From NCBI GenBank assembly GCA_903850915.1, contig CAINMV010000037.1, positions 62,001 through 126,000 on the forward strand: a stretch of DNA of 64,000 nt, given 5' to 3'. This DNA comes from an uncultured Bacteroidota bacterium. GTDB taxonomy: Bacteria > Bacteroidota > Bacteroidia > UKL13-3. The notes under the pieces are model-generated. The model made no database searches. It worked only from the letters and a program-made list of their open reading frames with translations, and was not told where the DNA came from. Both the position numbers and the translations under genes were made by a program. How positions within the stretch are numbered: position 1 is the first letter of the stretch; every line of letters begins with the position of its first letter. Below, in pieces: positions 1 to 64,000 of this stretch.

Positions 1-943
1 TATCACCGATGTTACTCATATTTTTTTCCTGCAGGTTGGGATCAATCTGTGATAGTGAAACAGCTTGTCCGCAATTGCAAGAAGAAGTAGTTGTATTGTA
101 ATAAAGGGTTTGATTAACCTGCGTAAAATAATAACCCGACTTAACGCGAAGATTTTTAATGACATTCATTTTTACACCAAAACCAGTAGTATAACTAAAA
201 CCTATTTTGCTAATACCCTTGCGTAGATTTTTATTGTCGGCAATAGTTTTAGGAGTAAAATACTTAACCAAAGGATCTTTTAGAATTATATTACTTATAC
301 CTGGAGCATAGTAAATTTCTAATTCAAAATTATCTTCCTTCTTTTCATTCGGTTTAATTCGTATCGCTTCAGCAGCTAAAACAGAATCAATTCTCAAAGA
401 TTCATTTGTATTCGGATCTGCCACCTGAGCCACCTCTTCAGAATCATTTTTTACGCCTGTGTTGATTTCTGCTTCTGACGTTAAACCATTAATTGAGAGC
501 AACGTTGTAGGCTTTGGTGTATTTGGTGAACTAGGCGAAGCGATAGCCTCTTCATCCTGTAAAATTATTTTAGTTTGATTTGAATTGTAGCGGGCAACCT
601 TTTGGGGTGTTACCTTTGGATGAACTTCATGAACTTCAACTGTGCTAAGGCGCTGATGTAATTCATTAAGCGCTAAGGACTCTGTTTTTTCTCCAACATC
701 AGCAATGGCGGCAAAGCGTACTTGCTCTTTTTGAGTATCAACAATAATTCTTTGGGCTGAGAAATTCATTGAAGTTAACCATAAAGCGATAGCTCCAATA
801 AAAACAAAAGGAAGAACCCAAAAATAGTATCTCCGTTTTTTCTGAACAGGTATTTCTGCATCAAGTTGCTTTAACAGCTTCTGCCACGAAGCATATTTTG
901 GCTCCTCCTTAAAATCTTCAAATTTACTTTTTAATGAACTCAT
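1..943 (-). CDS. Membrane protein with anti-sigma-like N-terminus and barrel-like C-terminus, partial
   Basis: An open frame runs from an ATG at 941-943 to the window edge (about 314 codons) with no stop, so the 3' end is missing. The soluble N-terminus (about 40 residues) contains a W-x2-L-x2-L pattern common at the start of Bacteroidota anti-sigma proteins. One membrane segment follows (about residues 46-62), then a Ser/Thr/Pro/Glu-rich linker, then from about residue 225 alternating hydrophobic and aromatic strands such as KSGYYFTQV that look like an outer-membrane beta-barrel. The ATG lies 2 nt after the stop of the sigma gene, so the two are co-transcribed. Inferred role: membrane regulator or cell-envelope partner of that sigma factor. 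The function is not proven by sequence. Confidence 0.7.
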   Translation of the reverse strand, partial: MSSLKSKFEDFKEEPKYASWQKLLKQLDAEIPVQKKRRYYFWVLPFVFIGAIALWLTSMNFSAQRIIVDTQKEQVRFAAIADVGEKTESLALNELHQRLSTVEVHEVHPKVTPQKVARYNSNQTKIILQDEEAIASPSSPNTPKPTTLLSINGLTSEAEINTGVKNDSEEVAQVADPNTNESLRIDSVLAAEAIRIKPNEKKEDNFELEIYYAPGISNIILKDPLVKYFTPKTIADNKNLRKGISKIGFSYTTGFGVKMNVIKNLRVKSGYYFTQVNQTLYYNTTTSSCNCGQAVSLSQIDPNLQEKNMSNIGD

Positions 944-945
944 GG

Positions 946-1530
946 TTAATTTTTAACATGTGATAAAAATGATTTTTCCATTAAATTTTTCAAGAATACC
1001 TTGCCACGACTAAGCTGCGATTTGCTAGTTCCTTCGCTAATTCCCATAGCCTCAGAGATTTCTTTATGCGAATAGCCTTCGATGGCATACATATTTAGTA
1101 CCATACGATAACCCTCCGGCATTTCGTCCATAAGTTTAATAATATCCCTTGCTGTCATATTGTCGATTACGTAATCATTCACTTGAACATCGTGAGCTTG
1201 AAATTCATCAAAAGGCATTCTCTTAATTTTTCTATAGTGTTCAATGGCCGTATATACCATGATGCGCTTCATCCAACCTTCAAAAGAACCTGTGGCGGTA
1301 TAGTTTCCTACTAATTTATAAATTTTCATAAACCCTTCCATCATCACATCTTCAGCCTCCATTCTACTCTTTACGTAACGAAGACAAATTCCCAGCATCA
1401 GCCCAGCATACTTTTTGTAAAGTCGCTCCTGGCTTTTCCTGTTGTTTTGTCTACATCCCTCGATGAGCTCAGCCTCGCTTTCTTGCATGACAGTTCGGTG
1501 ATTTTTAGGGGTAATCGCAACGAATTTCAT
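946..1530 (-). CDS. ECF-type RNA polymerase sigma factor
   Basis: This 194-residue protein has the two-domain ECF sigma-70 layout. Region 2 spans about residues 38-102 (RYVKSRMEAEDVMMEGF, then SFEGWMKRI) and binds core polymerase and the -10-type element. Region 4 spans about 132-187 (LMDEMPEGYRMVLNMY, GYSHKEISEAMGIS, SQLSRGK) with a clear helix-turn-helix. A -7-like box lies 19 nt upstream of the first ATG. A second in-frame ATG at residue 15 (MQESEAELI) matches where the family usually begins, so the start could be 1488. It is coupled to the membrane protein at 1-943. No extracytoplasmic signal can be deduced. Confidence 0.9.
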   Translation of the reverse strand: MKFVAITPKNHRTVMQESEAELIEGCRQNNRKSQERLYKKYAGLMLGICLRYVKSRMEAEDVMMEGFMKIYKLVGNYTATGSFEGWMKRIMVYTAIEHYRKIKRMPFDEFQAHDVQVNDYVIDNMTARDIIKLMDEMPEGYRMVLNMYAIEGYSHKEISEAMGISEGTSKSQLSRGKVFLKNLMEKSFLSHVKN

Positions 1531-1549
1531 AAACGTTGCGTACCCTTAT

Positions 1550-1557
1550 CAAAAATA
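1550..1557 (-). promoter_or_regulatory. -7 box TATTTTTG for the sigma operon
   Basis: On the minus strand TATTTTTG matches the Bacteroidota -7 consensus TAnnTTTG and ends 19 nt before the ATG at 1530. A TTTG lies 15 nt further upstream, shorter than the usual 18-19 nt spacing, so the -33 element is doubtful. Confidence 0.4.
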
Positions 1558-1648
1558 CAAATAAAAATTAGGCAAATTTCATTGAAAACATAAAAACACT
1601 AAAACAACATAGAATTAGCAAAATTAAATTCTATTAATACTAGGATAG

Positions 1649-1701
1649 AATCGAAAAATCGAGTAAAATGGGATGATTTCCGATTTTTATTTGTTTTTTC
1701 G
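1649..1701. repeat. Intergenic hairpin element, copy 1
   Basis: AATCGAAAAA, a 15-nt spacer, TGATTT and a CGATTTTT arm form an inverted repeat (AAAAATCG pairs with CGATTTTT). A very similar element occurs at 32996-33048 with the same blocks in the same order. It lies between the divergent sigma operon and comB. Function unknown. Confidence 0.45.
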
Positions 1702-1724
1702 TATGCTGAATTCGGCAATTGGTT

Positions 1725-2429
1725 ATGCAAAAAATACAAACCGTACTTTCCCCATTACTACTTCAACTTACAAGCTTAGAAGAGAAAGTTGTGGTTGTTA
1801 TTGATGTGTTAAGAGCTACAAGCAGCATTTGTGTTGCCTTTGCCCATGGTGCATCCAAAATTATTCCGGTGGCCACCCCCGAAGAGTGTATGCAATATAA
1901 AATACAAGGTTTTATTGCTGCTGCTGAGCGTGATGGTAAGCCTGTTGATGGCTTCAGTATTGGCAATTCGCCCTTTAGTTACATGACTGAAGAAATAAAT
2001 GGCGCATCCATTGCCATGACAACAACCAACGGAACACAGGCCATACAATTATCCAAAGCAGCCCATCGAGTTATTATTGGAAGCTTTTTAAACAAAAAAG
2101 CGATTTGCGATTACTTGATACAGGAAAACCGCGATGTAATTTTACTTTGTAGCGGCTGGAAAAATAATTTCAATCTAGAAGATACATTATTTGCAGGTGC
2201 TTTAGCCGACGCCCTTGCTTCTGAATTTATTATCGCTGATGATGCTAGCATTGCAGCTATAGACCTCTACCGTTTGGCAGAACCAAATTTAAATGAATAT
2301 ATACTGAAATCGAGCCATGCACATCGCTTTAAGGTATTAGGAATTGAAAAAGATATTCGCTTTTGCCTGCAACAAAACATTTACAATAAGGTGCCAGTAC
2401 TAAAAGATGGATTCTTAATTTCTGTATAA
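1725..2429 (+). CDS. comB: 2-phosphosulfolactate phosphatase family protein (ComB)
   Basis: This 234-residue protein belongs to the ComB family, Mg-dependent phosphatases that make sulfolactate from phosphosulfolactate in coenzyme M synthesis. Family hallmarks seen are VVVIDVLRATSS near residue 25, a GxSIGNSPF motif, TTTNGT near 105 and LLCSGW near 140 followed by NLEDTLFAGA. ATG at 1725 is preferred over the upstream TTG at 1719. Bacteroidota do not make coenzyme M, so the substrate here is probably another sulfonate or phosphoester (inference). It stands alone, divergent from the sigma operon, and is followed 21 nt later by a small lipoprotein gene. Confidence 0.85.
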   Translation: MQKIQTVLSPLLLQLTSLEEKVVVVIDVLRATSSICVAFAHGASKIIPVATPEECMQYKIQGFIAAAERDGKPVDGFSIGNSPFSYMTEEINGASIAMTTTNGTQAIQLSKAAHRVIIGSFLNKKAICDYLIQENRDVILLCSGWKNNFNLEDTLFAGALADALASEFIIADDASIAAIDLYRLAEPNLNEYILKSSHAHRFKVLGIEKDIRFCLQQNIYNKVPVLKDGFLISV

Positions 2430-2450
2430 TTTCCGCTATCTTGCTCTTCA

Positions 2451-2846
2451 ATGAAAAACTATACCATTCTCATTTTATTTGCAATTTTTTTTCTTACCAA
2501 TTGTAAGAAAAAGGAGATGGTAGATTACATTCCGGGCACTTGGGGAGTATTTTCGTACCTGGAAGACGGTATCGATAAATCTAATGATTTTGCCCTTACC
2601 TATCAAGCCTATAAAATTATTTTCGATGCTAAAGGCACCTACGAAGAGTTTTATCGATACCAAGGAGTTGAGACATCTATTCAAGGCACCTGGACATTAG
2701 AAAATAACAACTCGAATTTGATTTTGATTGATAATAATCCAAGTTCCTTGCAAAAAATGCGCGTTTATCAAGTGACCGACATCATCACCATCGATGCTAT
2801 GAAGTTATGTATAAGCAATAAAGTGTATAATTACCACAAATTGTAA
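2451..2846 (+). CDS. Small lipoprotein, lipocalin-like
   Basis: The 131-residue product begins with a lipoprotein signal peptide (hydrophobic core then LTNC at the lipobox, cysteine about residue 18, followed by KKKE). The rest holds GTWGVFSY near residue 30 and QGTWTLE near 80. A repeated G-x-W signature is typical of the lipocalin-like/DUF5004-type lipoproteins of Bacteroidota. It is likely anchored in the outer or inner membrane facing the periplasm. It follows comB by 21 nt and may be co-transcribed. No ligand can be predicted. Confidence 0.7.
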   Translation: MKNYTILILFAIFFLTNCKKKEMVDYIPGTWGVFSYLEDGIDKSNDFALTYQAYKIIFDAKGTYEEFYRYQGVETSIQGTWTLENNNSNLILIDNNPSSLQKMRVYQVTDIITIDAMKLCISNKVYNYHKL

Positions 2847-2948
2847 AACCACTATTTATATTAAAATCAATACTGCTTGATGAAGTATACGTTTCGTGCA
2901 TTCTATTTAGCATAAAAAATAGACTCACAGCCATCCGTGGTTTTTTTA

Positions 2949-2956
2949 TAAGTTTG
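2949..2956 (+). promoter_or_regulatory. -7 box TAAGTTTG
   Basis: TAAGTTTG matches TAnnTTTG and lies 22 nt before the ATG at 2979. No TTG was found at the expected -33 distance. Confidence 0.45.
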
Positions 2957-2978
2957 CGCTAATTAAAAAGTCCCCTCC

Positions 2979-3353
2979 ATGAAAGCGTTTCGCAAAATAT
3001 TTATTCTTATCATCGCGGCCTTAGTTTTCTTCGGCATCGGCTATTTTGCCTTTGCAGGCTATACCTACAGCGAAGGAAGTCGAACAGGGCTTCTCCTTAA
3101 ATTTTCTAACAAAGGCTATGTTTTTAAAACCTACGAAGGTGAACTTAATTTAGGCGGCATGACCCAAGAAGGCGGCACCATGCTCAACAATATCTGGGAT
3201 TTCTCTGTTCTAGCCGATGAAACAGAAACCATTGCCTCACTCAATAAATACGAAGGAAAGCGAATTAGATTACTCTACAAAGAAAAGATGCGCCATTTTC
3301 CATGGCAGGGAGAAACCAATTATTTTGTTTACAAAGCCGAAGTTATTGAATAA
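2979..3353 (+). CDS. Membrane-anchored conserved protein of unknown function
   Basis: The protein has 124 residues with one N-terminal hydrophobic segment (about 8-28) and a soluble domain of about 95 residues. The body contains YSEGSRTGLLLKFS, NNIWDFSVL and a C-terminal FPWQGETNYFVYK. This resembles a conserved Bacteroidota family sometimes mislabelled 6-phosphogluconate dehydrogenase in databases. There is no Rossmann motif, so that label should not be used. The next gene starts 8 nt after its stop, so both probably form a small operon. Function unknown. Confidence 0.75.
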   Translation: MKAFRKIFILIIAALVFFGIGYFAFAGYTYSEGSRTGLLLKFSNKGYVFKTYEGELNLGGMTQEGGTMLNNIWDFSVLADETETIASLNKYEGKRIRLLYKEKMRHFPWQGETNYFVYKAEVIE

Positions 3354-3361
3354 ACATATTT

Positions 3362-4303
3362 ATGAATGCTATTTGTAAATTATTTCAAATACAATATCCA
3401 ATAATTCAGGCGGGTATGATATGGAATAGTGGTTGGAGGCTTGCTTCAGCAGCATCCAATGCCGGCTGCTTAGGACTTCTTGGTGCTGGTAGTATGTATC
3501 CGGAGGTGTTACGTGAAAACATTCAAAAATGCAAGAGTGCCACGGATAAACCTTTTGGCGTTAATATCCCACTAATCTACCCGGATATAGATAAACTAAT
3601 ACAAATTATCATTGAAGAAGAGGTGAAAATTGTTTTTACTTCTGCAGGCAATCCCGCTACTTGGACCCAACCCCTTAAGAAACACGGAATAACAGTGGTG
3701 CATGTGATAAGCAATTTAAAATTTGCTCAAAAAGCACAAGATTCCGGTGTAGATGCCATTGTTGGAGAAGGATTTGAGGCTGGAGGGCATAACGGAAGAG
3801 AAGAGACCACAACAATGTGTTTGATACCGCTTTTAAAATCGAAAATTACAATTCCAATTATTGCTGCAGGAGGAATTGCAAGCGGCGCTGCCATGCTTGC
3901 AGCCATGAACTTGGGTGCTGAAGGAGTGCAGATTGGAAGTCGCTTTGTTGCAAGTATAGAATCGAGTGCACATAAAAATTTCAAACAGGCGGTAATTAAC
4001 GCCAAAGATGGCGACACTCAATTGTCGCTAAAAAAACTACAGCCTGTAAGACTTCTAAAAAATAAATTCTTCCTTGACGTAAAAGCAGCTGAAGATCGAT
4101 GTGCTTCAGAAGATGAACTAAAACAACTATTAGGTAGAGCCAGAGCCAAACATGGAATGTTTGAAGGAGACCTAGAAGAAGGAGAATTAGAAATTGGCCA
4201 AGTAGCAGCAAGTATAATCGAAATACAATCGGTACAAGAAATTGTAACTGAGATAATAACAGAGTACAATACCCTTGTTAAAAGCGGTTTTGATACTTAC
4301 TAG
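3362..4303 (+). CDS. Nitronate monooxygenase / FabK-like flavoprotein
   Basis: This 313-residue TIM-barrel flavoprotein is of the nitronate monooxygenase and enoyl-ACP reductase II (FabK) family. Seen are YPIIQAGMIW at the N-terminus, GCLGLLGAGSM, the EAGGHNGRE motif near residue 140 that surrounds the active site, and the phosphate/FMN-binding IPIIAAGGIASG and GAEGVQIGSRF segments. NMO and FabK cannot be separated reliably by eye. A role in nitronate detoxification or in fatty-acid synthesis is therefore left open. The stop codon overlaps the convergent purQ stop in the shared palindrome CTAG. Confidence 0.85.
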   Translation: MNAICKLFQIQYPIIQAGMIWNSGWRLASAASNAGCLGLLGAGSMYPEVLRENIQKCKSATDKPFGVNIPLIYPDIDKLIQIIIEEEVKIVFTSAGNPATWTQPLKKHGITVVHVISNLKFAQKAQDSGVDAIVGEGFEAGGHNGREETTTMCLIPLLKSKITIPIIAAGGIASGAAMLAAMNLGAEGVQIGSRFVASIESSAHKNFKQAVINAKDGDTQLSLKKLQPVRLLKNKFFLDVKAAEDRCASEDELKQLLGRARAKHGMFEGDLEEGELEIGQVAASIIEIQSVQEIVTEIITEYNTLVKSGFDTY

Positions 4304-4995
4304 GCTTCTTGTTGAGCTTGCTGTATAATGCTTTGGAATAAACCCAAACCATCGATATTAAATAATTCCGGCAATGCAGCTCGTTCCGGATGAGGCATCA
4401 TTCCAAATACGTTTCGTGCACTATTTGTTATCCCTGCTATATTTTGCAATGAACCATTAGGATTAGATTCATTCGAAATATTTCCATCGGCATCACAATA
4501 TTTAAATAGAATTTGATCGTTAGCGATTAAGCTATTTAACGTAATATCGTCGGCATAATAGCGACCTTCACCATGCGCTATTGGAATCTTTAGCGCCTTA
4601 GATGTATCGAGAGCAGAAGTAATTAAACTGCTGGTGGTGGCTTTGATGTAAACATTAGCACATGTAAATTTCATGTCTGTATTGCGTAAAAGTGCACCAG
4701 GCAATAAGCCAGCTTCACATAAAATTTGGAACCCGTTACATATACCCATTACGTAGCCACCTGCATTTGCAAATGCAATAACATTTTGCATGATGGGACT
4801 AAAACGAGCAATGGCACCGCTTCGCAAATAATCGCCATAACTAAACCCACCTGGCAAGAAAACCATATCACACCCTTGCAGGTCGTGATCTTTATGCCAA
4901 AGTTTTACCACCTCTTGCTTGGTGTTTTTTTGCAAACAATAGATTAAATCTTCATCGCAATTACTACCTGGAAATACAACTACTCCGAATTTCAT
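4300..4995 (-). CDS. purQ: Phosphoribosylformylglycinamidine synthase subunit PurQ
   Basis: This class I glutamine amidotransferase supplies ammonia for the FGAR to FGAM step of purine synthesis. In 231 residues it shows VVFPGSNCDED at the start, FLPGGFSYGDYLRSGAIARFS, the nucleophile region GICNGFQIL and the C-terminal MMPHPERA with catalytic His and Glu. ATG at 4995 (MKFGVVVFPG) is chosen because the family starts there; the longer upstream frame would add 11 residues before it. A free-standing PurQ implies a separate small PurL, whereas many bacteria have a fused large PurL; purL is not in this window. A TATCTTTG box ends only 4 nt from the ATG. Confidence 0.95.
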   Translation of the reverse strand: MKFGVVVFPGSNCDEDLIYCLQKNTKQEVVKLWHKDHDLQGCDMVFLPGGFSYGDYLRSGAIARFSPIMQNVIAFANAGGYVMGICNGFQILCEAGLLPGALLRNTDMKFTCANVYIKATTSSLITSALDTSKALKIPIAHGEGRYYADDITLNSLIANDQILFKYCDADGNISNESNPNGSLQNIAGITNSARNVFGMMPHPERAALPELFNIDGLGLFQSIIQQAQQEA

Positions 4996-4999
4996 GGTG

Positions 5000-5028
5000 C
5001 AAAGATAAGGGGAATTTCCTAGAACCAA
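5000..5028 (-). promoter_or_regulatory. purQ promoter, TTG-N18-TATCTTTG
   Basis: On the minus strand a TTG is followed after 18 nt by TATCTTTG (5000-5007), a good match to the Bacteroidota -33/-7 pattern. Only CACC separates the -7 box from the ATG, so transcription is predicted to start at or within 1-3 nt of the start codon. Confidence 0.6.
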
Positions 5029-5054
5029 TATCGTGATTGATATCTCCTATTTCG

Positions 5055-5062
5055 TATTTTTG
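5055..5062 (+). promoter_or_regulatory. -7 box TATTTTTG for surE
   Basis: TATTTTTG matches TAnnTTTG and ends 7 nt before the surE ATG at 5070, predicting an extremely short or absent leader. It is divergent from the purQ promoter in the same 74-bp intergenic region. Confidence 0.5.
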
Positions 5063-5069
5063 CCCTAAT

Positions 5070-5846
5070 ATGAGTAAGAAAGCAAAACGACCCTTAATTT
5101 TAATCACCAACGACGACGGAATTACGGCACCAGGAATAAAGAATCTGATTGAAGCTGCAGCACCCTTTGGTGATATTTTTATCATTGCTCCGGATAGTCC
5201 ACAAAGTGGCATGGGACATGCTATCACCATTAGCAAGCCATTGCGTTTAGATAAAGTGAAAATTTACCCGGAACATACTGCATATCAATGCAGCGGAACT
5301 CCAGTAGATTGTGTTAAACTTGCAGTAGATAAAGTACTACACCGCAAACCAGATATTTTATTGAGCGGCATCAACCATGGTTCAAATAGCAGCATTAATG
5401 TAATCTATTCGGGAACCATGAGTGCCGCAGTGGAAGGCGCCATCGAAGGCATCCCTTCGGCCGGTTTTTCATTATGCGATTATAGTTACGAAGCCGATTT
5501 CAGCTTTGCTCGTGAAGTGGTGCAATGGACCATACACCGCATTCTTAAGCATGGATTAAGCAAGGGAACACTATTAAATATAAACATACCTAAATTAACC
5601 TTGGAACAGGTAAAAGGATATAAAATATGTAGACAAGCCAATGCAAAATGGAAGGAGTCCTTCGATGAACGTTTGGACCCTAATGGAAGAAAATACTATT
5701 GGCTCAAAGGCGACTTCGATAATTTTGATAAAGGCCGAGATACCGATGAATGGGCACTAAAAAATAGCTACGTTTCGGTCGTTCCTGTGCAATTTGACCT
5801 TACTTCACACAAAGACATAACCAAACTTCACAAATGGACTTCTTAA
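5070..5846 (+). CDS. surE: 5'/3'-nucleotidase SurE
   Basis: SurE is a metal-dependent phosphatase acting on nucleoside monophosphates and short polyphosphates. The 258-residue protein carries the metal-binding ITNDDGITAPG near residue 10, then APDSPQSGMGHAIT, CSGTPVDCV, the LLSGINHGSN motif and YSGTMSAAVEGAIEGIPS. ATG at 5070 is chosen over upstream in-frame options because the family starts just before the NDDG motif and a -7 box sits just upstream. The 3' end overlaps the start of the following small membrane protein gene by 13 nt, indicating translational coupling, and lpxB follows. Confidence 0.95.
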   Translation: MSKKAKRPLILITNDDGITAPGIKNLIEAAAPFGDIFIIAPDSPQSGMGHAITISKPLRLDKVKIYPEHTAYQCSGTPVDCVKLAVDKVLHRKPDILLSGINHGSNSSINVIYSGTMSAAVEGAIEGIPSAGFSLCDYSYEADFSFAREVVQWTIHRILKHGLSKGTLLNINIPKLTLEQVKGYKICRQANAKWKESFDERLDPNGRKYYWLKGDFDNFDKGRDTDEWALKNSYVSVVPVQFDLTSHKDITKLHKWTS

Positions 5847-6109
5847 AAAAAGACAACGACTGGCTTGGAGTTCTTATAGGATTGCTTTTGCCAATGACTG
5901 TATATGGTATGGCCTTAGGAATTAAAAGTGTGTTACATGCCATGGTTACCACTCCGTTTCTTTTAATTTTATGTGTAGGTGCCAATTTTATTCCGGTACA
6001 ATATTACACCCGCCTCAATCTCAATAAAACGTCGCGTGGACTCGTGTTGATTACGACCTTTTTGGGGTTGATGTTCTTTTATTATAAACTCTACATTTTA
6101 AAAGATTAA
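5834..6109 (+). CDS. Small integral membrane protein between surE and lpxB
   Basis: The product has 91 residues with about three hydrophobic segments (roughly 12-30, 35-54 and 68-86) and little soluble sequence. It overlaps the end of surE by 13 nt in another frame, so it is translated from the same mRNA. A short membrane protein at this position between surE and lpxB is, to my recollection, common in Bacteroidota, which supports it being real. No motif indicates a biochemical role. Confidence 0.75.
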   Translation: MDFLKKDNDWLGVLIGLLLPMTVYGMALGIKSVLHAMVTTPFLLILCVGANFIPVQYYTRLNLNKTSRGLVLITTFLGLMFFYYKLYILKD

Positions 6110-6295
6110 TCCTGAATATCCGAAGGTTAATTGATTGGTAACGCTATATTCACCATTACCAGAATAATGCTTCTTATACCATATTTACATGATGAGGGGG
6201 GCAATTTCAATAAAAAGTATCTAAATTTCGCACTATGAATAACAACTCAAGAAATCAATTAGCAAGCTAACTTTTGATTTTATGATAGAAATCAA
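6110..6295. other. Intergenic region upstream of lpxB, no gene seen
   Basis: AT-rich stretch with no convincing frame on either strand and no clear terminator. The lpxB promoter lies at its 3' end. Confidence 0.5.
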
Positions 6296-6326
6296 TTTGA
6301 GTGTATGATAAACAAAATTAACTTTG
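6296..6326 (+). promoter_or_regulatory. lpxB: lpxB promoter, TTTG-N19-TAACTTTG
   Basis: TTTG (6296-6299), a 19-nt spacer and TAACTTTG (6319-6326) match the Bacteroidota housekeeping promoter exactly. It predicts a leader of about 70 nt before the ATG at 6402, long compared with other promoters in the window. Confidence 0.65.
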
Positions 6327-6401
6327 TAATAAAAGTGAATTAAATTAGAGGTACTTCTTTTACATTGTTTAATAGTTCGCGATTTTAAGCAACAACATAG
6401 C

Positions 6402-7484
6402 ATGAAATATTATATTATAGCTGGAGAAGCAAGTGGAGATTTGCATGGGAGTAACCTAATCAAACAGCTTAAATTAAAAGATGCACAAGCCGAATTCAGA
6501 GGCTGGGGGGGCGATGCCATCCAGGCCGCCGGAACCACACTGGTTAAGCATTACAAAGAGCTGGCTTTTATGGGATTCACCGAAGTACTGATGAATATCC
6601 GCACCATCCTCAATAATATTTTCTTTTGCAAACAAGATATCACCGATTATAAACCTGATGTATTAATCCTAATCGATTACCCAGGATTTAACCTACGAAT
6701 TGCCCAGTGGGCAAAGAGGCAAGGGATTAAAGTTGTTTATTATATTTCGCCACAGGTATGGGCATGGAAAGAAAACCGAGTTAAAAAAATTCGCGATTGT
6801 GTTGATTTGATGCTCGTAATCTTGCCTTTCGAAAAAGCGTTTTATAAAAAGTGGAACTTCGATGTTACCTATGTGGGGCATCCTTTGCTCGATGCTTTGA
6901 AGGATATTCCGGTAACAAATTTACAATATAAAAAACCGGTAATAGCATTGTTGCCAGGTAGCAGGAAGCAAGAAATAAAAGCATTATTACCAATAATGTT
7001 GGAGGTGATTCCTAATTTTCCAGAATACGAATTTGTTATTGCTCAGGCGCCCTCACAACCTGATAGTTTATATGATGAAATTATTGGAAAGATTAAAGTA
7101 AGTAGATTGAAAAATAACACCTATAGCCTCCTCCAAGTTTCATATGCAGCGCTCGTAACAAGTGGCACAGCAACACTTGAAACAGCACTCTTCAAAGTGC
7201 CACAGGTGGTTTGTTATAAAGCAGGAACACTTTCTTATGCAATTGCAAAACAGCTTGTAAAAATAAAATATATCAGTTTGGTAAATTTAATTCTTAATAA
7301 ACCAGCTGTGACAGAATTAATACAAAACGATTTAAATGCTAATCAAATAAAAAAAGAACTAACCTTGGTTTTAAATACAAAAAGAGCTGCCATTCTTACT
7401 GATTATTCTCAACTCATTGAAACCTTGGGGAACAGTGGTGCATCGGAAAAAGCAGCATCAGCAATTACTGAAAAGTATTTATAA
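6402..7484 (+). CDS. lpxB: Lipid-A-disaccharide synthase
   Basis: LpxB joins UDP-diacylglucosamine and lipid X to form the lipid A disaccharide at the inner membrane. In 360 residues it shows the opening [22 protein letters not shown], the [12 protein letters not shown] segment, [52 protein letters not shown] and a C-terminal [10 protein letters not shown], all classic LpxB blocks. Length is slightly below the usual 380. It starts at the ATG after a good promoter and ends directly against the stop of the convergent DinB-like gene, with no spacer. Confidence 0.97.
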
Positions 7485-8021
7485 TTAATGCACTTTTACT
7501 GTTTCTCCTTGAAGTAGAGACATGATTTTTTTTTGATGGTGGTTTTGGTGAAAACACATGAAATTAAGTATATCGATAGCACGCATCGCGTGCAAATTTT
7601 TATGATAAACCCAGAATTGATTTTTTTGGGTGTCAGTTAATATAGAAAGCAATTGCCGCAAATCATGTCGGGTTTTTGTAAAATCATGCTTTACGTCTTC
7701 TAACTTTAAAAAATCACTGGAAGGCACAACAAATACAGGAGCTTCTATTTTTAATCCGTTATTTAATGAAAGCTTATAGAGGAAACTTCTAAATCTTATT
7801 TTCAATACACTACCCTTTAGTGGTTCTTTATTTTTAATTGCTTTGTATAAGAGCACTAAAAGGCTTCTCTCCGATTTATTGATATGAACCATGTGTTGCA
7901 GCGCGCTCCACTTTCCTGGAGCTAAAGGCTGATTTAATTCAGAATCCTGGTATTTCGAGAGTTCAATCCAAATTATATCAGTATTTGTTTCCAACATGTT
8001 AAAAGCTTTTTCAAAAAACAT
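7485..8021 (-). CDS. DinB/YfiT-like putative metal-binding protein
   Basis: This 178-residue protein looks like the DinB-like four-helix-bundle superfamily. The signature is an N-terminal APGKWSALQHMVHI (first His ligand) and a C-terminal FMCFHQNHHQKKI with an H-x3-H-type pair, the three histidines that usually bind one metal. Members act in thiol-dependent transferase reactions or are uncharacterised. The start could also be the ATG at 7997 (MLETNTDI). The stop abuts the lpxB stop, with no room for a terminator. Its substrate is unknown. Confidence 0.7.
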   Translation of the reverse strand: MFFEKAFNMLETNTDIIWIELSKYQDSELNQPLAPGKWSALQHMVHINKSERSLLVLLYKAIKNKEPLKGSVLKIRFRSFLYKLSLNNGLKIEAPVFVVPSSDFLKLEDVKHDFTKTRHDLRQLLSILTDTQKNQFWVYHKNLHAMRAIDILNFMCFHQNHHQKKIMSLLQGETVKVH

Positions 8022-8032
8022 AGGTTATGGTG

Positions 8033-8040
8033 TATTTTTG
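8033..8040 (+). promoter_or_regulatory. -7 box TATTTTTG for the ABC-2 permease gene
   Basis: TATTTTTG matches TAnnTTTG and lies 25 nt before the ATG at 8066. Confidence 0.45.
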
Positions 8041-8065
8041 CAACGAAAGTAAGCAACAATAAATT

Positions 8066-9370
8066 ATGTTCAAACGTATTCGTCTTGTTTTGCAAAGAGA
8101 GTACCTGTCGCGGGTAAAAAAAAGATCATTTCTGATTATGACCTTTTTAACGCCCATATTAGTCGCCCTCTTTTATGGAGTTGTTTTTTATATCATTCTA
8201 CATCCTCATCGTTCAGATAAAGACAAGCAGATTGCTGTTTTTGACAAATCAGGGTATTTCTCCAACAAACTAAATAATGGGGATCATATTAACTTTACCT
8301 ATATCAACAGCGAGAATGTAAAAATCAATTTTGATGAGATGGGTTTTGATGGATGTTTAATTTTGAATTGGCCCGACAGCAGCAAGAAATTCCAAGCTGA
8401 AATATTAACCAAAGAATCATTAAGTATTGCAGAGCAAGGCTATATAGAAAGAACCATTGAAGAAATCATCTACACAGAGAATTTAAAGGAGCTGAATGTA
8501 AATCAGGAGTCCCTTAAAAATGCGCATGTTCGTGTTTCATTAAATTCTAAGAAGATGGAACATGGCATAGCAAAGGAAAGCAGTTCAGGAGTAACGACAG
8601 GCATTGGAATTGCCACGAGTGTATTAATTTATTTTTTCATTTTCATTTATGGCTCACAGGTAATGCGTGGCGTTATGGAAGAGAAAACAAATCGAATTGT
8701 GGAAGTAATTATTTCCTCGGTAAAACCATTTGAGTTGATGATGGGAAAGATCCTTGGTATTGCCTTGGTGGCGCTAACACAAATGGCCTTATGGGTAATT
8801 CTATCTACTATTGCTACTGGCGTGGTTGGAAACCTGATGGGAACTTCAATGCAAAGTGGAGGCCAAGCGCAACAGTTGTTTCAAGCGGCACCACAAGGAG
8901 GAAGTGAGCTTGATTTTTTAAAGATATTTGCTTCTCTTAATCTGGGGCTACTTGGCTTCTCGTTTATTTTCTATTTTATTTTTGGATATTTGTTTTATGC
9001 AGCACTATTTGCTGCAATTGGATCTGCCGTGGACAGTGAAACGGAACTCCAACAATTTACATTACCTGTAACCTTGCCTTTGGTTTTTTCGTTTATCCTC
9101 ACGATATCGTTGATTCAATCTGATCCAAACGGAAGCACCTTATTTTGGATTTCAATGCTCCCCTTTTCTTCACCTGTTGCTATGATGGCAAGAATTCCAT
9201 TCCTTGAAGCTGAGAATTATTGGCAATTAGGCCTATCAATGTTTGTTTTGGTTCTTTCGTTTATCGGAACCGTTTGGTTAGCAGCCCGTATATATCGAAC
9301 AGGCATATTAATGTATGGTAAAAAAGCAAGCTGGAAAGAAATCTATAAATGGTTATTCTATAAAGGATAA
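8066..9370 (+). CDS. ABC-2 type transporter permease (NatB-like)
   Basis: The 434-residue protein has one membrane helix near the N-terminus (about 22-45, preceded by QREYLSRVKKRSF), an extracytoplasmic domain of about 130 residues, then about six C-terminal helices starting near residue 175 with GVMEEKTNRIVEVIISSVKPFELMMGKI, the conserved ABC2_membrane_3 cytoplasmic motif. This is the architecture of NatB/YhaP-like export permeases. The expected ATP-binding partner is not adjacent: the upstream gene is divergent and the downstream one convergent. Either the ATPase is encoded elsewhere or the subunit pairs with a distant one. Substrate unknown. Confidence 0.85.
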   Translation: MFKRIRLVLQREYLSRVKKRSFLIMTFLTPILVALFYGVVFYIILHPHRSDKDKQIAVFDKSGYFSNKLNNGDHINFTYINSENVKINFDEMGFDGCLILNWPDSSKKFQAEILTKESLSIAEQGYIERTIEEIIYTENLKELNVNQESLKNAHVRVSLNSKKMEHGIAKESSSGVTTGIGIATSVLIYFFIFIYGSQVMRGVMEEKTNRIVEVIISSVKPFELMMGKILGIALVALTQMALWVILSTIATGVVGNLMGTSMQSGGQAQQLFQAAPQGGSELDFLKIFASLNLGLLGFSFIFYFIFGYLFYAALFAAIGSAVDSETELQQFTLPVTLPLVFSFILTISLIQSDPNGSTLFWISMLPFSSPVAMMARIPFLEAENYWQLGLSMFVLVLSFIGTVWLAARIYRTGILMYGKKASWKEIYKWLFYKG

Positions 9371-9425
9371 GTAAAACGTATAAATTAATTAAATTCAAAC
9401 CACCTTAGAGTATAACAAATATCAC

Positions 9426-11540
9426 TTAGTAACCACCCTCTCTTTTACGGAAGAACCACTCTGCGGTGAGGGTGAAAATTAGAAAGCCAAAGATCCACTT
9501 TAGATTAATGAGATCTTGCAATTGCTGACGCTCGTAACTTACAGGTTTAATGATTTCGTTGGAGTTTATAGCCTTAATTATTTGCTGCATTTCTGAAGGA
9601 TAAAATAATTTACCATTATTAATAGACGCTAAAGATGCAAGCAGCTGATGGTTAGCTACTGTTTCTGTAAATTCAGCCTGAAGTGGAAATACCGTAAACT
9701 GGCCAGAGGTTGATTCTGGCTTTCCACCTACAATAGTATTGGCGGTATAGCGATAAGCGCCAATAGGTAAAATACCGCAATCGAGATGGTATACCTTGAC
9801 ACTTTTTGAAAATTGAAAATCAAAAGATTTGCCCCCTTCGTTAATCACTTTTAGCCCTACATCCGATTCATTGGTCAGCTCATAACCTGGTGTATATACT
9901 TCTGCATCGAACATCACATTTTCGTTTTCTTCAAACGTTTTTTGAGTGGACGTAATCCGCAATAAACGCTTATCTTCCTTTGCAGATAGATATTGTATAA
10001 CCTTAGTCATTACTTCATTTGACGCTGTTTGGGATTGGGTTTGCGCATATTCCTGCAGTCGCCACCTCCAAAACCCTTCACCACAAATAATTCCCGTTTT
10101 ATACTCATTCGCTTTGCTAAATAAAATCAATGGCATATCAGTTTGTGTTGCACCGATCTGTTGTTTAAATAACATATTAACATCACCAGCGGTAGTATAA
10201 TTTCCGAAAGGAGTTTGAAGTGGAGGGAAATTTATACTATTGTTAAGTGTCTCTTCACTAAATGAAAATAAATTAAACTCCTTATTTACTTTTGGTATGG
10301 CGTCGTTGGTGTTTCCGCGATTATAAGAGATACTCAAACCCTCGTTAAGGCTATTGAATACAGGTAGGTTAGATTGGCTTCCGAGAATATAAAGACGAGG
10401 CACTTTGCATTTCGATAATGTTTCAAGAAGATTTTTGGATGATAAATCAACTGATGGAATTTGGTGTAGAATAACCAAAGTATATTCACGAATAAAACTT
10501 GATAAGTCGCTGGACAAATCACGAGCGTAAACAATATTTACCTCATAATTTTGATTGGCCTCTATCGCATTTTTTATCGCACCTAAATCTGGATGTGGCG
10601 CATTGGCAAGCAACATTATTTTCTGACGACCATCAATTACATCAATATATATATCCTTTACGTTATTGAGATAACTCAACTCGCCTTTTTGATGGCTTAC
10701 GGTAATGGTGTATCGTTGCATGCCTTTAGCTTTAGCATTAAAGTTAAGCAAAAGTGTTTTCGTAAAACGTAAATTATTGGCTACAATACTTTGCACAGAC
10801 TCCAATTGACCATTGTGAAATACAGAGACAATAATATTACTTCCATTATATCCATAAGCTGCAGCCTCAATTTCAATTGGAAATGAATTTCCGAGATAGG
10901 CAATCGAATTTGTTCGAACTCGCTTCACTAAAACATCACGCGGTAGAGTAGTGTCGCCAAGTGCGATAGTATATACCGTCGTTCTTAATTTTTTATTTGA
11001 ATATACTGGATTACTGCCTTGATTATAAATGCCATCGCTAGCCAAGATGACGGCTCCTAGATTTTGCCCTTCAAATTTATCATACACAGCATCCAAGACT
11101 GCACTAATATTTGTTTGTTTATCATCATAATTAATCTTTGGATCATCGTTCAATTGTTTTCCAAAGCTATAATATCGCACATCGAAGGTCTCGCTTAATT
11201 TGCTTTTCAATACTTCCAGATTCTCCAAATAGCTAGTCTGATAAAATGTTGAGTCCTTATTTAAAAGAACCGAACGCGAATTATCTTGAGCTAAAACAAT
11301 TACAGGTTTTTGAACCTCACGCTGAAACGATTTAATTAAAGGCGAAAGAAGTAAAAAAGATAAGACAAAGATTGAAATAAAACGGAGCGCTGTCATCCAC
11401 CAAATTAGTTTCGTGTTTGGTTTTTCGGTTTTTCGAAGCAACTTATACGGATAAAGTGCAAGTGCATAGGTAATGCCTATCGAAAAACAGCCAAAAATAA
11501 ACCACCACGGTTTCTCGGTAATCAGGGTAAATAATAACAC
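9426..11540 (-). CDS. Large membrane protein with von Willebrand factor A-like domain
   Basis: The 704-residue protein has two N-terminal membrane helices (about 8-30 and 47-68), a vWA-like domain from about residue 78 with the MIDAS-type DNSRS (DxSxS) and LASDGIYNQG, long extracytoplasmic beta-rich regions, and a final membrane helix (about 682-697) ending RKREGGY. This resembles Bat-type and aerotolerance-related Bacteroidota membrane proteins. The only start in frame giving the first helix is GTG at 11540; the next ATG lies about 49 codons in and would delete that helix. It probably faces the periplasm and binds other proteins; no enzymatic activity is apparent. Confidence 0.75.
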   Translation of the reverse strand: MLLFTLITEKPWWFIFGCFSIGITYALALYPYKLLRKTEKPNTKLIWWMTALRFISIFVLSFLLLSPLIKSFQREVQKPVIVLAQDNSRSVLLNKDSTFYQTSYLENLEVLKSKLSETFDVRYYSFGKQLNDDPKINYDDKQTNISAVLDAVYDKFEGQNLGAVILASDGIYNQGSNPVYSNKKLRTTVYTIALGDTTLPRDVLVKRVRTNSIAYLGNSFPIEIEAAAYGYNGSNIIVSVFHNGQLESVQSIVANNLRFTKTLLLNFNAKAKGMQRYTITVSHQKGELSYLNNVKDIYIDVIDGRQKIMLLANAPHPDLGAIKNAIEANQNYEVNIVYARDLSSDLSSFIREYTLVILHQIPSVDLSSKNLLETLSKCKVPRLYILGSQSNLPVFNSLNEGLSISYNRGNTNDAIPKVNKEFNLFSFSEETLNNSINFPPLQTPFGNYTTAGDVNMLFKQQIGATQTDMPLILFSKANEYKTGIICGEGFWRWRLQEYAQTQSQTASNEVMTKVIQYLSAKEDKRLLRITSTQKTFEENENVMFDAEVYTPGYELTNESDVGLKVINEGGKSFDFQFSKSVKVYHLDCGILPIGAYRYTANTIVGGKPESTSGQFTVFPLQAEFTETVANHQLLASLASINNGKLFYPSEMQQIIKAINSNEIIKPVSYERQQLQDLINLKWIFGFLIFTLTAEWFFRKREGGY

Positions 11541-11585
11541 AGAGCGAAAATAATAAAGATTTAGCGATTGTTCAGATGACTTGTA

Positions 11586-12581
11586 CTAACGATAGAAACT
11601 GCAAGCCCATTCTATAGTTTTCTGCACCGGGATGAATTCAAATTTAAGCATAGCCTTAATTTTCGAACTATCGTATTCGTATTTTTGGAACGCAGCGCGT
11701 GTAGTTTCTTCCGTAAGTAGGGGTGGTTTTCCGCTTATTGCACTTACAATGGCTAGAAATTTTTGACCAATATTTGCTAACCAGAATGGCGTTTTTATAA
11801 ACGGCTTTCTATTATTAAAACAGTACGCAGCCACTTCATAAAATCTTTTGAATGCATAGTTTTCAGATACAAGAATAAAACGCTCATTAAAAATATTTGC
11901 ATCAATCAATCGAATTATACATTGACTTACATCTCGCACATCAACAAAACCATTGACACCTGACGTATAAAAACGTATACCACGAGCAGCTGTTTCAAAC
12001 ATTTTTCCACTTCCTCTTTTATAGTTGCAGACCCCAATAATAATTCCTGGATTCACAATAACAGCATTTAAACCTTCCTGAATTCCTCTCCAAACCTCCA
12101 TTTCAGCGGTATATTTACTTTCGGCATAAGCTGTATTATTATGATTGTTTTCCCATTTTGTTTGTTCGTTAATTTGATGTTCCTTTTCGTTCCTTCCAAT
12201 GGCTGCGATGCTGCTTATATAACCAAACTTTTTAACACCAAAATGAAGTGCCAAATTTACCATATTAGCGGTCCCCTCCGTATTTATCAAATGCATTAGC
12301 TCACGGTCCTTTTTATGAAAAGAAACTATTGCAGCACAATGAATCACCTCCTCAACGCCTTCAAAAGCGAGTTCCAAGTCACCCAACTCTAAAATGTCAA
12401 CTGTAAACCACTCAAGATTTTCAAGTAGTTTGGAATCCATACTATTGGTCGATGCAATAAATTGAAACTCTTCCATGTTACTGGTTTCTCGCTTTAATGC
12501 ACGAACTTTTTTATGTTGCTTAAGCAAATCACATACTATATAAGAACCTAAGAAACCTGTTGCTCCACTTACTAAAACCAT
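11586..12581 (-). CDS. NAD-dependent epimerase/dehydratase (extended SDR)
   Basis: This 331-residue extended short-chain dehydrogenase shows the nucleotide-binding GATGFLGSYI at residues 6-15, EEVIHCAA near 78, the catalytic YAESKYTAE (Y-x3-K) and VNPGIIIG near 175. These features place it with sterol dehydrogenase/dihydroflavonol reductase-like enzymes common in Bacteroidota. The exact substrate cannot be assigned. It begins 9 nt after the stop of the preceding propeller-like gene, so the two form one operon. Confidence 0.85.
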   Translation of the reverse strand: MVLVSGATGFLGSYIVCDLLKQHKKVRALKRETSNMEEFQFIASTNSMDSKLLENLEWFTVDILELGDLELAFEGVEEVIHCAAIVSFHKKDRELMHLINTEGTANMVNLALHFGVKKFGYISSIAAIGRNEKEHQINEQTKWENNHNNTAYAESKYTAEMEVWRGIQEGLNAVIVNPGIIIGVCNYKRGSGKMFETAARGIRFYTSGVNGFVDVRDVSQCIIRLIDANIFNERFILVSENYAFKRFYEVAAYCFNNRKPFIKTPFWLANIGQKFLAIVSAISGKPPLLTEETTRAAFQKYEYDSSKIKAMLKFEFIPVQKTIEWACSFYR

Positions 12582-12590
12582 AACCTTTTT

Positions 12591-13478
12591 TTATTTTATA
12601 AAGAACGCATCGCTTAAGGCAATATGCAACCGCATTAGTTCAGTCTTCCCATCATCATTATCGGCACAAACTAATACTGTAAATTCGTTAGTAGCAATAA
12701 ACTCATCAATACAAACAGATTCAATTTTCTTCCCTTTGAAGAATTCTGGAACAATAATCTCCGTTATTTTAATGTCGCTGCGTGCAATTTGTGTAGTAAA
12801 ATTCTGCATTACCCCTAATAGACTTCCTTTTATTTTGCCGTCATCATAGCCATTAGAGGTGTCTTCTGCTGAAGCACAAAAAATCATAACATCGGTTTCT
12901 GGCAAATGTACACATCCTGTAAATCCGGTATTTATGTTTTCAATTTGTGGTAAATCCAAAAAATGAATGTCTAATTGCTTCTCAATATTTAATTGTTTAC
13001 GATTCCAATTTGTAATTATCAGTTGATTGCTATGGTTATTATCACCTCGATTAAGCAGTATAACTTTATCGTCAACATTGCATGCCCCTTCAATATTTAC
13101 TTGAGATGTAATGCTACGAAGCATTTCGTACATGTCATAAAAATTCAAATACTCTAACTCATCTTGCGAAGCTAGGTTCAGTAAAATCCCAACATCACGA
13201 ACTTCAGGCAAAGAACCCGATCCAAAAGCCAATAAATGACTAGGTGGAACAAGAGTTACAGCTTCAAGATCTGGCTTTATCTGTCTTATTATTCGTTGGT
13301 TATTATCCGTAGGTCGGTCGAATAAACGAATAGCATTAATAATATCCCAATTATTATTAAGCTCATACAAGAAATTACTGTCGTCGCCAATAATATAAAT
13401 TTTATCCTGCCATTTTTCAATTCCTGATCCTGAAGGGATGTTATCGAATATTTTCGATTGAAGCAGCTCAAGTTTCAT
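12591..13478 (-). CDS. Conserved hypothetical, beta-propeller-like
   Basis: The protein, about 295 residues, starts MKLELLQSKI, with IPSGSGIEKW, IYIIGDDSNFLYEL, LEAVTLVP, LLAFGSGS, INRGDN-type and VCADNDDGKTELMRL segments. These repeated strand pairs with Asp/Glu-rich loops resemble phytase-like beta-propellers of Bacteroidota. There is no signal peptide, so it is cytoplasmic. An alternative ATG at 13508 would add 10 residues; the internal one is preferred because homologues, as I recall them, begin close to the SGSGIE block. It is followed 9 nt later by the SDR epimerase. Function unknown. Confidence 0.65.
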   Translation of the reverse strand: MKLELLQSKIFDNIPSGSGIEKWQDKIYIIGDDSNFLYELNNNWDIINAIRLFDRPTDNNQRIIRQIKPDLEAVTLVPPSHLLAFGSGSLPEVRDVGILLNLASQDELEYLNFYDMYEMLRSITSQVNIEGACNVDDKVILLNRGDNNHSNQLIITNWNRKQLNIEKQLDIHFLDLPQIENINTGFTGCVHLPETDVMIFCASAEDTSNGYDDGKIKGSLLGVMQNFTTQIARSDIKITEIIVPEFFKGKKIESVCIDEFIATNEFTVLVCADNDDGKTELMRLHIALSDAFFIK

Positions 13479-13508
13479 TTTATTATCAATTATGGTGCTA
13501 AAATACAT

Positions 13509-14246
13509 GTTAGAGTTATTGTAAAAAAAATAAAAACACTTTATTTATATCTCCTACACCATCCGTTCGAATCAACGCTATAGAAATTGAAGTTGAAAAT
13601 CAGCTTGCTTGATTAAAACAAATCCAATTTTATCTTTTTTAGGAATTTCATTATTATTTAGTTCACCTTAAAATGGAGTGATGCCATAAATTTAATTTAT
13701 TTTTAAATGATATTTTGCAATTCGAAATAAAATAAGCGTTCAAATAAAAATACACAAATACTTTTTATCCCTGTAATGAAATATCCTTCATCGATGAAAA
13801 AACATTGAATAAAGAAAATAATTGCATTTTGCTTTTCTTTGCTTCATCCTACGAAATGGCCTTTGAAACCCTTTATTAAAAGGAGTTCTAGGATATATAT
13901 GTTTTATGCTAATTTTTTTTGTTGTTCATATTAACAAATTGAATTATCATTTTACCTAAAAACACGATTCAAAAATCAGTGTGTTTTTTACAAAACAGTT
14001 TTCTATTATTTCCAAATTTATTTACCAAAAAAATATTTTTAAACAATTTTCGAAAAGCACTAAATGCCTACAACCCTTTATTTATAGGTATTTTAGCTTA
14101 TTATAAAAATTTTTTCAACGTAATATTATTTTTCAAACGAATGTGTAAAACTTTTTTAAATATTATATGAACTCTTATGTTGTAGGTTTTATAGGTATTT
14201 CAAGGGAGTTGTGATTTTGAAATTATTAACATAGAGCGATCATCTA
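13509..14246. other. AT-rich intergenic region, no gene supported
   Basis: About 740 bp of very AT-rich sequence without a convincing reading frame. A 63-codon frame at 13979-14170 is Phe/Leu/Asn-rich as expected from base composition. The 3' part has a 13-bp direct repeat TTTATAGGTATTT (14080-14092 and 14188-14200) and an inverted pair CCTACAAC/GTTGTAGG flanking it. A small RNA cannot be excluded. Confidence 0.5.
14080..14200. repeat. 13-bp direct repeat pair in the AT-rich gap
   Basis: TTTATAGGTATTT occurs at 14080-14092 and again at 14188-14200, 108 bp apart. The inverted octamers CCTACAAC and GTTGTAGG lie just upstream of each copy, so the interval could fold into a long-range stem. Confidence 0.5.
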
Positions 14247-14276
14247 TTGCAGAACAAGAAAATGAATATACATTTG
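14247..14276 (+). promoter_or_regulatory. Promoter TTG-N19-TACATTTG for histone-like gene
   Basis: TTG (14247-14249), exactly 19 nt, then TACATTTG (14269-14276) match the Bacteroidota consensus. The ATG at 14302 lies 25 nt downstream of the -7 box. Confidence 0.65.
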
Positions 14277-14301
14277 TTCTGTCTAAATTATTTATTTTAT
14301 T

Positions 14302-14589
14302 ATGGCTAAAGCTACTAAAAAAGCTGCTAAAAAAGCAGCACCAAAGAAAGCAGCTGCGAAAAAAGCAGCTCCTAAAAAAGCAGCTGCGAAAAAAGCAGCT
14401 CCTAAAAAAGCAGTTGCTAAGAAAGCAGCTCCTAAAAAAGCCGCTGCGAAAAAAGCTGCTCCTAAAAAAGCTGCTGCTCCTAAAAAAGCCGCTGCGAAAA
14501 AAGCTGCTCCTAAAAAAGCTGCTGCTCCTAAAAAAGCCGCTCCTAAAAAAGCTGCTCCTAAAAAAGCCGCTACAGCTCCAAAAGCTTAA
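14302..14589 (+). CDS. Lys/Ala/Pro-rich histone H1-like DNA-binding protein
   Basis: The 95-residue product starts MAKATKKAAKKAAPKK and consists almost wholly of KKAA, AAAKK and APKKA units. It is thus a highly basic, low-complexity protein like the C-terminal tail of eukaryotic histone H1 and the Hc1/Hc2-type histones of bacteria. It probably binds and condenses DNA or RNA non-specifically in the cytoplasm (inference). The DNA is internally repetitive (units reading gctcctaaaaaagc), so copy-number change by recombination or slippage is likely. It has its own consensus promoter and terminator. The opposite strand also has a long open frame, which is an artefact of the repeats. Confidence 0.85.
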   Translation: MAKATKKAAKKAAPKKAAAKKAAPKKAAAKKAAPKKAVAKKAAPKKAAAKKAAPKKAAAPKKAAAKKAAPKKAAAPKKAAPKKAAPKKAATAPKA

Positions 14590-14622
14590 GCAGTTTGCAT
14601 GTATAACATGCACTTTAAAACT

Positions 14623-14657
14623 AAAAAAGCCATCTGTTAATTCAGGTGGCTTTTTTT
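14623..14657 (+). terminator. Intrinsic terminator of histone-like gene
   Basis: AGCCATCTG, loop TTAATT, CAGGTGGCT (one G-T wobble) followed by seven T, with an A-run before the stem. It lies 34 nt after the stop codon. A short palindrome GCATG-TATAA-CATGC sits at 14597-14611. Confidence 0.8.
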
Positions 14658-14710
14658 GCTTATAGTAACTTCGTAAAGAACCTCTATCTTTAAACTTTCT
14701 AAAGTTAACC

Positions 14711-16225
14711 ATGAAAAAATTCACGCTCATTTTATTATTGTCCAATGGTTTCATCCTATATAGCCAACAACATTTAATACAAGTTAACCGGAAACAAAAT
14801 TCTCCAGAGGAGGTAAGTATTTCCATTAACCCAGTAATACCAGGCCAGGTGGCGGCCTCATCAAATATAGCAAACTATTATTATAGTACGAATGGGGGTA
14901 AGACGTGGCGAGAAAAAACCATGGAATCAAAGCATGGTATTTGGGGAGATCCGGTTGTACATTTCGATTCGCAAGGAAAACTATATTATTGCCATCTCGG
15001 AAAGAACGCTGAGAAAAAATATCCAAAATGGATAGATAAAATTGTTGTTCAACGTACATCTTTAAATAACGACACTTGCTTTGAAGATAACAGTATTGGA
15101 TTTAATCAAGGTAAGGTGCAAGACAAAGAATGGCTTAGCAGTAATGCTGACGGCACTTTGTATATGACATGGACCGAATTCGACAATTACAATAGCAAAA
15201 AACCTGAAGATCACTCACGAATTCGTTTTTCTAAATCTACTAATCATGGAAAAACCTGGAATACGCCTTTGGTGATTTCCGATACAGAAGGAGATTGTCA
15301 AGATGGCGACAACACTTTGGAAGGAGCTACAACATGTAGCGATAGTAAAGGAAATATTTATGCCTGTTGGGGTGGATTGAATGCTATTTGGTTAGATAAA
15401 AGCACCGATGGAGGACGATCATTTGGTAAAGATAAAATTGTTGCCAACCAAGATGCCGGTTGGGACATTCCAATTCGCAACTTATACCGAAGTAATGGAA
15501 TGCCCTTTATTTGTTGTGATGCCTTTGGCTCTAAATTCAAAGATAGGGTTTATATTAATTGGTGCGACACGCGCTATGGAGATGCCGATGTGTTTATTAA
15601 ATATTCTGATGACGGTGGAATCAATTGGAGTCAGGATATTCGAATTAATGACGATCAAATTAAAAATGGAGTAGCACAATTTAGTAACAAAATATGCATC
15701 GACGCCTCTAATGGTAATCTCTATGTTGTTTTTTATGACCAGCGCAATAGCAGTAGCGGCGCCTTTATAGATGTTTATTTGGCCTTGAGTAAAAATGGTG
15801 GCGCTACTTGGGAGAATCATCGTATTACACCATCTTGCTTCTCCACACCAGGGTCTAAAGAGTTTTTTGGTGACTACATCGACGTGGATGCGGTTAACGG
15901 AAATGTAATGCCAATTTTTACTATATATGAGAATAAAACCTTAGCTGTTTATACGTGTACGTTTAATTCAACCCCTCCGAAAAAAACTAAACTAAAAAAT
16001 CAATTGTTGGCCAAAATTGCGAATGACTCACTCTACCTTCATGTTGCCGTAAATAAGAATGAGAGCTATGAATTGTTATTTTATGCCAACGGAAGAAAAC
16101 TTAAGTATAACGGAAATAAAAAAGAAAACGATTATGTAATAAACGCAAGAGGTTTTTATAACGCCACAGTAACACTAAAAGTTGGGATGAGAAGAAGGAC
16201 AATTCATCTTATTAATAATAACTAA
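14711..16225 (+). CDS. Secreted sialidase-fold (BNR/Asp-box) protein
   Basis: The 504-residue protein has a signal peptide (cut probably before QQHLIQ) and five Asp-box motifs: STNGGKTW, STNHGKTW, STDGGRSF, SDDGGINW and SKNGGATW. These mark a beta-propeller of the exo-sialidase/neuraminidase superfamily. A catalytic set (Arg triad, Tyr, Glu) cannot be assigned with certainty, so glycosidase activity is unproven. The last 70 residues (NESYELLFYANGRKL and onward) look like a small beta-sandwich that could act as a degenerate T9SS sorting domain (inference). A near-consensus -7 box TATCTTTA lies shortly upstream. Confidence 0.8.
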   Translation: MKKFTLILLLSNGFILYSQQHLIQVNRKQNSPEEVSISINPVIPGQVAASSNIANYYYSTNGGKTWREKTMESKHGIWGDPVVHFDSQGKLYYCHLGKNAEKKYPKWIDKIVVQRTSLNNDTCFEDNSIGFNQGKVQDKEWLSSNADGTLYMTWTEFDNYNSKKPEDHSRIRFSKSTNHGKTWNTPLVISDTEGDCQDGDNTLEGATTCSDSKGNIYACWGGLNAIWLDKSTDGGRSFGKDKIVANQDAGWDIPIRNLYRSNGMPFICCDAFGSKFKDRVYINWCDTRYGDADVFIKYSDDGGINWSQDIRINDDQIKNGVAQFSNKICIDASNGNLYVVFYDQRNSSSGAFIDVYLALSKNGGATWENHRITPSCFSTPGSKEFFGDYIDVDAVNGNVMPIFTIYENKTLAVYTCTFNSTPPKKTKLKNQLLAKIANDSLYLHVAVNKNESYELLFYANGRKLKYNGNKKENDYVINARGFYNATVTLKVGMRRRTIHLINNN

Positions 16226-16244
16226 GATACGCTACATTTAATTG

Positions 16245-16688
16245 TTAATTGTAGACATGCAATTGATTTGCTGATTTTAATACGCTATATGTTTTAAGTG
16301 GTCGGGTTGCGGGTCCTTTACTAACAAACCCATCAAGCATAAACGCAGATCCACAGCAAGTTTCAAAAGCACCAACTCCATATTTACCACATCGATATTG
16401 AATTCCGCTACTGTCGACAGTTATCAAATTACAAGCATCATAAGGATGATAAGAACAGGTTCTTTCGATTGCTAAATAGTTGTCGTCGAAATTATGCACG
16501 ACAATGATTCCTTTATTACCACCGGTAACATAAATAAAACCGCCTAAAAAGTTAAGTGGAGCACTTGAATTTAAATTCAAGTCTATATAAATGTTCACCG
16601 GCACCAATGGAATTTCGTCATCTTTATTTTTGTTTCCACATTGAACAAACATGACGATAGTCAATAAACCAAAAATAAACTTTTTCAT
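16245..16688 (-). CDS. Lipoprotein with degenerate Rieske-like domain
   Basis: The 147-residue protein starts MKKFIFGLL with a lipobox ending VQC near residue 17. The C-terminal part has TCSYHPYDAC, then YRCG, then ETCCGSAFMLDGFVSKGPATRPLKTY, which follows the Rieske layout (first cluster loop, second loop, then DGxVxxGPAxxPLxxY). The canonical C-x-H and C-x2-H ligands are not both present: the second histidine is Ser. Five cysteines remain. Inference: a Rieske fold whose Fe-S cluster is lost or rewired. ATG at 16688 is chosen over a TTG 9 nt upstream; a TAAATTTG box ends 6 nt before it. It is divergent from the thiamine pyrophosphokinase gene. Confidence 0.75.
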   Translation of the reverse strand: MKKFIFGLLTIVMFVQCGNKNKDDEIPLVPVNIYIDLNLNSSAPLNFLGGFIYVTGGNKGIIVVHNFDDNYLAIERTCSYHPYDACNLITVDSSGIQYRCGKYGVGAFETCCGSAFMLDGFVSKGPATRPLKTYSVLKSANQLHVYN

Positions 16689-16694
16689 GCATGG

Positions 16695-16702
16695 CAAATT
16701 TA
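16695..16702 (-). promoter_or_regulatory. -7 box TAAATTTG for Rieske-like lipoprotein gene
   Basis: TAAATTTG matches TAnnTTTG on the minus strand and ends 6 nt before the ATG at 16688, predicting a very short or absent leader. Confidence 0.45.
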
Positions 16703-16733
16703 ATCTTTATTTTTTATGTACGAAGCTTAGCAT

Positions 16734-16741
16734 TAATATTG
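16734..16741 (+). promoter_or_regulatory. Near-consensus -7 box TAATATTG for thiN-type gene
   Basis: TAATATTG has one mismatch to TAnnTTTG and is followed by CACA and the ATG at 16746, the same 4-nt spacing seen at purQ and 50641. Confidence 0.35.
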
Positions 16742-16745
16742 CACA

Positions 16746-17408
16746 ATGAGTTCACATCATGTGGTACGCGATAAACAAGAACCAGCACTTATTATTGCGA
16801 ATGGAGCAGCGTGTAGCGACGAATTACTTGGGCAGTTACTCGAGTGGAATCCATTTATAATGGTGCTTGATAAAGCTATTTATAGAATTCAAGAAAAAGG
16901 AATAAAAGCGGATTTGCTTTTAGGTGATTTCGATGCTGGTATTGACATTGAGAAAATTCGTCAGGATCAATACCCCATTGAAATTATTTATGCGCCGGAT
17001 CAAGAAAAAACCGATCTGGAGAAAGGCATCGAATATTTAATAGCGCAAGGACACCGAACTGCAAATATTTTATGGGCCACTGGGCTCCGAGCTGATCATA
17101 CCCTCAACAACCTCAGTAGTATGGCAAAATATAAAGAGCAAATAGAATTAGTAATGCTTGATGACTGGAGTAAAATTTTTTGCTTGAAACCTTATTTTGA
17201 GAAATGGTACCCCGCAAACTCACCCATCTCTATTTTACCCATTAGTAAAGCGAATAACATCACAACCACCGGATTGAAATTCAATTTATATAATGAGAGC
17301 CTGGAGCTCGGGGTGAGAACCTCGAGTAGCAATCAAACCCAAGATGACGGTTTCATTACAATCAACCATCAAAGCGGTGATTTGTTTTTAATGCAGTGCC
17401 ATGACTAA
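16746..17408 (+). CDS. Thiamine pyrophosphokinase
   Basis: The enzyme transfers pyrophosphate from ATP to thiamine to give thiamine diphosphate. The 220-residue protein shows the family blocks IIANGAACSDELL (residues about 16-28), LLLGDFDAG (metal-binding DxD), APDQEKTDLEKGI and an ATGLRADHTLNNL block, where most homologues have GGRxDHxxxN. The C-terminal beta-sandwich with TTTGLKFNL and the TSSSNQ segment forms the thiamine-binding half. It is a single gene with a -7-like box 4 nt before the ATG and is followed by secreted-protein genes on the same strand. Confidence 0.93.
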   Translation: MSSHHVVRDKQEPALIIANGAACSDELLGQLLEWNPFIMVLDKAIYRIQEKGIKADLLLGDFDAGIDIEKIRQDQYPIEIIYAPDQEKTDLEKGIEYLIAQGHRTANILWATGLRADHTLNNLSSMAKYKEQIELVMLDDWSKIFCLKPYFEKWYPANSPISILPISKANNITTTGLKFNLYNESLELGVRTSSSNQTQDDGFITINHQSGDLFLMQCHD

Positions 17409-17473
17409 CCTATTTTTTACATTTAATTTTAATATATTCGAAACATAAATTAAACTACTAAACCCACCATATC

Positions 17474-18214
17474 ATGAAAAAATTTTTTACACTTCTAGTT
17501 TTTACTTTTGCTATAACTTTTGCTAACGCGCAGCGTAAATGTGACCTACAAGTTAGCCCATTCCTTCCTGGCAATGGCTGGATTATTCAAAATGGAAAGC
17601 CATTTGACATCACCGTTAAAGTAAAAAACCTTGGTCCAGATGCAATTAAAACTACCGATACAATACTTTACTTACTTAAAATAGATGGAACCTATATCAC
17701 CAGTAGTGGACAGCCATTGGGAAAAGCACTTATTGGTTTGAGTATTCCAGTTGGTACTGAAGTTACCCAAAGCCTTTTTACTGGTCTTACAATGACATTT
17801 ACAATTGATGGATCACACCAATTTTGCACCGAAGCAACGTTGTTCAATCGTGCCGCTGTTGATGGTGCTTCTGATGTATCTCTATCAAATAACACAGGTT
17901 GTGCAACAGTATTAATGAATAAATTTACCAGCGGTATCAATGCAAAATCTGATTTGTTGATTAATGGAATAAGCGTATTCCCAAATCCAGTGCATAGTAT
18001 TACCACATTAAATTATGTTGTAGATGGTGAAAATGATGTAAAAATAGCTATCAAAGATTTACAAGGAAGAGAAGTTTTACAAGTTTTAAATGAATTACAA
18101 AATGCTGGTAATTATGAGAAAACTATCGATCTTTCTTCATTTAGCAATGGAATTTATTTGGTAGAATATAATGTGGGTGGTAAAGTATACACTTCGAAAA
18201 TTATTAAAAACTAA
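17474..18214 (+). CDS. T9SS-secreted CARDB-like protein, paralogue 1
   Basis: The 246-residue protein has a signal peptide ending FANA before QRKCDLQ. A CARDB-like Ig-fold domain covers about residues 24-145 (ITVKVKNLGPDAI, CATVLMN). The type A T9SS C-terminal sorting domain covers about 165-246 (VFPNPV, DLQGREVLQ, FSNGIYLVEY, KIIKN). The product is exported by Sec, moved across the outer membrane by T9SS and anchored or released. It is about half-identical by eye to the next gene, showing tandem duplication. A strong hairpin follows its stop. Its ligand or surface role is unknown. Confidence 0.85.
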   Translation: MKKFFTLLVFTFAITFANAQRKCDLQVSPFLPGNGWIIQNGKPFDITVKVKNLGPDAIKTTDTILYLLKIDGTYITSSGQPLGKALIGLSIPVGTEVTQSLFTGLTMTFTIDGSHQFCTEATLFNRAAVDGASDVSLSNNTGCATVLMNKFTSGINAKSDLLINGISVFPNPVHSITTLNYVVDGENDVKIAIKDLQGREVLQVLNELQNAGNYEKTIDLSSFSNGIYLVEYNVGGKVYTSKIIKN

Positions 18215-18230
18215 TTCTCTAAAAAGCAAT

Positions 18231-18272
18231 AACAAACTCCGTACATGCATCTGTGTGTCCGGAGTTTGTTTT
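18231..18272 (+). terminator. Hairpin terminator between the two paralogues
   Basis: A perfect 11-bp inverted repeat (AACAAACTCCG and CGGAGTTTGTT) with an 18-nt loop ends in TTTT-like sequence. Its 3' arm ends 9 nt before the next ATG, so it could also attenuate or mask translation of the second paralogue. Confidence 0.7.
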
Positions 18273-18279
18273 ATCTATC

Positions 18280-19026
18280 ATGAAAAAATTACTTCTATCT
18301 CTTACATTATTATCTTTATTCTCAGCTACACGAGCCCAAGTTCGCTCTTGCGATTTGCAACTCACCTTGCTATTGCCCATTGAATACGATTTTATTCAAA
18401 CTGATAAGCCGATGGCAATTTCTGTGAAAATAAAAAATTTAGGACCTGGAGCTATTACCACCAAAGACACCGTTATTTATACTTTAAGGTACGATGGTGA
18501 TACCGTAAAAAGTGGGGGTAAGCCAATGCAAAAAGCCTATGTGGGTTATAATTTGGCAGCAAACCAAGAGGCTACCGAGCCATTATATACTGGAATCTCC
18601 CTTAACTACAATACCGGTGGTGTGCATATGTATTGCGTGGACGTGAAATTAATAAACAGAAGCACCACGGCAGGTGCTTCAGACCCCGTTGCCGCCAATA
18701 ATACCGGTTGCCACCATGTGTATGTTACCACTTTTACCAATGGCATTAAGTCGAATGGTGGTGCTTACAAAAACCAAGATTTACGTTTAGCTCCAAACCC
18801 TGCAAATTCTTTAACTACACTTTCTTATGGCGTTGCAGAAAAATCGGATGTGAAGATTAATATTCTTGATTTACAAGGTAGAACAGTGATGCAAGTTGCA
18901 AATAGCATCCTTGAAGCTGGGGATTATGAACTTCCTATCGACATGAATAAATTTTCGCCAGGGGTTTATTTTGTTGAATATTCCAATAATGGCGTAATCA
19001 ACACAGCTAAATTAGTGAAAGAATAG
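18280..19026 (+). CDS. T9SS-secreted CARDB-like protein, paralogue 2
   Basis: The 248-residue protein starts MKKLLLSLTLL with cleavage expected before QVRSCDLQ. It repeats the plan of the preceding gene: Cys-Asp-Leu-Gln at the mature start, VKIKNLGPGAIT, a closing NNTGC-type cysteine, then a type A sorting domain (LAPNPANSLTTLSY, DLQGRTVMQV, FSPGVYFVEY, KLVKE). ATG at 18280 is chosen over an upstream start because it opens the signal peptide. The region between the conserved cysteines is the most diverged. A wobble-containing hairpin terminator follows. Confidence 0.85.
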   Translation: MKKLLLSLTLLSLFSATRAQVRSCDLQLTLLLPIEYDFIQTDKPMAISVKIKNLGPGAITTKDTVIYTLRYDGDTVKSGGKPMQKAYVGYNLAANQEATEPLYTGISLNYNTGGVHMYCVDVKLINRSTTAGASDPVAANNTGCHHVYVTTFTNGIKSNGGAYKNQDLRLAPNPANSLTTLSYGVAEKSDVKINILDLQGRTVMQVANSILEAGDYELPIDMNKFSPGVYFVEYSNNGVINTAKLVKE

Positions 19027-19045
19027 CTAAAACTTGAAACAAATT

Positions 19046-19081
19046 AAGAGCCTCGCACAAAAAAATGTTCGGGGCTTTTTT
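19046..19081 (+). terminator. Terminator after paralogue 2
   Basis: AAGAGCCTCG, a 14-nt A-rich loop, CGGGGCTTTT (two G-T wobbles) and a T-run, 20 nt after the stop and upstream of adk. Confidence 0.7.
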
Positions 19082-19124
19082 ATTTTCGTTACTTTTACAC
19101 CCCAATAATTCAATCTTCTCATCC

Positions 19125-19700
19125 ATGTTAAACATTGTTTTGTTCGGACCTCCGGGCGCAGGAAAAGGAACGCAATCCACTAAACTTATCGAAAAATATA
19201 ACCTAATTCACTTAAGTACAGGTGATATATTTAGGGCAAATATTAAAGGGGAGACTGAGCTTGGGAAAATGGCCAAAAGCTATATGGATCAAGGAAAACT
19301 AGTTCCCGACTCACTTACTATTGATATGCTTCAAGATGAAGCAGATAAGCATCCTGATGCTAAAGGTTATATTTTTGATGGCTTCCCTCGCACCAATGCA
19401 CAGGCTAAGGCACTTGACGATTTTTTGGCAACAAAAAACTCAGCGATCACCATGATGCTAGCGCTGGAAGTAACAGAAGATGAGCTAAGAACTCGTTTGG
19501 CAGAGCGCGCCAAAACAAGTGGCAGACCGGATGATGCTGATCCACAAATAATTCAAAAAAGAATTGACGTGTATAATGCCGAAACTATGCCTGTGAAAGG
19601 ATATTACGAAGCACAAAATAAATATAGAGGGGTGCAAGGCGTGGGTGATATTAATGACATCTTTATTTCACTTTGCAACGAAGTTGACTTAAAAAATTAA
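19125..19700 (+). CDS. adk: Adenylate kinase
   Basis: Adk interconverts ATP, AMP and ADP. In 191 residues it shows the P-loop FGPPGAGKGTQS at residues about 6-17, the AMP-binding HLSTGDIFR, the DGFPRTNAQA motif and a short LID (ERAKTSGRPDD) without zinc cysteines. Length fits the short-LID bacterial type. ATG at 19125 (MLNIVLFGPP) is chosen over an in-frame upstream start at 19065 whose 20 extra residues overlap the preceding terminator. A spacer of 61 bp leads to carB on the same strand. Confidence 0.97.
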   Translation: MLNIVLFGPPGAGKGTQSTKLIEKYNLIHLSTGDIFRANIKGETELGKMAKSYMDQGKLVPDSLTIDMLQDEADKHPDAKGYIFDGFPRTNAQAKALDDFLATKNSAITMMLALEVTEDELRTRLAERAKTSGRPDDADPQIIQKRIDVYNAETMPVKGYYEAQNKYRGVQGVGDINDIFISLCNEVDLKN

Positions 19701-19761
19701 ATTGTAGTATTAAATTCATTTCCAACTGATTTAAAGGGGGGAAAGTAAATAATAAAAGTAT

Positions 19762-21414
19762 ATGCCTAAAGATAAATCTATTAAGTCCGTTCTAATTATT
19801 GGTTCCGGTCCTATCATAATCGGACAAGCATGCGAATTTGACTACGCTGGAAGTCAAGCCAGCAGAAGCCTGCGTGAAGAAGGAATTGAGGTTACTTTAA
19901 TAAATAGCAACCCGGCAACCATTATGACGGACAAGGTAACGGCCGATCATATTTACCTTTTGCCTCTTACGGTTCAAAGCATAGAGCAAATATTAAACGA
20001 ACAAAAAATTGATTGTGTGCTCCCAACTATGGGTGGGCAAACGGCATTAAATTTATGTAAAGAGGCAGAAGAGATTGGTCTTTGGAAAAAATACAATGTT
20101 CGCATTATTGGCGTTGATATCAAAGCTATTGATACCACAGAAAACCGTGAGCTTTTCCGTCAGTTAATGCATACCCTTGAAATCCCTGTTCCTCAAAGTA
20201 AAACCGCGAACTCGTTTTTGGAAGGAAAGGAATTTGCTCAAGAAATTGGATTCCCTATTGTTATTCGTCCAAGTTTCACATTGGGCGGTACCGGAGGTGG
20301 TTTTGTAAAGGAGAAAAAAGATTTAGACGAAGCCTTAAATCGCGGTTTAAAAGCATCTCCGATACATGAAGTGTTGGTTGAAAAAAGCGTTTGGGGATGG
20401 AAAGAATATGAGCTGGAACTTTTACGCGACAATGTCGATAATATTGCAGTGATATGTACTATTGAAAACTTTGACCCGATGGGCATTCACACCGGCGATA
20501 GTATTACGGTAGCACCTTCTATGACTTTGAGCGATACCGCATTTCAAAATATGCGCAATTTGGCTATTAGGATGATGCGCAATATTGGCAACTTCGCAGG
20601 TGGCTGTAATGTTCAGTTCAGCATGAACCCAGAAACGGAGGAAATCTATGCCATTGAAATAAATCCGCGCGTATCACGCTCTTCAGCATTAGCTTCAAAA
20701 GCAACAGGATACCCAATCGCTAAAATATCAGCCAAACTCGCCATTGGATACAATTTAAGTGAACTTAAAAATCAAATCACAAAAACCACCAGTGCATTCT
20801 TCGAACCTAGTATCGACTATGTCATTGTAAAAATTCCACGTTGGAATTTTGATAAATTTAAAGGCGCAGACCGCACCTTAGGATTGCAGATGAAAAGTGT
20901 TGGTGAGGTAATGGCAATAGGACGTACCTTTATCGAAGCGCTTCAAAAAGCATGTCAGAGCCTAGAAATAGGAAGGGATGGATTGGGCGCCGATGGAAAA
21001 CAAAAAAGAAAATTAGAAGAAATTGTTGAAGGGCTAGAAAACCCTTCATGGAATAGGCTTTTCTTAATTAAAGATGCATTAAGTTTGGGCGTCCCTATAA
21101 ACACAGTGCATAAAATTACCAAAGTGGATTTATGGTTTTTAAACCAAATACATAAATTAGTAGCACTTGAACAGGATTTACGACGCTACAACCTAAATAA
21201 TTTACCAGAAGATTTATTCTGGGAATTAAAGAAACATGGATATTCAGATGTTCAGATTGCTTATATTTTAGGCAATTGCACGGAAGATGAGGTATACGAA
21301 AAACGAAAAGTATTGGGAATTACTCGGACTTATAAAATGGTTGACACCTGTGCCGCTGAATTTCCGAGCGAAACAAATTATTTTTATAGTACCTACGAAA
21401 GTAGTGCACTTTAA
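19762..21414 (+). CDS. carB: Carbamoyl-phosphate synthase large chain, N-terminal half only
   Basis: CarB forms carbamoyl phosphate for pyrimidine and arginine synthesis. A full chain has about 1,070 residues, two homologous halves and an allosteric tail. This product has 550 residues and covers exactly the first half: SVLIIGSGPIIIGQACEFDYAG, the first ATP-grasp (VIRPSFTLGGTGGG, EINPRVSRSSALASKATGYP) and the oligomerisation domain, stopping just after VDTCAAEFPSETNYFYSTYE, the known junction between halves. No second half follows: a convergent gene starts 2 nt later. Either CarB is split with the second half elsewhere, or the gene was truncated cleanly at the domain boundary. Confidence 0.9.
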   Translation: MPKDKSIKSVLIIGSGPIIIGQACEFDYAGSQASRSLREEGIEVTLINSNPATIMTDKVTADHIYLLPLTVQSIEQILNEQKIDCVLPTMGGQTALNLCKEAEEIGLWKKYNVRIIGVDIKAIDTTENRELFRQLMHTLEIPVPQSKTANSFLEGKEFAQEIGFPIVIRPSFTLGGTGGGFVKEKKDLDEALNRGLKASPIHEVLVEKSVWGWKEYELELLRDNVDNIAVICTIENFDPMGIHTGDSITVAPSMTLSDTAFQNMRNLAIRMMRNIGNFAGGCNVQFSMNPETEEIYAIEINPRVSRSSALASKATGYPIAKISAKLAIGYNLSELKNQITKTTSAFFEPSIDYVIVKIPRWNFDKFKGADRTLGLQMKSVGEVMAIGRTFIEALQKACQSLEIGRDGLGADGKQKRKLEEIVEGLENPSWNRLFLIKDALSLGVPINTVHKITKVDLWFLNQIHKLVALEQDLRRYNLNNLPEDLFWELKKHGYSDVQIAYILGNCTEDEVYEKRKVLGITRTYKMVDTCAAEFPSETNYFYSTYESSAL

Positions 21415-21416
21415 AA

Positions 21417-21887
21417 TTAACGAATTCTGAAATTTTGGCTGCGCTGAAACGACGCACTATCGCGCTCAATCTTGAATTCGAACACCACCATGTACTTGCC
21501 TTTTCCTGACCATTTATTAGCTACAATACCTTTTTCTTTATCTACACATCGGGTTTCCATTTGATCCCAGCTTAGCGCAATTTTATCGTTGTTGTAAAAA
21601 GGCATCAATTCTGGCGGAGGAGGACAAAACACTGTGCCACAAGCACAATATCCAACTTGTGCTACCTGCACCCACTCATCCCCAACCCATTTAAAAATGG
21701 ATAATGGCGACATCGGATAGGCTCTTTGCAAATCCATTCCTGTGTGGTTTTCAAGTGTTATTGTAATGCTTTTTTTCTTTTTATAACAGCACTTGCTATT
21801 AATCAAAATTGAATCCTTGTTTACATTCTGAGCTCGAACACCTATAAATAGAAACGAGAAAAGAATCATTATTAATATACGGTACAT
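21417..21887 (-). CDS. Exported Cys-rich protein of unknown function
   Basis: The 156-residue product has a signal peptide ending GVRA before QNVNKD, consistent with a Gln at +1. The mature part contains a CCYKKKK segment and a striking YCACGTVFCPPPPELM stretch, plus KGKYMVVFEFKIE near the end. It is likely a small beta-sandwich stabilised by disulfides in the periplasm or outside the cell (inference). It converges on carB with a 2-nt gap. No family recognised. Confidence 0.65.
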   Translation of the reverse strand: MYRILIMILFSFLFIGVRAQNVNKDSILINSKCCYKKKKSITITLENHTGMDLQRAYPMSPLSIFKWVGDEWVQVAQVGYCACGTVFCPPPPELMPFYNNDKIALSWDQMETRCVDKEKGIVANKWSGKGKYMVVFEFKIERDSASFQRSQNFRIR

Positions 21888-22252
21888 GGTATGAATTAAA
21901 ACGCTAAGGTATAAAATAATATTGTTTGTGACTCTTTACCCCTTATTAAAAAAAGATATTGTCCGAAAAGAAAACAAGCCCATTACAATGCAATCGCAAT
22001 ATTGGTTAACCATAAATGCTTCGTGTTTCTTAAACGTATTAATTTGCGATTTGAAAGAAGGCAAGAAAGTTGGAAGCTCTTCAATTATACTGGTTGGCAA
22101 TTTAAAACCAGAATTGTTACAGGCTATTTCGCAAGGTTTTGGTTATACATCAAATTCTTGTCAATCGTAAACAATATGTCAAAACTATTCTCAACACATA
22201 ACGCTTGAACGTCTTTTGGTATGCACCATCGATTTGCCATTTCACTTAATAA
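21888..22252. other. Intergenic region without a supported gene
   Basis: About 365 bp between the exported-protein gene and the broken mrr. Two short overlapping frames (82 and 68 codons) on the plus strand have no recognisable motif and lack a good promoter. It may be remnant sequence near the decaying mrr. Confidence 0.4.
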
Positions 22253-23150
22253 TTATTCTTCACCGAAATAATCGCGGTCAATTTGTTTAACCTCGTATGT
22301 CTGTTGTGTCGTGCAGCCTAAATTATAGTCAATCATTAGCTGAGCTAGTTGATGACCATCTATTAAAACAATTTTAGCTTCATTTCTCGGTGTGTATTCG
22401 GTAGCTTCTTTAGTAAAGTTTGACGTTGTAATGAAGATTCCTTTTTTTGCTCCTTGCCCGGCTAATGCTCCTACAAATTTCTGAATCTCTGGTCGACCGA
22501 CAACATTGCCTGGTTTCCAACGCTTAGCTTGAATATAAATTATATCTAAACCAAGCTTGTCTTCTTTAATCGTACCATCGATACCTTCATCTCCACTTCT
22601 TCCCATGGCTTTTCCTGCATCTTTGATTGAACCACCGTAACCCATTTTAACTAAGAGTTCAACAACAAGTTTTTCAAAAAAGGCAGGAGATAGTTCAACA
22701 ACTTCGTTTATTAGTTCAAATGCCAATGATTTTCTGATAGGCTGTTTCTAATGATTCTTCGGGCGTCTGTATGGATTGTTCCTCAATACTTTCTATTTCT
22801 TCTTCTCTTTTTGTTGTTTGAAATTCTAAAAATTCAGAAAATTGTTTTAAAAACTTCACATTAATTGAACTTGGTTTTTTATTTATGACGTCTAGTCCTC
22901 GTTTTGAAATAATAACAATTCCTTGTTTTGGACTATCAATTAAACCAGCCTTCTTTAAATAAGTTTTTGCCCATGCAGTCCTGTTATAAAACACAGGCGC
23001 GACACCGCTTGGTAACAATTCTTTTTGTTCCTCTTCAGAAACACCAAATTTTACTGCAAGCTCATCCGTAACGTATCGCATTTTATATTCCTTGCCGTCT
23101 GAAATAAATTCAAGTAAGGGCAACATTATTGATTGATAGTCTGGGATCAT
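22253..23150 (-). pseudogene. mrr: Mrr-type restriction endonuclease, frameshifted
   Basis: Two adjacent frames together give a full Mrr-like type IV restriction enzyme. The first (23150-22716, 144 codons) is the winged-helix N-terminal domain (YNRTAWAKTYLKKAGL). The second (22726-22253) is the Mrr_cat nuclease domain with GDEGIDGTI and IYIQAKRW (D and Q-x-K catalytic residues) and GALAGQGAKKGIFITTS. They overlap by 11 nt in different frames. Removing one A from an AAAA run (22730-22733, T on the plus strand) would read through as QKSLAFELINEVVELSP, as in intact Mrr. Hence a single-base frameshift, real or a sequencing error. Mrr cleaves methylated DNA. Confidence 0.8.
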
Positions 23151-23231
23151 ATTTTATTTCTGTAATTTTATTGATAAGATTTCATCTATTTAAGCTAACC
23201 CCTAACTCTATTATGTCGAAACCCATAAGCT

Positions 23232-24011
23232 CTACTGGTTCTGCTCTAACAGCTCTTTCAAAAGCTCTTGTTTATTAAGGTTGTAAAAAAGTAAGCCTTG
23301 CCTAGCAATAGAGATACTTCCGTTTTCTTCACTTACAATAATGGCAATGGCATCGGTTTGATAGGTGATGCTAACCGCTGCTCGGTGTCGGGTTCCAACG
23401 TTCTCTGGTAAATTGGTAATTTCGGTTGAAATAGGCAATATACACCCTGCTGCTTTAACTCTATTTTTATTTATTATAAGAGCACCATCATGTAATGGAC
23501 TTTGTTTGCTGAAAATAGTCTCGATAAGCTTTGAAGAAACCACAGCATCGATATTGGTGCCACTTTGAGAAATAAATTTTAAATCCGTGGTGCCCGTAAA
23601 AACCAACAAAACTCCCATCTTCTCTATCGACATCTTTTCGCAAGCCTCTATAACAGCCTCCATCATATGATGTTCCTTTTCTCGGTGGTTCATTGCAAAC
23701 GGAAAAAAACGGTCGACAGCAAATTTATTTCCCCTCAACACATTCTTTCCAAGTAACATTAAGAAACGCCTAATCTCCTGCTGGAAAATAATTATGACGA
23801 TAATAACTCCATACTGCCAAAAAGCACCTAAAAATGCACTTAAAATTGGCATTTCAAAATAACGGGCTACGCCGTAAACCGCAATTAAAATGTATAAACC
23901 TACGCTTACGGTAAACGCTGTACTTCCTTTTACGAGCAGAAAAATAAGATATAGCAATAAGCCCAATGTCGCCAAATCCAACAAATTTATTAATCCAAAG
24001 TTATCTAACAT
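23232..24011 (-). CDS. cdaA: Diadenylate cyclase (c-di-AMP synthase)
   Basis: The 259-residue membrane enzyme makes c-di-AMP from two ATP. Three N-terminal helices (about 12-75) precede the DisA_N cyclase domain with SKLIETIFSKQSPLHDGALII (DGA motif) and GTRHRAAVSI (RHR motif), both needed for ATP binding and catalysis. Length matches CdaA/DacA. A TATCTTTG -7 box lies 17 nt before the ATG. It is upstream of no obvious partner such as CdaR and is flanked by mrr and uvrB in the same direction. c-di-AMP controls potassium and cell-wall homeostasis. Confidence 0.93.
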   Translation of the reverse strand: MLDNFGLINLLDLATLGLLLYLIFLLVKGSTAFTVSVGLYILIAVYGVARYFEMPILSAFLGAFWQYGVIIVIIIFQQEIRRFLMLLGKNVLRGNKFAVDRFFPFAMNHREKEHHMMEAVIEACEKMSIEKMGVLLVFTGTTDLKFISQSGTNIDAVVSSKLIETIFSKQSPLHDGALIINKNRVKAAGCILPISTEITNLPENVGTRHRAAVSITYQTDAIAIIVSEENGSISIARQGLLFYNLNKQELLKELLEQNQ

Positions 24012-24028
24012 AAAAAGGGCAATTTTGC

Positions 24029-24036
24029 CAAAGATA
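24029..24036 (-). promoter_or_regulatory. -7 box TATCTTTG for cdaA
   Basis: TATCTTTG matches TAnnTTTG on the minus strand, 17 nt before the ATG. A short palindrome (GGCAAAATTGCC) lies between the box and the start. Confidence 0.5.
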
Positions 24037-24120
24037 AAAAATAATACTTAAAAACGAAAGGTTTTGGAGCCCTGTAAGAGTTAAAAGGCGAATACACTGA
24101 TGTGTAATTACGATCAAATT

Positions 24121-26145
24121 TTATTTACTTTCGAGTAGTTTCTGCAAAGCGAACATCTCATCACGGAATTTAGCAGCAAGCATAAAGTCAGTTTCTTTGG
24201 CGGCCTTTTGCATGGCCTTTTGTGTGTCTGAAATCATCTTTTCAATCTGAGGGCGACTCATCAGCTGAATCACAGGATCCGCCGCAATATTGGCCTGTTC
24301 TGGTTCAAAATAGGTTTTATTAATATTGCCTTCTTTAGAGTCTGCGACTTTCGTCTGTTTAATTATCTCGTCAATGGTCTTACGTACCGTTTGTGGTGTA
24401 ATTCCATTTTCTGAATTATACGCTATTTGTTTTTCACGACGTCTGTTGGTCTCCTCAATAGTTTTACGCATACTTTCTGTCATGCGATCGGCATACATTA
24501 TCACTTTCCCTTTATCATTTCTTGCTGCCCTACCTATGGTCTGAACTAGTGAAGTGGTACTTCTTAAAAATCCTTCTTTATCAGCATCCATAATCGCTAC
24601 AAGACTCACCTCAGGCAAATCAAGGCCTTCACGTAATAAGTTAACACCAATCAAAACATCATAAACACCCAATCGCAGGTCGCGCAAAATTTCTACACGG
24701 TCAAGTGTTTTTACTTCGCTGTGGATATAGGCACATTTAATATTTAAACGGGTCATATACTTGCTCAACTCCTCGGCCATGCGTTTGGTAAGTGTTGTAA
24801 CTAAAATCCGATCACCCATTTTAATGCGTTCGTCTACCTCATCCAATAAATCGTCTACCTGATTTACACTTGGCCTAACTTCTATTATTGGATCGAGCAA
24901 ACCGGTAGGACGGATGAGTTGCTCAACAATGAGCCCTTCCGCTTCATTTAACTCATAGTCGGATGGCGTGGCGCTTACAAATATGACCTGATTAATGATG
25001 GAGTTAAACTCATTAAATTGCAACGGACGATTATCCATCGCTGCTGGTAAACGAAATCCATTTTCCACTAATGCTTGTTTTCTGCTGCGGTCTCCGCCAT
25101 ACATCGCTTTTATTTGAGGCATCGAAACATGGCTTTCATCTACAATTAGTAAAAAGTCATCTGGGAAATAATCTAATAAACAAAACGGACGTTCGCCTGG
25201 CTTGCGCTTATCCATATAGCGAGAGTAGTTTTCAATACCACTGCAATAGCCCAACTCTCGCATCATCTCCAAATCAAATGTTACACGATCCTCTAGGCGT
25301 TTCGCCTCCATATTTAATCCAACATTTCTAAAGTACTCGCATTGTTTTACCATGTCGTCCTGTATTTCACGTATGGCATGCTGTAAAGTATCTTTTGAAC
25401 TAACGTATAAATTCGCCGGATAGATGGCTAGCATATCTACTTTCTCCAATCTCTGACCTGTAAATGGATCAAAAATTTCGAGTGCCTCAATCTCATCATC
25501 ATAAAAATGAATTCGATAAGCGTAATCCGCATATGCAATAAATACATCCACCGTATCTCCTTTTACACGAAAATTGCCTCGATTAAACTCAGCAGTAGTG
25601 CGACTATATAATCCATCCACCAAATGAAACAAAAGGGTTTGTCGACTTATTCGTTGGCCTAACTTTAAATGAATAATACTTCCTTTGATATCTGAAGGAT
25701 TTCCGGCACCATAAATACACGATACAGAAGCCACAACAATAATATCCCTTCGTCCACTTAATAGTGAAGACGTGGTTCTTAATCGTAGCTTTTCAATTTC
25801 TTGATTTATTTGAAGATCTTTTTCGATATAGGTATTTGTAGAGGCAATAAAAGCCTCCGGCTGGTAATAATCATAGTAACTTACAAAATACTCAACAGCG
25901 TTTTCAGGAAAAAACTGCTTAAACTCTCCATACAGCTGCGCCACCAAGGTTTTATTGTGGCTTAACACCAACGTTGGACGATTCACTTGTTGAATTACAT
26001 TTGCAACTGTGAACGTTTTGCCACTGCCTGTGACACCGAGTAAAACTTGTGATTTTTCACCACGATTCAAACCACCAACAAGCTGAACTATAGCAGCAGG
26101 CTGATCGCCAGTAGGTTGGAATTCGGAGGTTAATTGAAAATCCAT
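24121..26145 (-). CDS. uvrB: Excinuclease ABC subunit B
   Basis: UvrB verifies DNA damage in nucleotide-excision repair and recruits UvrC. The 674-residue protein shows the N-terminal FQPTGDQPAAI, Walker A GVTGSGKT, the beta-hairpin region VSYYDYYQPEA, LIVDESHVSMPQI (Walker B), IFVSATPSDYE, the helicase motif GLDLPEVSLVAIMDADKEGFLRS and QTIGRAARN, and a C-terminal UVR domain (about 635-670). ATG at 26145 is chosen over one five codons upstream because the -7 box (26158-26165) overlaps the upstream start. Gene order with no uvrA/C nearby is normal. Confidence 0.97.
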   Translation of the reverse strand: MDFQLTSEFQPTGDQPAAIVQLVGGLNRGEKSQVLLGVTGSGKTFTVANVIQQVNRPTLVLSHNKTLVAQLYGEFKQFFPENAVEYFVSYYDYYQPEAFIASTNTYIEKDLQINQEIEKLRLRTTSSLLSGRRDIIVVASVSCIYGAGNPSDIKGSIIHLKLGQRISRQTLLFHLVDGLYSRTTAEFNRGNFRVKGDTVDVFIAYADYAYRIHFYDDEIEALEIFDPFTGQRLEKVDMLAIYPANLYVSSKDTLQHAIREIQDDMVKQCEYFRNVGLNMEAKRLEDRVTFDLEMMRELGYCSGIENYSRYMDKRKPGERPFCLLDYFPDDFLLIVDESHVSMPQIKAMYGGDRSRKQALVENGFRLPAAMDNRPLQFNEFNSIINQVIFVSATPSDYELNEAEGLIVEQLIRPTGLLDPIIEVRPSVNQVDDLLDEVDERIKMGDRILVTTLTKRMAEELSKYMTRLNIKCAYIHSEVKTLDRVEILRDLRLGVYDVLIGVNLLREGLDLPEVSLVAIMDADKEGFLRSTTSLVQTIGRAARNDKGKVIMYADRMTESMRKTIEETNRRREKQIAYNSENGITPQTVRKTIDEIIKQTKVADSKEGNINKTYFEPEQANIAADPVIQLMSRPQIEKMISDTQKAMQKAAKETDFMLAAKFRDEMFALQKLLESK

Positions 26146-26157
26146 GGTTGAATAATG

Positions 26158-26165
26158 CAAAGGTA
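26158..26165 (-). promoter_or_regulatory. -7 box TACCTTTG for uvrB
   Basis: TACCTTTG matches TAnnTTTG on the minus strand and ends 12 nt before the ATG at 26145. Confidence 0.5.
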
Positions 26166-26191
26166 ACTCTAAAAAAGATACTGAATTTGAG

Positions 26192-26214
26192 ATTTAATAG
26201 CTACGCTATTAAAT
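26192..26214. repeat. Perfect hairpin between mutarotase and uvrB genes
   Basis: ATTTAATAGC, a 3-nt loop and GCTATTAAAT form a perfect 10-bp inverted repeat. No T-run follows on either strand, so it is not a textbook terminator. Confidence 0.5.
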
Positions 26215-26274
26215 TACGTTTAGAAACTTACGTGATAATATTCTTATTTATTCCTGGTGATATCTTGTCCTAGT

Positions 26275-27126
26275 TTAGTCGATTGATATATTAAACCAAA
26301 ACTCTTTTTTATCCCCTGGAGGTAAATTGATGATTCCTTTTTTTCTTTCAATATCATGATTATGCGAAATGCTATCCGCAACGCCCCACCAAGGTTCAAT
26401 GCAAACAAATGGAGCATTAGGCTGCTTCCATAATCCAAGATAAGTGCAATCTTCCCACGATATTTTTAAATTATAGTTTGCGCTTTTTAAACAAACAGCT
26501 TTCGATTTAAAACCTGACAATACTAAAGCATCGTCAGAAAATAATTCCTCATTAATAGCAAGCATATGGTTTTGAAGCGGAATCTCGTGTTGAATTTCCG
26601 TGAGTAATCCATCTTGTAAAACATTTCTGCTTAGCTTTATATCACTATCAAACTCAAAATAATACGCTTTTAACTTTTCATCATTATAAAAAGGGCAAAG
26701 AAATGCAGGATGCGCTCCAATGCTAAATGGCAACGTTGTGTTGCCTTTATTAATAACGATATAGGTGGTTTTTACACCCATCACATCGATGGTATACTTT
26801 ATAAATAAATCGTAGTCAAAGGGGTATTCCGAATTTTTTGTGTCGTCTAATCTAAAAAGAAGCATGTTCAACCCTTGCCCCACAAGCTCAAACTCTCGAT
26901 CGCGTGCAAAACCATGTTGTGGCAATGAATAGTATCGATTATGATATACGTATGTGTTGGCTTTTAACTTTCCTACTATTGGAAACAAAACCGGCGCTTG
27001 ACGTTGCCAATAGGGTTGATTTTTAGTCCACAAATAATTAACTCCTATTTTCTTTAAAGAATGCAATTCAGCCCCAAACGAAGCAACTTCAATTTCATAA
27101 TCCTGAAAGGAAAGAATGTGAATCAT
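26275..27126 (-). CDS. Aldose 1-epimerase family protein (LacX-like mutarotase)
   Basis: The 283-residue protein has the LacX-type galactose mutarotase-like fold: FGAELHSLKK, WQRQAPVLFPIVGKL, PQHGFARDREFEL (His ligand), FSIGAHPAFLCPF (second His) and FVCIEPWWGVADS (Glu region). Such enzymes interconvert alpha and beta anomers or bind sugars in the cytoplasm. There is no signal peptide. It lies upstream of uvrB with 129 bp between and downstream of the PaaG-like gene. Substrate uncertain. Confidence 0.85.
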   Translation of the reverse strand: MIHILSFQDYEIEVASFGAELHSLKKIGVNYLWTKNQPYWQRQAPVLFPIVGKLKANTYVYHNRYYSLPQHGFARDREFELVGQGLNMLLFRLDDTKNSEYPFDYDLFIKYTIDVMGVKTTYIVINKGNTTLPFSIGAHPAFLCPFYNDEKLKAYYFEFDSDIKLSRNVLQDGLLTEIQHEIPLQNHMLAINEELFSDDALVLSGFKSKAVCLKSANYNLKISWEDCTYLGLWKQPNAPFVCIEPWWGVADSISHNHDIERKKGIINLPPGDKKEFWFNISID

Positions 27127-27157
27127 TATTCGCAGCTAAATATTAATTGCCATCATT

Positions 27158-27958
27158 TTATGCGCCAATAAAATTCGATTTGCGCTTCTCTATAAAGGCC
27201 TGAACGCCCTCTTTATAATCCTTGCTATTTCCGGCAATTTCCTGGCAATACATTTCATATTCCAACATTGTATCCAAATCACTTTGAAACGATTTGTTAA
27301 GCATCTTCTTCATTAATCCGTAGGCTTTAGTAGGCCCATTGGCATAGGTGGTGGCAATGGCAAGCACCTCTTCATCTAGTCTATCTTCCGCCACCAAACG
27401 ATTAACCATACCCCAATCAAAAGCTTGTTGGGCGGTTACTTTACTACCTAATGTAGCTAACTCAAAAGCCCTTGCACTTCCAATTAGTCGGGGTAAAAAA
27501 TAGGAAGACCCGCTATCCATAACCAATCCTATATTTACAAAAACCTCTATTAGCGAGGCCTTTTCAGAGGCGACAATAAAATCACATGCCAATGCTAGTG
27601 AACATCCAGCACCAGCGGCAACGCCATTCAATCTACAAACAATAGGCTTTGGCATATTACGCATAGCTTTAATTATTGGATTGTAACGTGTAGTTAAAGA
27701 TTCAATAAAAGATCGTTTTTCTGCTCCCGAAATTGCCTTTAAATCCTGACCGCTACAAAATGCTTTGCCGGAACCTGTTAAGACTAAAACATTTACCTTC
27801 GGATCGCGTTCCATTTGTTTCAAGGCTTCTTGTAATTCAAAGCTTTGAGTATTGTCGAAGGCATTGAAAACATCTGGCCTATTAAGCGTGATGGTTCCAA
27901 TTTTATTTTCAACTTTTAACAGAAGTGTAGTGTATGTTTTTTCTTCTTTTTTAGCCAT
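27158..27958 (-). CDS. Enoyl-CoA hydratase/isomerase, PaaG-like
   Basis: The 266-residue crotonase-fold enzyme shows ITLNRPDVFNAFD, the oxyanion-hole segments AFCSGQDL and NGVAAGAGCSLALACDF, and FVNIGLVMDSGSSYFLPRLIG with the Asp typical of PaaG (1,2-epoxyphenylacetyl-CoA isomerase) instead of the catalytic Glu of true hydratases. Hence a ring-isomerase or related beta-oxidation activity is favoured. No other paa genes lie here, so the physiological role may differ. It runs in the same direction as the mutarotase (31-nt gap) and uvrB. Confidence 0.85.
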   Translation of the reverse strand: MAKKEEKTYTTLLLKVENKIGTITLNRPDVFNAFDNTQSFELQEALKQMERDPKVNVLVLTGSGKAFCSGQDLKAISGAEKRSFIESLTTRYNPIIKAMRNMPKPIVCRLNGVAAGAGCSLALACDFIVASEKASLIEVFVNIGLVMDSGSSYFLPRLIGSARAFELATLGSKVTAQQAFDWGMVNRLVAEDRLDEEVLAIATTYANGPTKAYGLMKKMLNKSFQSDLDTMLEYEMYCQEIAGNSKDYKEGVQAFIEKRKSNFIGA

Positions 27959-27994
27959 ATTAATTGATTATTTATAGGGGTTAATTTTAAAATA

Positions 27995-28459
27995 TTAAAT
28001 GGTTAGTGCTTCTAGTTTCTCCGAGATATCAGTAAAATCTATGACTCCGGTATCATCTTCATCGCTAGAATAGAATGGAATTGCAAATATCTCACCGTGT
28101 GAATCGATTATTTGTTGGTTAACAAGAACGTAGTCAGACCAAGGACTAACGGCAATTGTAATTTTGTGAAACGAAATCGACTCTAGTTCTGCATCAGTAT
28201 ATTGGCCGTATAACAAAACAAAGTCAAGATCAAGTTCCATTGCTATGGCAATTATTTCATCGGAGGGTCTTTGATAAAATTCGCCAATAAATTTAACGCC
28301 ACTTAGCCAACCCATTATCTCCTTAGCGTGGGCTACCGTAATATTTTTTGAATTGCTGCTATCGAAACAAAAGCCAATATAATCTGCCATCATAGCAGCA
28401 GCATAGCGCGCAACGGTGAGGTTGTTCACTGATAAAAAGGCAATCGGATGTTTGTACAT
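27995..28459 (-). CDS. TrpF-like (phosphoribosylanthranilate isomerase-like) half protein
   Basis: The 154-residue protein aligns by eye with the first half of TrpF: VNNLTVARYAAAMMADYIGF, the SNSKNITVAHAKEI block, KFIGEFYQRPSDEIIAIA and LDFVLLYGQ. The catalytic Cys of the K-x-C-G start and the Asp near the barrel middle are missing, and the second half of the barrel is short and diverged, so isomerase activity is unlikely. It is probably a repurposed, conserved small protein. It lies between the PaaG-like gene and the divergent WD40 gene, not in a trp operon. Confidence 0.6.
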   Translation of the reverse strand: MYKHPIAFLSVNNLTVARYAAAMMADYIGFCFDSSNSKNITVAHAKEIMGWLSGVKFIGEFYQRPSDEIIAIAMELDLDFVLLYGQYTDAELESISFHKITIAVSPWSDYVLVNQQIIDSHGEIFAIPFYSSDEDDTGVIDFTDISEKLEALTI

Positions 28460-28478
28460 ATCTTTGTGGCGAAATTAA

Positions 28479-28486
28479 TACTTTTG
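28479..28486 (+). promoter_or_regulatory. -7 box TACTTTTG for WD40 gene
   Basis: TACTTTTG matches TAnnTTTG, 28 nt before the ATG at 28515, in the 55-bp region shared with the divergent TrpF-like gene. Confidence 0.45.
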
Positions 28487-28514
28487 GCGCATAGATAAGT
28501 AGAGAAAGCATATC

Positions 28515-29399
28515 ATGAATGTTACTAAACTCCTGGAATTTAATGGACACGTGGATTGCATCTACACTGCAACCCTAAATTTAGAGGTAAGTCAGCTTTA
28601 TACCGCCGGTGGTGATGGTATTGTGGCTGCTTGGGATTATGCTTTAGGCGGCGATGGTGCTATGTTAGTGAAAGTAAATAATTCGGTATATAGTATGTGC
28701 CTCTTCGAAAATAAATTGCTCTTGGGAAGTAGTACTGGAAATTTATTTTTAATAAATCTAGCCTCGAAAATTGAAGAGCGCAACATTGAAGCCCACGCCC
28801 AAGGGATTTTTGATATTGTATATGACGAAATTAATGAACGAATCCTTACATGCGGATTCGACGGTGTGCTTAATGTTTGGAATAAAGAATTACACCTAAA
28901 AAGCTCCATCAAATTGTCTGAGAAGAGTTTGCGGAATATTTGCTTATTACCTGAAGCCATCGCTATCGCCTCCTCCGACTTTACAATTTATATTCTAGAC
29001 TCAACCACTTTTGAAATAAAACACCGAATTAAAAATCATACGAATTCGGTATTTGCATTAGCCTTCAATCCAATTAAAAAAGAACTATTAAGCGGAGGCC
29101 GAGATTGTTACTTAAAAGTTTGGGATATTGAAACCTGGAGGTTAAAACAGGAATATGTTGGGGCTACCTTGCATATTAATCATATTGTTTTTAGTCCTGA
29201 CAACCGCTATTATGCATTGTCGAGTATGGATAAAACACTCAAGATATTTGATGCTGCAACGCACTCCCCATTAAAATTTATTACTCGAGAAAAGAATGAT
29301 GGACACACCTCTTCAATAAACAAGGCACTCTGGCTTAACATAGATTCCATTATCAGCATTAGCGATGACAAAAAAGCCATTTCCTGGTTCTTAGAATAA
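28515..29399 (+). CDS. WD40 repeat protein
   Basis: The 294-residue protein is almost wholly WD40 blades: GGDGIVAAWDYA, GFDGVLNVWNKE, GGRDCYLKVWDIE, SSMDKTLKIFDA and SDDKKAISWFLE, each preceded by GH-like turns such as HVDCIYTA and HTNSVFALAF. Six to seven blades give a closed propeller. There is no signal peptide, so it is a cytoplasmic scaffold. No catalytic domain is fused. It is followed 53 nt later by the DUF5686 gene on the same strand. Confidence 0.85.
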   Translation: MNVTKLLEFNGHVDCIYTATLNLEVSQLYTAGGDGIVAAWDYALGGDGAMLVKVNNSVYSMCLFENKLLLGSSTGNLFLINLASKIEERNIEAHAQGIFDIVYDEINERILTCGFDGVLNVWNKELHLKSSIKLSEKSLRNICLLPEAIAIASSDFTIYILDSTTFEIKHRIKNHTNSVFALAFNPIKKELLSGGRDCYLKVWDIETWRLKQEYVGATLHINHIVFSPDNRYYALSSMDKTLKIFDAATHSPLKFITREKNDGHTSSINKALWLNIDSIISISDDKKAISWFLE

Positions 29400-29452
29400 T
29401 TCTCAAACCACTATATTCGAACTCTACACTTTTAACATCTAAGACGAAAATA

Positions 29453-31915
29453 TTGAATCGGATCCTATTGTTTTTTAGTTTGTTGATGAGTATCAAACTC
29501 TTAGCGCAACCCATTACCATTACAGGTAAAATAACCGACGGTGCTACAGGGGAGAGTATAGGATATGCTTCGATATATGTAAAGGGGCAAAATATTGGTG
29601 TTACGGCCGACTTCGAAGGGGCTTTTAAAATCATCATCACCAAACCCACCGACTCCTTATGGTGTAGCGATTTGGGGTATTTCACAAAAGCGAAAGCACT
29701 CTCAAAAATACCAATACAAATAATTAACTTTTCTTTAGAAACCAACAACGTCGATCTCCACGAAGTAGAAATCAGACCCAAAGAAAACCCAGCCATTACA
29801 CTAATAAAACTAGCAAACAAAAACCAAAAAAAATACAACCCTGATAATATCGATGCTTATAAATATGAAAGCTTTAGTAAGTTGGATCTATCGATTGATC
29901 ACCTTAATCCTAGGATTCAAAAATCGGTTTGGTTTAAAAATATTAAACCCCTCTTTGATAGTATAAATGGAATTCGAAGTGATGAAGGCAAACCTTTATT
30001 GCCTGTTTTTATCTCGGAAACGGTATCCGATTATTATTTCCAGTCGCCACCTAAAAAACATCACGAAGAAATAAAAGCCACGAAAGTGCAAGGTGTAGGT
30101 GTAGTTGATGGAACCACTACCGTTCAAGTGCTTGGAGCCACCTTGCAACAATATAATTTTTATGATAGCTGGGTAGTAATTATGAAAAAGGCATTTATCT
30201 CTCCAATCGGTGACGGTAGTCTTTTTTATTATAAATATAAAATTCGTGATACAGTAACTATAGAGAATAAAACATGTTATAAAATTGAGTTGACACCTAA
30301 ACGCAAAGAAGATCTGGCATTTACTGGAAACATCTGGATTTCAGATACATCATATGCCATTATTAGAATAAGCGTTACCATTGGAAAAGATGCGAATCTC
30401 AATTTTGTCAATCAAGTTAAAATATCTCAAGAGATGACAGAGGTAGCTCCTGATGTTTATCTCCCAAAAAATACTAGAGTTCTAATCGACCTTGCGGAAT
30501 TGGTAAATAATACACCGAGTTTTTTAGCCAAATTCACAATCTCTAATCATGATTTTGAAATACATAAAAGTCAGCAAACTGCGCTCTTCGAACATAATGT
30601 AGATGTAGTGCAAAATGCTATAACACAAAAACGAGACACCACTTATTGGCAGCAGCACCGACACATTTCACTTGACAGCAGTGAATTGCGCGTTTATAAT
30701 ATGGTAGATTCCCTGCGAAATATTAAATCGATAAAAAATGGAACCGCCTTAGCTAAATTTATGGGTACTGGCTATCAACAAATCGGGAAATTTGATTTGG
30801 GTCCATATTATTACTTGGCAAATAAAAACTATGTACAAGGATTCCGATTCAGTGTTGGAGCGCGAACGAATTATAAGTTTAGCCATGTAACAACTTTTAA
30901 AAGTTATGTGGCCTATGGCTTTAAAGATGAAAAAGTACGTTATAGCATCCTTGAAGATTTTTTAATTTCGAGGAAAAAATGGACTAACTGTGGGTGGCAA
31001 AGAAGGGTAGACGTAGATCAAGCCGGGATTAGCGACGGAAGCAGTGAATTTAACAGTGCAGCCTTTGCATTAACCTCCATTTTTTCTAACCTAAGTAGGA
31101 TTAACCTAAGTGAAGAAAGTAAAGTCTATTTCTTGAGACAAATTCAAAAGGACTGGATACTTAAACTTAATGCTAGCAATAAAAAATACACGCCTTATTT
31201 CCCCTTTCGCTATATACGTGAAGATGGTATAGTAGACAGCACTTTTACAAATACCACTGCTAATATTGAGTTGCGTTTTGCACATAATGAACGTGTACTT
31301 GTTGATGACAATACCCGTTATTTAATGGGCACAGAGCGATCGCCAGTAATTGCATTCGGTTATACGAAAGCATTAAAAGGCCTTATTAATGGAAGTTTCA
31401 GCTACGATAAACTCTATATTAATATTCGGCAATCCATTAACACAAGGATCTTAGGACATGCCTTCTATTATATCAAAGCAGCAAAATATTTTGGAACAGT
31501 ACCCTTTCCTTCTTTAGATGTTCACCCTGGAAATCAAACTTTATATTTTTCAACCACCGCGTTTAACCTGATGGATTATTATGAATTTGTAAGCGACCAG
31601 TTTGTAAGTGCTTTTTATGAGCAGTATATGGAAGGATTAATTACGAACCGTGTTCCACTTTTACGTTGGCTAAAATGGCGTACTTTATTTACAGTGAAAG
31701 GGATTTATGGCAGTATTGACCAAAAAAATATCGCAATCATCCCTTTAGAATATCAGCATTTTAAAACGCTAGAGAAAAAGCCATATATAGAAGTCAGCTA
31801 TGGTTTCGAAAATATCTTTAAATACTTTCGCGTGGATATGGTACATCGTATCACTTATCTCGATACAGATGCTCGCAGATGGGGGGTTCTGGTCTCTGCC
31901 CAATTTAATCTTTAA
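29453..31915 (+). CDS. DUF5686/carboxypeptidase-regulatory-like outer-membrane protein
   Basis: The 820-residue protein has a signal peptide ending KLLA before QPITITGKI, a CarboxypepD_reg-like beta-sandwich (about 20-105, ITGKITDGATGESIGYASI), then the DUF5686 region with DAYKYESFSKLDL, FISETVSDYYF and a C-terminal outer-membrane beta-barrel ending VLVSAQFNL. The only start that includes the whole signal peptide is TTG at 29453; the first ATG (29486) lies inside it. It sits in the outer membrane. The role of the family is not established. The polyprenyl synthase gene begins 40 nt later. Confidence 0.8.
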   Translation: MNRILLFFSLLMSIKLLAQPITITGKITDGATGESIGYASIYVKGQNIGVTADFEGAFKIIITKPTDSLWCSDLGYFTKAKALSKIPIQIINFSLETNNVDLHEVEIRPKENPAITLIKLANKNQKKYNPDNIDAYKYESFSKLDLSIDHLNPRIQKSVWFKNIKPLFDSINGIRSDEGKPLLPVFISETVSDYYFQSPPKKHHEEIKATKVQGVGVVDGTTTVQVLGATLQQYNFYDSWVVIMKKAFISPIGDGSLFYYKYKIRDTVTIENKTCYKIELTPKRKEDLAFTGNIWISDTSYAIIRISVTIGKDANLNFVNQVKISQEMTEVAPDVYLPKNTRVLIDLAELVNNTPSFLAKFTISNHDFEIHKSQQTALFEHNVDVVQNAITQKRDTTYWQQHRHISLDSSELRVYNMVDSLRNIKSIKNGTALAKFMGTGYQQIGKFDLGPYYYLANKNYVQGFRFSVGARTNYKFSHVTTFKSYVAYGFKDEKVRYSILEDFLISRKKWTNCGWQRRVDVDQAGISDGSSEFNSAAFALTSIFSNLSRINLSEESKVYFLRQIQKDWILKLNASNKKYTPYFPFRYIREDGIVDSTFTNTTANIELRFAHNERVLVDDNTRYLMGTERSPVIAFGYTKALKGLINGSFSYDKLYINIRQSINTRILGHAFYYIKAAKYFGTVPFPSLDVHPGNQTLYFSTTAFNLMDYYEFVSDQFVSAFYEQYMEGLITNRVPLLRWLKWRTLFTVKGIYGSIDQKNIAIIPLEYQHFKTLEKKPYIEVSYGFENIFKYFRVDMVHRITYLDTDARRWGVLVSAQFNL

Positions 31916-31955
31916 TATCTTTCTTGAAAAAAAACGTTTACTTTACCATCGAAAA

Positions 31956-32930
31956 ATGTCGTCAGCATTAAACGAAATCAAAAAACCAATAGCACAAGAG
32001 TTGGTGAAGTTTGAAGAGAAATTTAAAGCCTCTCTTAAAAGCGATGTAGCCCTTCTTGATACCATCATGAATTATGTGGTAAAACGCAAGGGAAAAGAAA
32101 TGCGTCCTATTTTGGTTTTCTTAAATGCACAACTTTGGGGTGAGATTAACGATGCAACCTATCGTGGTGCAAGCTTAGTAGAACTGCTTCATACGGCTAC
32201 TTTAGTGCATGATGATGTAGTGGATGACTCCATGGAGCGTCGTGGCTTTTTTAGTATTAACGCCTTATGGAAAAACAAAATAGCGGTATTAATAGGCGAT
32301 TATCTGCTAAGTAAGGGATTGTTAGTGAGCATGGATAATGATGAGTTTTTTCTCTTAAAGATTTTAAGTGATGCCGTTAGAAGAATGAGTGAGGGCGAAC
32401 TTTTGCAAATTGAACGTACGCGTCGTTTAAATATAACTGAGGCTGATTATTTTAATATCATCGGTAATAAAACAGCATCACTTATTGCCGCTTGTTGTGG
32501 TATCGGTGCAGCCACCGTAACCAACGACAAGGATAAGGTGGAAACCATGAAGGAGTTTGGAGAAATTATTGGCGTGGCCTTTCAAATGAAAGACGATCTC
32601 TTTGACTTTGGCGCTGAAGATGTGGGAAAACCCACTGGCATAGATATTAAAGAAAAGAAAATGACTTTACCGCTAATATATAGCTTAAATAACTGCAACG
32701 CCACTGAACGAAGAAGAATCATCAATATTGTAAAAAGCAAAACAAAAAATCAGGACAAAATTGATGAAGTAATTCGTTTTGTTCATGAAAAAGGAGGTAT
32801 TAATTACACCATAAAAACAATGCACGAATATAGAGAACGAGCTATTGCTATACTTCATGGTTTACCTCAAAACGATGCCAATAAATCATTAGAGTTGTTA
32901 GTAAATTATGTGGTAAATCGAGAAAAATAA
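31956..32930 (+). CDS. Polyprenyl (octaprenyl-type) diphosphate synthase
   Basis: This trans-prenyltransferase elongates isoprenoid chains for quinones. The 324-residue protein shows KEMRPILVFLNAQLW, the first Asp-rich motif LVHDDVVDDS, GDYLLSKGL, and the second Asp-rich motif FQMKDDLFDF followed by GKPTGIDIKEKKMTLPLIYSL. ATG at 31956 (MSSALNEIKK) is chosen because a longer frame would overlap the preceding gene. The product length cannot be read by eye; a menaquinone side chain is likely in this phylum (inference). Confidence 0.92.
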   Translation: MSSALNEIKKPIAQELVKFEEKFKASLKSDVALLDTIMNYVVKRKGKEMRPILVFLNAQLWGEINDATYRGASLVELLHTATLVHDDVVDDSMERRGFFSINALWKNKIAVLIGDYLLSKGLLVSMDNDEFFLLKILSDAVRRMSEGELLQIERTRRLNITEADYFNIIGNKTASLIAACCGIGAATVTNDKDKVETMKEFGEIIGVAFQMKDDLFDFGAEDVGKPTGIDIKEKKMTLPLIYSLNNCNATERRRIINIVKSKTKNQDKIDEVIRFVHEKGGINYTIKTMHEYRERAIAILHGLPQNDANKSLELLVNYVVNREK

Positions 32931-32995
32931 ACCTTACCTCGTTTTTTACAATCATCATTATTACTGCGTAATAAATTAAAATTTCGGTGACCTAA

Positions 32996-33048
32996 AATCG
33001 AAAAACGATAATAAATTGGTGTGATTTCGATTTTTGTGATGTTTTTGG
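32996..33048. repeat. Intergenic hairpin element, copy 2
   Basis: AATCGAAAAA, a 16-nt spacer, TGATTT and CGATTTTT repeat the blocks of 1649-1701 in order. Arms AAAATCGAAA (32994-33003) and TTTCGATTTT (33025-33034) pair perfectly over 10 bp. It lies in the 269-bp gap between the polyprenyl synthase and coiled-coil genes, where no other feature was seen. Confidence 0.45.
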
Positions 33049-33199
33049 ATAGTTTAATAATCACCAAATCAACACAAAAATGCGTCTAGAAAAGATATGT
33101 CGGGCTTTGATTATGACGTTTCTTGTGAATAAATTACGGTCGAACTTACGTGGCTTTGAGTTTACTTTGTTTAATTATTCATAATAACTTTCTCAGAAA

Positions 33200-34405
33200 A
33201 TGGCAATCCTCGAAACAATCAACGACATCAGCCTTCGTGTTTCCAATATACTAATCCAACAGCAGCAATTAAAAACACAAGCTGTTAATTGGGAAAACCT
33301 CTATCGAGAGGCCACCGAAGTTCAAAAGAAACTGTTAGAGCAGGGTACAACACAATCGAAGCAAAATGAGACTCTAATTACCTCCGTTGAAGAATTAAAG
33401 TTACAACTCTCTAAACAAAAGCTGGAATTAGAGGAAGCATTAACAAAACAAACGGAAGGGAGTACCGAAAATGAAAAGCTAAAAAGCCATATTGCCGGCA
33501 TCACTCTAGAACTGCAACTTCAAAAAAAACAAGAGGAACAACAATTAAGTTTGCATTTTGGGGTTGAAAAAGAACAAGAAAAACTCAAAGCGCTAAATGA
33601 GGACTTGCAAGAACAATTGAAGGCCTCACAACTATTAAACCAAGAGCTTCAGGAGGAATTGCAAGCAACGAAAATTTCCATGGTGGAGGAACTGGCAGAT
33701 GCCAGCACTAAGCTTCAGCAAAAAAATAATTTAACAGACGAATTATCTAAAATTAAGGAAAAGTATCAAATCGATTTATCTGCTTTACATAGTAAGAACT
33801 CAGAGCTTGAAACGCAACTGGAAACATTTAGAGTTGAAAATCAAAAAATAAGTGAATCGAAAAAGGAATTAGCGTCTATTAATACTCAAAAAGCAGAATC
33901 AATTGAATTCCTAACACTTCAACTTACTAAACTAGAGACTAAAATCTCCACGACACCAATAAATAATCCTGATGTTTATCTGAATTCTAAAATAGAGCAA
34001 CTAACCGCACAAATTCATAACTTGATTTTTGAAAACAATCTTATAAAACAAATAGCAAATCCAATAAAACAGAATCAACCAGTTAAAATTGCCGAAAAAG
34101 CAAGTGAGCAGCCGTCCGGTTCCCAAAATCAAGTTCATTTTCTATATGCAGAGCTTCAAGAGAGCCAAAAGGCCTATTTAAGACTCGAAAATCAGTTAAA
34201 TCAATATATCGAAATCTTATCGGAGCGTCAAAATATGACCAATTTAGAACCCGATTCATTAAATAATTTACAAGAACAAAATAAAATCGTTAAACTTGCA
34301 GAAGCGATAGAAGGGAATACGGTTACTTCAAATCTGGAGTTAAAGCAAAAGTTGAATGAGATGATAAAAGAAGTCGACCGTTGTATTGCTAAACTAAACA
34401 GCTAA
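33200..34405 (+). CDS. Coiled-coil protein upstream of zapA (ZapB-like role suspected)
   Basis: The 401-residue protein is Gln/Glu/Lys/Leu-rich and shows heptad periodicity over about residues 15-260 and again near 305-345, so it is mostly long coiled coil with no signal peptide or membrane segment. The C-terminus ends KLNEMIKEVDRCIAKLNS, resembling the end of short coiled-coil proteins that precede zapA in Bacteroidota. It is 22 nt upstream of zapA on the same strand, suggesting a joint role in Z-ring assembly (inference). The composition is low-complexity, so database hits must be interpreted with care. Confidence 0.7.
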   Translation: MAILETINDISLRVSNILIQQQQLKTQAVNWENLYREATEVQKKLLEQGTTQSKQNETLITSVEELKLQLSKQKLELEEALTKQTEGSTENEKLKSHIAGITLELQLQKKQEEQQLSLHFGVEKEQEKLKALNEDLQEQLKASQLLNQELQEELQATKISMVEELADASTKLQQKNNLTDELSKIKEKYQIDLSALHSKNSELETQLETFRVENQKISESKKELASINTQKAESIEFLTLQLTKLETKISTTPINNPDVYLNSKIEQLTAQIHNLIFENNLIKQIANPIKQNQPVKIAEKASEQPSGSQNQVHFLYAELQESQKAYLRLENQLNQYIEILSERQNMTNLEPDSLNNLQEQNKIVKLAEAIEGNTVTSNLELKQKLNEMIKEVDRCIAKLNS

Positions 34406-34427
34406 ATTAAAATTTGTTTTTTCATAC

Positions 34428-34706
34428 GTGGCCACGCTTAAAGTAACGATTGCAGGAAAAGAATTTCCGCTTACCGTAGATCAGGATACCCATGATCAAG
34501 TGCTAGAAGCTGCTGCAATGATAAACCAAAAAATAGAAGAACATCAGCAACAGTTTAAAGTGGATGAAAAAGATGCCTTGGCTATGTGTTCGCTTGAATT
34601 AGCAACACTTAATAGCCAATTACAAAGGCAAGCACAAGAGTGGCAACACGCTCATAATGAGATTGAAGCAATTCACGCCACACTTCAAAACGCTGAAACT
34701 ATTTAG
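34428..34706 (+). CDS. zapA: Cell division protein ZapA
   Basis: The 92-residue protein has the ZapA fold: an N-terminal beta-rich part (LKVTIAGKEFPLTVDQD) and a long C-terminal helix (about 25-92) that forms a coiled-coil dimer and bundles FtsZ filaments. It starts at GTG 34428, as no ATG exists upstream in frame. The coiled-coil gene lies 22 nt upstream and rny 80 nt downstream. This order of coiled-coil gene, zapA and rny is typical for the phylum. Confidence 0.85.
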   Translation: MATLKVTIAGKEFPLTVDQDTHDQVLEAAAMINQKIEEHQQQFKVDEKDALAMCSLELATLNSQLQRQAQEWQHAHNEIEAIHATLQNAETI

Positions 34707-34786
34707 TCTTTTAGTTTTAATACTCCCCTCCTCGTAATTTTAAAATATATAAAATTTGACGCCTCGAAGTACGAGGTAATTACATT

Positions 34787-36355
34787 ATGGATGAAAAGAT
34801 ATTATATGCTTTGATAGCATGTTTAGGTGGCGGAATAGTAGGAACCATTATAACGGTTTTTGTTAATGGCGCCAGAAACAAAAAAGAGGCTGACACAGCA
34901 CAAGCTGAAAAAACTAAAATTTTGAAGGACGCTGAAAATGAAGCCACCGTTTTAAAGAAAAATCGAATTCTAGAAGCGAAAGAAGAAATTCTTAAACTTA
35001 AAGAAGAGAACGAAAAAGAAATGGTGAAACGCAACAGCAATGTAGTGCAGAGCGAACAACGTAGTAAAGCATTGGAGCAAAGCGTGAAGCAAAAGATGGA
35101 CAACCTCAGCCGTAAAGAAGCTGAATTGGAAAAACTGAAAACTGACCTCACCACACAACTGGAAATCAACAAAGCGAAACACGATGATCTACAAAAACAT
35201 CAAAGCCAACAGATAAAACAACTGGAGGTGATGGCCGGCCTTACTGCAGAACAAGCGAAAACACAACTCATTGAACGCTTAAAAGATGAGGCCCGTGCAC
35301 AAGCAGCAAACTCCATTAAAGACATTGCTGATGAAGCCAAATTAAACGCTTCAAAAGATGCTAAAAAAATTATTGTTCAAACTATTCAAAGAACAGCATC
35401 AGAGCATGCCATCGAAAATTCAATCTCTGTTTTTCATATTGAAAGTGATGAAATTAAAGGCCGTATTATTGGTAGAGAAGGTAGAAATATACGTGCATTA
35501 GAAGCAGAAACAGGTGTAGAATTTATTGTGGATGACACCCCTGAAGCAATTATTCTATCTTGCTTCGATCCATATAGAAGGGAGATTGCCCGTTTAAGCT
35601 TGCATCGCTTGGTTCAAGACGGCCGTATTCACCCAGCACGTGTGGAAGAAGTGGTAAAGAAAACCAAACGCGACCTAGAAGAAGAAATAGCTGAATTAGG
35701 AAAACGAACCGCCATTGACCTTGGTATCCATGGCTTACACCCAGACTTAATTCGTTTGGTAGGTAAAATGCGATACAGAAGCAGTTATGGTCAAAACCTT
35801 CTTCAACACAGTCGCGAAGTGGCAAACTTATGTGCTATAATGGCTGCCGACTTAGGATTGAACGTGAAACTTGCAAAACGTGCAGGTTTATTGCACGATA
35901 TTGGTAAGGTAAGCGAAGAAGATCCAGAGATGCCGCACGCATTATTGGGAATGAAAATTGCCGAACGTTGTAAAGAAAATCCTATTATCTGCAATGCCAT
36001 TGGAGCACATCACGACGAAATAGAAATGACCGATATTATTTCACCTATCGTTCAAGCGTGCGACTCCATCTCAGGTGCTCGTCCAGGAGCTCGTCGCGAA
36101 GACACTGAACAATATTTGAAACGTCTAGGTGATCTAGAAAAACTGGCTCGTAGTCATAATGGCGTCCTTAATGCATATGCTATTCAGGCAGGCAGAGAAT
36201 TACGCGTTATTGTTGAAGCCGAAAGAGTATCAGATGCTGAATCAGATGTAATGAGCTTAAATATCGCTCACAAAATCCAGACCGACATGACGTATCCAGG
36301 ACAAATAAAAGTTACGGTTATACGTGAAAAACGCGCTGTAAACTACGCGAAGTAA
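34787..36355 (+). CDS. rny: Ribonuclease Y
   Basis: RNase Y is a membrane-anchored endoribonuclease that starts mRNA decay. The 522-residue protein has an N-terminal membrane helix (about 6-25), a long coiled coil (about 30-200), a KH domain ([31 protein letters not shown], in part) and an HD domain with LLHDIGK and GAHHDEIE, the metal-binding residues. Length and domain order match the family. It is separated from zapA by 80 bp that include a small hairpin (CCTCG-N5-CGAGG at 34762-34776). Confidence 0.96.
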
Positions 36356-36495
36356 GTTGTCGTGCTTTTTAAAAGTTCCTTTTGCTATCTTATCTCTTCC
36401 TCGTTAAGCCCTTCATTAAGGATCTTTCTTTTTTATAATTCTAGTCTGATTTCTGTTTAAGAGGTCATCAGTGTATTTATTGCAACCATTTTATA

Positions 36496-36503
36496 TATAT
36501 TTG
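36496..36503 (+). promoter_or_regulatory. -7 box TATATTTG upstream of the large T9SS gene
   Basis: TATATTTG matches TAnnTTTG, ending 19 nt before the GTG at 36523 that would begin the signal peptide. It supports initiation at 36523 rather than at the ATG at 36653. Confidence 0.5.
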
Positions 36504-36522
36504 TACTAGTACATATACACGC

Positions 36523-39500
36523 GTGGGGCTCATTTATATACAACGTAATGTTACTACTTTACTAGTGGTGTTTTTTTGCTATTTCTCAGCCCAAGCCCAA
36601 AAAAAAAATCCTTCGGCCTCACCCTTCGTCAGATCTTTCTTTTGTAAAAAATATGGGGCAATGGCAGGCCCCGTTTTTATTTAAAGCAACGGTGCCAAAT
36701 GGTGCCATTTTTCTTGAGAAAAGTGGTATCACGTATAACTTCGTTGATGATGAAAGCCGACACCAGCTTCATAATTTGATGCATCGTCATTTTGTAGATT
36801 CGTCAAATATGCCCTTTTCCATTAAGCTGCATGCATTAAAAATGCAATTCAAAAACTGTAATTCAGAATTGAAAATAAAGGAAGAAGAGATGTTAGCTAC
36901 TTATCATAATTATTATCTTGGAAGCGATCCAAGAATATGGCAAAATAGGGTGCCCCTTTTTAATAAGATTGTCTATCACGAAGTTTATAATGGCATTGAT
37001 TATGAGGTTTTTACGGCTGGACGATCTTTTAAATATAATTTTATCGTAAATCCTAATGCCGACTATAATCAAATTGTCATGCAGTACGATCAAGGGTTAT
37101 TGTCATTAGATGATGGTAAGCTACGCATTAAAACAGAGGTTAACGAAATGTTGGAGGCCGCACCTTATGCCTATCAAATAATTAATGGTGCGAACATTAA
37201 AATTCAATGTTCTTTTGCATTAAATGGAAATGAAGTAAGTTTTCGAGTTGGAGAATTCAATCAGAATTATACTTTAATTATTGACCCAACAATAATTTTT
37301 GCGACATATTCTGGAAGTACCGTCGACAACTTTGGATTCACGGCTTCATTTGACAGTGAAGAGCATCTTTTTTGTGCTGGCATTTGCGAATCCATCGGAT
37401 ACCCTGTTAGTTCAGGTGCGTTTCAATCGACGTTCCAAGGTGGCAGTGCTAGGAATATTTTTAAGGGTGTCGACAACCCCCCTATTGGCTGGGATATCTC
37501 GATAAGTAAATATGATTCAAGTGGCGCAAAAGTACTTTATGCGACCTACTTAGGTGGAAAAGAAAACGAATACCCACACAGCCTTTTAGTTGACAATAGT
37601 GATAATCTCGTGGTTTTAGGAAGCACCTTCTCCAATAACTTTCCGCATACAAGTAACGCCTTCGATACTGTTTTAAATAGAAATGGCGACACCATAAGTA
37701 CGGATATGTTTATTACTCGGTTTGATGGCGCAGGAAAGCTCGTAGCGTCCACTTTTATTGGTGGTGATGACTATGATGGCAACAATATGGGAGGTAGCTT
37801 ACAATATAACTATGCTGATGAATTTCGGGGAGATATTATTAACGATAATAACAATAACTACTATATTGGATCGGTTACAGCATCAGCAAATTTCCCAATG
37901 AAAAATGCGCTGCAAGGAACCAAAAAAAATGGTCATGATGGAGTTGTTTTTAAAATAGACTCAACGTTAAGTAATCTTTATTGGAGTACCTTTTTGGGTG
38001 GCGACGCTGACGATGCTATTTATTCAATCGACCTCGATAAATCGTTAAACGTTTATGTGGCAGGAGGCACCATGAGTAATAACTTCCCAACTACATCAGG
38101 AGCCTATCAAAAAAACAAAACAGCCTCAGGTGATGCAGATGGTGTAATCGCAAAGTTCTCAAACAATGGGCAACTTTTAATTGGAAGTACCTATGTGGGA
38201 ACGTCTGGGTACGATCAAGTGTATTTTTTAGAAATTGATAAGGATGGAAATATTTTCGCCACCGGACAAACTGAAGGCGCATTTCCAGTGAGCAGTGGGC
38301 TTTACTCAAAGTCTAATGGCTCTCAATTTATCATTAAACTAGATGGAGATTTAAGAACATATATACTCTCTACTACTTTTGGTAGTGGTCGTTTAAACAG
38401 CAGCGGAAGGCCCAATCCAGACATTTCGCCTACGGCCTTCTTAGTTGACAACTGTGATTTAATTTATGTCTGTGGCTGGGGAAGTAACCTCGGAATGAAC
38501 CACCTTGGCTCTACCAAGGACATGCTCGTATCAAGCACAACACCACCATTATACACTACCACCGACAACAATGATTTTTATATCATCGTTTTTAATAAAG
38601 ATTGCCAGAATGTTAAATTCAATACCTACTTCGGTGAGAATGGAGACGTAGATCATGTTGATGGTGGTACCAACAGATTTGATAAACGTGGAATTATTTA
38701 TGCTTCTGTTTGTGCCAGCTGCTATGCCACTGGATCCGGATTTCCAACCCAACCACCAGGTGTAGCCTATCCTTCCAATCTTTCCCCACGTTGTTCTAAT
38801 GCTTCATTTAAGATAGATTTTCAACTTCAAACTTCTATAATTGCAGCCTTCCGCCCTAGCCCACGTATTGCCTGTGTTCCACAAATGGTAACCATGAATA
38901 ATAAAAGTAATGCATCACATGTTTTTTGGGATTTTGGAGATGGTAAAACAGATACAGTCTATGATCCAAAACACTTATATTTAAAAGCTGGAAACTATAA
39001 AATCAGACTTATTTGTGAAGATACAAGCACTTGCAATCACTACGATACCATCTATGATGAAATAAATCTGTACGATCAGGCAGTAGCCGATTTTAGTTAT
39101 GAGATATCATATTGCGAAAGCAGTGTTACCTTAAAAAAGCAAAGTAAAAATCAAATTAACTTTTTATGGGATTTTGGTGATGGAAAAATGGATAGCACCA
39201 CCGATAATCCGAAACATGTTTACGCGCAAAGCGGAAAATACAATCTTACATTATATATTAATAAAGGTTTAAATTGCTCTGATAGCATCACTAAAACAAT
39301 CGACTTCGATAAATATAAACCTACATCTCCTATAATCCCAAATGTATTTACACCCAATGGTGATGGGCAAAATGACGTATTTGAAATTGGAGGTGTAAAT
39401 CCAAAATGTGACTCAATTGAAATAAAGGTATACAATAGATGGGGGCTACTTGTTTTTGAATCGAAGGAAATCGGGAACTGGTGGACTGGCAAGGATAGAA

Positions 39501-39601
39501 ATAAATTATTTCCTGATGGCATCTACTATTTTACTCTTAAAGTTACCGATTACAAAGGCAATATAAGTCAACGAAAAGGCGATATCACCCTTGTCCGTTA
39601 A
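36523..39601 (+). CDS. Giant T9SS surface protein: SBBP repeats, two PKD domains, type B sorting domain; frame broken in A10
   Basis: The body (ATG 36653, 982 codons) has an N-terminal region starting SFVKNMGQW (family motif ENKGQW), an SBBP-type beta-propeller (DMFITRFDGAGKLVAST, GGDADDAIYSIDLDKSLNVYV), two PKD domains (VFWDFGDGKTD, FLWDFGDGKMD) and a gliding-motility-type type B sorting domain (VFTPNGDGQNDVFE, YNRWGLLVFES, FPDGIYYFTLK). A typical signal peptide (GTG 36523; YFSAQAQ before the cut) lies upstream in another frame. The frames meet in a run of ten A (36599-36608); nine A would join them. Without the join the protein has no signal peptide although it needs Sec export. Sequencing error, phase variation or slippage are all possible. 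Confidence 0.8.
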
Positions 39602-39655
39602 TCAACAAAAATTAACATGGGCATGAATAGCATTCCTGTATTTTTACAATCGATT

Positions 39656-40624
39656 ATGAAATTTAGAATATCGCTTTTCGGCATTGGTGTTTTACTCACA
39701 ATGTTTTGCTCCTCATGGGGGTTTTTCGGACACAAAACTATAAATCGCCTGGCCGTGTTTACCTTGCCTGAGCCATTAATCGGATTCTACAAGCAAAATA
39801 TTGATTTCATTACAGACCAAGCCACCGCTCCCGATAAGCGCAGATACAGCGATCCAAACGAAGCTCCTCGTCATTATATTGATTTAGATCACTACGAACA
39901 AAACTTGCCTATTGATACCATGCCTTTATTTTGGAAAGAAGCCGCTCAGAAATATACCGAAGACACCTTAAAGGCTTATGGCATTGTGCCTTGGCATATC
40001 AATTGGAAAATGAAAGAACTAACTCAAGCTTTTAAAGACAACAATAAAGACAAACTATTACGACTTAGCGCCGACATTGGACATTACATCGCAGATGCTC
40101 ATGTTCCATTGCACTCCACCGAAAATTATGATGGAAAGATGACAGGACAAGATGGAATTCATGGGTTTTGGGAAAGTAGATTGCCAGAATTATTCTACAG
40201 CAACTATGATTATTATGTGGGCAGCGCCGAGTATCTAGACAGCCCGTTTTACAATGTTTGGAAGGCTGTTCAAGAGAGTTTTAATGCTCGTGATAGTGTT
40301 TTGCGATTTGAACGTGAATTAAGTTTAAAGTTCCCGGAAGATAAAAAATATGCACTTGTTGCAAAGGGTGCAAATATGGTGAAAGGATTTAGTGAAGAAT
40401 ATAGCAAAGCATACGAAAAAATGCTCGACGGTATGGTTGAACGTCGATTAAGGGCATCTATAAAACTCGTAGGAAGCATTTGGTACACGTGTTGGGTAAA
40501 TGCAGGTCAGCCTTCTCTTAAAGGCATGAGCGACAACCCATTGACCGAAGAGCAAAAGAAAAAAATTAGCGAAGAAGAGGAACAATTTAAAAGTGGGAAG
40601 ATGATTGGAAGGCCGGAGAACTAA
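39656..40624 (+). CDS. Zinc-dependent phospholipase C / S1-P1 nuclease-like exported protein
   Basis: The 322-residue protein has a signal peptide (MKFRISLFGIGVLL, to CSS) that places a Trp at the mature N-terminus (WGFFGHKTINRLAVF), as in zinc PLC and S1/P1 nucleases where Trp1 binds zinc. ADIGHYIADAHVPLHSTENYDG supplies the His-x3-Asp ligands. The fold is all-helical. ATG at 39656 is chosen over one 13 codons upstream because it opens the signal peptide; a near-consensus -7 box TATTTTTA lies upstream. Substrate (phospholipid or nucleic acid) is open. A TAA-free C-terminal tail is Glu/Lys-rich. Confidence 0.82.
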   Translation: MKFRISLFGIGVLLTMFCSSWGFFGHKTINRLAVFTLPEPLIGFYKQNIDFITDQATAPDKRRYSDPNEAPRHYIDLDHYEQNLPIDTMPLFWKEAAQKYTEDTLKAYGIVPWHINWKMKELTQAFKDNNKDKLLRLSADIGHYIADAHVPLHSTENYDGKMTGQDGIHGFWESRLPELFYSNYDYYVGSAEYLDSPFYNVWKAVQESFNARDSVLRFERELSLKFPEDKKYALVAKGANMVKGFSEEYSKAYEKMLDGMVERRLRASIKLVGSIWYTCWVNAGQPSLKGMSDNPLTEEQKKKISEEEEQFKSGKMIGRPEN

Positions 40625-40712
40625 TTAAAAGCCATCTAACGAAGCAAAATAAAATTATTTTTTCGGCTAAAAACTTCTCGCAATTTCGTTATTTTCATGT
40701 AGATTGCTTTAC

Positions 40713-40720
40713 TACATTTG
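40713..40720 (+). promoter_or_regulatory. -7 box TACATTTG for recN
   Basis: TACATTTG matches TAnnTTTG, 27 nt before the ATG at 40748. Confidence 0.45.
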
Positions 40721-40747
40721 CGGTAATAAAATTATTATCCTCGATTT

Positions 40748-42406
40748 ATGTTATTACATTTAAAAATTAAAAACTACATCTTAATTCGAAATTTGGATAT
40801 CGATTTCGAAGAAGGATTTGCAGTTATTACGGGAGAAACAGGAGCTGGTAAATCTATAGTATTAGGGGCACTTGGACTTATACTTGGCGAAAGGGCAGAA
40901 AGCAAACAATTATTTAACGACAAAGAGAAATGTATAATTGAGGGCACTTTTAATATTGCACCATACGATCTAAAATCCTTCTTTGAAGAGAAAAACCTTG
41001 ACTATGATGATATCACTATCATAAGAAGAGAAATTGGTGAAAATGGAAAATCACGCGCATTTGTAAACGATACTCCCGTTACTCTTTACGACTTAAAAGA
41101 ACTTGGAAGTCTTTTGGTTGATGTGCATTCACAACACGAAACACTTCAGTTAAATTTAGCAAAATATCAAATCGGTTTTATTGATGCTTATTGCGGAAAC
41201 AAAATATTACTGCAACAATATGCAACGCAATATCGCCAATATCGTGTGGCGCAAATTGAGCTCCAATCATTACTGGAGCAAGAGTCACAAATGAAAAAAG
41301 ATTTGGATTACTTCCAATTCCAATTTAATGAATTGCATGACGCACAGCTTAATGAAGAGGAATATGAAACAATACAGCAGGAAATTGATCTACTAACGAA
41401 CGCAGAGGAAATAAAAACCAATGCGTTATTGGCTGTCAATGTATTAACTGAACAAGAGATAAATATTCTAGATCAACTTAATGAGGTAAAACAAGTGTTA
41501 TCGGGGGTGGCAAAAATACATGCTCCTTTAATGGATTTGAGTAACCGACTTCAAAGTAGTATTATAGAACTTAAAGATATCTCTCGCGATCTGCGCCATA
41601 TCTCTGAAAGTACATTTGCTGATGCCGAAAAAATAGAAATCTATAATAACAAGCTTCAAACAATTTTCAATCTTCAGAAAAAACATCAAGTACAAACGTT
41701 AGGTGATCTTTTGAAATTATGCCAAGAGCTGGAACTGAAAATTAATAGTATAACGGGGTTTGATGAAAAAATAAACGCGTTGAAATCTGGCATTGCAACC
41801 TCAGAAAAACAACTCCAAAGCACCGCGGCTGAACTAAGCGAACGAAGAAGTCAGGCAATACCAAAAATTACCGATTCATTAAAAAAATTGCTTTTACAAG
41901 TTGGACTAGTTAACGCCGCTGTGGAATTTGAACATCGTATTAATGAAAAAAGTTATAACGAAACTGGTATAGATAAAATTCAATTACTCTTTACTGGTAA
42001 TAAAGGGAGTGCGTTAACTCCAATTCATAAAGCAGCCAGTGGAGGCGAGTTATCTCGATTGATGTTATGCATAAAGTACTTAATGGCACAGACGACTCTA
42101 CTCCCTACTCTTATATTTGATGAAATTGATACAGGAATCAGTGGCGAAGTAGCGCTGAAGGTTGGAGCTATAATGCAACAAATGTCTCAGAATCATCAAG
42201 TATTTGCCATCACTCATTTACCACAGATTGCAAGTAAAGGTAAAAATCACTTTTATGTTTACAAAGAAATTCAGGATAGTATTACTGTAAGTCAAATTCG
42301 TAAGTTAGATGACGTAGATCGTCAAACCGAAATTGCGAAAATGATTGGAGGAGAAAAACCGTCTGAAACCGCACTAGCCAATGCCCGAGAACTTTTAGGT
42401 AATTAG
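40748..42406 (+). CDS. recN: DNA repair protein RecN
   Basis: RecN is an SMC-like ATPase that acts in double-strand break repair. The 552-residue protein has Walker A VITGETGAGKSIVL near residue 28, the DVHSQHETLQLNL block, a central coiled coil (about 165-370), the ABC signature HKAASGGELSRLMLCIK and Walker B PTLIFDEIDTGISGEV, then the H-loop FAITHLPQIASKG. It is a full-length gene and converges on a small exported-protein gene 29 nt away. Confidence 0.96.
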   Translation: MLLHLKIKNYILIRNLDIDFEEGFAVITGETGAGKSIVLGALGLILGERAESKQLFNDKEKCIIEGTFNIAPYDLKSFFEEKNLDYDDITIIRREIGENGKSRAFVNDTPVTLYDLKELGSLLVDVHSQHETLQLNLAKYQIGFIDAYCGNKILLQQYATQYRQYRVAQIELQSLLEQESQMKKDLDYFQFQFNELHDAQLNEEEYETIQQEIDLLTNAEEIKTNALLAVNVLTEQEINILDQLNEVKQVLSGVAKIHAPLMDLSNRLQSSIIELKDISRDLRHISESTFADAEKIEIYNNKLQTIFNLQKKHQVQTLGDLLKLCQELELKINSITGFDEKINALKSGIATSEKQLQSTAAELSERRSQAIPKITDSLKKLLLQVGLVNAAVEFEHRINEKSYNETGIDKIQLLFTGNKGSALTPIHKAASGGELSRLMLCIKYLMAQTTLLPTLIFDEIDTGISGEVALKVGAIMQQMSQNHQVFAITHLPQIASKGKNHFYVYKEIQDSITVSQIRKLDDVDRQTEIAKMIGGEKPSETALANARELLGN

Positions 42407-42435
42407 AGAATTATAAAAAAGAATCTCAATGAAAA

Positions 42436-42867
42436 TCATTCAAAGTAAACCAGCGGAAATCTAGGAGAGTCAACCACATTTGAATCAACAACCTTTCGCT
42501 CTGAATACCACAAAACAAGATCATTTATTTTCATGAAATTACTCGCTTCTATGGTAATGGCATGGGTTCCCTCTTCATCATAAATTGAAAAAACTTGAAA
42601 TTTCTCTGCATAAGAATCACTTACTAAAATATTTTTAGTAATATGAGATTCTACTGTATCCTTAGAAATAATTATAGTTATTTTATCTGTCCCACTTAGT
42701 TTAGCATCGGCTTTTAACATTTTTAAATTTAATCCATTGGCAGAGCAGGTAGCGGGGCACTCAAACACACGTTTCCCATTTACTAGAATAAGCCAATGAA
42801 CAGGGGTAGCGGCATTAGCAAAAAAAACAAACGTGATGAATAAAATAAATGTATTGGAAATTCTCAT
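42436..42867 (-). CDS. Exported protein of unknown function
   Basis: The 143-residue protein has an N-terminal signal peptide (FFANA then ATPVHW). The mature part contains FECPATCSANGLNLKML with a cysteine pair and long beta-strand-like segments such as DKITIIISKD. It starts 2 nt after the stop of the upstream membrane glycosyltransferase-like gene, so it shares that operon and may act in the same envelope process. No family recognised. Confidence 0.6.
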   Translation of the reverse strand: MRISNTFILFITFVFFANAATPVHWLILVNGKRVFECPATCSANGLNLKMLKADAKLSGTDKITIIISKDTVESHITKNILVSDSYAEKFQVFSIYDEEGTHAITIEASNFMKINDLVLWYSERKVVDSNVVDSPRFPLVYFE

Positions 42868-42869
42868 TA

Positions 42870-44351
42870 CTAATTCATGTTTATAAACTGAACATCACTA
42901 GTGGCTTTATATATTCTAATTTGAAGGGTATCCCCTTTGTCGCTAATACTTTTATTGTCGCGCTCCTCATGCAAAAGTTCAAAATTGGGGTTTTCATCAA
43001 ACCAACGTTTAGGAACATGGCCTTCAACAGGGCAAAATTTAGAATCCCAAACAATAATGGCATTTTGTTTTAAAAAAAGACCTTCATTACCATAATAAAT
43101 CGAAAAGTTTCTTTTCGTATCAAAAGGGTCTAGATTTAAAAGATGTGCTACAAAGGGATCGTAATAATAAAAATAACTATCTAGAAAGTTATTGTCCTTT
43201 AACCATTGGCATGATTGGAACTGCACCATCTCAAGCCTACTTAATCGATACGGAATGTCATTTCTATTGACCTTTAATGGCATAAAAAAAACCGCTAAAA
43301 TGAGAACTAAAATAAAATATTTACCCCAACTCCAAAATTGCTGAAATAACATTAATTCAAGTAAATATTCGAAAGCAAAGAATGATGTGAGTCCAATGCA
43401 TGGACCTATTCCAGCCATTACACGTGTCAATCCAAGCGACCCGAATATACCTAATTTCCAAAAGATACTATGCGCTATAAAATAGGCTGCAAAGCTTCCA
43501 AAAATTAACACAAATCGTATATTTAGCATGCGATTCTTACCAAAACTCTTTGTTTTTAATTCATTAAAAAACGAGCGTATAAAAATCAAAATAGCGAGAA
43601 GAACCAATAATACCTGAGGCACCCCAGCAATTGCTTCATTAGCCCTTATAAACTGGGTTATTGGACCTTTACCATATACATTTACTGCACGTAAATAAGG
43701 ATTAGTGCTAAAAACCCAAAGCCAGTTATGTGCAATTAAATAGCCTATTATTGAAAAAAACAAAGTTCCCGCGCTAAGTAAAAAAAGCGCAAATAATTGG
43801 CGATAGTATAACGTTATTAATACAAAAACAGGAATAATCAAAAAACCTTCACTTCGTACAAAAGGCAAAAATGAAATGATTACGCACGCCCAGCGTTCAT
43901 GGAAGTTCTGATACAGGTAAATACCTGCTATTAAAAAAAGAGCAAATAAAATTTCCGTTAAGCCACTGAATACACAAACAAAATAAATAGGAACACTAAG
44001 CACAAAAACAACACTCGTCCAAGCCAACTTTTGGAAATGCTGCCTAGCAATTAAAAAGCTAAGATATCCTGTTGATATAGCCGAAATGATATTAAAAAAC
44101 TTTATACCTGAGAATCCGAACTGAGCCCATGGTGAAGCAAGCAAAGTGAATAAAGGTTTACCCCACTGATCGAGTAAATTTGTTGGATGTTTGAATGCAT
44201 ATTTTGCAAATAAATAATGCATCCAACTGTCACCTCCGCCATAGGTGCCAGTACTCAACAACGAACAGGCTAAAAAAGTGAAAAAATAAACACCCAATAA
44301 AACTGGGACCATCAGCCTGTCGCGCTGCCACCATTGTTGTTTTTGAAGCAT
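42870..44351 (-). CDS. Multi-spanning membrane glycosyltransferase-like protein
   Basis: The 493-residue protein has about ten hydrophobic segments and an early periplasmic loop GTYGGGDSWMHYLFAKYAFKHP with an acidic Asp, as in GT-C fold mannosyl/arabinosyltransferases that use polyprenyl-phosphate sugars. The C-terminal 90 residues form a soluble domain (FYYYDPFVAHLLNLDPFD). ATG at 44351 is chosen because TATATTTG ends 4 nt upstream; an in-frame start 15 codons earlier would sit before the promoter. It forms an operon with the exported-protein gene downstream. Sugar and acceptor unknown. Confidence 0.75.
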   Translation of the reverse strand: MLQKQQWWQRDRLMVPVLLGVYFFTFLACSLLSTGTYGGGDSWMHYLFAKYAFKHPTNLLDQWGKPLFTLLASPWAQFGFSGIKFFNIISAISTGYLSFLIARQHFQKLAWTSVVFVLSVPIYFVCVFSGLTEILFALFLIAGIYLYQNFHERWACVIISFLPFVRSEGFLIIPVFVLITLYYRQLFALFLLSAGTLFFSIIGYLIAHNWLWVFSTNPYLRAVNVYGKGPITQFIRANEAIAGVPQVLLVLLAILIFIRSFFNELKTKSFGKNRMLNIRFVLIFGSFAAYFIAHSIFWKLGIFGSLGLTRVMAGIGPCIGLTSFFAFEYLLELMLFQQFWSWGKYFILVLILAVFFMPLKVNRNDIPYRLSRLEMVQFQSCQWLKDNNFLDSYFYYYDPFVAHLLNLDPFDTKRNFSIYYGNEGLFLKQNAIIVWDSKFCPVEGHVPKRWFDENPNFELLHEERDNKSISDKGDTLQIRIYKATSDVQFINMN

Positions 44352-44355
44352 AGTG

Positions 44356-44363
44356 CAAATATA
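44356..44363 (-). promoter_or_regulatory. -7 box TATATTTG 4 nt from the ATG
   Basis: TATATTTG on the minus strand is followed by CACT and the ATG at 44351. Transcription should begin at or next to the start codon. Confidence 0.5.
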
Positions 44364-44417
44364 ACAAGCATATTTTGACAAAACCGGAAACGTCAAATTT
44401 TATCATACCGCCTATTA

Positions 44418-44870
44418 TTACTCTTTACGCTTGGAATCGATTGTTATAGTAACCGGCCCGTCGTTAATGATTTTCACCTTCATATCTGCCCCGAAAACAC
44501 CGGTGGAAATAGCCTTTCCAAGTTGCTGTTGTAATGCCAATATCATTTTTTGATATAGTGGAATGGCAATGTCCGGCCTAGCCGCACCAATATAACTTGG
44601 TCGATTTCCTTTTTTGGTTGATGCATGCAACGTAAACTGACTAACCAAAAGTAACTCACCTTTAACATCAAGTAAACTTAAATTCATAATATCATTAGCA
44701 TCACTAAAAATCCGCATATTGCAAATTTTCTGTGCAAGCCAAATAACATCTTCATCTATATCTCCAGGTTCAATTCCAAGCAATACAAGCAACCCAGAGG
44801 CGATTGAAGATATTTCAATCCCATCTATGGTTACTGATGCTTCAGATACTCGTTGAATTACTACGCGCAT
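44418..44870 (-). CDS. dtd: D-aminoacyl-tRNA deacylase
   Basis: Dtd removes D-amino acids wrongly charged to tRNA. The 150-residue protein has the family start MRVVIQRVSEASVTIDG, the SQFTLHASTKKGNRPSY motif (substrate-binding loop) and the C-terminal NDGPVTITID with the cross-subunit Gly-Pro. It is full length. It is divergent from pdxJ with a 43-bp gap that holds a TACTTTGC sequence for the pdxJ side. Confidence 0.95.
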   Translation of the reverse strand: MRVVIQRVSEASVTIDGIEISSIASGLLVLLGIEPGDIDEDVIWLAQKICNMRIFSDANDIMNLSLLDVKGELLLVSQFTLHASTKKGNRPSYIGAARPDIAIPLYQKMILALQQQLGKAISTGVFGADMKVKIINDGPVTITIDSKRKE

Positions 44871-44913
44871 AAAAACTATTTTTGGTTACTTTGCATGGAA
44901 GTTGAAAAACACC

Positions 44914-45630
44914 ATGACAAAACTTTCTGTAAATATAAATAAGTTTGCTACCCTGCGCAACGCTAGAGGGGGTAACAATCCAGATATAATTAAAGCGGCT
45001 CTCGATATTGAACGTTTCGGAGCCGATGGTATTACAGTGCATCCTCGACCCGACGAAAGGCACATTCGTTATGCCGACGTCGTAGAATTAAGCAAAATTC
45101 TAACCACCGAATTTAACATAGAAGGCAATCCAAAAGAACAAAAATTTGTAGACTTAGTTTTGGCAAGTAAGCCTATTCAAGTAACTTTAGTTCCCGATTT
45201 GCAGCATCAATTAACAAGCAACCATGGTTGGGATACTCGTAAAGAATTTGATTTCTTAAAAGAAATTATAGCGGTATTTAAAAAAGAACATATTCGAGTT
45301 TCTATCTTCTGCGACCCACACACTGCAATTATTAAAGGAGCATCCGAAACCGGAACCGACCGTATTGAACTTTATACAGAGTCCTACGCAAAAAACTATT
45401 CTATTAATAAAGTAAATGCAATTGAGCCATATATAATAGCTGCAAAAGCAGCTCATAGTATGGGATTGGGCGTGAATGCCGGTCACGATTTAGATCTAGA
45501 AAACTTAAATTATTTCTATAAGAATATCCCGCATTTAGCAGAAGTATCCATTGGGCATGCTTTAATTTGCGATGCTATTTATTTCGGACTAGAAAATACA
45601 GTGAAACTTTACAAAAGTCGATTAGTGTAA
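44914..45630 (+). CDS. pdxJ: Pyridoxine 5'-phosphate synthase
   Basis: PdxJ condenses deoxyxylulose 5-phosphate with 1-amino-acetone 3-phosphate to give pyridoxine 5'-phosphate. The 238-residue TIM barrel shows LSVNINKFATLRNARGG, ITVHPRPDERHIRYADV, VTLVPD, TGTDRIELYTE and LGVNAGHDLDLENL, all PdxJ blocks. ATG at 44914 (MTKLSVNIN) is chosen over a TTG four codons upstream. Its downstream neighbour is rho, convergent with a 22-nt gap. Confidence 0.96.
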   Translation: MTKLSVNINKFATLRNARGGNNPDIIKAALDIERFGADGITVHPRPDERHIRYADVVELSKILTTEFNIEGNPKEQKFVDLVLASKPIQVTLVPDLQHQLTSNHGWDTRKEFDFLKEIIAVFKKEHIRVSIFCDPHTAIIKGASETGTDRIELYTESYAKNYSINKVNAIEPYIIAAKAAHSMGLGVNAGHDLDLENLNYFYKNIPHLAEVSIGHALICDAIYFGLENTVKLYKSRLV

Positions 45631-45652
45631 AAGAAGTAAAATCCTATTATAT

Positions 45653-47350
45653 TTATCCGTTCATAGTAGCAATAAATTCCTCATTGCTGCTTGTAAGACG
45701 CATGTGCTTCAACAACATTTCAATGGCTTCCTCTGAGTTCATATCACTCAAATGTTTACGTAAAATCCAAATACGTTGTAAAAACTCCTTTGTTAATAAT
45801 AAATCTTCACGACGAGTTCCCGATGCTGGTATATCAATAGCTGGATATACACGTTTATTCGCAAGTTTACGATCAAGTTGAAGCTCCATATTACCTGTAC
45901 CCTTAAACTCTTCGAAAATAACCTCATCCATTTTACTTCCGGTGTCGGTTAATGCAGTAGCAATAATAGTTAATGAACCTCCATTTTCTATTTTACGTGC
46001 TGCTCCAAAAAAGCGCTTTGGTTTATGCAAAGCATTGGCATCAACACCTCCACTTAAAATCTTACCTGATGCAGGTGTCACAGTGTTGTATGCACGTGCC
46101 ATTCGAGTAATGGAGTCCATCAAAATCACAACATCATGACCGCATTCTACCATTCGTTTTGCTTTCTCGTGCACCATATTACAAAGTTTCACATGCTTAT
46201 CGGCTGGCTCGTCAAAAGTGCTTGCAACTACTTCAGCTCTAACGCTGCGTGCCATATCTGTTACCTCCTCTGGTCGTTCGTCAATTAATAAAATAATTAA
46301 ATAAACTTCTGGATGATTCGCAGCAATGGCATTGGCGATATCTTTTAATAAAACTGTTTTACCTGTCTTGGGCTGCGCCACAATTAATCCGCGCTGTCCT
46401 TTACCAATAGGGGCAAACATATCAATTAAACGTGTTGAATAGTTGTTTCTATTATGAACAAGATTTAATTTTTCATCTGGGAAAAGCGGTGTTAGATGCT
46501 CGAAAGAAACCCTATCGCGCACTTCTGCTGGCGAACGCCCGTTGATGCTGATCACTTTAATAAGTGCAAAATATTTTTCACCTTCCTTTGGTGGGCGAAT
46601 TGTGCCTTTTACGGTGTCTCCTGTTTTTAATCCGAACAATTTTATTTGCGATGGCGAAACATAAATATCATCCGGGCTAGGCATGTAATTATAATCACTA
46701 CTCCTCAAAAAACCGTAGCCATCAGGTATAAGCTCTAACACTCCTTGATTGGTTATTTGATCATCGAACTCATATACAGTGGCCGGCTGAAGCTCTTTCG
46801 GACGGTTATTATTATGATGATTTTGATTGTTTGTATTCGGCTGCTCTTCGCGTGAATCGTTGTTTGAATCCAAATTATCAGGTATTTTCACCTCCTCAAC
46901 TTTTCGCGGATGATGTGGCTTTGGATGAACATGGGGTTTGGGCTTATGTTCTTCTCTCCGTTGTTCTTGTTGTTTTGATTCTTCCTTTAAAGCAAATCGC
47001 TTGCGCTTATTCTCCTCGTGCTCTTCTTCCTCTGTTTTTTTAACTTCTTCCGTTTGGTTCGAGGATTCAACAACTTCTAATTTTACCTCTACCGGCGTTG
47101 CCTCTATAGCAACATCCTCTTCATCCGATTTCTTCTTTCGTCCTCTTTTCTTCTTTTCCGTAACAGCATCCGATTTTAATTCCACTTCCTCTGAGGCAGG
47201 CTGCACAGCTTCTGGTTTCTGCTTTAGTAAAATCTTACCGATTAACTCTTGCTTAGTTAATTTTTCGTGGTTAGCCACACGGTTTTTTTGTGCTATTTCC
47301 TGTAATTCGGAAATTAACATCTCGTTTAATTGAGAAAGGGTGAAGTTCAT
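45653..47350 (-). CDS. rho: Transcription termination factor Rho with long charged insert
   Basis: Rho is a hexameric RNA helicase that ends transcription. The 565-residue protein has the N-terminal Rho_N helix bundle (about 1-45, [17 protein letters not shown]), a charged low-complexity insert of about 150 residues rich in Lys, Glu, His and Asn (about 50-200), then the RNA-binding OB fold ([30 protein letters not shown], in part), Walker [44 protein letters not shown] and ending FIATMNG. E. coli Rho has about 420 residues; such inserts are known in Bacteroidota, where one in Bacteroides promotes condensate formation. Convergent with pdxJ. Confidence 0.97.
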
Positions 47351-47372
47351 AATGGAATGAAATCCTTTATTG

Positions 47373-47603
47373 TTATTTTGTTAAATTGAGTTTTACTTTT
47401 TGCGATAGCATGTATTCTTTAGGCACATTGATGGTAAACCAAAAACCACAATTGGGGCACGAAAAATAAAAAAAGTTGAATGTTAAACCCCGGAGTTTGT
47501 TCTGCCCTATAAAATTTTTAGCTATGCAATTCTTTAAAGATTTATAAAGAATTAATGTTGCAAGTATAAGGAAAAATCCAATAAACCAACAAAAATAATT
47601 CAT
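47373..47603 (-). CDS. Small membrane protein with CPxC zinc-ribbon-like motif
   Basis: The 76-residue product has an N-terminal membrane helix (about 2-20) and a C-terminal [16 protein letters not shown] resembling half of a zinc ribbon. It lies 22 nt upstream of rho on the same strand and could be co-transcribed. There is no clear promoter. Only two cysteines are close together, so metal binding would need dimerisation. The gene is plausible but not certain. Confidence 0.45.
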
Positions 47604-47674
47604 AATGTATCTTAAATTAAAAAAACAGATTTCCGGCTGTGGAATACATTAAATACCTTCGCACCCTAGCGACA

Positions 47675-48430
47675 ATGAAATACATTACAATTGCTTTTAA
47701 ACAACTCTGGGGCGTTTGGTTTTATATCAATCTAGTATTCTGGTTTTTTATTTTATTTCCTATTTTTTACGTTACGTTAAGTTACGAAAAATTGTATCCT
47801 TGGGCACACCGTACACGTCGCATATGGGGGGGTCTAATCCAAATCTTTTCGCTGCAATTGTGGCGTGTTAAATATACCTCACCTATTGACTTAAAAAATA
47901 AAAACTATATCCTTTGTAGTAATCATACATCATATCTCGATATCCCGATGATGTGCCTTACCATTCCTGGGTATTTTAACTTTATGGGTAAGGCCGAACT
48001 TACTAAAATCCCACTATTTGGTCGATTTTTCCGCACCATTGATATCGCTGTCAATCGCAAATCTATTCGCGATAGTTATAGGGCATTTAAATTGGCAAAA
48101 GAGCACATAGCCACAGGCGCAAGTATTGTTATTTTTCCAGAAGGTGGAATACCCGAAAGTGCACCTACCATGCGTAAGTTTAAAGCAGGTGCCTTCAAAA
48201 TTGCCCTTCAATTGGGAGTCCCGGTTTTACCCATTACATTTATCGATAACTGGCATTTGCTCCCCGACGATGGAAAATATCGCGCTAAACCTGGTATTGC
48301 AAGGGCTATTGTGCACGAACCTATGGAGGTTCTCCAACTTACAGAAGAGGATCTTGAGGCCTTCGCTGAGAAAATTTACAACACTATAAATGGCCCATTG
48401 TTAGAAAATGGCATGGTAAAAAGTGAATAA
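47675..48430 (+). CDS. plsC: 1-acyl-sn-glycerol-3-phosphate acyltransferase
   Basis: PlsC-type enzymes transfer acyl groups to lysophosphatidic acid in phospholipid synthesis. The 251-residue protein has two N-terminal hydrophobic segments and the four acyltransferase motifs: NHTSYLDIPMM (HX4D), GRFFRTIDIAVNR, IFPEGGIPES and a late VPVLPITFI. ATG at 47675 is chosen over an upstream in-frame start; a near-consensus -7 box TACCTTCG is 15 nt before it. A role on another lipid acceptor cannot be excluded. Confidence 0.9.
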   Translation: MKYITIAFKQLWGVWFYINLVFWFFILFPIFYVTLSYEKLYPWAHRTRRIWGGLIQIFSLQLWRVKYTSPIDLKNKNYILCSNHTSYLDIPMMCLTIPGYFNFMGKAELTKIPLFGRFFRTIDIAVNRKSIRDSYRAFKLAKEHIATGASIVIFPEGGIPESAPTMRKFKAGAFKIALQLGVPVLPITFIDNWHLLPDDGKYRAKPGIARAIVHEPMEVLQLTEEDLEAFAEKIYNTINGPLLENGMVKSE

Positions 48431-48560
48431 TGAGCCGGATTGCTTGCTTTTGACATCATAAAAAAACAAGAGTTTATACTATCCTTGTATTCGCTATAAA
48501 ACTGCTATTCAGGGTCTGATTCCAAAAAATGTACTAAATTATATTTTCACCTTTAAAGTA

Positions 48561-49613
48561 ATGTCCATTAAAAAATATCTTCCACTTTTCTCCTTGGTTT
48601 TGTTGGTTGCAGGTTGCGACAACTGTAATAATAAAAACGTTAAAATCGCTAAATGGGCTACTGCAACTGATGGTGCTACGCTTGCTTGTGGCTCAACAAT
48701 AAACGCTCAATTGGCCTTTAATGATGGAGAAGAGAAAATTGATAGCGTGGTTTATGCATTCGACAGGGAGCGTAAAATGGCGTCAAGCATCCTAACTGAA
48801 GCTTTCAAAATATCGACCGAAACATTAAATCCAGGGGTTTACAACCTTACAGCTACAATATATAAATCAGATAAAAAGGAAGTTCATTCCGCCGCCATTA
48901 CGCTAGTGTCTGATATAAAGCCTGAACTGATTGAAAAAAAAATTGGTGCTGTATTTCCTCATAATACAAAAAACTTCACTGAAGGCTTTTTTATATTAAA
49001 TGACATGGTGTATGAAAGTACGGGCATGAATGGAACTTCATATACTTGCCGTTATAAACTTGGCAATGTAGCGGAAGAGAAACTTACTACCCTACCTAAC
49101 GAGTACTTTGGAGAGGGTAGCATCTGCTACGACAATAAATTAATTCAACTTACTTGGAAAAACGGAATTGGTTTGATTTATGATGCAACAACACTAAAAA
49201 AAATAGGCGAATTTCGCATTGGGGGTGAAGGATGGGGGCTAACTTACAATGGCTCACAGCTTATTATGAGTGATGGTACACATCGATTGTTTTTTATGAA
49301 TAAAGAAACTTATGCGGTTGAGAAGATTGTTGAAGTGTACGACAATATTGGCCGCGTAGTTAATTTAAACGAACTAGAATACGTGGATGGTATAATCTAC
49401 GCCAACATTTGGATGAAAGATGAGATCGTAAAAATTGACGCAAAAAATGGGAAGATACTTTCCTATATAAATTGCGAGGGATTACTTACTTCTGCCGAGA
49501 TTGAAAAATATCAATGTGATGTGCTGAACGGAATTGCATATGACTCAAAAACGAAAAAGTTATATATTACCGGTAAAAACTGGCCTAAAATCTTCGAATT
49601 AATTTCGAATTAA
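48561..49613 (+). CDS. Glutaminyl-peptide cyclotransferase lipoprotein (plant/bacterial type)
   Basis: The 350-residue protein has a lipobox (LLVAGC, Cys about residue 19) and, from residue 130, the five-bladed-propeller glutaminyl cyclase: FTEGFFILNDMVYESTGMNG, EYFGEGSI, LIQLTWKNG, GEGWGLTY, MSDGTHRLFF, NELEYVDGIIYANIWMKDEI, LNGIAYDSKTKKLYITGKNWP. It cyclises N-terminal Gln to pyroglutamate, here probably in the periplasm. Many exported proteins of the window are predicted to start with Gln after signal cleavage, giving it local substrates. An N-terminal region (20-115) of unknown fold precedes it. Confidence 0.9.
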   Translation: MSIKKYLPLFSLVLLVAGCDNCNNKNVKIAKWATATDGATLACGSTINAQLAFNDGEEKIDSVVYAFDRERKMASSILTEAFKISTETLNPGVYNLTATIYKSDKKEVHSAAITLVSDIKPELIEKKIGAVFPHNTKNFTEGFFILNDMVYESTGMNGTSYTCRYKLGNVAEEKLTTLPNEYFGEGSICYDNKLIQLTWKNGIGLIYDATTLKKIGEFRIGGEGWGLTYNGSQLIMSDGTHRLFFMNKETYAVEKIVEVYDNIGRVVNLNELEYVDGIIYANIWMKDEIVKIDAKNGKILSYINCEGLLTSAEIEKYQCDVLNGIAYDSKTKKLYITGKNWPKIFELISN

Positions 49614-49622
49614 CTAACGGTA

Positions 49623-50261
49623 TTAGTTCTGTCTCCAACCTGAAGGATTGCTTCTCCAAGCCCCTAAATCATCTAAAATACTTTCATCAATATATTTTAA
49701 ATCAACGGCAGCATTTAATAGCGCATTGTAGTTGCTTAAAGTAAGAATTTTACAATTGGCATCATCAAATTGCTGCTGTGCCACATCAAAGCCATAGGTG
49801 AAAATGGCAGCCAAACCTACTACCTCAAACCCTTCCTCTCGAAGCGCTTGAATCGCCTTTAATGAACTCCCTCCTGTAGATATTAAATCTTCGATAACTA
49901 CCACTTTGCTTCCCTCTGGTAGCTTCCCCTCAATTTGGTTTTTCATGCCATGTTTCTTCGGTTCAGGCCTTACATAAGCATATGGTAACTGCATTAAATC
50001 GGCAACAAGTGCCCCTTGCGCAATACCTGCAGTTGCCACACCGGCAATGGCCGTTACAGAGCCAAAATTTTGTTGAATTGAAGCAACTAATTGCTCTTTT
50101 ATATAACTACGAATGCCATGATGCGATAACGTAACTCTATTATCACAATAAATAGGCGAACGCCATCCACTAGTCCAAGTAAAAGGGTCAACCGGATTTA
50201 ATTTCACAGCTTTTACTTCTAATAAATATTTTGCAATCTGTGTAGCTACTTCAACGCTCAT
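49623..50261 (-). CDS. pyrE: Orotate phosphoribosyltransferase
   Basis: PyrE converts orotate and PRPP to OMP in pyrimidine synthesis. The 212-residue protein shows FTWTSGWRSPIYCDNR, AGVATAGIAQGALVAD, the RPEPKKHGMKNQIEG loop and the PRPP-binding VVVIEDLISTGGSSLKA. It converges on the glutaminyl cyclase gene with a 9-nt gap. It stands apart from carB; pyrimidine genes are dispersed in this window. Confidence 0.96.
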   Translation of the reverse strand: MSVEVATQIAKYLLEVKAVKLNPVDPFTWTSGWRSPIYCDNRVTLSHHGIRSYIKEQLVASIQQNFGSVTAIAGVATAGIAQGALVADLMQLPYAYVRPEPKKHGMKNQIEGKLPEGSKVVVIEDLISTGGSSLKAIQALREEGFEVVGLAAIFTYGFDVAQQQFDDANCKILTLSNYNALLNAAVDLKYIDESILDDLGAWRSNPSGWRQN

Positions 50262-50473
50262 GTGTAATTGTAATTAATAATATTTCGATTTGTGCTTGCG
50301 AAAATAATCAAATTTAAATTTGCAAAGGGGAAGTTGTAAAAACGAATACAGACAGAAAAATGTCACTTGAATTACTTTATTTAAGATACAAGGAATGAAA
50401 TACTATTTTAAGCAAATACCCTGTGGATAGGGCAAATTTGATAAAGATCAAACAAAAGTCAATTCAAGATTTG
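50262..50473. other. Intergenic region 5' of pyrE, no gene seen
   Basis: About 210 bp of AT-rich sequence between the pyrE start and the tRNA 3' end. No frame, hairpin or -7 consensus of note was found. Confidence 0.5.
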
Positions 50474-50546
50474 TACCAATGCAGGGACTCGAACCCCGAT
50501 CAAAAGTTTAGGAAACTCTCGTTTTATCCCGTTAAACTACATCGGC
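50474..50546 (-). tRNA. tRNA-Arg (anticodon CCT)
   Basis: A 73-nt cloverleaf reads on the minus strand. Acceptor GCCGATG pairs with CATTGGT (two wobbles), then D-stem GTTT/AAAC, anticodon stem AGAGT/ACTTT around loop TTCCTAA giving anticodon CCT, a 4-nt variable loop and T-arm CGGGG-TTCGAGT-CCCTG, with discriminator A. CCA is not encoded. It decodes AGG. A weak -7-like TATTTTCG lies about 12-19 nt upstream of the 5' end. Confidence 0.88.
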
Positions 50547-50628
50547 CTAATAAGATTGCGAAAATAGTTATAAAATTTAAGACCGACATGTAATCACGTA
50601 ACCTAAAAAAGATAATGTTATTCTCTTG

Positions 50629-50636
50629 TATCTTTG
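50629..50636 (+). promoter_or_regulatory. -7 box TATCTTTG 4 nt from the ATG
   Basis: TATCTTTG matches TAnnTTTG and is followed by CATA and the ATG at 50641. An in-frame TTG at 50626 would lie inside or before the promoter and is rejected as the start. Confidence 0.5.
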
Positions 50637-50640
50637 CATA

Positions 50641-51612
50641 ATGAAAATCACAATCATAGCAGCTATTGGAGCCAATAATGAATTAGGCAAGGACAATCAG
50701 TTGCTATGGCATATTTCTTCCGACCTAAGAAGATTTAAGCAGCGTACTACCGGGCATTGCATTGTAATGGGCCGAAAAACGTTTGAAAGTATTGGTAAGG
50801 CGCTGCCAAACAGAACAACGATTGTAATTACTCGCAATAAGAATATAACATTGGATGGTGTTGTCTTTGTAACAAGTCTTAGAAACGCTTTTGTTGAAGC
50901 CCGAAAACGAAATGAAAATGAATGTTTCGTTATTGGTGGTGCTCAAATATATTTACAAGCACTGCCGTATGCCGATAGTCTCGACATTACGCATGTGCAT
51001 GAATCATTTGATGCAGATGTGTTCTTCCCGGCAATTCCTGGTAAGGTTTTTAAACAAACAGAGACCGTTAATTTTACTTTTGATGAGGTAAACAGATACA
51101 ATTATAGTTTCACAACCTATGAAAATCAAGTCAAGAAAAACCGTGCATTATTTCTTGATCGAGACGGCGTTCTTAATCAAGAAATTGGGGCTTATATCAC
51201 CAAGCTCGATGAATTAAAAATTAATCTTTCGATTGTTCCTTTGCTAAAACAAAAACAAAAAGATGGATATTTGTTAATTGTGATTACCAACCAAGGCGCC
51301 ATCAATAAAGGTGTGCTCACGCATGTTAAATTACAAGAACTTCATGAGAAGTTAAAATCGGAATTTGCTTTACAGGATGTACACTTTGATGAAATATATT
51401 ACTGCCCTCATCACTCGGATTTAAGTAATTGCCTCTGCCGTAAACCCAAAGCTTTGATGCTCGAAAAAGCAATCGCGCGCTTTAATATTAATATAAATGA
51501 AAGTGTATTAATCGGCGATAATGAACGTGACTTAGGCGCTGCAAATGCTGCAGGGGTATTAGGAATTAAAATAATGCCGAATGAAACAAAGAATATTATT
51601 GTCCCGTTATAA
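50641..51612 (+). CDS. Fusion of dihydrofolate reductase and GmhB-like HAD phosphatase
   Basis: The 323-residue protein joins two enzymes. Residues 1-159 are dihydrofolate reductase (IAAIGANNELGKDNQLLW, RFKQRTTGHCIVMGRKTFESIG, CFVIGGAQIY, NRYNYSFTTYE), which supplies tetrahydrofolate. Residues 168-320 are a HisB-N/GmhB-type HAD phosphatase with LFLDRDGVLN (catalytic DxD), VITNQGAINKG, the zinc-type YYCPHHSDLSNCLCRKPK (three Cys, two His) and LIGDNERDLGAANAAG. GmhB acts on heptose bisphosphate in LPS synthesis. The junction is only a few residues and the frame is continuous. Both domains look intact. Whether they act together is unknown; I do not recall this fusion. Confidence 0.9.
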   Translation: MKITIIAAIGANNELGKDNQLLWHISSDLRRFKQRTTGHCIVMGRKTFESIGKALPNRTTIVITRNKNITLDGVVFVTSLRNAFVEARKRNENECFVIGGAQIYLQALPYADSLDITHVHESFDADVFFPAIPGKVFKQTETVNFTFDEVNRYNYSFTTYENQVKKNRALFLDRDGVLNQEIGAYITKLDELKINLSIVPLLKQKQKDGYLLIVITNQGAINKGVLTHVKLQELHEKLKSEFALQDVHFDEIYYCPHHSDLSNCLCRKPKALMLEKAIARFNININESVLIGDNERDLGAANAAGVLGIKIMPNETKNIIVPL

Positions 51613-51632
51613 TAGAGTTCAATTTATGAATA

Positions 51633-52616
51633 TTAACTCTCGTGTTCCTCTAGATACTTCTTCAATGCATTGATATTTGCGATTCCAATTGAATTTTGCT
51701 TTTTAGCATCTGCCAACCACAAAGTAAACCAATCCATCATATAAATTGTTTCATAACATGTTTCCATGTTAAAATCAGATATTATTTGCTCCGTAAAAGT
51801 ATAACTCTTCGCTGTAAAATGACTTCGTAAAAAATCAAAACGAAGCTTTACACGAGGATGTTTATTGGAATGTAAAAGCACGAAATTTGTATTAAAACTA
51901 CCATAAAAGGTCTCTATCACATTATGGTTACTCTCAGGAACAACAATTAAGAACGCCTCTCCTTTTGCATTTTCTTGTATCTGTTGGCAAGTTCGTAAGG
52001 CCACTGGTTCTAGGTATTGATCGGTGATAAATACAAACTTCTTTCCGATAACTTTTGAATAAGGATCGAATATTGCTTTTCCGCGCTCAGTATAAAACGC
52101 GCTATTGCTTACCTTGTCACTGATTTTTCTCAGCTCTTGACTAAAGTCTTTTCCACAAAGTTCCCCTAATAATAAAATAAGAGTCGATAAAGGATAACCC
52201 AATGCCATACGGGGTTGAAAACCTGGAACAGCGCCATATATTTTGATTCCTTGTGCAGTTGCTTTAGCCATTAGCTTTCCTCCCGTGGTAATACAAATAA
52301 TAGTACATCCTTTTGCAAAAGCGGCATCAAACATAGCCAGGGTCTCTTCCGTATTTCCCGAATATGAACTTAGCACCACTAGGGTTTTACCATCTGCATA
52401 AGCAGGTAAATTATAATCGCTGATAACCTCCATTGGTAGAGGTAGAATCTCCGAGAACAAAACTTTTGCTATTCGTGAACCAATACCTGATCCGCCTAAG
52501 CCCCCTGCAATAATATTTCTAAACTGCGATGCTTTAAAATTATGCGGTGTGTAATTTTCAAGAACAAAGTCTATTTGTTTACTAAAACTCTGCAGCTGCT
52601 CTGATTGATATTTCAT
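51633..52616 (-). CDS. Bifunctional phosphoglucose/phosphomannose isomerase
   Basis: The 327-residue protein is of the SIS-domain bact-PGI_C family that interconverts glucose 6-phosphate and mannose 6-phosphate with fructose 6-phosphate. It shows IIAGGLGGSGIGSRIA, VISDYNLPAYADG, VVLSSYSGNTEETLAMFD (SIS motif), CITTGGKLM, and VPESNHNVIETFYG. This fills the role of PGI or ManA in glycolysis and sugar-nucleotide supply. It converges on the DHFR fusion gene with a 20-nt gap. Confidence 0.92.
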   Translation of the reverse strand: MKYQSEQLQSFSKQIDFVLENYTPHNFKASQFRNIIAGGLGGSGIGSRIAKVLFSEILPLPMEVISDYNLPAYADGKTLVVLSSYSGNTEETLAMFDAAFAKGCTIICITTGGKLMAKATAQGIKIYGAVPGFQPRMALGYPLSTLILLLGELCGKDFSQELRKISDKVSNSAFYTERGKAIFDPYSKVIGKKFVFITDQYLEPVALRTCQQIQENAKGEAFLIVVPESNHNVIETFYGSFNTNFVLLHSNKHPRVKLRFDFLRSHFTAKSYTFTEQIISDFNMETCYETIYMMDWFTLWLADAKKQNSIGIANINALKKYLEEHES

Positions 52617-52725
52617 GATTCAATTTTTATAAATTCAAATTTCGTTTTCAGTGGCAAATTTAATTTGTTTTTGCACTTAATAAAACAATAAATTAGAGAT
52701 TAATACGTTAACCTTGTTTTTTATT

Positions 52726-53238
52726 ATGAAAAAATTAATTCTAATTGCTTCTATAAGTCTGCTATTGCTTTCGGCTTGCGACAATGCCAAGTTTAATCGA
52801 TACCCGGGGAAAAAGCTTGATGCTATCCCACAAGAACTTTTTGGTGTTTATTGTGAACTGGGTGTTAAGGGCAAGAAGAAGGATAAAATTAGTATAGAAA
52901 AAGACAATTGGTCAGTGTATTCAAAGGATGTAAAAATTTATCTGAACGACTCTAATGTAATTTCGTCCTATAATGGCGCTTACTTTTATAGTACACTTAA
53001 TAAGGATAGCCTTTGGAATGTTTGTTATATAGAGCCTAAAGGTAAAATTTTAAATTTTTATTTGTTTACTTATGATAAAGTATTGCCCAAAGAAAAGAAC
53101 ACGATTTTAAACTATTTCTATCCTAAATTTAATCAAGATAGTACACCCTTTTTTATCATGGATGAGGAGAAGCTATTTCGATATTCGAAAAATGATCTAA
53201 TAAAAGATAAGCCTTTAATTCGGCTGAAGCGCAATTAA
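52726..53238 (+). CDS. Lipoprotein of unknown function
   Basis: The 170-residue product starts MKKLILIASI and has the lipobox LLSAC with Cys about residue 18. The mature part includes RYPGKKLDAIP, ELGVKGKKKDKISIE and YSKDVKIYLNDS, pointing to a beta-rich small domain. ATG at 52726 is chosen over one four codons upstream since it gives a standard signal peptide. It converges on tadA with 27 nt between. No family recognised. Confidence 0.65.
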   Translation: MKKLILIASISLLLLSACDNAKFNRYPGKKLDAIPQELFGVYCELGVKGKKKDKISIEKDNWSVYSKDVKIYLNDSNVISSYNGAYFYSTLNKDSLWNVCYIEPKGKILNFYLFTYDKVLPKEKNTILNYFYPKFNQDSTPFFIMDEEKLFRYSKNDLIKDKPLIRLKRN

Positions 53239-53265
53239 GAATCAGCATCTCGGTTTCGAGTAAAT

Positions 53266-53724
53266 CTATTTTTTTCTTTTAGTGATAAAGAAATCTTTAA
53301 CCAATTTACTGCACTCCTCTTGCAATATACCGGCCTTAATTTGAGTTTTAGGATGAAGCAAATCACCATGGATGTGATATCCTCTTTTCTCATCGGGGGC
53401 GCCATAAACAATACGTGATATTTGCGTCCAATAAGCAGCACCTGCGCACATTGTACATGGCTCCACGGTAACATACAACGTACATTCATTTAGATATTTT
53501 CCATTAACGAAACTTGAGGCAGCCGTAAATGCAATCATTTCGGCATGCGCCGTTACGTCATTAAGCGTCTCAGTTTGATTAAAACCCTTAGCTATTATTG
53601 TTTTACCATGTACAATAACTGCCCCAATAGGCACTTCATCCTTATCAAGTGCATTTATAGCTTGCTTTATAGCTTCACGCATATAGCGCACATCAAGTTC
53701 ATCTTGGTCTTCTAGTTTACTCAT
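53266..53724 (-). CDS. tadA: tRNA-specific adenosine deaminase
   Basis: TadA deaminates A34 to inosine in tRNA-Arg(ACG). The 152-residue protein has the deaminase signature TAHAEMIAF (His and catalytic Glu) and VEPCTMCAGA (PCxxC zinc ligands), plus DEVPIGAVIVHG near the start. The start is at the ATG 10 nt after a TATCTTTG box. It is a single gene, divergent from the second sigma operon. Confidence 0.93.
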   Translation of the reverse strand: MSKLEDQDELDVRYMREAIKQAINALDKDEVPIGAVIVHGKTIIAKGFNQTETLNDVTAHAEMIAFTAASSFVNGKYLNECTLYVTVEPCTMCAGAAYWTQISRIVYGAPDEKRGYHIHGDLLHPKTQIKAGILQEECSKLVKDFFITKRKK

Positions 53725-53734
53725 CGGGTAATTG

Positions 53735-53742
53735 CAAAGATA
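53735..53742 (-). promoter_or_regulatory. -7 box TATCTTTG for tadA
   Basis: TATCTTTG on the minus strand, 10 nt before the tadA ATG. The -33 element is not clear. Confidence 0.5.
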
Positions 53743-53837
53743 ATTGGAATCTGATTGTTAATTAAATTCTCATCTCGATATAGTTGAATTCATTATTGTT
53801 GTTGCAACGTTCTATAGTTTTCCCGACTAAATCAACC

Positions 53838-54383
53838 GTGACTATACGCTCAAGTAATCATTCATTTGAAGAATGTTATATCCTATTTAATAAAATGGTT
53901 TATAACACGGCTCTTAGTTATGTCCAAAATAATGAAGATGCCGAAGAAGTAACACAAGATGTATTTATTGAATTGCATCGTTCTTTGGATTCGTTCAAAG
54001 AAGAGTCCTCATTAAAAACTTGGATTTACAGAATTGCAATTAATAAGTCTCTAGATTACTTAAAATATAGAAATAGAAAAAAAAGAATGGGAATTCTTTC
54101 TGACATCTTCAAAAAAGATTCGTTAGAACCAGCTCACCATATCGCTGATTTTGAGCACCCTGGAGTTAAATTTGAAAATAAAGAGAAAGCGAAAATCCTA
54201 TTTAAGGCAATTAACACGCTTCCAGAAGCACAAAAAACGGCTTTTATCCTTGCGAAAGTAGAAGGATTAGGAAATCTCCAAATTAGTGAAATTATGAATA
54301 GACACGTTGGTGCTATAGAGTCGCTGCTGTCGAGGGCAAAAGAGAATTTAAAACGCGAATTAGGCGGTTTTTATAAAGAGTAA
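53838..54383 (+). CDS. ECF sigma factor, second module
   Basis: The protein of about 181 residues has sigma region 2 (LFNKMVYNTALSYVQN, EDAEEVTQDVFIELH, SLKTWIYRIAINKSLDY) and region 4 (INTLPEAQKTAFILAKVEGLGNLQISEIM, in part, then VGAIESLLSRAKENLKREL). Start GTG at 53838 is preferred because the upstream TTG at 53784 would add 18 residues with no sigma-like sequence, though this is uncertain. It is followed by a single-TM protein and a Spy-like protein, a layout reminiscent of CnrYXH-type stress sensing. Confidence 0.85.
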   Translation: MTIRSSNHSFEECYILFNKMVYNTALSYVQNNEDAEEVTQDVFIELHRSLDSFKEESSLKTWIYRIAINKSLDYLKYRNRKKRMGILSDIFKKDSLEPAHHIADFEHPGVKFENKEKAKILFKAINTLPEAQKTAFILAKVEGLGNLQISEIMNRHVGAIESLLSRAKENLKRELGGFYKE

Positions 54384-54420
54384 TAGAAGGAATAAATATA
54401 TAAAATCGTCAAACAAGCAA

Positions 54421-54717
54421 ATGCAAACTGCAAAACAACAATGGATCGACGCCTCATTAAATGCGCTTGAAGGCATCAATCAGGCTGAGCCAACACCTGA
54501 ATTATGGGGACGCATTGCGCTGAATATTCAAAAAAAGAAGGTCTCGGTGCTTTCTCCTTACCAAGTTTGGATTGCAGCGGCCTCTATTTTATTGCTTATG
54601 TTTATAAATGGTTGGGTATTAAATTCTTTGAAGGGCTTAAACACGAAATCAAAGAATTCCGCTTACAGAATCATCGAACTTTATGAACTCAACCCTTCTA
54701 ATGTTGAATTGCCTTAA
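54421..54717 (+). CDS. Probable anti-sigma factor (single membrane segment)
   Basis: The 98-residue protein has a soluble N-terminal part (about 1-42, ELWGRIALNIQKKK) and one membrane helix (about 47-66), followed by a short periplasmic tail. Length and layout suit a small anti-sigma factor that holds the sigma of the preceding gene at the inner membrane (inference). It starts 37 nt after the sigma stop and ends 10 nt before the Spy-like gene. Confidence 0.6.
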   Translation: MQTAKQQWIDASLNALEGINQAEPTPELWGRIALNIQKKKVSVLSPYQVWIAAASILLLMFINGWVLNSLKGLNTKSKNSAYRIIELYELNPSNVELP

Positions 54718-54727
54718 TAAATCTATC

Positions 54728-55186
54728 ATGGAACGTAACAAATTACTTACCATTGCGGTAATCGGGCTTTTACTGATTAACTTAGGTACCATAAGTTTCT
54801 TGTGGTTAAGGAAACCACCCCACCCAGAACAACAAAAAGAGGAAAAATTCAAGATTATTATTGATAAGCTTGAATTTAACGCAGAGCAACAAAAAAAATA
54901 TATGAATTTAGTGCATGCGCATCATCAATCTTTTGAAAAACTTAACGAAGCAACCTGCAATTTAAGAAGAGACTATTATTCTTTAATGAAAAATGATGCT
55001 ATAGACAGAATACAAGCAGATTCATTGAACACTTTAATTGGAAAAAATCAAAGCGAAATAAATCAACTAAACTTTGAACACTTTTTGAATATTAAGGCAC
55101 TCTGCGACGAACATCAGAAAGTACTTTTTAACAATTTTGTAGGTGAAATAGGTCGACTATTTAATCCACCACCAAAGAGACGATAA
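54728..55186 (+). CDS. Spy/CpxP-like or CnrX-like periplasmic sensor protein
   Basis: The 152-residue protein has an N-terminal membrane anchor (about 5-25), then a helical domain with LEFNAEQQKKYMNLVHAHHQSFEKLNE, LRRDYYSLMKND and a final LCDEHQKVLFNNFVGEIGRLF that follow the Spy/CpxP/CnrX pattern (LTxxQ-like repeats, here with HAHH as a possible metal site). It is the third gene of the sigma operon and a likely sensor of metals or misfolded protein. ATG at 54728 is chosen over a frame that overlaps the upstream gene. Confidence 0.7.
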   Translation: MERNKLLTIAVIGLLLINLGTISFLWLRKPPHPEQQKEEKFKIIIDKLEFNAEQQKKYMNLVHAHHQSFEKLNEATCNLRRDYYSLMKNDAIDRIQADSLNTLIGKNQSEINQLNFEHFLNIKALCDEHQKVLFNNFVGEIGRLFNPPPKRR

Positions 55187-55292
55187 TTTTTCAGCTTCAG
55201 TTTAAAGTTGCGACCAAAGATATTCTCTTAAAATTTCTAGCATCTTTCTTTACTTTTGAACCACAATATTTAAAGCATTTGGTGGCAAAATA

Positions 55293-56039
55293 ATGAAAGC
55301 GCAATTTTACTTTTTTCTAACCTTTATTTCAATTGGGTTTATTAAATGCACTAATAAACCCTCCACCTATTTATTATCAGGCAATATTAATAGCGATTTG
55401 AGCGCTTTGCTTCAGAAGGACGATTATGAAGTGGCCGTGATGGATTCTACGATACAGTCATCACGAGAAATGGAGTTATCTTACCAAATGCAAATGGCCT
55501 TAGAGAAAAATAAAGTTTGGTATGAGGATTATCTCTCTAATTATAGAGAGTCTCGAGTATTACCATATCACCACAATTTTGGACTAACGAAGGATGAATA
55601 TAACGAGCTAATGAACATGAAGTTAAAAGTGACGTTAGTCGCATCTTCGAAATCATTAGTAACTGTTTTAAACGAGAATGGCGTAATACACTTCGATAGC
55701 CATGGGGCAATTCCATACCTCGATAATATTAAAATTAATATCCAGAAACAAAATATCGAAATGGACCAAAAAATATTGGAGTTTTCTGATACTATTTATG
55801 TGGCTAATGAAAATCACGGCCTAAAAAGCCGATGGAAAGGTTACAACTGGAAGTACAATGAACCATTGGTGGACGATACGATTTCCGATGGTCTCTACAC
55901 AAAAAATTATAGCATTTCCATCGGTCAACTATACAAAGATGGAAGCACATTAATCACGATTAGCAAGCGAGAAGAAGCAGATGGCGAGTTAACCGTTAAG
56001 TTTGATAAACCACTAGTATTTCGCAAGTGCTGCTTCTAA
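55293..56039 (+). CDS. Lipoprotein of unknown function
   Basis: The 248-residue protein has a lipobox-like end to its signal (FIKC, Cys about residue 19) and an N-terminal YLLSGNINSDLSALL. The body has repeated strand-type segments (VTLVASSKSLVTVLNENG) and a C-terminal KFDKPLVFRKCCF with a double cysteine. It is separated from the sensor gene by 106 bp and abuts the stop of the convergent glycosyltransferase with 1 nt between. No family recognised. Confidence 0.6.
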   Translation: MKAQFYFFLTFISIGFIKCTNKPSTYLLSGNINSDLSALLQKDDYEVAVMDSTIQSSREMELSYQMQMALEKNKVWYEDYLSNYRESRVLPYHHNFGLTKDEYNELMNMKLKVTLVASSKSLVTVLNENGVIHFDSHGAIPYLDNIKINIQKQNIEMDQKILEFSDTIYVANENHGLKSRWKGYNWKYNEPLVDDTISDGLYTKNYSISIGQLYKDGSTLITISKREEADGELTVKFDKPLVFRKCCF

Positions 56040-56040
56040 T

Positions 56041-57168
56041 TCAACTCCTTCTTCCTTTCCATCTATAGGAAACCGTATTACCTAAAACACCAATCATTAC
56101 TACATAAATTACATGTATCATTTGTTCAGGTAGTAACCATCGCATTAGTTTTTTAATTACAAAAAACGTGGTAGCTTGATAAAGTAAAATCCCTTCTGCA
56201 ATTAATTTCAATCCAAATTGAATTGCAAAAACAAATAGCATGGATGAATTAAAGAAGAGTCCTATAAAATTAATTAGCAACGAAAGATTAAAGCAATAAC
56301 ATAAAAAAAGAATACGTGTGATATTTCTATTCTCATATTTTGTGCTTTTACTAACCCATCTCATTCTCTGTTGTATAAATTCTATTAGATTCGCTGTAGC
56401 ATGGGTGTTAACAATAACATCTTTGTTCTTTAAGAATAAAACACGACCTGGAAAACTTAAAAACATTTTATGCATCAAAAACTCATCGTCCCCGCTAGGT
56501 ATATGTTCGTTGCCTTTAAAGCCACCCACGGCGGTATAAGCTGTTTTTAAATAAGCCACATTAGCCCCATTGCACATATTTGGCTTTTGCCAATGTAATG
56601 CAGCCCCACCAATGGCTACTAATCCGGAAAACTCCAAGGCTTGAAATTGCTGAAACAGGGTACCACCTTTTTTCATTGCTACTGGTGAAGAAATAAAACA
56701 GGCATCATTCTCCTTTTGAAAAGCAACGATTGTTCTCACCCAATCCTGATGAACCTCACAATCGGCATCTGTCGTAATAATTAATTGACTTTGGCATTTT
56801 GATATAGCATAATCAATAGCTTGCTTTTTAAAGGTAATATGGTTTTCTTGATAGTCGGGATGAAGTAAGCGAATACCGTGATTCATATATTTAAGAACCA
56901 AAGCAGATGTATTATCTGTTGAAAAATCGTCAACAATTACAATATCAAGCAGATGTTTTGGATAGTTCAGTAATAAAAGCGTTTGTATTAAAACCTCAAT
57001 CTTTTTTTCTTCATTTCGGGCAGGAATAATAATACTCACAGTGGTTTCTGGAACAAAATTATGCGGAACCTTAAAAAACTTTAATCCAAGCCAGCCCCAA
57101 GTATAATAAAGCATCAAGGTAGAATAAAACAAAGCAAGAAATATAGATAGATAGGTAAAATAAATCAC
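56041..57168 (-). CDS. Family 2 glycosyltransferase, membrane-bound
   Basis: The 375-residue protein has an N-terminal helix, the GT2 domain with VSIIIPARNEEKKIEVLI, DIVIVDDFSTDNTSALV, TTDADCEVHQDW (DxD), GANVAYLKTAY and QQRMRWVSKS (QxxRW), then three C-terminal helices. These are hallmarks of processive or lipid-linked GT2 enzymes. It overlaps the flippase-like gene by 4 nt (ATGA), so they are coupled, suggesting a joint role in a surface glycolipid or glycan. Sugar unknown. Confidence 0.88.
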   Translation of the reverse strand: MIYFTYLSIFLALFYSTLMLYYTWGWLGLKFFKVPHNFVPETTVSIIIPARNEEKKIEVLIQTLLLLNYPKHLLDIVIVDDFSTDNTSALVLKYMNHGIRLLHPDYQENHITFKKQAIDYAISKCQSQLIITTDADCEVHQDWVRTIVAFQKENDACFISSPVAMKKGGTLFQQFQALEFSGLVAIGGAALHWQKPNMCNGANVAYLKTAYTAVGGFKGNEHIPSGDDEFLMHKMFLSFPGRVLFLKNKDVIVNTHATANLIEFIQQRMRWVSKSTKYENRNITRILFLCYCFNLSLLINFIGLFFNSSMLFVFAIQFGLKLIAEGILLYQATTFFVIKKLMRWLLPEQMIHVIYVVMIGVLGNTVSYRWKGRRS

Positions 57169-58136
57169 GTTTTGAAAAACTCAATTTTAGATAAAAAAAG
57201 CAAACCTAACAGCGAAGGTAAGAATAGATTTATACACCAAATTACATAAGATGATGCAAGAATAGTTAATTCATTAGAGATAAATGGCTTGAAAAAATAA
57301 ATAGATAGTGCACCACGAACTCCTAATTCCACCAGTGCCATAGTTGGGATAATAGCCAAAGCAATATAAATACAAGAGGTAATGATGAAAGAATCTGCCC
57401 ACGAAATGTCAATATCAAAGAATAGTAAGATGAGATAATATTGTAAACTAAAAATAATAAAACGGAATAACGAAAGCATCAGCAATAATGTTAAAATTCG
57501 GTTACTGAATGTGGTAAATACATTAAAAAGATGCTTTATTATTGCACCTTTTTTCAGCTTTGAAACAATCCAATATAAAATACTTAAATTAAAATAAAAA
57601 AGCAGTGTAAATACAGTAATAAAAAAAGGGATAATCCTTACTAGTAATGATGCTGACACGCTTAAATTCTCGTATCGTATTATATATATACATAAGCAAA
57701 AACCTCCTAAAATTAATGTAATGGAAAGCTGGCTTATACTTCCAACCAAACTTATAAGTAACCCTTTGGTTCTGTTAGCGCGTTTTAAATAAAATATACG
57801 TGCCGCAAAATCTCCCAATCTATTTGGTGTAAAAATGCTAAGTGTAATTCCACTTATAACCGCAAAAAAAGCCTCCAACCAAGTTACTTTTTGAATGCTA
57901 TCAATTAAGAATTTCCACTTGCCAGTCTCAATACCCCAATTTACTAAAACAAGAAAAAAAACACTAAACAACAATATGATTTTTGATATATCCCAAGATA
58001 AAATTAGAAACTGCGACCAAAGCAAATTGAATTTGTTCTTTATAAACAGCTCTTGGTATAAATAAAAAAGGCAAAGCAGCCCTAAACCCAATTTTAGAGG
58101 AAAATTTATACGTTTATACCATAGAGATTTTAACAT
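57165..58136 (-). CDS. Flippase-like membrane protein (LPG synthase TM region family)
   Basis: The 323-residue protein has about eight hydrophobic segments and the family blocks WIETGKWKFLI-like, FFAVISGITLSIFTPNRLGDFAARIFYL, and MALVELGVRGALSIYFF. This is the lysylphosphatidylglycerol synthetase TM/UPF0104 family, which includes flippases for lipids and glycolipids. It starts at the ATG 11 nt after a TATTTTTG box and is coupled to the glycosyltransferase by an ATGA overlap. Substrate unknown. Confidence 0.85.
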   Translation of the reverse strand: MLKSLWYKRINFPLKLGLGLLCLFYLYQELFIKNKFNLLWSQFLILSWDISKIILLFSVFFLVLVNWGIETGKWKFLIDSIQKVTWLEAFFAVISGITLSIFTPNRLGDFAARIFYLKRANRTKGLLISLVGSISQLSITLILGGFCLCIYIIRYENLSVSASLLVRIIPFFITVFTLLFYFNLSILYWIVSKLKKGAIIKHLFNVFTTFSNRILTLLLMLSLFRFIIFSLQYYLILLFFDIDISWADSFIITSCIYIALAIIPTMALVELGVRGALSIYFFKPFISNELTILASSYVIWCINLFLPSLLGLLFLSKIEFFKT

Positions 58137-58147
58137 AATTGAATTTT

Positions 58148-58155
58148 CAAAAATA
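58148..58155 (-). promoter_or_regulatory. -7 box TATTTTTG for the flippase-glycosyltransferase operon
   Basis: TATTTTTG on the minus strand ends 11 nt before the ATG at 58136. The ruvC box lies on the other strand in the same 60-bp region. Confidence 0.45.
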
Positions 58156-58183
58156 TATTAATATGCGGTAACTTTATCTGCAA

Positions 58184-58191
58184 TATCTTTG
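58184..58191 (+). promoter_or_regulatory. -7 box TATCTTTG for ruvC
   Basis: TATCTTTG is followed by CGGCA and the ATG at 58197, a 5-nt gap, predicting a leaderless or nearly leaderless transcript. Confidence 0.5.
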
Positions 58192-58196
58192 CGGCA

Positions 58197-58793
58197 ATGA
58201 CAAATTCGTCGCGTATTATTTTAGGCATCGACCCAGGAACACAAATTCTTGGTTATGGCGTTATTAAAATTAATGCAAAAAAAATGGAAGTGCTTACCTT
58301 GGGAGTGGTAAAATTGGATAAGTTTAGTGACCATGGCGTGCGACTAAAACGCATTTTTGAACGTCTAACCTTCTTAATAGAAACCTATACCCCTGATGAA
58401 ATGGCACTCGAAGCACCTTTTTTTGGTAAAAATGTGCAAAGCATGCTAAAGCTCGGCAGGGCTCAAGGTGTAGCTATGGCTGCAGGGCTAATGAAAGGAC
58501 TAACGATTAACGAATATGCACCGCGTAAAGTTAAACAAAGCATCACCGGAAAAGGAACTGCAACAAAAGAAGAGGTTGCGCTTATGCTACAACGTATTTT
58601 TGGTTTTGAAGAAATGCCTAAATTTATGGATGCTACTGATGGCCTCGCCGTTGCGTATTGCCATTATTTAGATTCAACAAACATGATTAAAAAACAGGCC
58701 GCAGCGGTAAAAAAACCAGTTAAAAAGCAATCTTCAAAAAATGCATGGGGAGATTTCGTGAAGCAAAATGAAGATCGCATAAAAAAACTGTAA
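58197..58793 (+). CDS. ruvC: Holliday junction resolvase RuvC
   Basis: RuvC cuts Holliday junctions in recombination repair. The 198-residue protein shows ILGIDPGTQILGYG (first catalytic Asp), MALEAPFFGKNVQS (Glu), and MDATDGLAVAYCHY (Asp pair). Typical RuvC is about 160-185 residues; here a Lys-rich tail (about 165-198, VKKPVKKQSSKNAWGDFVKQ) extends it. The tail may help DNA binding (inference). It converges on the 3HCDH-like gene with 8 nt between. Confidence 0.96.
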   Translation: MTNSSRIILGIDPGTQILGYGVIKINAKKMEVLTLGVVKLDKFSDHGVRLKRIFERLTFLIETYTPDEMALEAPFFGKNVQSMLKLGRAQGVAMAAGLMKGLTINEYAPRKVKQSITGKGTATKEEVALMLQRIFGFEEMPKFMDATDGLAVAYCHYLDSTNMIKKQAAAVKKPVKKQSSKNAWGDFVKQNEDRIKKL

Positions 58794-58801
58794 CGTTTTT
58801 T

Positions 58802-59452
58802 TTAATAAGAAGCTGACTTTAACAAAGGACAAATTTTATAACGCTCATCCTTAGTGTCGTTATAAATTTTTTCAAGCATAGTCACTACTGTTTTAACTCC
58901 AAGCTTCTCGCACCATTCAAATGGTCCAAAGGGATAGTTAGTTCCCAATTTCATTCCGGTGTCAATATCAGCTTTGCTAGCGGTACCCTCTTGCAAAGTA
59001 TAATAGGCCTCATTAATAATCATACATAATATTCTAGAGGTAACCATGCCAACCCTATCTTTAACAGGCGCAATCTTCCAATGTAACATTTCCTCCAAAA
59101 TTTGAATACGAAATTTTTGATTGTCATTGTGATAGCTAATTTCCTTAACACTTCTATGAATAAATGTCGGAAGACAATTCATCCCAAAAATGCTATCCTT
59201 CAATCTTAGGGTGTTTTGTAAGCTTTTCAGCTCCAATCCAACAGAGGATAAAATAAAAATGGTATCGCTCTGGCTTAAAAGATAACGCTCCAACGCCACT
59301 TGATGCTGTTCAAAATTTAAATCAAAAAACACATCATAATCATCCAGAGTTTCAGGAATCGTCATATTATGATAAAATATCTCAGCTGCTGCTGGTAGGG
59401 TTTGTTTTAGTTCTTCAAACCGCGTTAATTCGCCTAGTATTCCTATTTTCAT
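58802..59452 (-). CDS. 3-hydroxyacyl-CoA dehydrogenase C-terminal-domain protein
   Basis: The 216-residue protein has a C-terminal 3HCDH domain (about 120-200) with DRVGMVTSRILCMIINEAYY, GTASKADIDTGMKLGTNYPFGPFEW. The N-terminal 110 residues are Rossmann-sized but lack G-x-G-x-x-G (MKIGILGELTRFEEL instead), and the active-site His-Glu context is not clear, so NAD-dependent activity is doubtful. It may be a degenerate or regulatory homologue. Convergent with ruvC; divergent from ridA. Confidence 0.75.
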   Translation of the reverse strand: MKIGILGELTRFEELKQTLPAAAEIFYHNMTIPETLDDYDVFFDLNFEQHQVALERYLLSQSDTIFILSSVGLELKSLQNTLRLKDSIFGMNCLPTFIHRSVKEISYHNDNQKFRIQILEEMLHWKIAPVKDRVGMVTSRILCMIINEAYYTLQEGTASKADIDTGMKLGTNYPFGPFEWCEKLGVKTVVTMLEKIYNDTKDERYKICPLLKSASY

Positions 59453-59484
59453 TTTATACGCAAAGCAACATAAAATTTTACATC

Positions 59485-59865
59485 ATGCCAAAGCAAATTA
59501 TTTTCACTGAAAATGCGCCAGCACCAATTGGTCCTTATTCACAAGCTGTACTCATAAATAACACGCTCTATTGCAGCGGACAAATCGCCTTAGACCCCAA
59601 AACAGGGAATATGATTCAGGATAATATAAGCTTGGAAACGGAGATGGTTATGCATAATATTGACGCGATTTTACACGCTGCCAATATGAGTTTCGAAAAT
59701 GTAGTGAAAGTGACGATTTTCATCACCGATATGAATAATTTTGCTACTATAAATCAGGTTTATGGAACTTACTTTCAAACAACTCCACCCGCGCGTGAAA
59801 CAGTTCAAGTGAGTAAACTTCCCAAAAATGGCAACGTAGAGATAAGTGTTATTGCGGTATCTTAA
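59485..59865 (+). CDS. ridA: RidA family reactive intermediate deaminase
   Basis: RidA hydrolyses reactive enamine/imine intermediates from PLP enzymes to ketoacids. The 126-residue protein shows APAPIGPYSQAV near residue 12, SGQIALDPKTG, FENVVKVTIFITDM and the PPARETVQVSKLP segment with the catalytic Arg. It is a full-length member. It starts 32 nt from the divergent 3HCDH-like start and is followed by the GH3-like gene on the other strand. Confidence 0.95.
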   Translation: MPKQIIFTENAPAPIGPYSQAVLINNTLYCSGQIALDPKTGNMIQDNISLETEMVMHNIDAILHAANMSFENVVKVTIFITDMNNFATINQVYGTYFQTTPPARETVQVSKLPKNGNVEISVIAVS

Positions 59866-59911
59866 TTATATAGTCCTTTATTTCAATTGCTCTTAAAATG
59901 CATTTTGGCTG

Positions 59912-61471
59912 CTAAAGAAGTCCAATATTAGCGTCTGCTGTAAGAATATTCTTTTGCTTTAGGAAACTCACCCACTCTTGTGCGATGTTTCCTTTGAGAA
60001 CTCGTGGAAACTTGGTTTGACCACCTTCCTTTCCTCTTGTCTTTAAAAACTCATTGAAATAGGCATTCGGAACCAACGTTACAAAAACATCCTTTAATCC
60101 GTGCTTCCTTTCAATAGCATAATCATCGTTCATTAATTTCAAATGGCCATCTAATTTGTTTTTTAGTTCTTCTTTATCTACAGAAATGTCGCAACCAATG
60201 AACCATTGATGTGCAAAAAGTTTATCATACGAAACCCCTATAGTGGTAAATTCATTAAAGGCAGTACTATATTCATCACTTAAATAAGAGATACCTGAAT
60301 TCATATTGTCAACCGAAAGATGCTCTCCACATAAACTTAAAAAATGTTTGGTTCGTCCGGTGATTTTAATTTCAAAATTATTCAGCGAAATAAACTTTAT
60401 AGTATCTCCAATTAAATATCTCCACGTCCCAGCTACCGTTGAAATAAGTAAAGCATATTCCTTGTTCAACTCTACCTCACCCAGCGTCAAAGATTCGGCT
60501 TCCGGACGGATTTCATAATTTTCATCGAAGTTCTTCTCGTCAAATGGCACGAATTCGAAATAAATACCATTATTTACAAATAGGCGCATGCCTTTACTTT
60601 CACTGTGATGTTGATAGGCAAAGAAACCTTCCGAAGCAAGATAAGTTTCAACATACATTACCTCTTTACCATAAAGTTTTTCTAAGCTTTTTTTGTATGG
60701 TTCAATAGCAACACCTCCATGAATATATACATTTAAATTAGGCCATATCTCATGAATGTTTTTGAGATTGTACCGATCAATTATACGTTCAAAGATAATT
60801 TGAACCCAGGCTGGGACTCCTGCTACCGACCCAACATCCCAATTCGGCGCCTGCTCTACAATAGCATCGATCTTCTCTTTCCAGGAACTTTTCGCTAAAA
60901 TATGACTCTCCGGTTTCGAAAATTGTTCAAACCAAATAGGCTGACTTCCAATAGAAATTCCACTTAAGTCGCCGCTATAACTAATTCCATCATAGTTTAA
61001 GGTGGTACTTCCAGAAACAACCAAAGCATGTTTTGTAATCGCTTCTATCGGAGATTTCTTTTCTCTAGAAATTCTTAAAAACTGACGTATACTCCCCCGC
61101 TTGATAGCACGCAACATAGCACTACTTATTGGAATGTACTTTGTGCCTCCATCACTAGTACCGCTGCTCAAAGCAAAGTACTTTATTTTGCCTGGCCACG
61201 TTACATTCCTTTCGCCCGCTCTTGCTCTATCCCACCAGGGTTTTATGTCAGCATAATTATGGATTGGTACTTGTTCTTTAAAAGATTTCTCAAGATCGTT
61301 ACCCAAAATTATTTTCTCGAAATGATATTTTTTTCCAAATTCAGTAAACAAGGCGCGCTCCAATAACTTCCGCAACATCAATTGCTGTTGCTTAATTTTA
61401 TTGGGATGCGGAATTCCTAATTGTTTACGTATTTTATTTCCTTGTTTTACGATTTGTGATAAGAGACTCAT
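59912..61471 (-). CDS. GH3 auxin-responsive promoter family acyl-adenylate enzyme
   Basis: The 519-residue protein is of the GH3 superfamily of acyl-acid adenylating enzymes known from plants (hormone-amino acid conjugation) and common in Bacteroidota. It has KIKYFALSSGTSDGGTKYIPIS (the ATP-binding Ser/Thr/Gly-rich loop), YVETYLASEGFFAYQ (acyl pocket), TVAGTWRYLIGDTIKF and ITGRTKHFLSLCGEHLS (adenylation motif). The bacterial substrate is not known. It lies next to the PhoD-like gene with a 35-nt gap, same direction. Confidence 0.88.
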   Translation of the reverse strand: MSLLSQIVKQGNKIRKQLGIPHPNKIKQQQLMLRKLLERALFTEFGKKYHFEKIILGNDLEKSFKEQVPIHNYADIKPWWDRARAGERNVTWPGKIKYFALSSGTSDGGTKYIPISSAMLRAIKRGSIRQFLRISREKKSPIEAITKHALVVSGSTTLNYDGISYSGDLSGISIGSQPIWFEQFSKPESHILAKSSWKEKIDAIVEQAPNWDVGSVAGVPAWVQIIFERIIDRYNLKNIHEIWPNLNVYIHGGVAIEPYKKSLEKLYGKEVMYVETYLASEGFFAYQHHSESKGMRLFVNNGIYFEFVPFDEKNFDENYEIRPEAESLTLGEVELNKEYALLISTVAGTWRYLIGDTIKFISLNNFEIKITGRTKHFLSLCGEHLSVDNMNSGISYLSDEYSTAFNEFTTIGVSYDKLFAHQWFIGCDISVDKEELKNKLDGHLKLMNDDYAIERKHGLKDVFVTLVPNAYFNEFLKTRGKEGGQTKFPRVLKGNIAQEWVSFLKQKNILTADANIGLL

Positions 61472-61506
61472 TGTTTTGTTTAATATAACTATTGTAAAAC
61501 CTTTTG

Positions 61507-62949
61507 TTATTTTTTCTGATGCTTCTTTCGAGGAGTAACCGTTGTTTCAGGCAAGCTGTCCATTAAATCTTTCTGATATAGCGTTTGCTCCCAAAGGGTA
61601 TTATTGTCCTTATCAATGCTACGAATTAAAATCTTTCTTTCTCCGGGCATACCAGAAACATAAAACAAGCAGAAATTCTGTTTCACTGCTAAGGTGCCCT
61701 CCACACGCATCGGATTTATTTTCTCAGAGAGATTTAAAATATTATCAACGCCACTCGATAATGGGGATGAGGTAATATCGTATAATGTATAACTGCCTAT
61801 ATTCTTATTGTTAGCGAGTCTTTCTTTTTTAATTACTTCACTATGATGGCGATCACCTGTAATAAAAATAACTCCTGAAATTGTATTCTTGGTTATAAAA
61901 TCAATTATTTCCTTTCGTTCTTCTTGATATTGATTATAACACTCGGCCTTAGTGTTCTCATTTAAAAACTGCCCTCCTAAACAAATAAACTTAAATGTTG
62001 CCCGTGATGTGATAAGTTCGTTTTTTAACCACGCTAGCTGTTGTGCCCCCAGCATAGTCTTAGGAAAATTAAGTGCTTCGATACTTCTCGAGTCATCACG
62101 AAACGAGCGGCCGTCGGTTAAATAAAACTCACAATCGCTATACGAAACTTTAGTGTAAATACCCTTATCATTCTCCCCATAGGTTTTATTGCACCAATAA
62201 TCAATGAATGTTTTTTTGGTAACATCTTTCAATATGTATGATTTACTCGCATCATCTGGTCCATAATCATGATCATCCCACATGGCATAATTGGGTTGTG
62301 TAGCAAAAAAACGTTGCATGTTTTTATCCTTTCTAGTGTGGGCATAGCGATATGCAATTCCACTCGCACTGCTATAATCGGCTTCCCTAAGATAGGTATT
62401 ATCGCCAAGCCAAACCATCAAATTTGCGTTTGCGTTTGCCATGGTATTAAAAATTGCTGTTCCCTGGCCATAAGGATTTCCCGGCCTATCATAAGCACTA
62501 TCGTTTACATAATTACAACTTCCAGCAATAAATTTAAAGTCGGGTGCTGGCGCACGCCATTCCCATATTTCACGGGTAGTAAATGTTAATGGATATGAAA
62601 TCTTTTGCTCCTTTCCATCCAACAAAACAGAGTAATTGTATTTAACACCCGGCTCCAAGTCTTTAAGAATAATTTTAACTGTCTTTTCTTCTTTAAGTTG
62701 CTGAATGTCTTTAGTGTTATCGCATAATTCAATTTCAACGACTTCTTTTTGCTTCGCGCTTTTTTCGGGATAATATTGAATAGCAATTTTCCGTGCACCT
62801 GAAGTCATTAGCCAAAACATCACTTCTTTGTGTTCACAATAGCCCAACATAGGCCCGGCAAGCAATTTAACTTGTTGCGAAGTCGAATCGTGAAAAAAAA
62901 GAATTCCTAGGATTAAAGCAGTTAATTTTCTTAAAAACATTTTTAGCAT
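61507..62949 (-). CDS. PhoD-like alkaline phosphatase, exported
   Basis: The 480-residue protein has a signal peptide ending DSTS before QQVKLL. It has an N-terminal fibronectin-like domain (about 25-130) and a metallophosphatase domain with FIAGSCNYVND, MVWLGDNTYLRE (metal Asp), YAMWDDHDYGPDD, FICLGGQFLNE and FITGDRHHSEVIKK (His ligands), as in PhoD phosphomono/diesterases. It acts outside the inner membrane. The start may be the first ATG or the one three codons later. Gene order: waaA, PhoD-like, GH3-like in one direction. Confidence 0.88.
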   Translation of the reverse strand: MLKMFLRKLTALILGILFFHDSTSQQVKLLAGPMLGYCEHKEVMFWLMTSGARKIAIQYYPEKSAKQKEVVEIELCDNTKDIQQLKEEKTVKIILKDLEPGVKYNYSVLLDGKEQKISYPLTFTTREIWEWRAPAPDFKFIAGSCNYVNDSAYDRPGNPYGQGTAIFNTMANANANLMVWLGDNTYLREADYSSASGIAYRYAHTRKDKNMQRFFATQPNYAMWDDHDYGPDDASKSYILKDVTKKTFIDYWCNKTYGENDKGIYTKVSYSDCEFYLTDGRSFRDDSRSIEALNFPKTMLGAQQLAWLKNELITSRATFKFICLGGQFLNENTKAECYNQYQEERKEIIDFITKNTISGVIFITGDRHHSEVIKKERLANNKNIGSYTLYDITSSPLSSGVDNILNLSEKINPMRVEGTLAVKQNFCLFYVSGMPGERKILIRSIDKDNNTLWEQTLYQKDLMDSLPETTVTPRKKHQKK

Positions 62950-63000
62950 CTTTAAATAAAGTGCGTAAAAATAACAAATTTTATATTGATGATGGAGAGG

Positions 63001-64000
63001 CTAAATTTCACTCAGGATTTTTAGGGTTGCTCCGGAATTACGAATAATAAATTGCTTGGCATTATAACCCATTTTTTTTGAAATGCTGTCGTCAGTTAAT
63101 AACACTTTTATTGTTTCCCTTAATTGAATGTCTCCTTCGATTTTTATACCGCCACCTGCCGCTTCTAAATGTTCTCCTTCAGGGTGCTTTTGCGTTTCAC
63201 TTCCGTAAATTACGGGAATACCAAAAACAGCGGCCTCTAAAATATTATGTAAAGAACCTCGGAATCCGCCACCAACAAAGGCAATATTAGCATACGAATA
63301 TAGCGATGATAGCATTCCGATATTGTCGATGATTAACAACTGCTTACCGAGAATATTATCAGTGTTTGCCTCTGAGTATTTTATAAATGGTATACTGCCT
63401 TTCAAAAGCAAATTTCGTTGGATATCGTGAGGTGCAATTATTATTTTATAATTTAATGTTGAATCATAATTATTCAACATATATTCTTCTTCCTTGGGCC
63501 AGCTACTTCCCAATACAATTAACTTCTTTCCTTCTGTAAAACCTTCAATTAATTTATTCGAAGTCGCTTTTTCTTTATTAGCAAGAACACGGTCAAAACG
63601 AGTATCTCCAGAAACTATACTTGATATGCCATTCTGTTTAAGAAGAAGTTGCGACGATTCATCCTGCACAAATATTTTTTTGTATTTCTTTAAGATATTA
63701 AAAAATAAAGTGCCATACCAACGAAAGAAAATTTGTTTTGAATTAAATAAGGCACTTACTAAATATACGGGTATCTTACTGTTATATGCAGCGTTAATAT
63801 AATTCAACCAAAATTCATATTTGATAAAAAAAATTTTATTGGGATTCAATAGTTTAATTACTCTTTGCGAATTTCTAGGCGTAGCCATCGGAAGATAAAA
63901 AACGACATCGGCTTGCGCATACTTATGTTGTATTTCGTATCCAGAAGGAGAGAAAAAGGAAATTGCAATTTGTAATTTAGGTTGCGAAAGTTTTAACGAT
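63001..64000 (-). CDS. waaA: 3-deoxy-D-manno-octulosonic acid transferase, partial
   Basis: WaaA (KdtA) attaches Kdo to lipid IVA at the inner membrane. The frame is open to the window edge, so the N-terminus is missing and the ATG at 63886-63888 is internal. Seen are FFSPSGYE (63900s, in the upstream extension), DVVFYLPMATPRN, FIKYEFWLNYI, SGDTRFDRV, LVLGSSWPKEEE, IIAPHDI, IDNIGMLSSLYSYANIAFVGGGF and NILEAAVFGIPVIYG, all KdtA blocks. The upstream codons continue the family sequence. It pairs functionally with lpxB at 6.4 kb. Confidence 0.95.
   Translation of the reverse strand, partial: SLKLSQPKLQIAISFFSPSGYEIQHKYAQADVVFYLPMATPRNSQRVIKLLNPNKIFFIKYEFWLNYINAAYNSKIPVYLVSALFNSKQIFFRWYGTLFFNILKKYKKIFVQDESSQLLLKQNGISSIVSGDTRFDRVLANKEKATSNKLIEGFTEGKKLIVLGSSWPKEEEYMLNNYDSTLNYKIIIAPHDIQRNLLLKGSIPFIKYSEANTDNILGKQLLIIDNIGMLSSLYSYANIAFVGGGFRGSLHNILEAAVFGIPVIYGSETQKHPEGEHLEAAGGGIKIEGDIQLRETIKVLLTDDSISKKMGYNAKQFIIRNSGATLKILSEI

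Follow-up and report, generated by a model that had tools for sequence, protein, structure and literature searches.

Our analysis indicates that a signal peptide and a 982-codon body, which as sequenced lie in different reading frames, almost certainly belong to one and the same gene, whose two halves meet at a run of ten A (A10) in the window, the whole 64,000-nucleotide stretch of DNA that was analysed. The account we favour, and to which we give an even chance, sees ordinary slippage during replication as having added one A to the unstable tract of a single gene for an exported protein, which would make the break a leaky and revertible lesion and the tract an incidental one of the contingency type rather than a dedicated switch.

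Signal peptide, A10 tract and body

Read from the GTG at 36523, the DNA encodes VGLIYIQRNVTTLLVVFFCYFSAQAQKKNPSASPFVRSFFCKKYGAMAGPVFI, a product of 53 aa that ends at a stop (36682-36684) about 27 codons past the start of the A10 tract (36599-36608), while the +1 frame reads ...KKKILRPHPSSDLSFVKNMGQW and then runs for 982 codons to its stop at 39601, with a TAG at about 36563 as its upstream limit. The two frames differ by 1 mod 3, and one A fewer or two A more would unite them in a fused product of about 1,025 aa. A sequence-only reading of this DNA had let the two frames meet at this tract and proposed that nine A would fuse them, and it was right in coordinates and frames alike; its 'giant' protein, however, shrinks to the length just given. 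The parts of the locus are as follows.

36480..36503, + strand: promoter-like block TTGCAACCATTTT...TATATTTG, with TGCAACCATTTT and TATATTTGT unchanged in 4/4 relatives of the genus
36496-36503, + strand: TATATTTG, which from general knowledge of Bacteroidota promoters we take to be a -7 box of the TAnnTTTG type; within the block identical in 4/4 relatives
36523..36600, + strand: signal-peptide-like coding part predicted from the translation, with GTG start, VGLIYIQRNVTTLLVVFFCYFSAQAQ and the end FSAQAQ
36599..36608, + strand: A10 tract and site of the frame break; one-base alignment gap in 4/4 relatives
36523..36684, + strand: short product with A10 read as is, 53 codons and then the stop at 36682-36684
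36609..36652, + strand: body-frame linker ILRPHPSSDLSFVKN, 5' of the first ATG; conserved as KKxxRPHPSSxLSFVKNxGQW in all relatives
36653..39601, + strand: body ORF as mechanically listed, 982 codons, opening with an ATG that cannot be taken for the ancestral start (ATT in 2/4 relatives)
36656..37291, + strand: DUF7948 domain (PF25778, E 5e-65)
37982..38089, + strand: SBBP beta-propeller repeat (PF06739, E 9e-11)
39131..39301, + strand: PKD domain (PF18911, the better of two stretches)
39335..39577, + strand: CHU_C / T9SS type B sorting domain (PF13585, E 8e-22; TIGR04131, E 2e-15)

The C-terminal type B sorting domain scores well above threshold (PF13585 77.6 bits, cut-off 27; TIGR04131 56.8 bits, cut-off 35). 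The in-frame N-terminal Sec signal peptide that goes with a T9SS type B protein is found in all four orthologs, and in the window gene as sequenced it lies in the other frame. As in contingency genes, a simple repeat, here the A10 between signal peptide and body, sets the frame by its length. The stretch 39131-39601 also resembles the grappling hook protein GhpA of Aureispira (PDB 9flp, E 1e-28, family profile), a match that is strongest over the PKD and sorting-domain region.

For comparison within the genus we used four other genomes (G001-G004, the present one being G000), each with one ortholog of 58-68% amino-acid identity to the window protein (n=4); that of G002 is truncated by a contig end. 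Signal peptide and body share one frame in all four, and the claim of the sequence-only reading that they form one gene is borne out, since the tract alone separates them in the window. In a five-way DNA alignment, promoter block, start codon, the KKxxRPHPSSxLSFVKNxGQW motif and body are all in register, and a single-base gap appears in 4/4 relatives precisely at the tract, which in the orthologs is A4GA3 (AAAAGAAA; G004 and G002), A6 (G003) or A7 (G001). The start column holds GTG or ATG in all relatives, which also retain the hydrophobic core and AQ end of the signal peptide and have in common the linker AQKKxxRPHPSSxLSFVKNxGQW. The linker of the window gene, with RPHPSSDLSFVK, is in the body frame, and the motif SFVKNMGQW had earlier been recognized 5' of the first ATG. 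With promoter block, start site and linker all shared with the orthologs, the break can be placed in the tract itself, and the alignments establish, for genes compared at the DNA and predicted-protein level, both the unity of the gene and the place where it is broken.

In the wider family, a hydrophobic export segment is in frame in 75 of the 76 loci with a testable 5' end, the remaining locus being borderline, and the same applies to those genus paralogs that could be parsed. On these grounds we rejected the idea that the family as a whole has a poly(A) where the signal peptide ends. DUF7948 genes number two in G000 and six or seven in each of the four sisters, with tandem copies on one G003 contig (C62). 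A search on DUF7948 found no paper in the literature collection that was consulted, and no copies of the gene were found in viral contigs.

Rarity of the break and the count of the tract

The genome of this lake Bacteroidota (2.94 Mb in 37 contigs, 99.65% complete) is the sole one of its species examined. Runs of at least ten A are strongly depleted in it: on both strands together there are 18 distinct ones as opposed to about 230 by a rough first-order estimate extrapolated from the window, a shortage that fits with selection against such slippery sequences (PMC1088944). The other 17 distinct tracts are intergenic, at gene ends or in frame, and none splits a gene. Among the approximately 23 CHU_C genes of the genome, the export or membrane segment is in frame in 22/22 others (T9SS type B) whose 5' end is not cut by a contig, and none of the 22 has a long run of A where the signal peptide ends, which leaves the window gene as the one split case of the 23 T9SS type B genes whose 5' end could be tested. 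In the window itself, comparison with the proteins of two syntenic relative contigs (about 17,500 aligned residues) revealed no other frameshifted gene; the single other split reported there concerns a 103-aa ORF without identified function rather than a known gene. Because other tracts, CHU_C genes and window genes are unsplit, the frame break is, by this comparison, a single and lineage-specific one confined to the homopolymer, and the location of the one-base difference exactly in the tract, together with its uniqueness among 23 genes, argues for more than chance. A generally indel-prone assembly was rejected for the window by the relative-protein comparison, and a genome-wide scheme of poly(A) phase variation was rejected because the 17 other tracts split no gene and the remaining genes of the T9SS type B class are intact. 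The G7 tracts of the window, at 6505 and 47826, sit inside open frames and show nothing unusual; judging from its translation, we take the gene that holds the first to resemble lpxB.

Homopolymers of ten are the commonest spot for indel errors, and a miscount in sequencing or assembly, with a true tract in frame and an ordinary intact T9SS substrate, is the first alternative to slippage in the cell. It would fit with a break seen in just one of five genus genomes, with related records that are metagenome bins and with a body that is wholly intact. Yet the window shows no further frameshifted gene over the residues aligned with relatives, other A10 tracts of the genome such as that of dnaX are in frame, and the dnaX tract was called exactly A10 in 27/30 related assemblies, from which it follows that A10 is generally countable in such data. 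So to us a miscount is possible but somewhat doubtful, and we infer that A10 is probably the true genomic count.

Constraint on the body and probable exchange of its exposed part

The body carries no further lesion in its 982 codons, and pN of 0.20 vs pS of 0.75 against the nearest ortholog (synonymous sites being saturated) shows, at the level of codon comparison, that it is under strong constraint. The T9SS core protein SprA, the only component sought in the genome search, is encoded in one intact frame (2386 bits). Taken together, an intact, constrained body and the presence of SprA mean that the break is young, or softened by slippage, or not real. A fixed loss of function, which would make the gene a young pseudogene in this species, could account for a frame-breaking insertion some 26 codons past the start and would suit the low number of DUF7948 genes (2 vs 6-7 in the sisters), as loss of family members may be ongoing. 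We nonetheless hold it to be unlikely in the face of 982 strongly constrained codons without a second lesion, an intact promoter block and a homopolymer break that is easily reverted.

Between the sister genomes G004 and G002, DNA identity is about 94-97% for some 28 kb, through the signal peptide of the gene, and their adjacent RNase Y-like proteins are 99.8% identical. Over the exposed body, protein identity between the two falls to 62% and comes back to 89% near the sorting domain (L003 1501-4431 compared with L006 1501-4359, the orthologs of window 36653-39601). Nearest to the window body is that of G004 (68%), while the body of G002 is nearest to those of G003 and G001 (74-75%). The most fitting reading of these identities is that recombination replaced the exposed module, with allele classes that cross species relationships. 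Although the G002 contig ends there, identity recovers at the C-terminus, which speaks against a simple contig chimera.

Slippage at A10 and its possible consequences

An A10 of a different standing is present in dnaX of the same genome (G000:C4:99907-101739), in frame at the junction of the gamma part with the tau extension (L034 1501-1510). This tract is A10 in 5/5 genus genomes although the sequence downstream varies, and among 30 Bacteroidia dnaX loci from family and class (L235-L268) it is A10 in 27 and A9 in two, a breadth that may be new. The dnaX tracts occupy each of the three codon phases, the other frames meet stop codons shortly downstream of the tract, and in 6/30 loci the tau extension is in a different frame, where tau would need slippage. 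In this lineage A10 thus appears to be an established site of slippage. Consistent with this, RNA polymerase slips on published poly(A) tracts of 9-11 (PMC1088944, PMC4256274, PMC5009743), as in Thermus dnaX with its A9 (PMC1088944), and a two-ORF dnaX with ten A is on record (PMC3711429). Slippage is about 20-25% at the A11 of tssM (PMC4256274), and in endosymbionts poly(A) slippage restores 12-50% of transcripts (PMC5009743). By analogy with dnaX, it is plausible that the host RNA polymerase yields length variants at A10, and the T9SS gene as sequenced would then be leaky rather than silent. In vivo, the products of slippage on record are for the most part insertions. The leak may be small, since the direction needed (one A fewer or two more) was less favoured in vivo in E. 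coli reporter work, where deletion slippage went undetected on the poly(A) runs examined (PMC6260861); deletion predominance at A11 in vitro is cited within the same paper. Ribosomal -1 frameshifting at A AAA AAN was rejected, as its direction would be wrong for the body frame.

The slippage account that we favour may therefore be put in these terms. The locus would be a single gene for a Sec- and T9SS-exported surface protein of about 1,025 aa with DUF7948, beta-propeller and PKD parts, whose lysine codons at the boundary of signal peptide and mature protein presumably became a long pure A run in this species. In the sequenced population the tract would be one A too long for the frame, most likely through replication slippage, and most transcripts with A10 would give the 53-aa export stub. 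Through RNA polymerase slippage at A10, part of the mRNA should still have a tract of different length and code for the exported protein, and the tract could revert by slippage during replication. We infer both leakiness and reversibility from the nature of the tract.

Judged by analogy, inlA of Listeria monocytogenes (PMC2831843) is the nearest known match. Its 5' poly(A), in a surface-protein gene too, flips the frame on a change in length, a one-base change leads to a very short product, and an interrupted tract is stable; in sister lineages the A run is broken by a G (AAGAAAA in inlA, A4GA3 in two relatives of the window gene). It differs in its A6/A7 tract as opposed to A10, in phylum and secretion route, and in that length variants and reversion were measured in strains, whereas the window gene is known from one assembly. 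The nearest match at the RNA level is tssM1 of Citrobacter rodentium (PMC4256274), where a poly(A) of similar length (A11) lies just before a premature stop and a longer product is in the other frame; there, however, slippage was measured (20-25%, with 10-15 A in transcripts), both products are needed and the shift adds A, while the window gene needs a net loss of one (or a gain of two). The tau/gamma system of dnaX (Thermus A9, PMC1088944; ten-A two-ORF, PMC3711429) shares the A10 sequence found in G000 and across Bacteroidia, but its tract, unlike that of the window gene, is conserved at the DNA level. Insect endosymbiont genes rescued at poly(A) (PMC5009743) are alike in an indel in a long A run, an otherwise intact gene and an AT-rich genome, yet their rescue was demonstrated on transcripts, whereas the window gene belongs to a 2.94 Mb genome and is known from DNA alone.

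Might the tract be a working switch, slippage in DNA and RNA keeping the export of a rapidly exchanged surface protein low or mosaic? We regard this as improbable, and a dedicated form, in which selection holds A10 for programmed transcriptional slippage or phase variation and export of the protein is limited to part of the cells or transcripts, as very improbable. Such a device would make sense of a surface-exposed product, of body alleles swapped between sister species, which suggests pressure for variation, of the 5' position of the tract, which inlA shares, and of the slippery precedent in dnaX of the same genome. But while the dnaX tract is conserved (5/5 of the genus), that of the T9SS gene is conserved in 0/4 relatives and so is without the mark of a selected slippery site; nor do other T9SS type B genes have such a tract, or any other run of at least ten A a like arrangement. 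Sites of programmed realignment keep their slippery tract across orthologs, and a run that is A4GA3 twice, A6 and A7 in the relatives, hence species-specific, is not a programmed conserved site. Phase variation as an evolved switch is unlikely because the tract is not conserved.

Scarcely credible, finally, is translation of the body alone from the ATG that is indeed present at 36653, non-exported or exported otherwise, since the conserved SFVKN residues lie upstream of that ATG, the C-terminal T9SS sorting domain requires prior Sec export, and relatives, in which the sequence-only reading had considered a start at this place, all read through from the signal peptide and have ATT there in two of four, so that 36653 was rejected as ancestral start.

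Should the tract have been miscounted, the gene would be an example of how one base can hide the export signal of a T9SS substrate. If A10 is real, it would offer a natural test of the tolerance of an AT-rich Bacteroidota for broken frames at slippery tracts; a 982-aa protein lacking an export signal would come out of gene prediction, and yet the cell may export the protein. The gene would then also become a candidate for varying surface display, the exposed part of its product being swapped among sister species, and, if the switch reading were true, a homopolymer-controlled T9SS substrate in a lake Bacteroidota.
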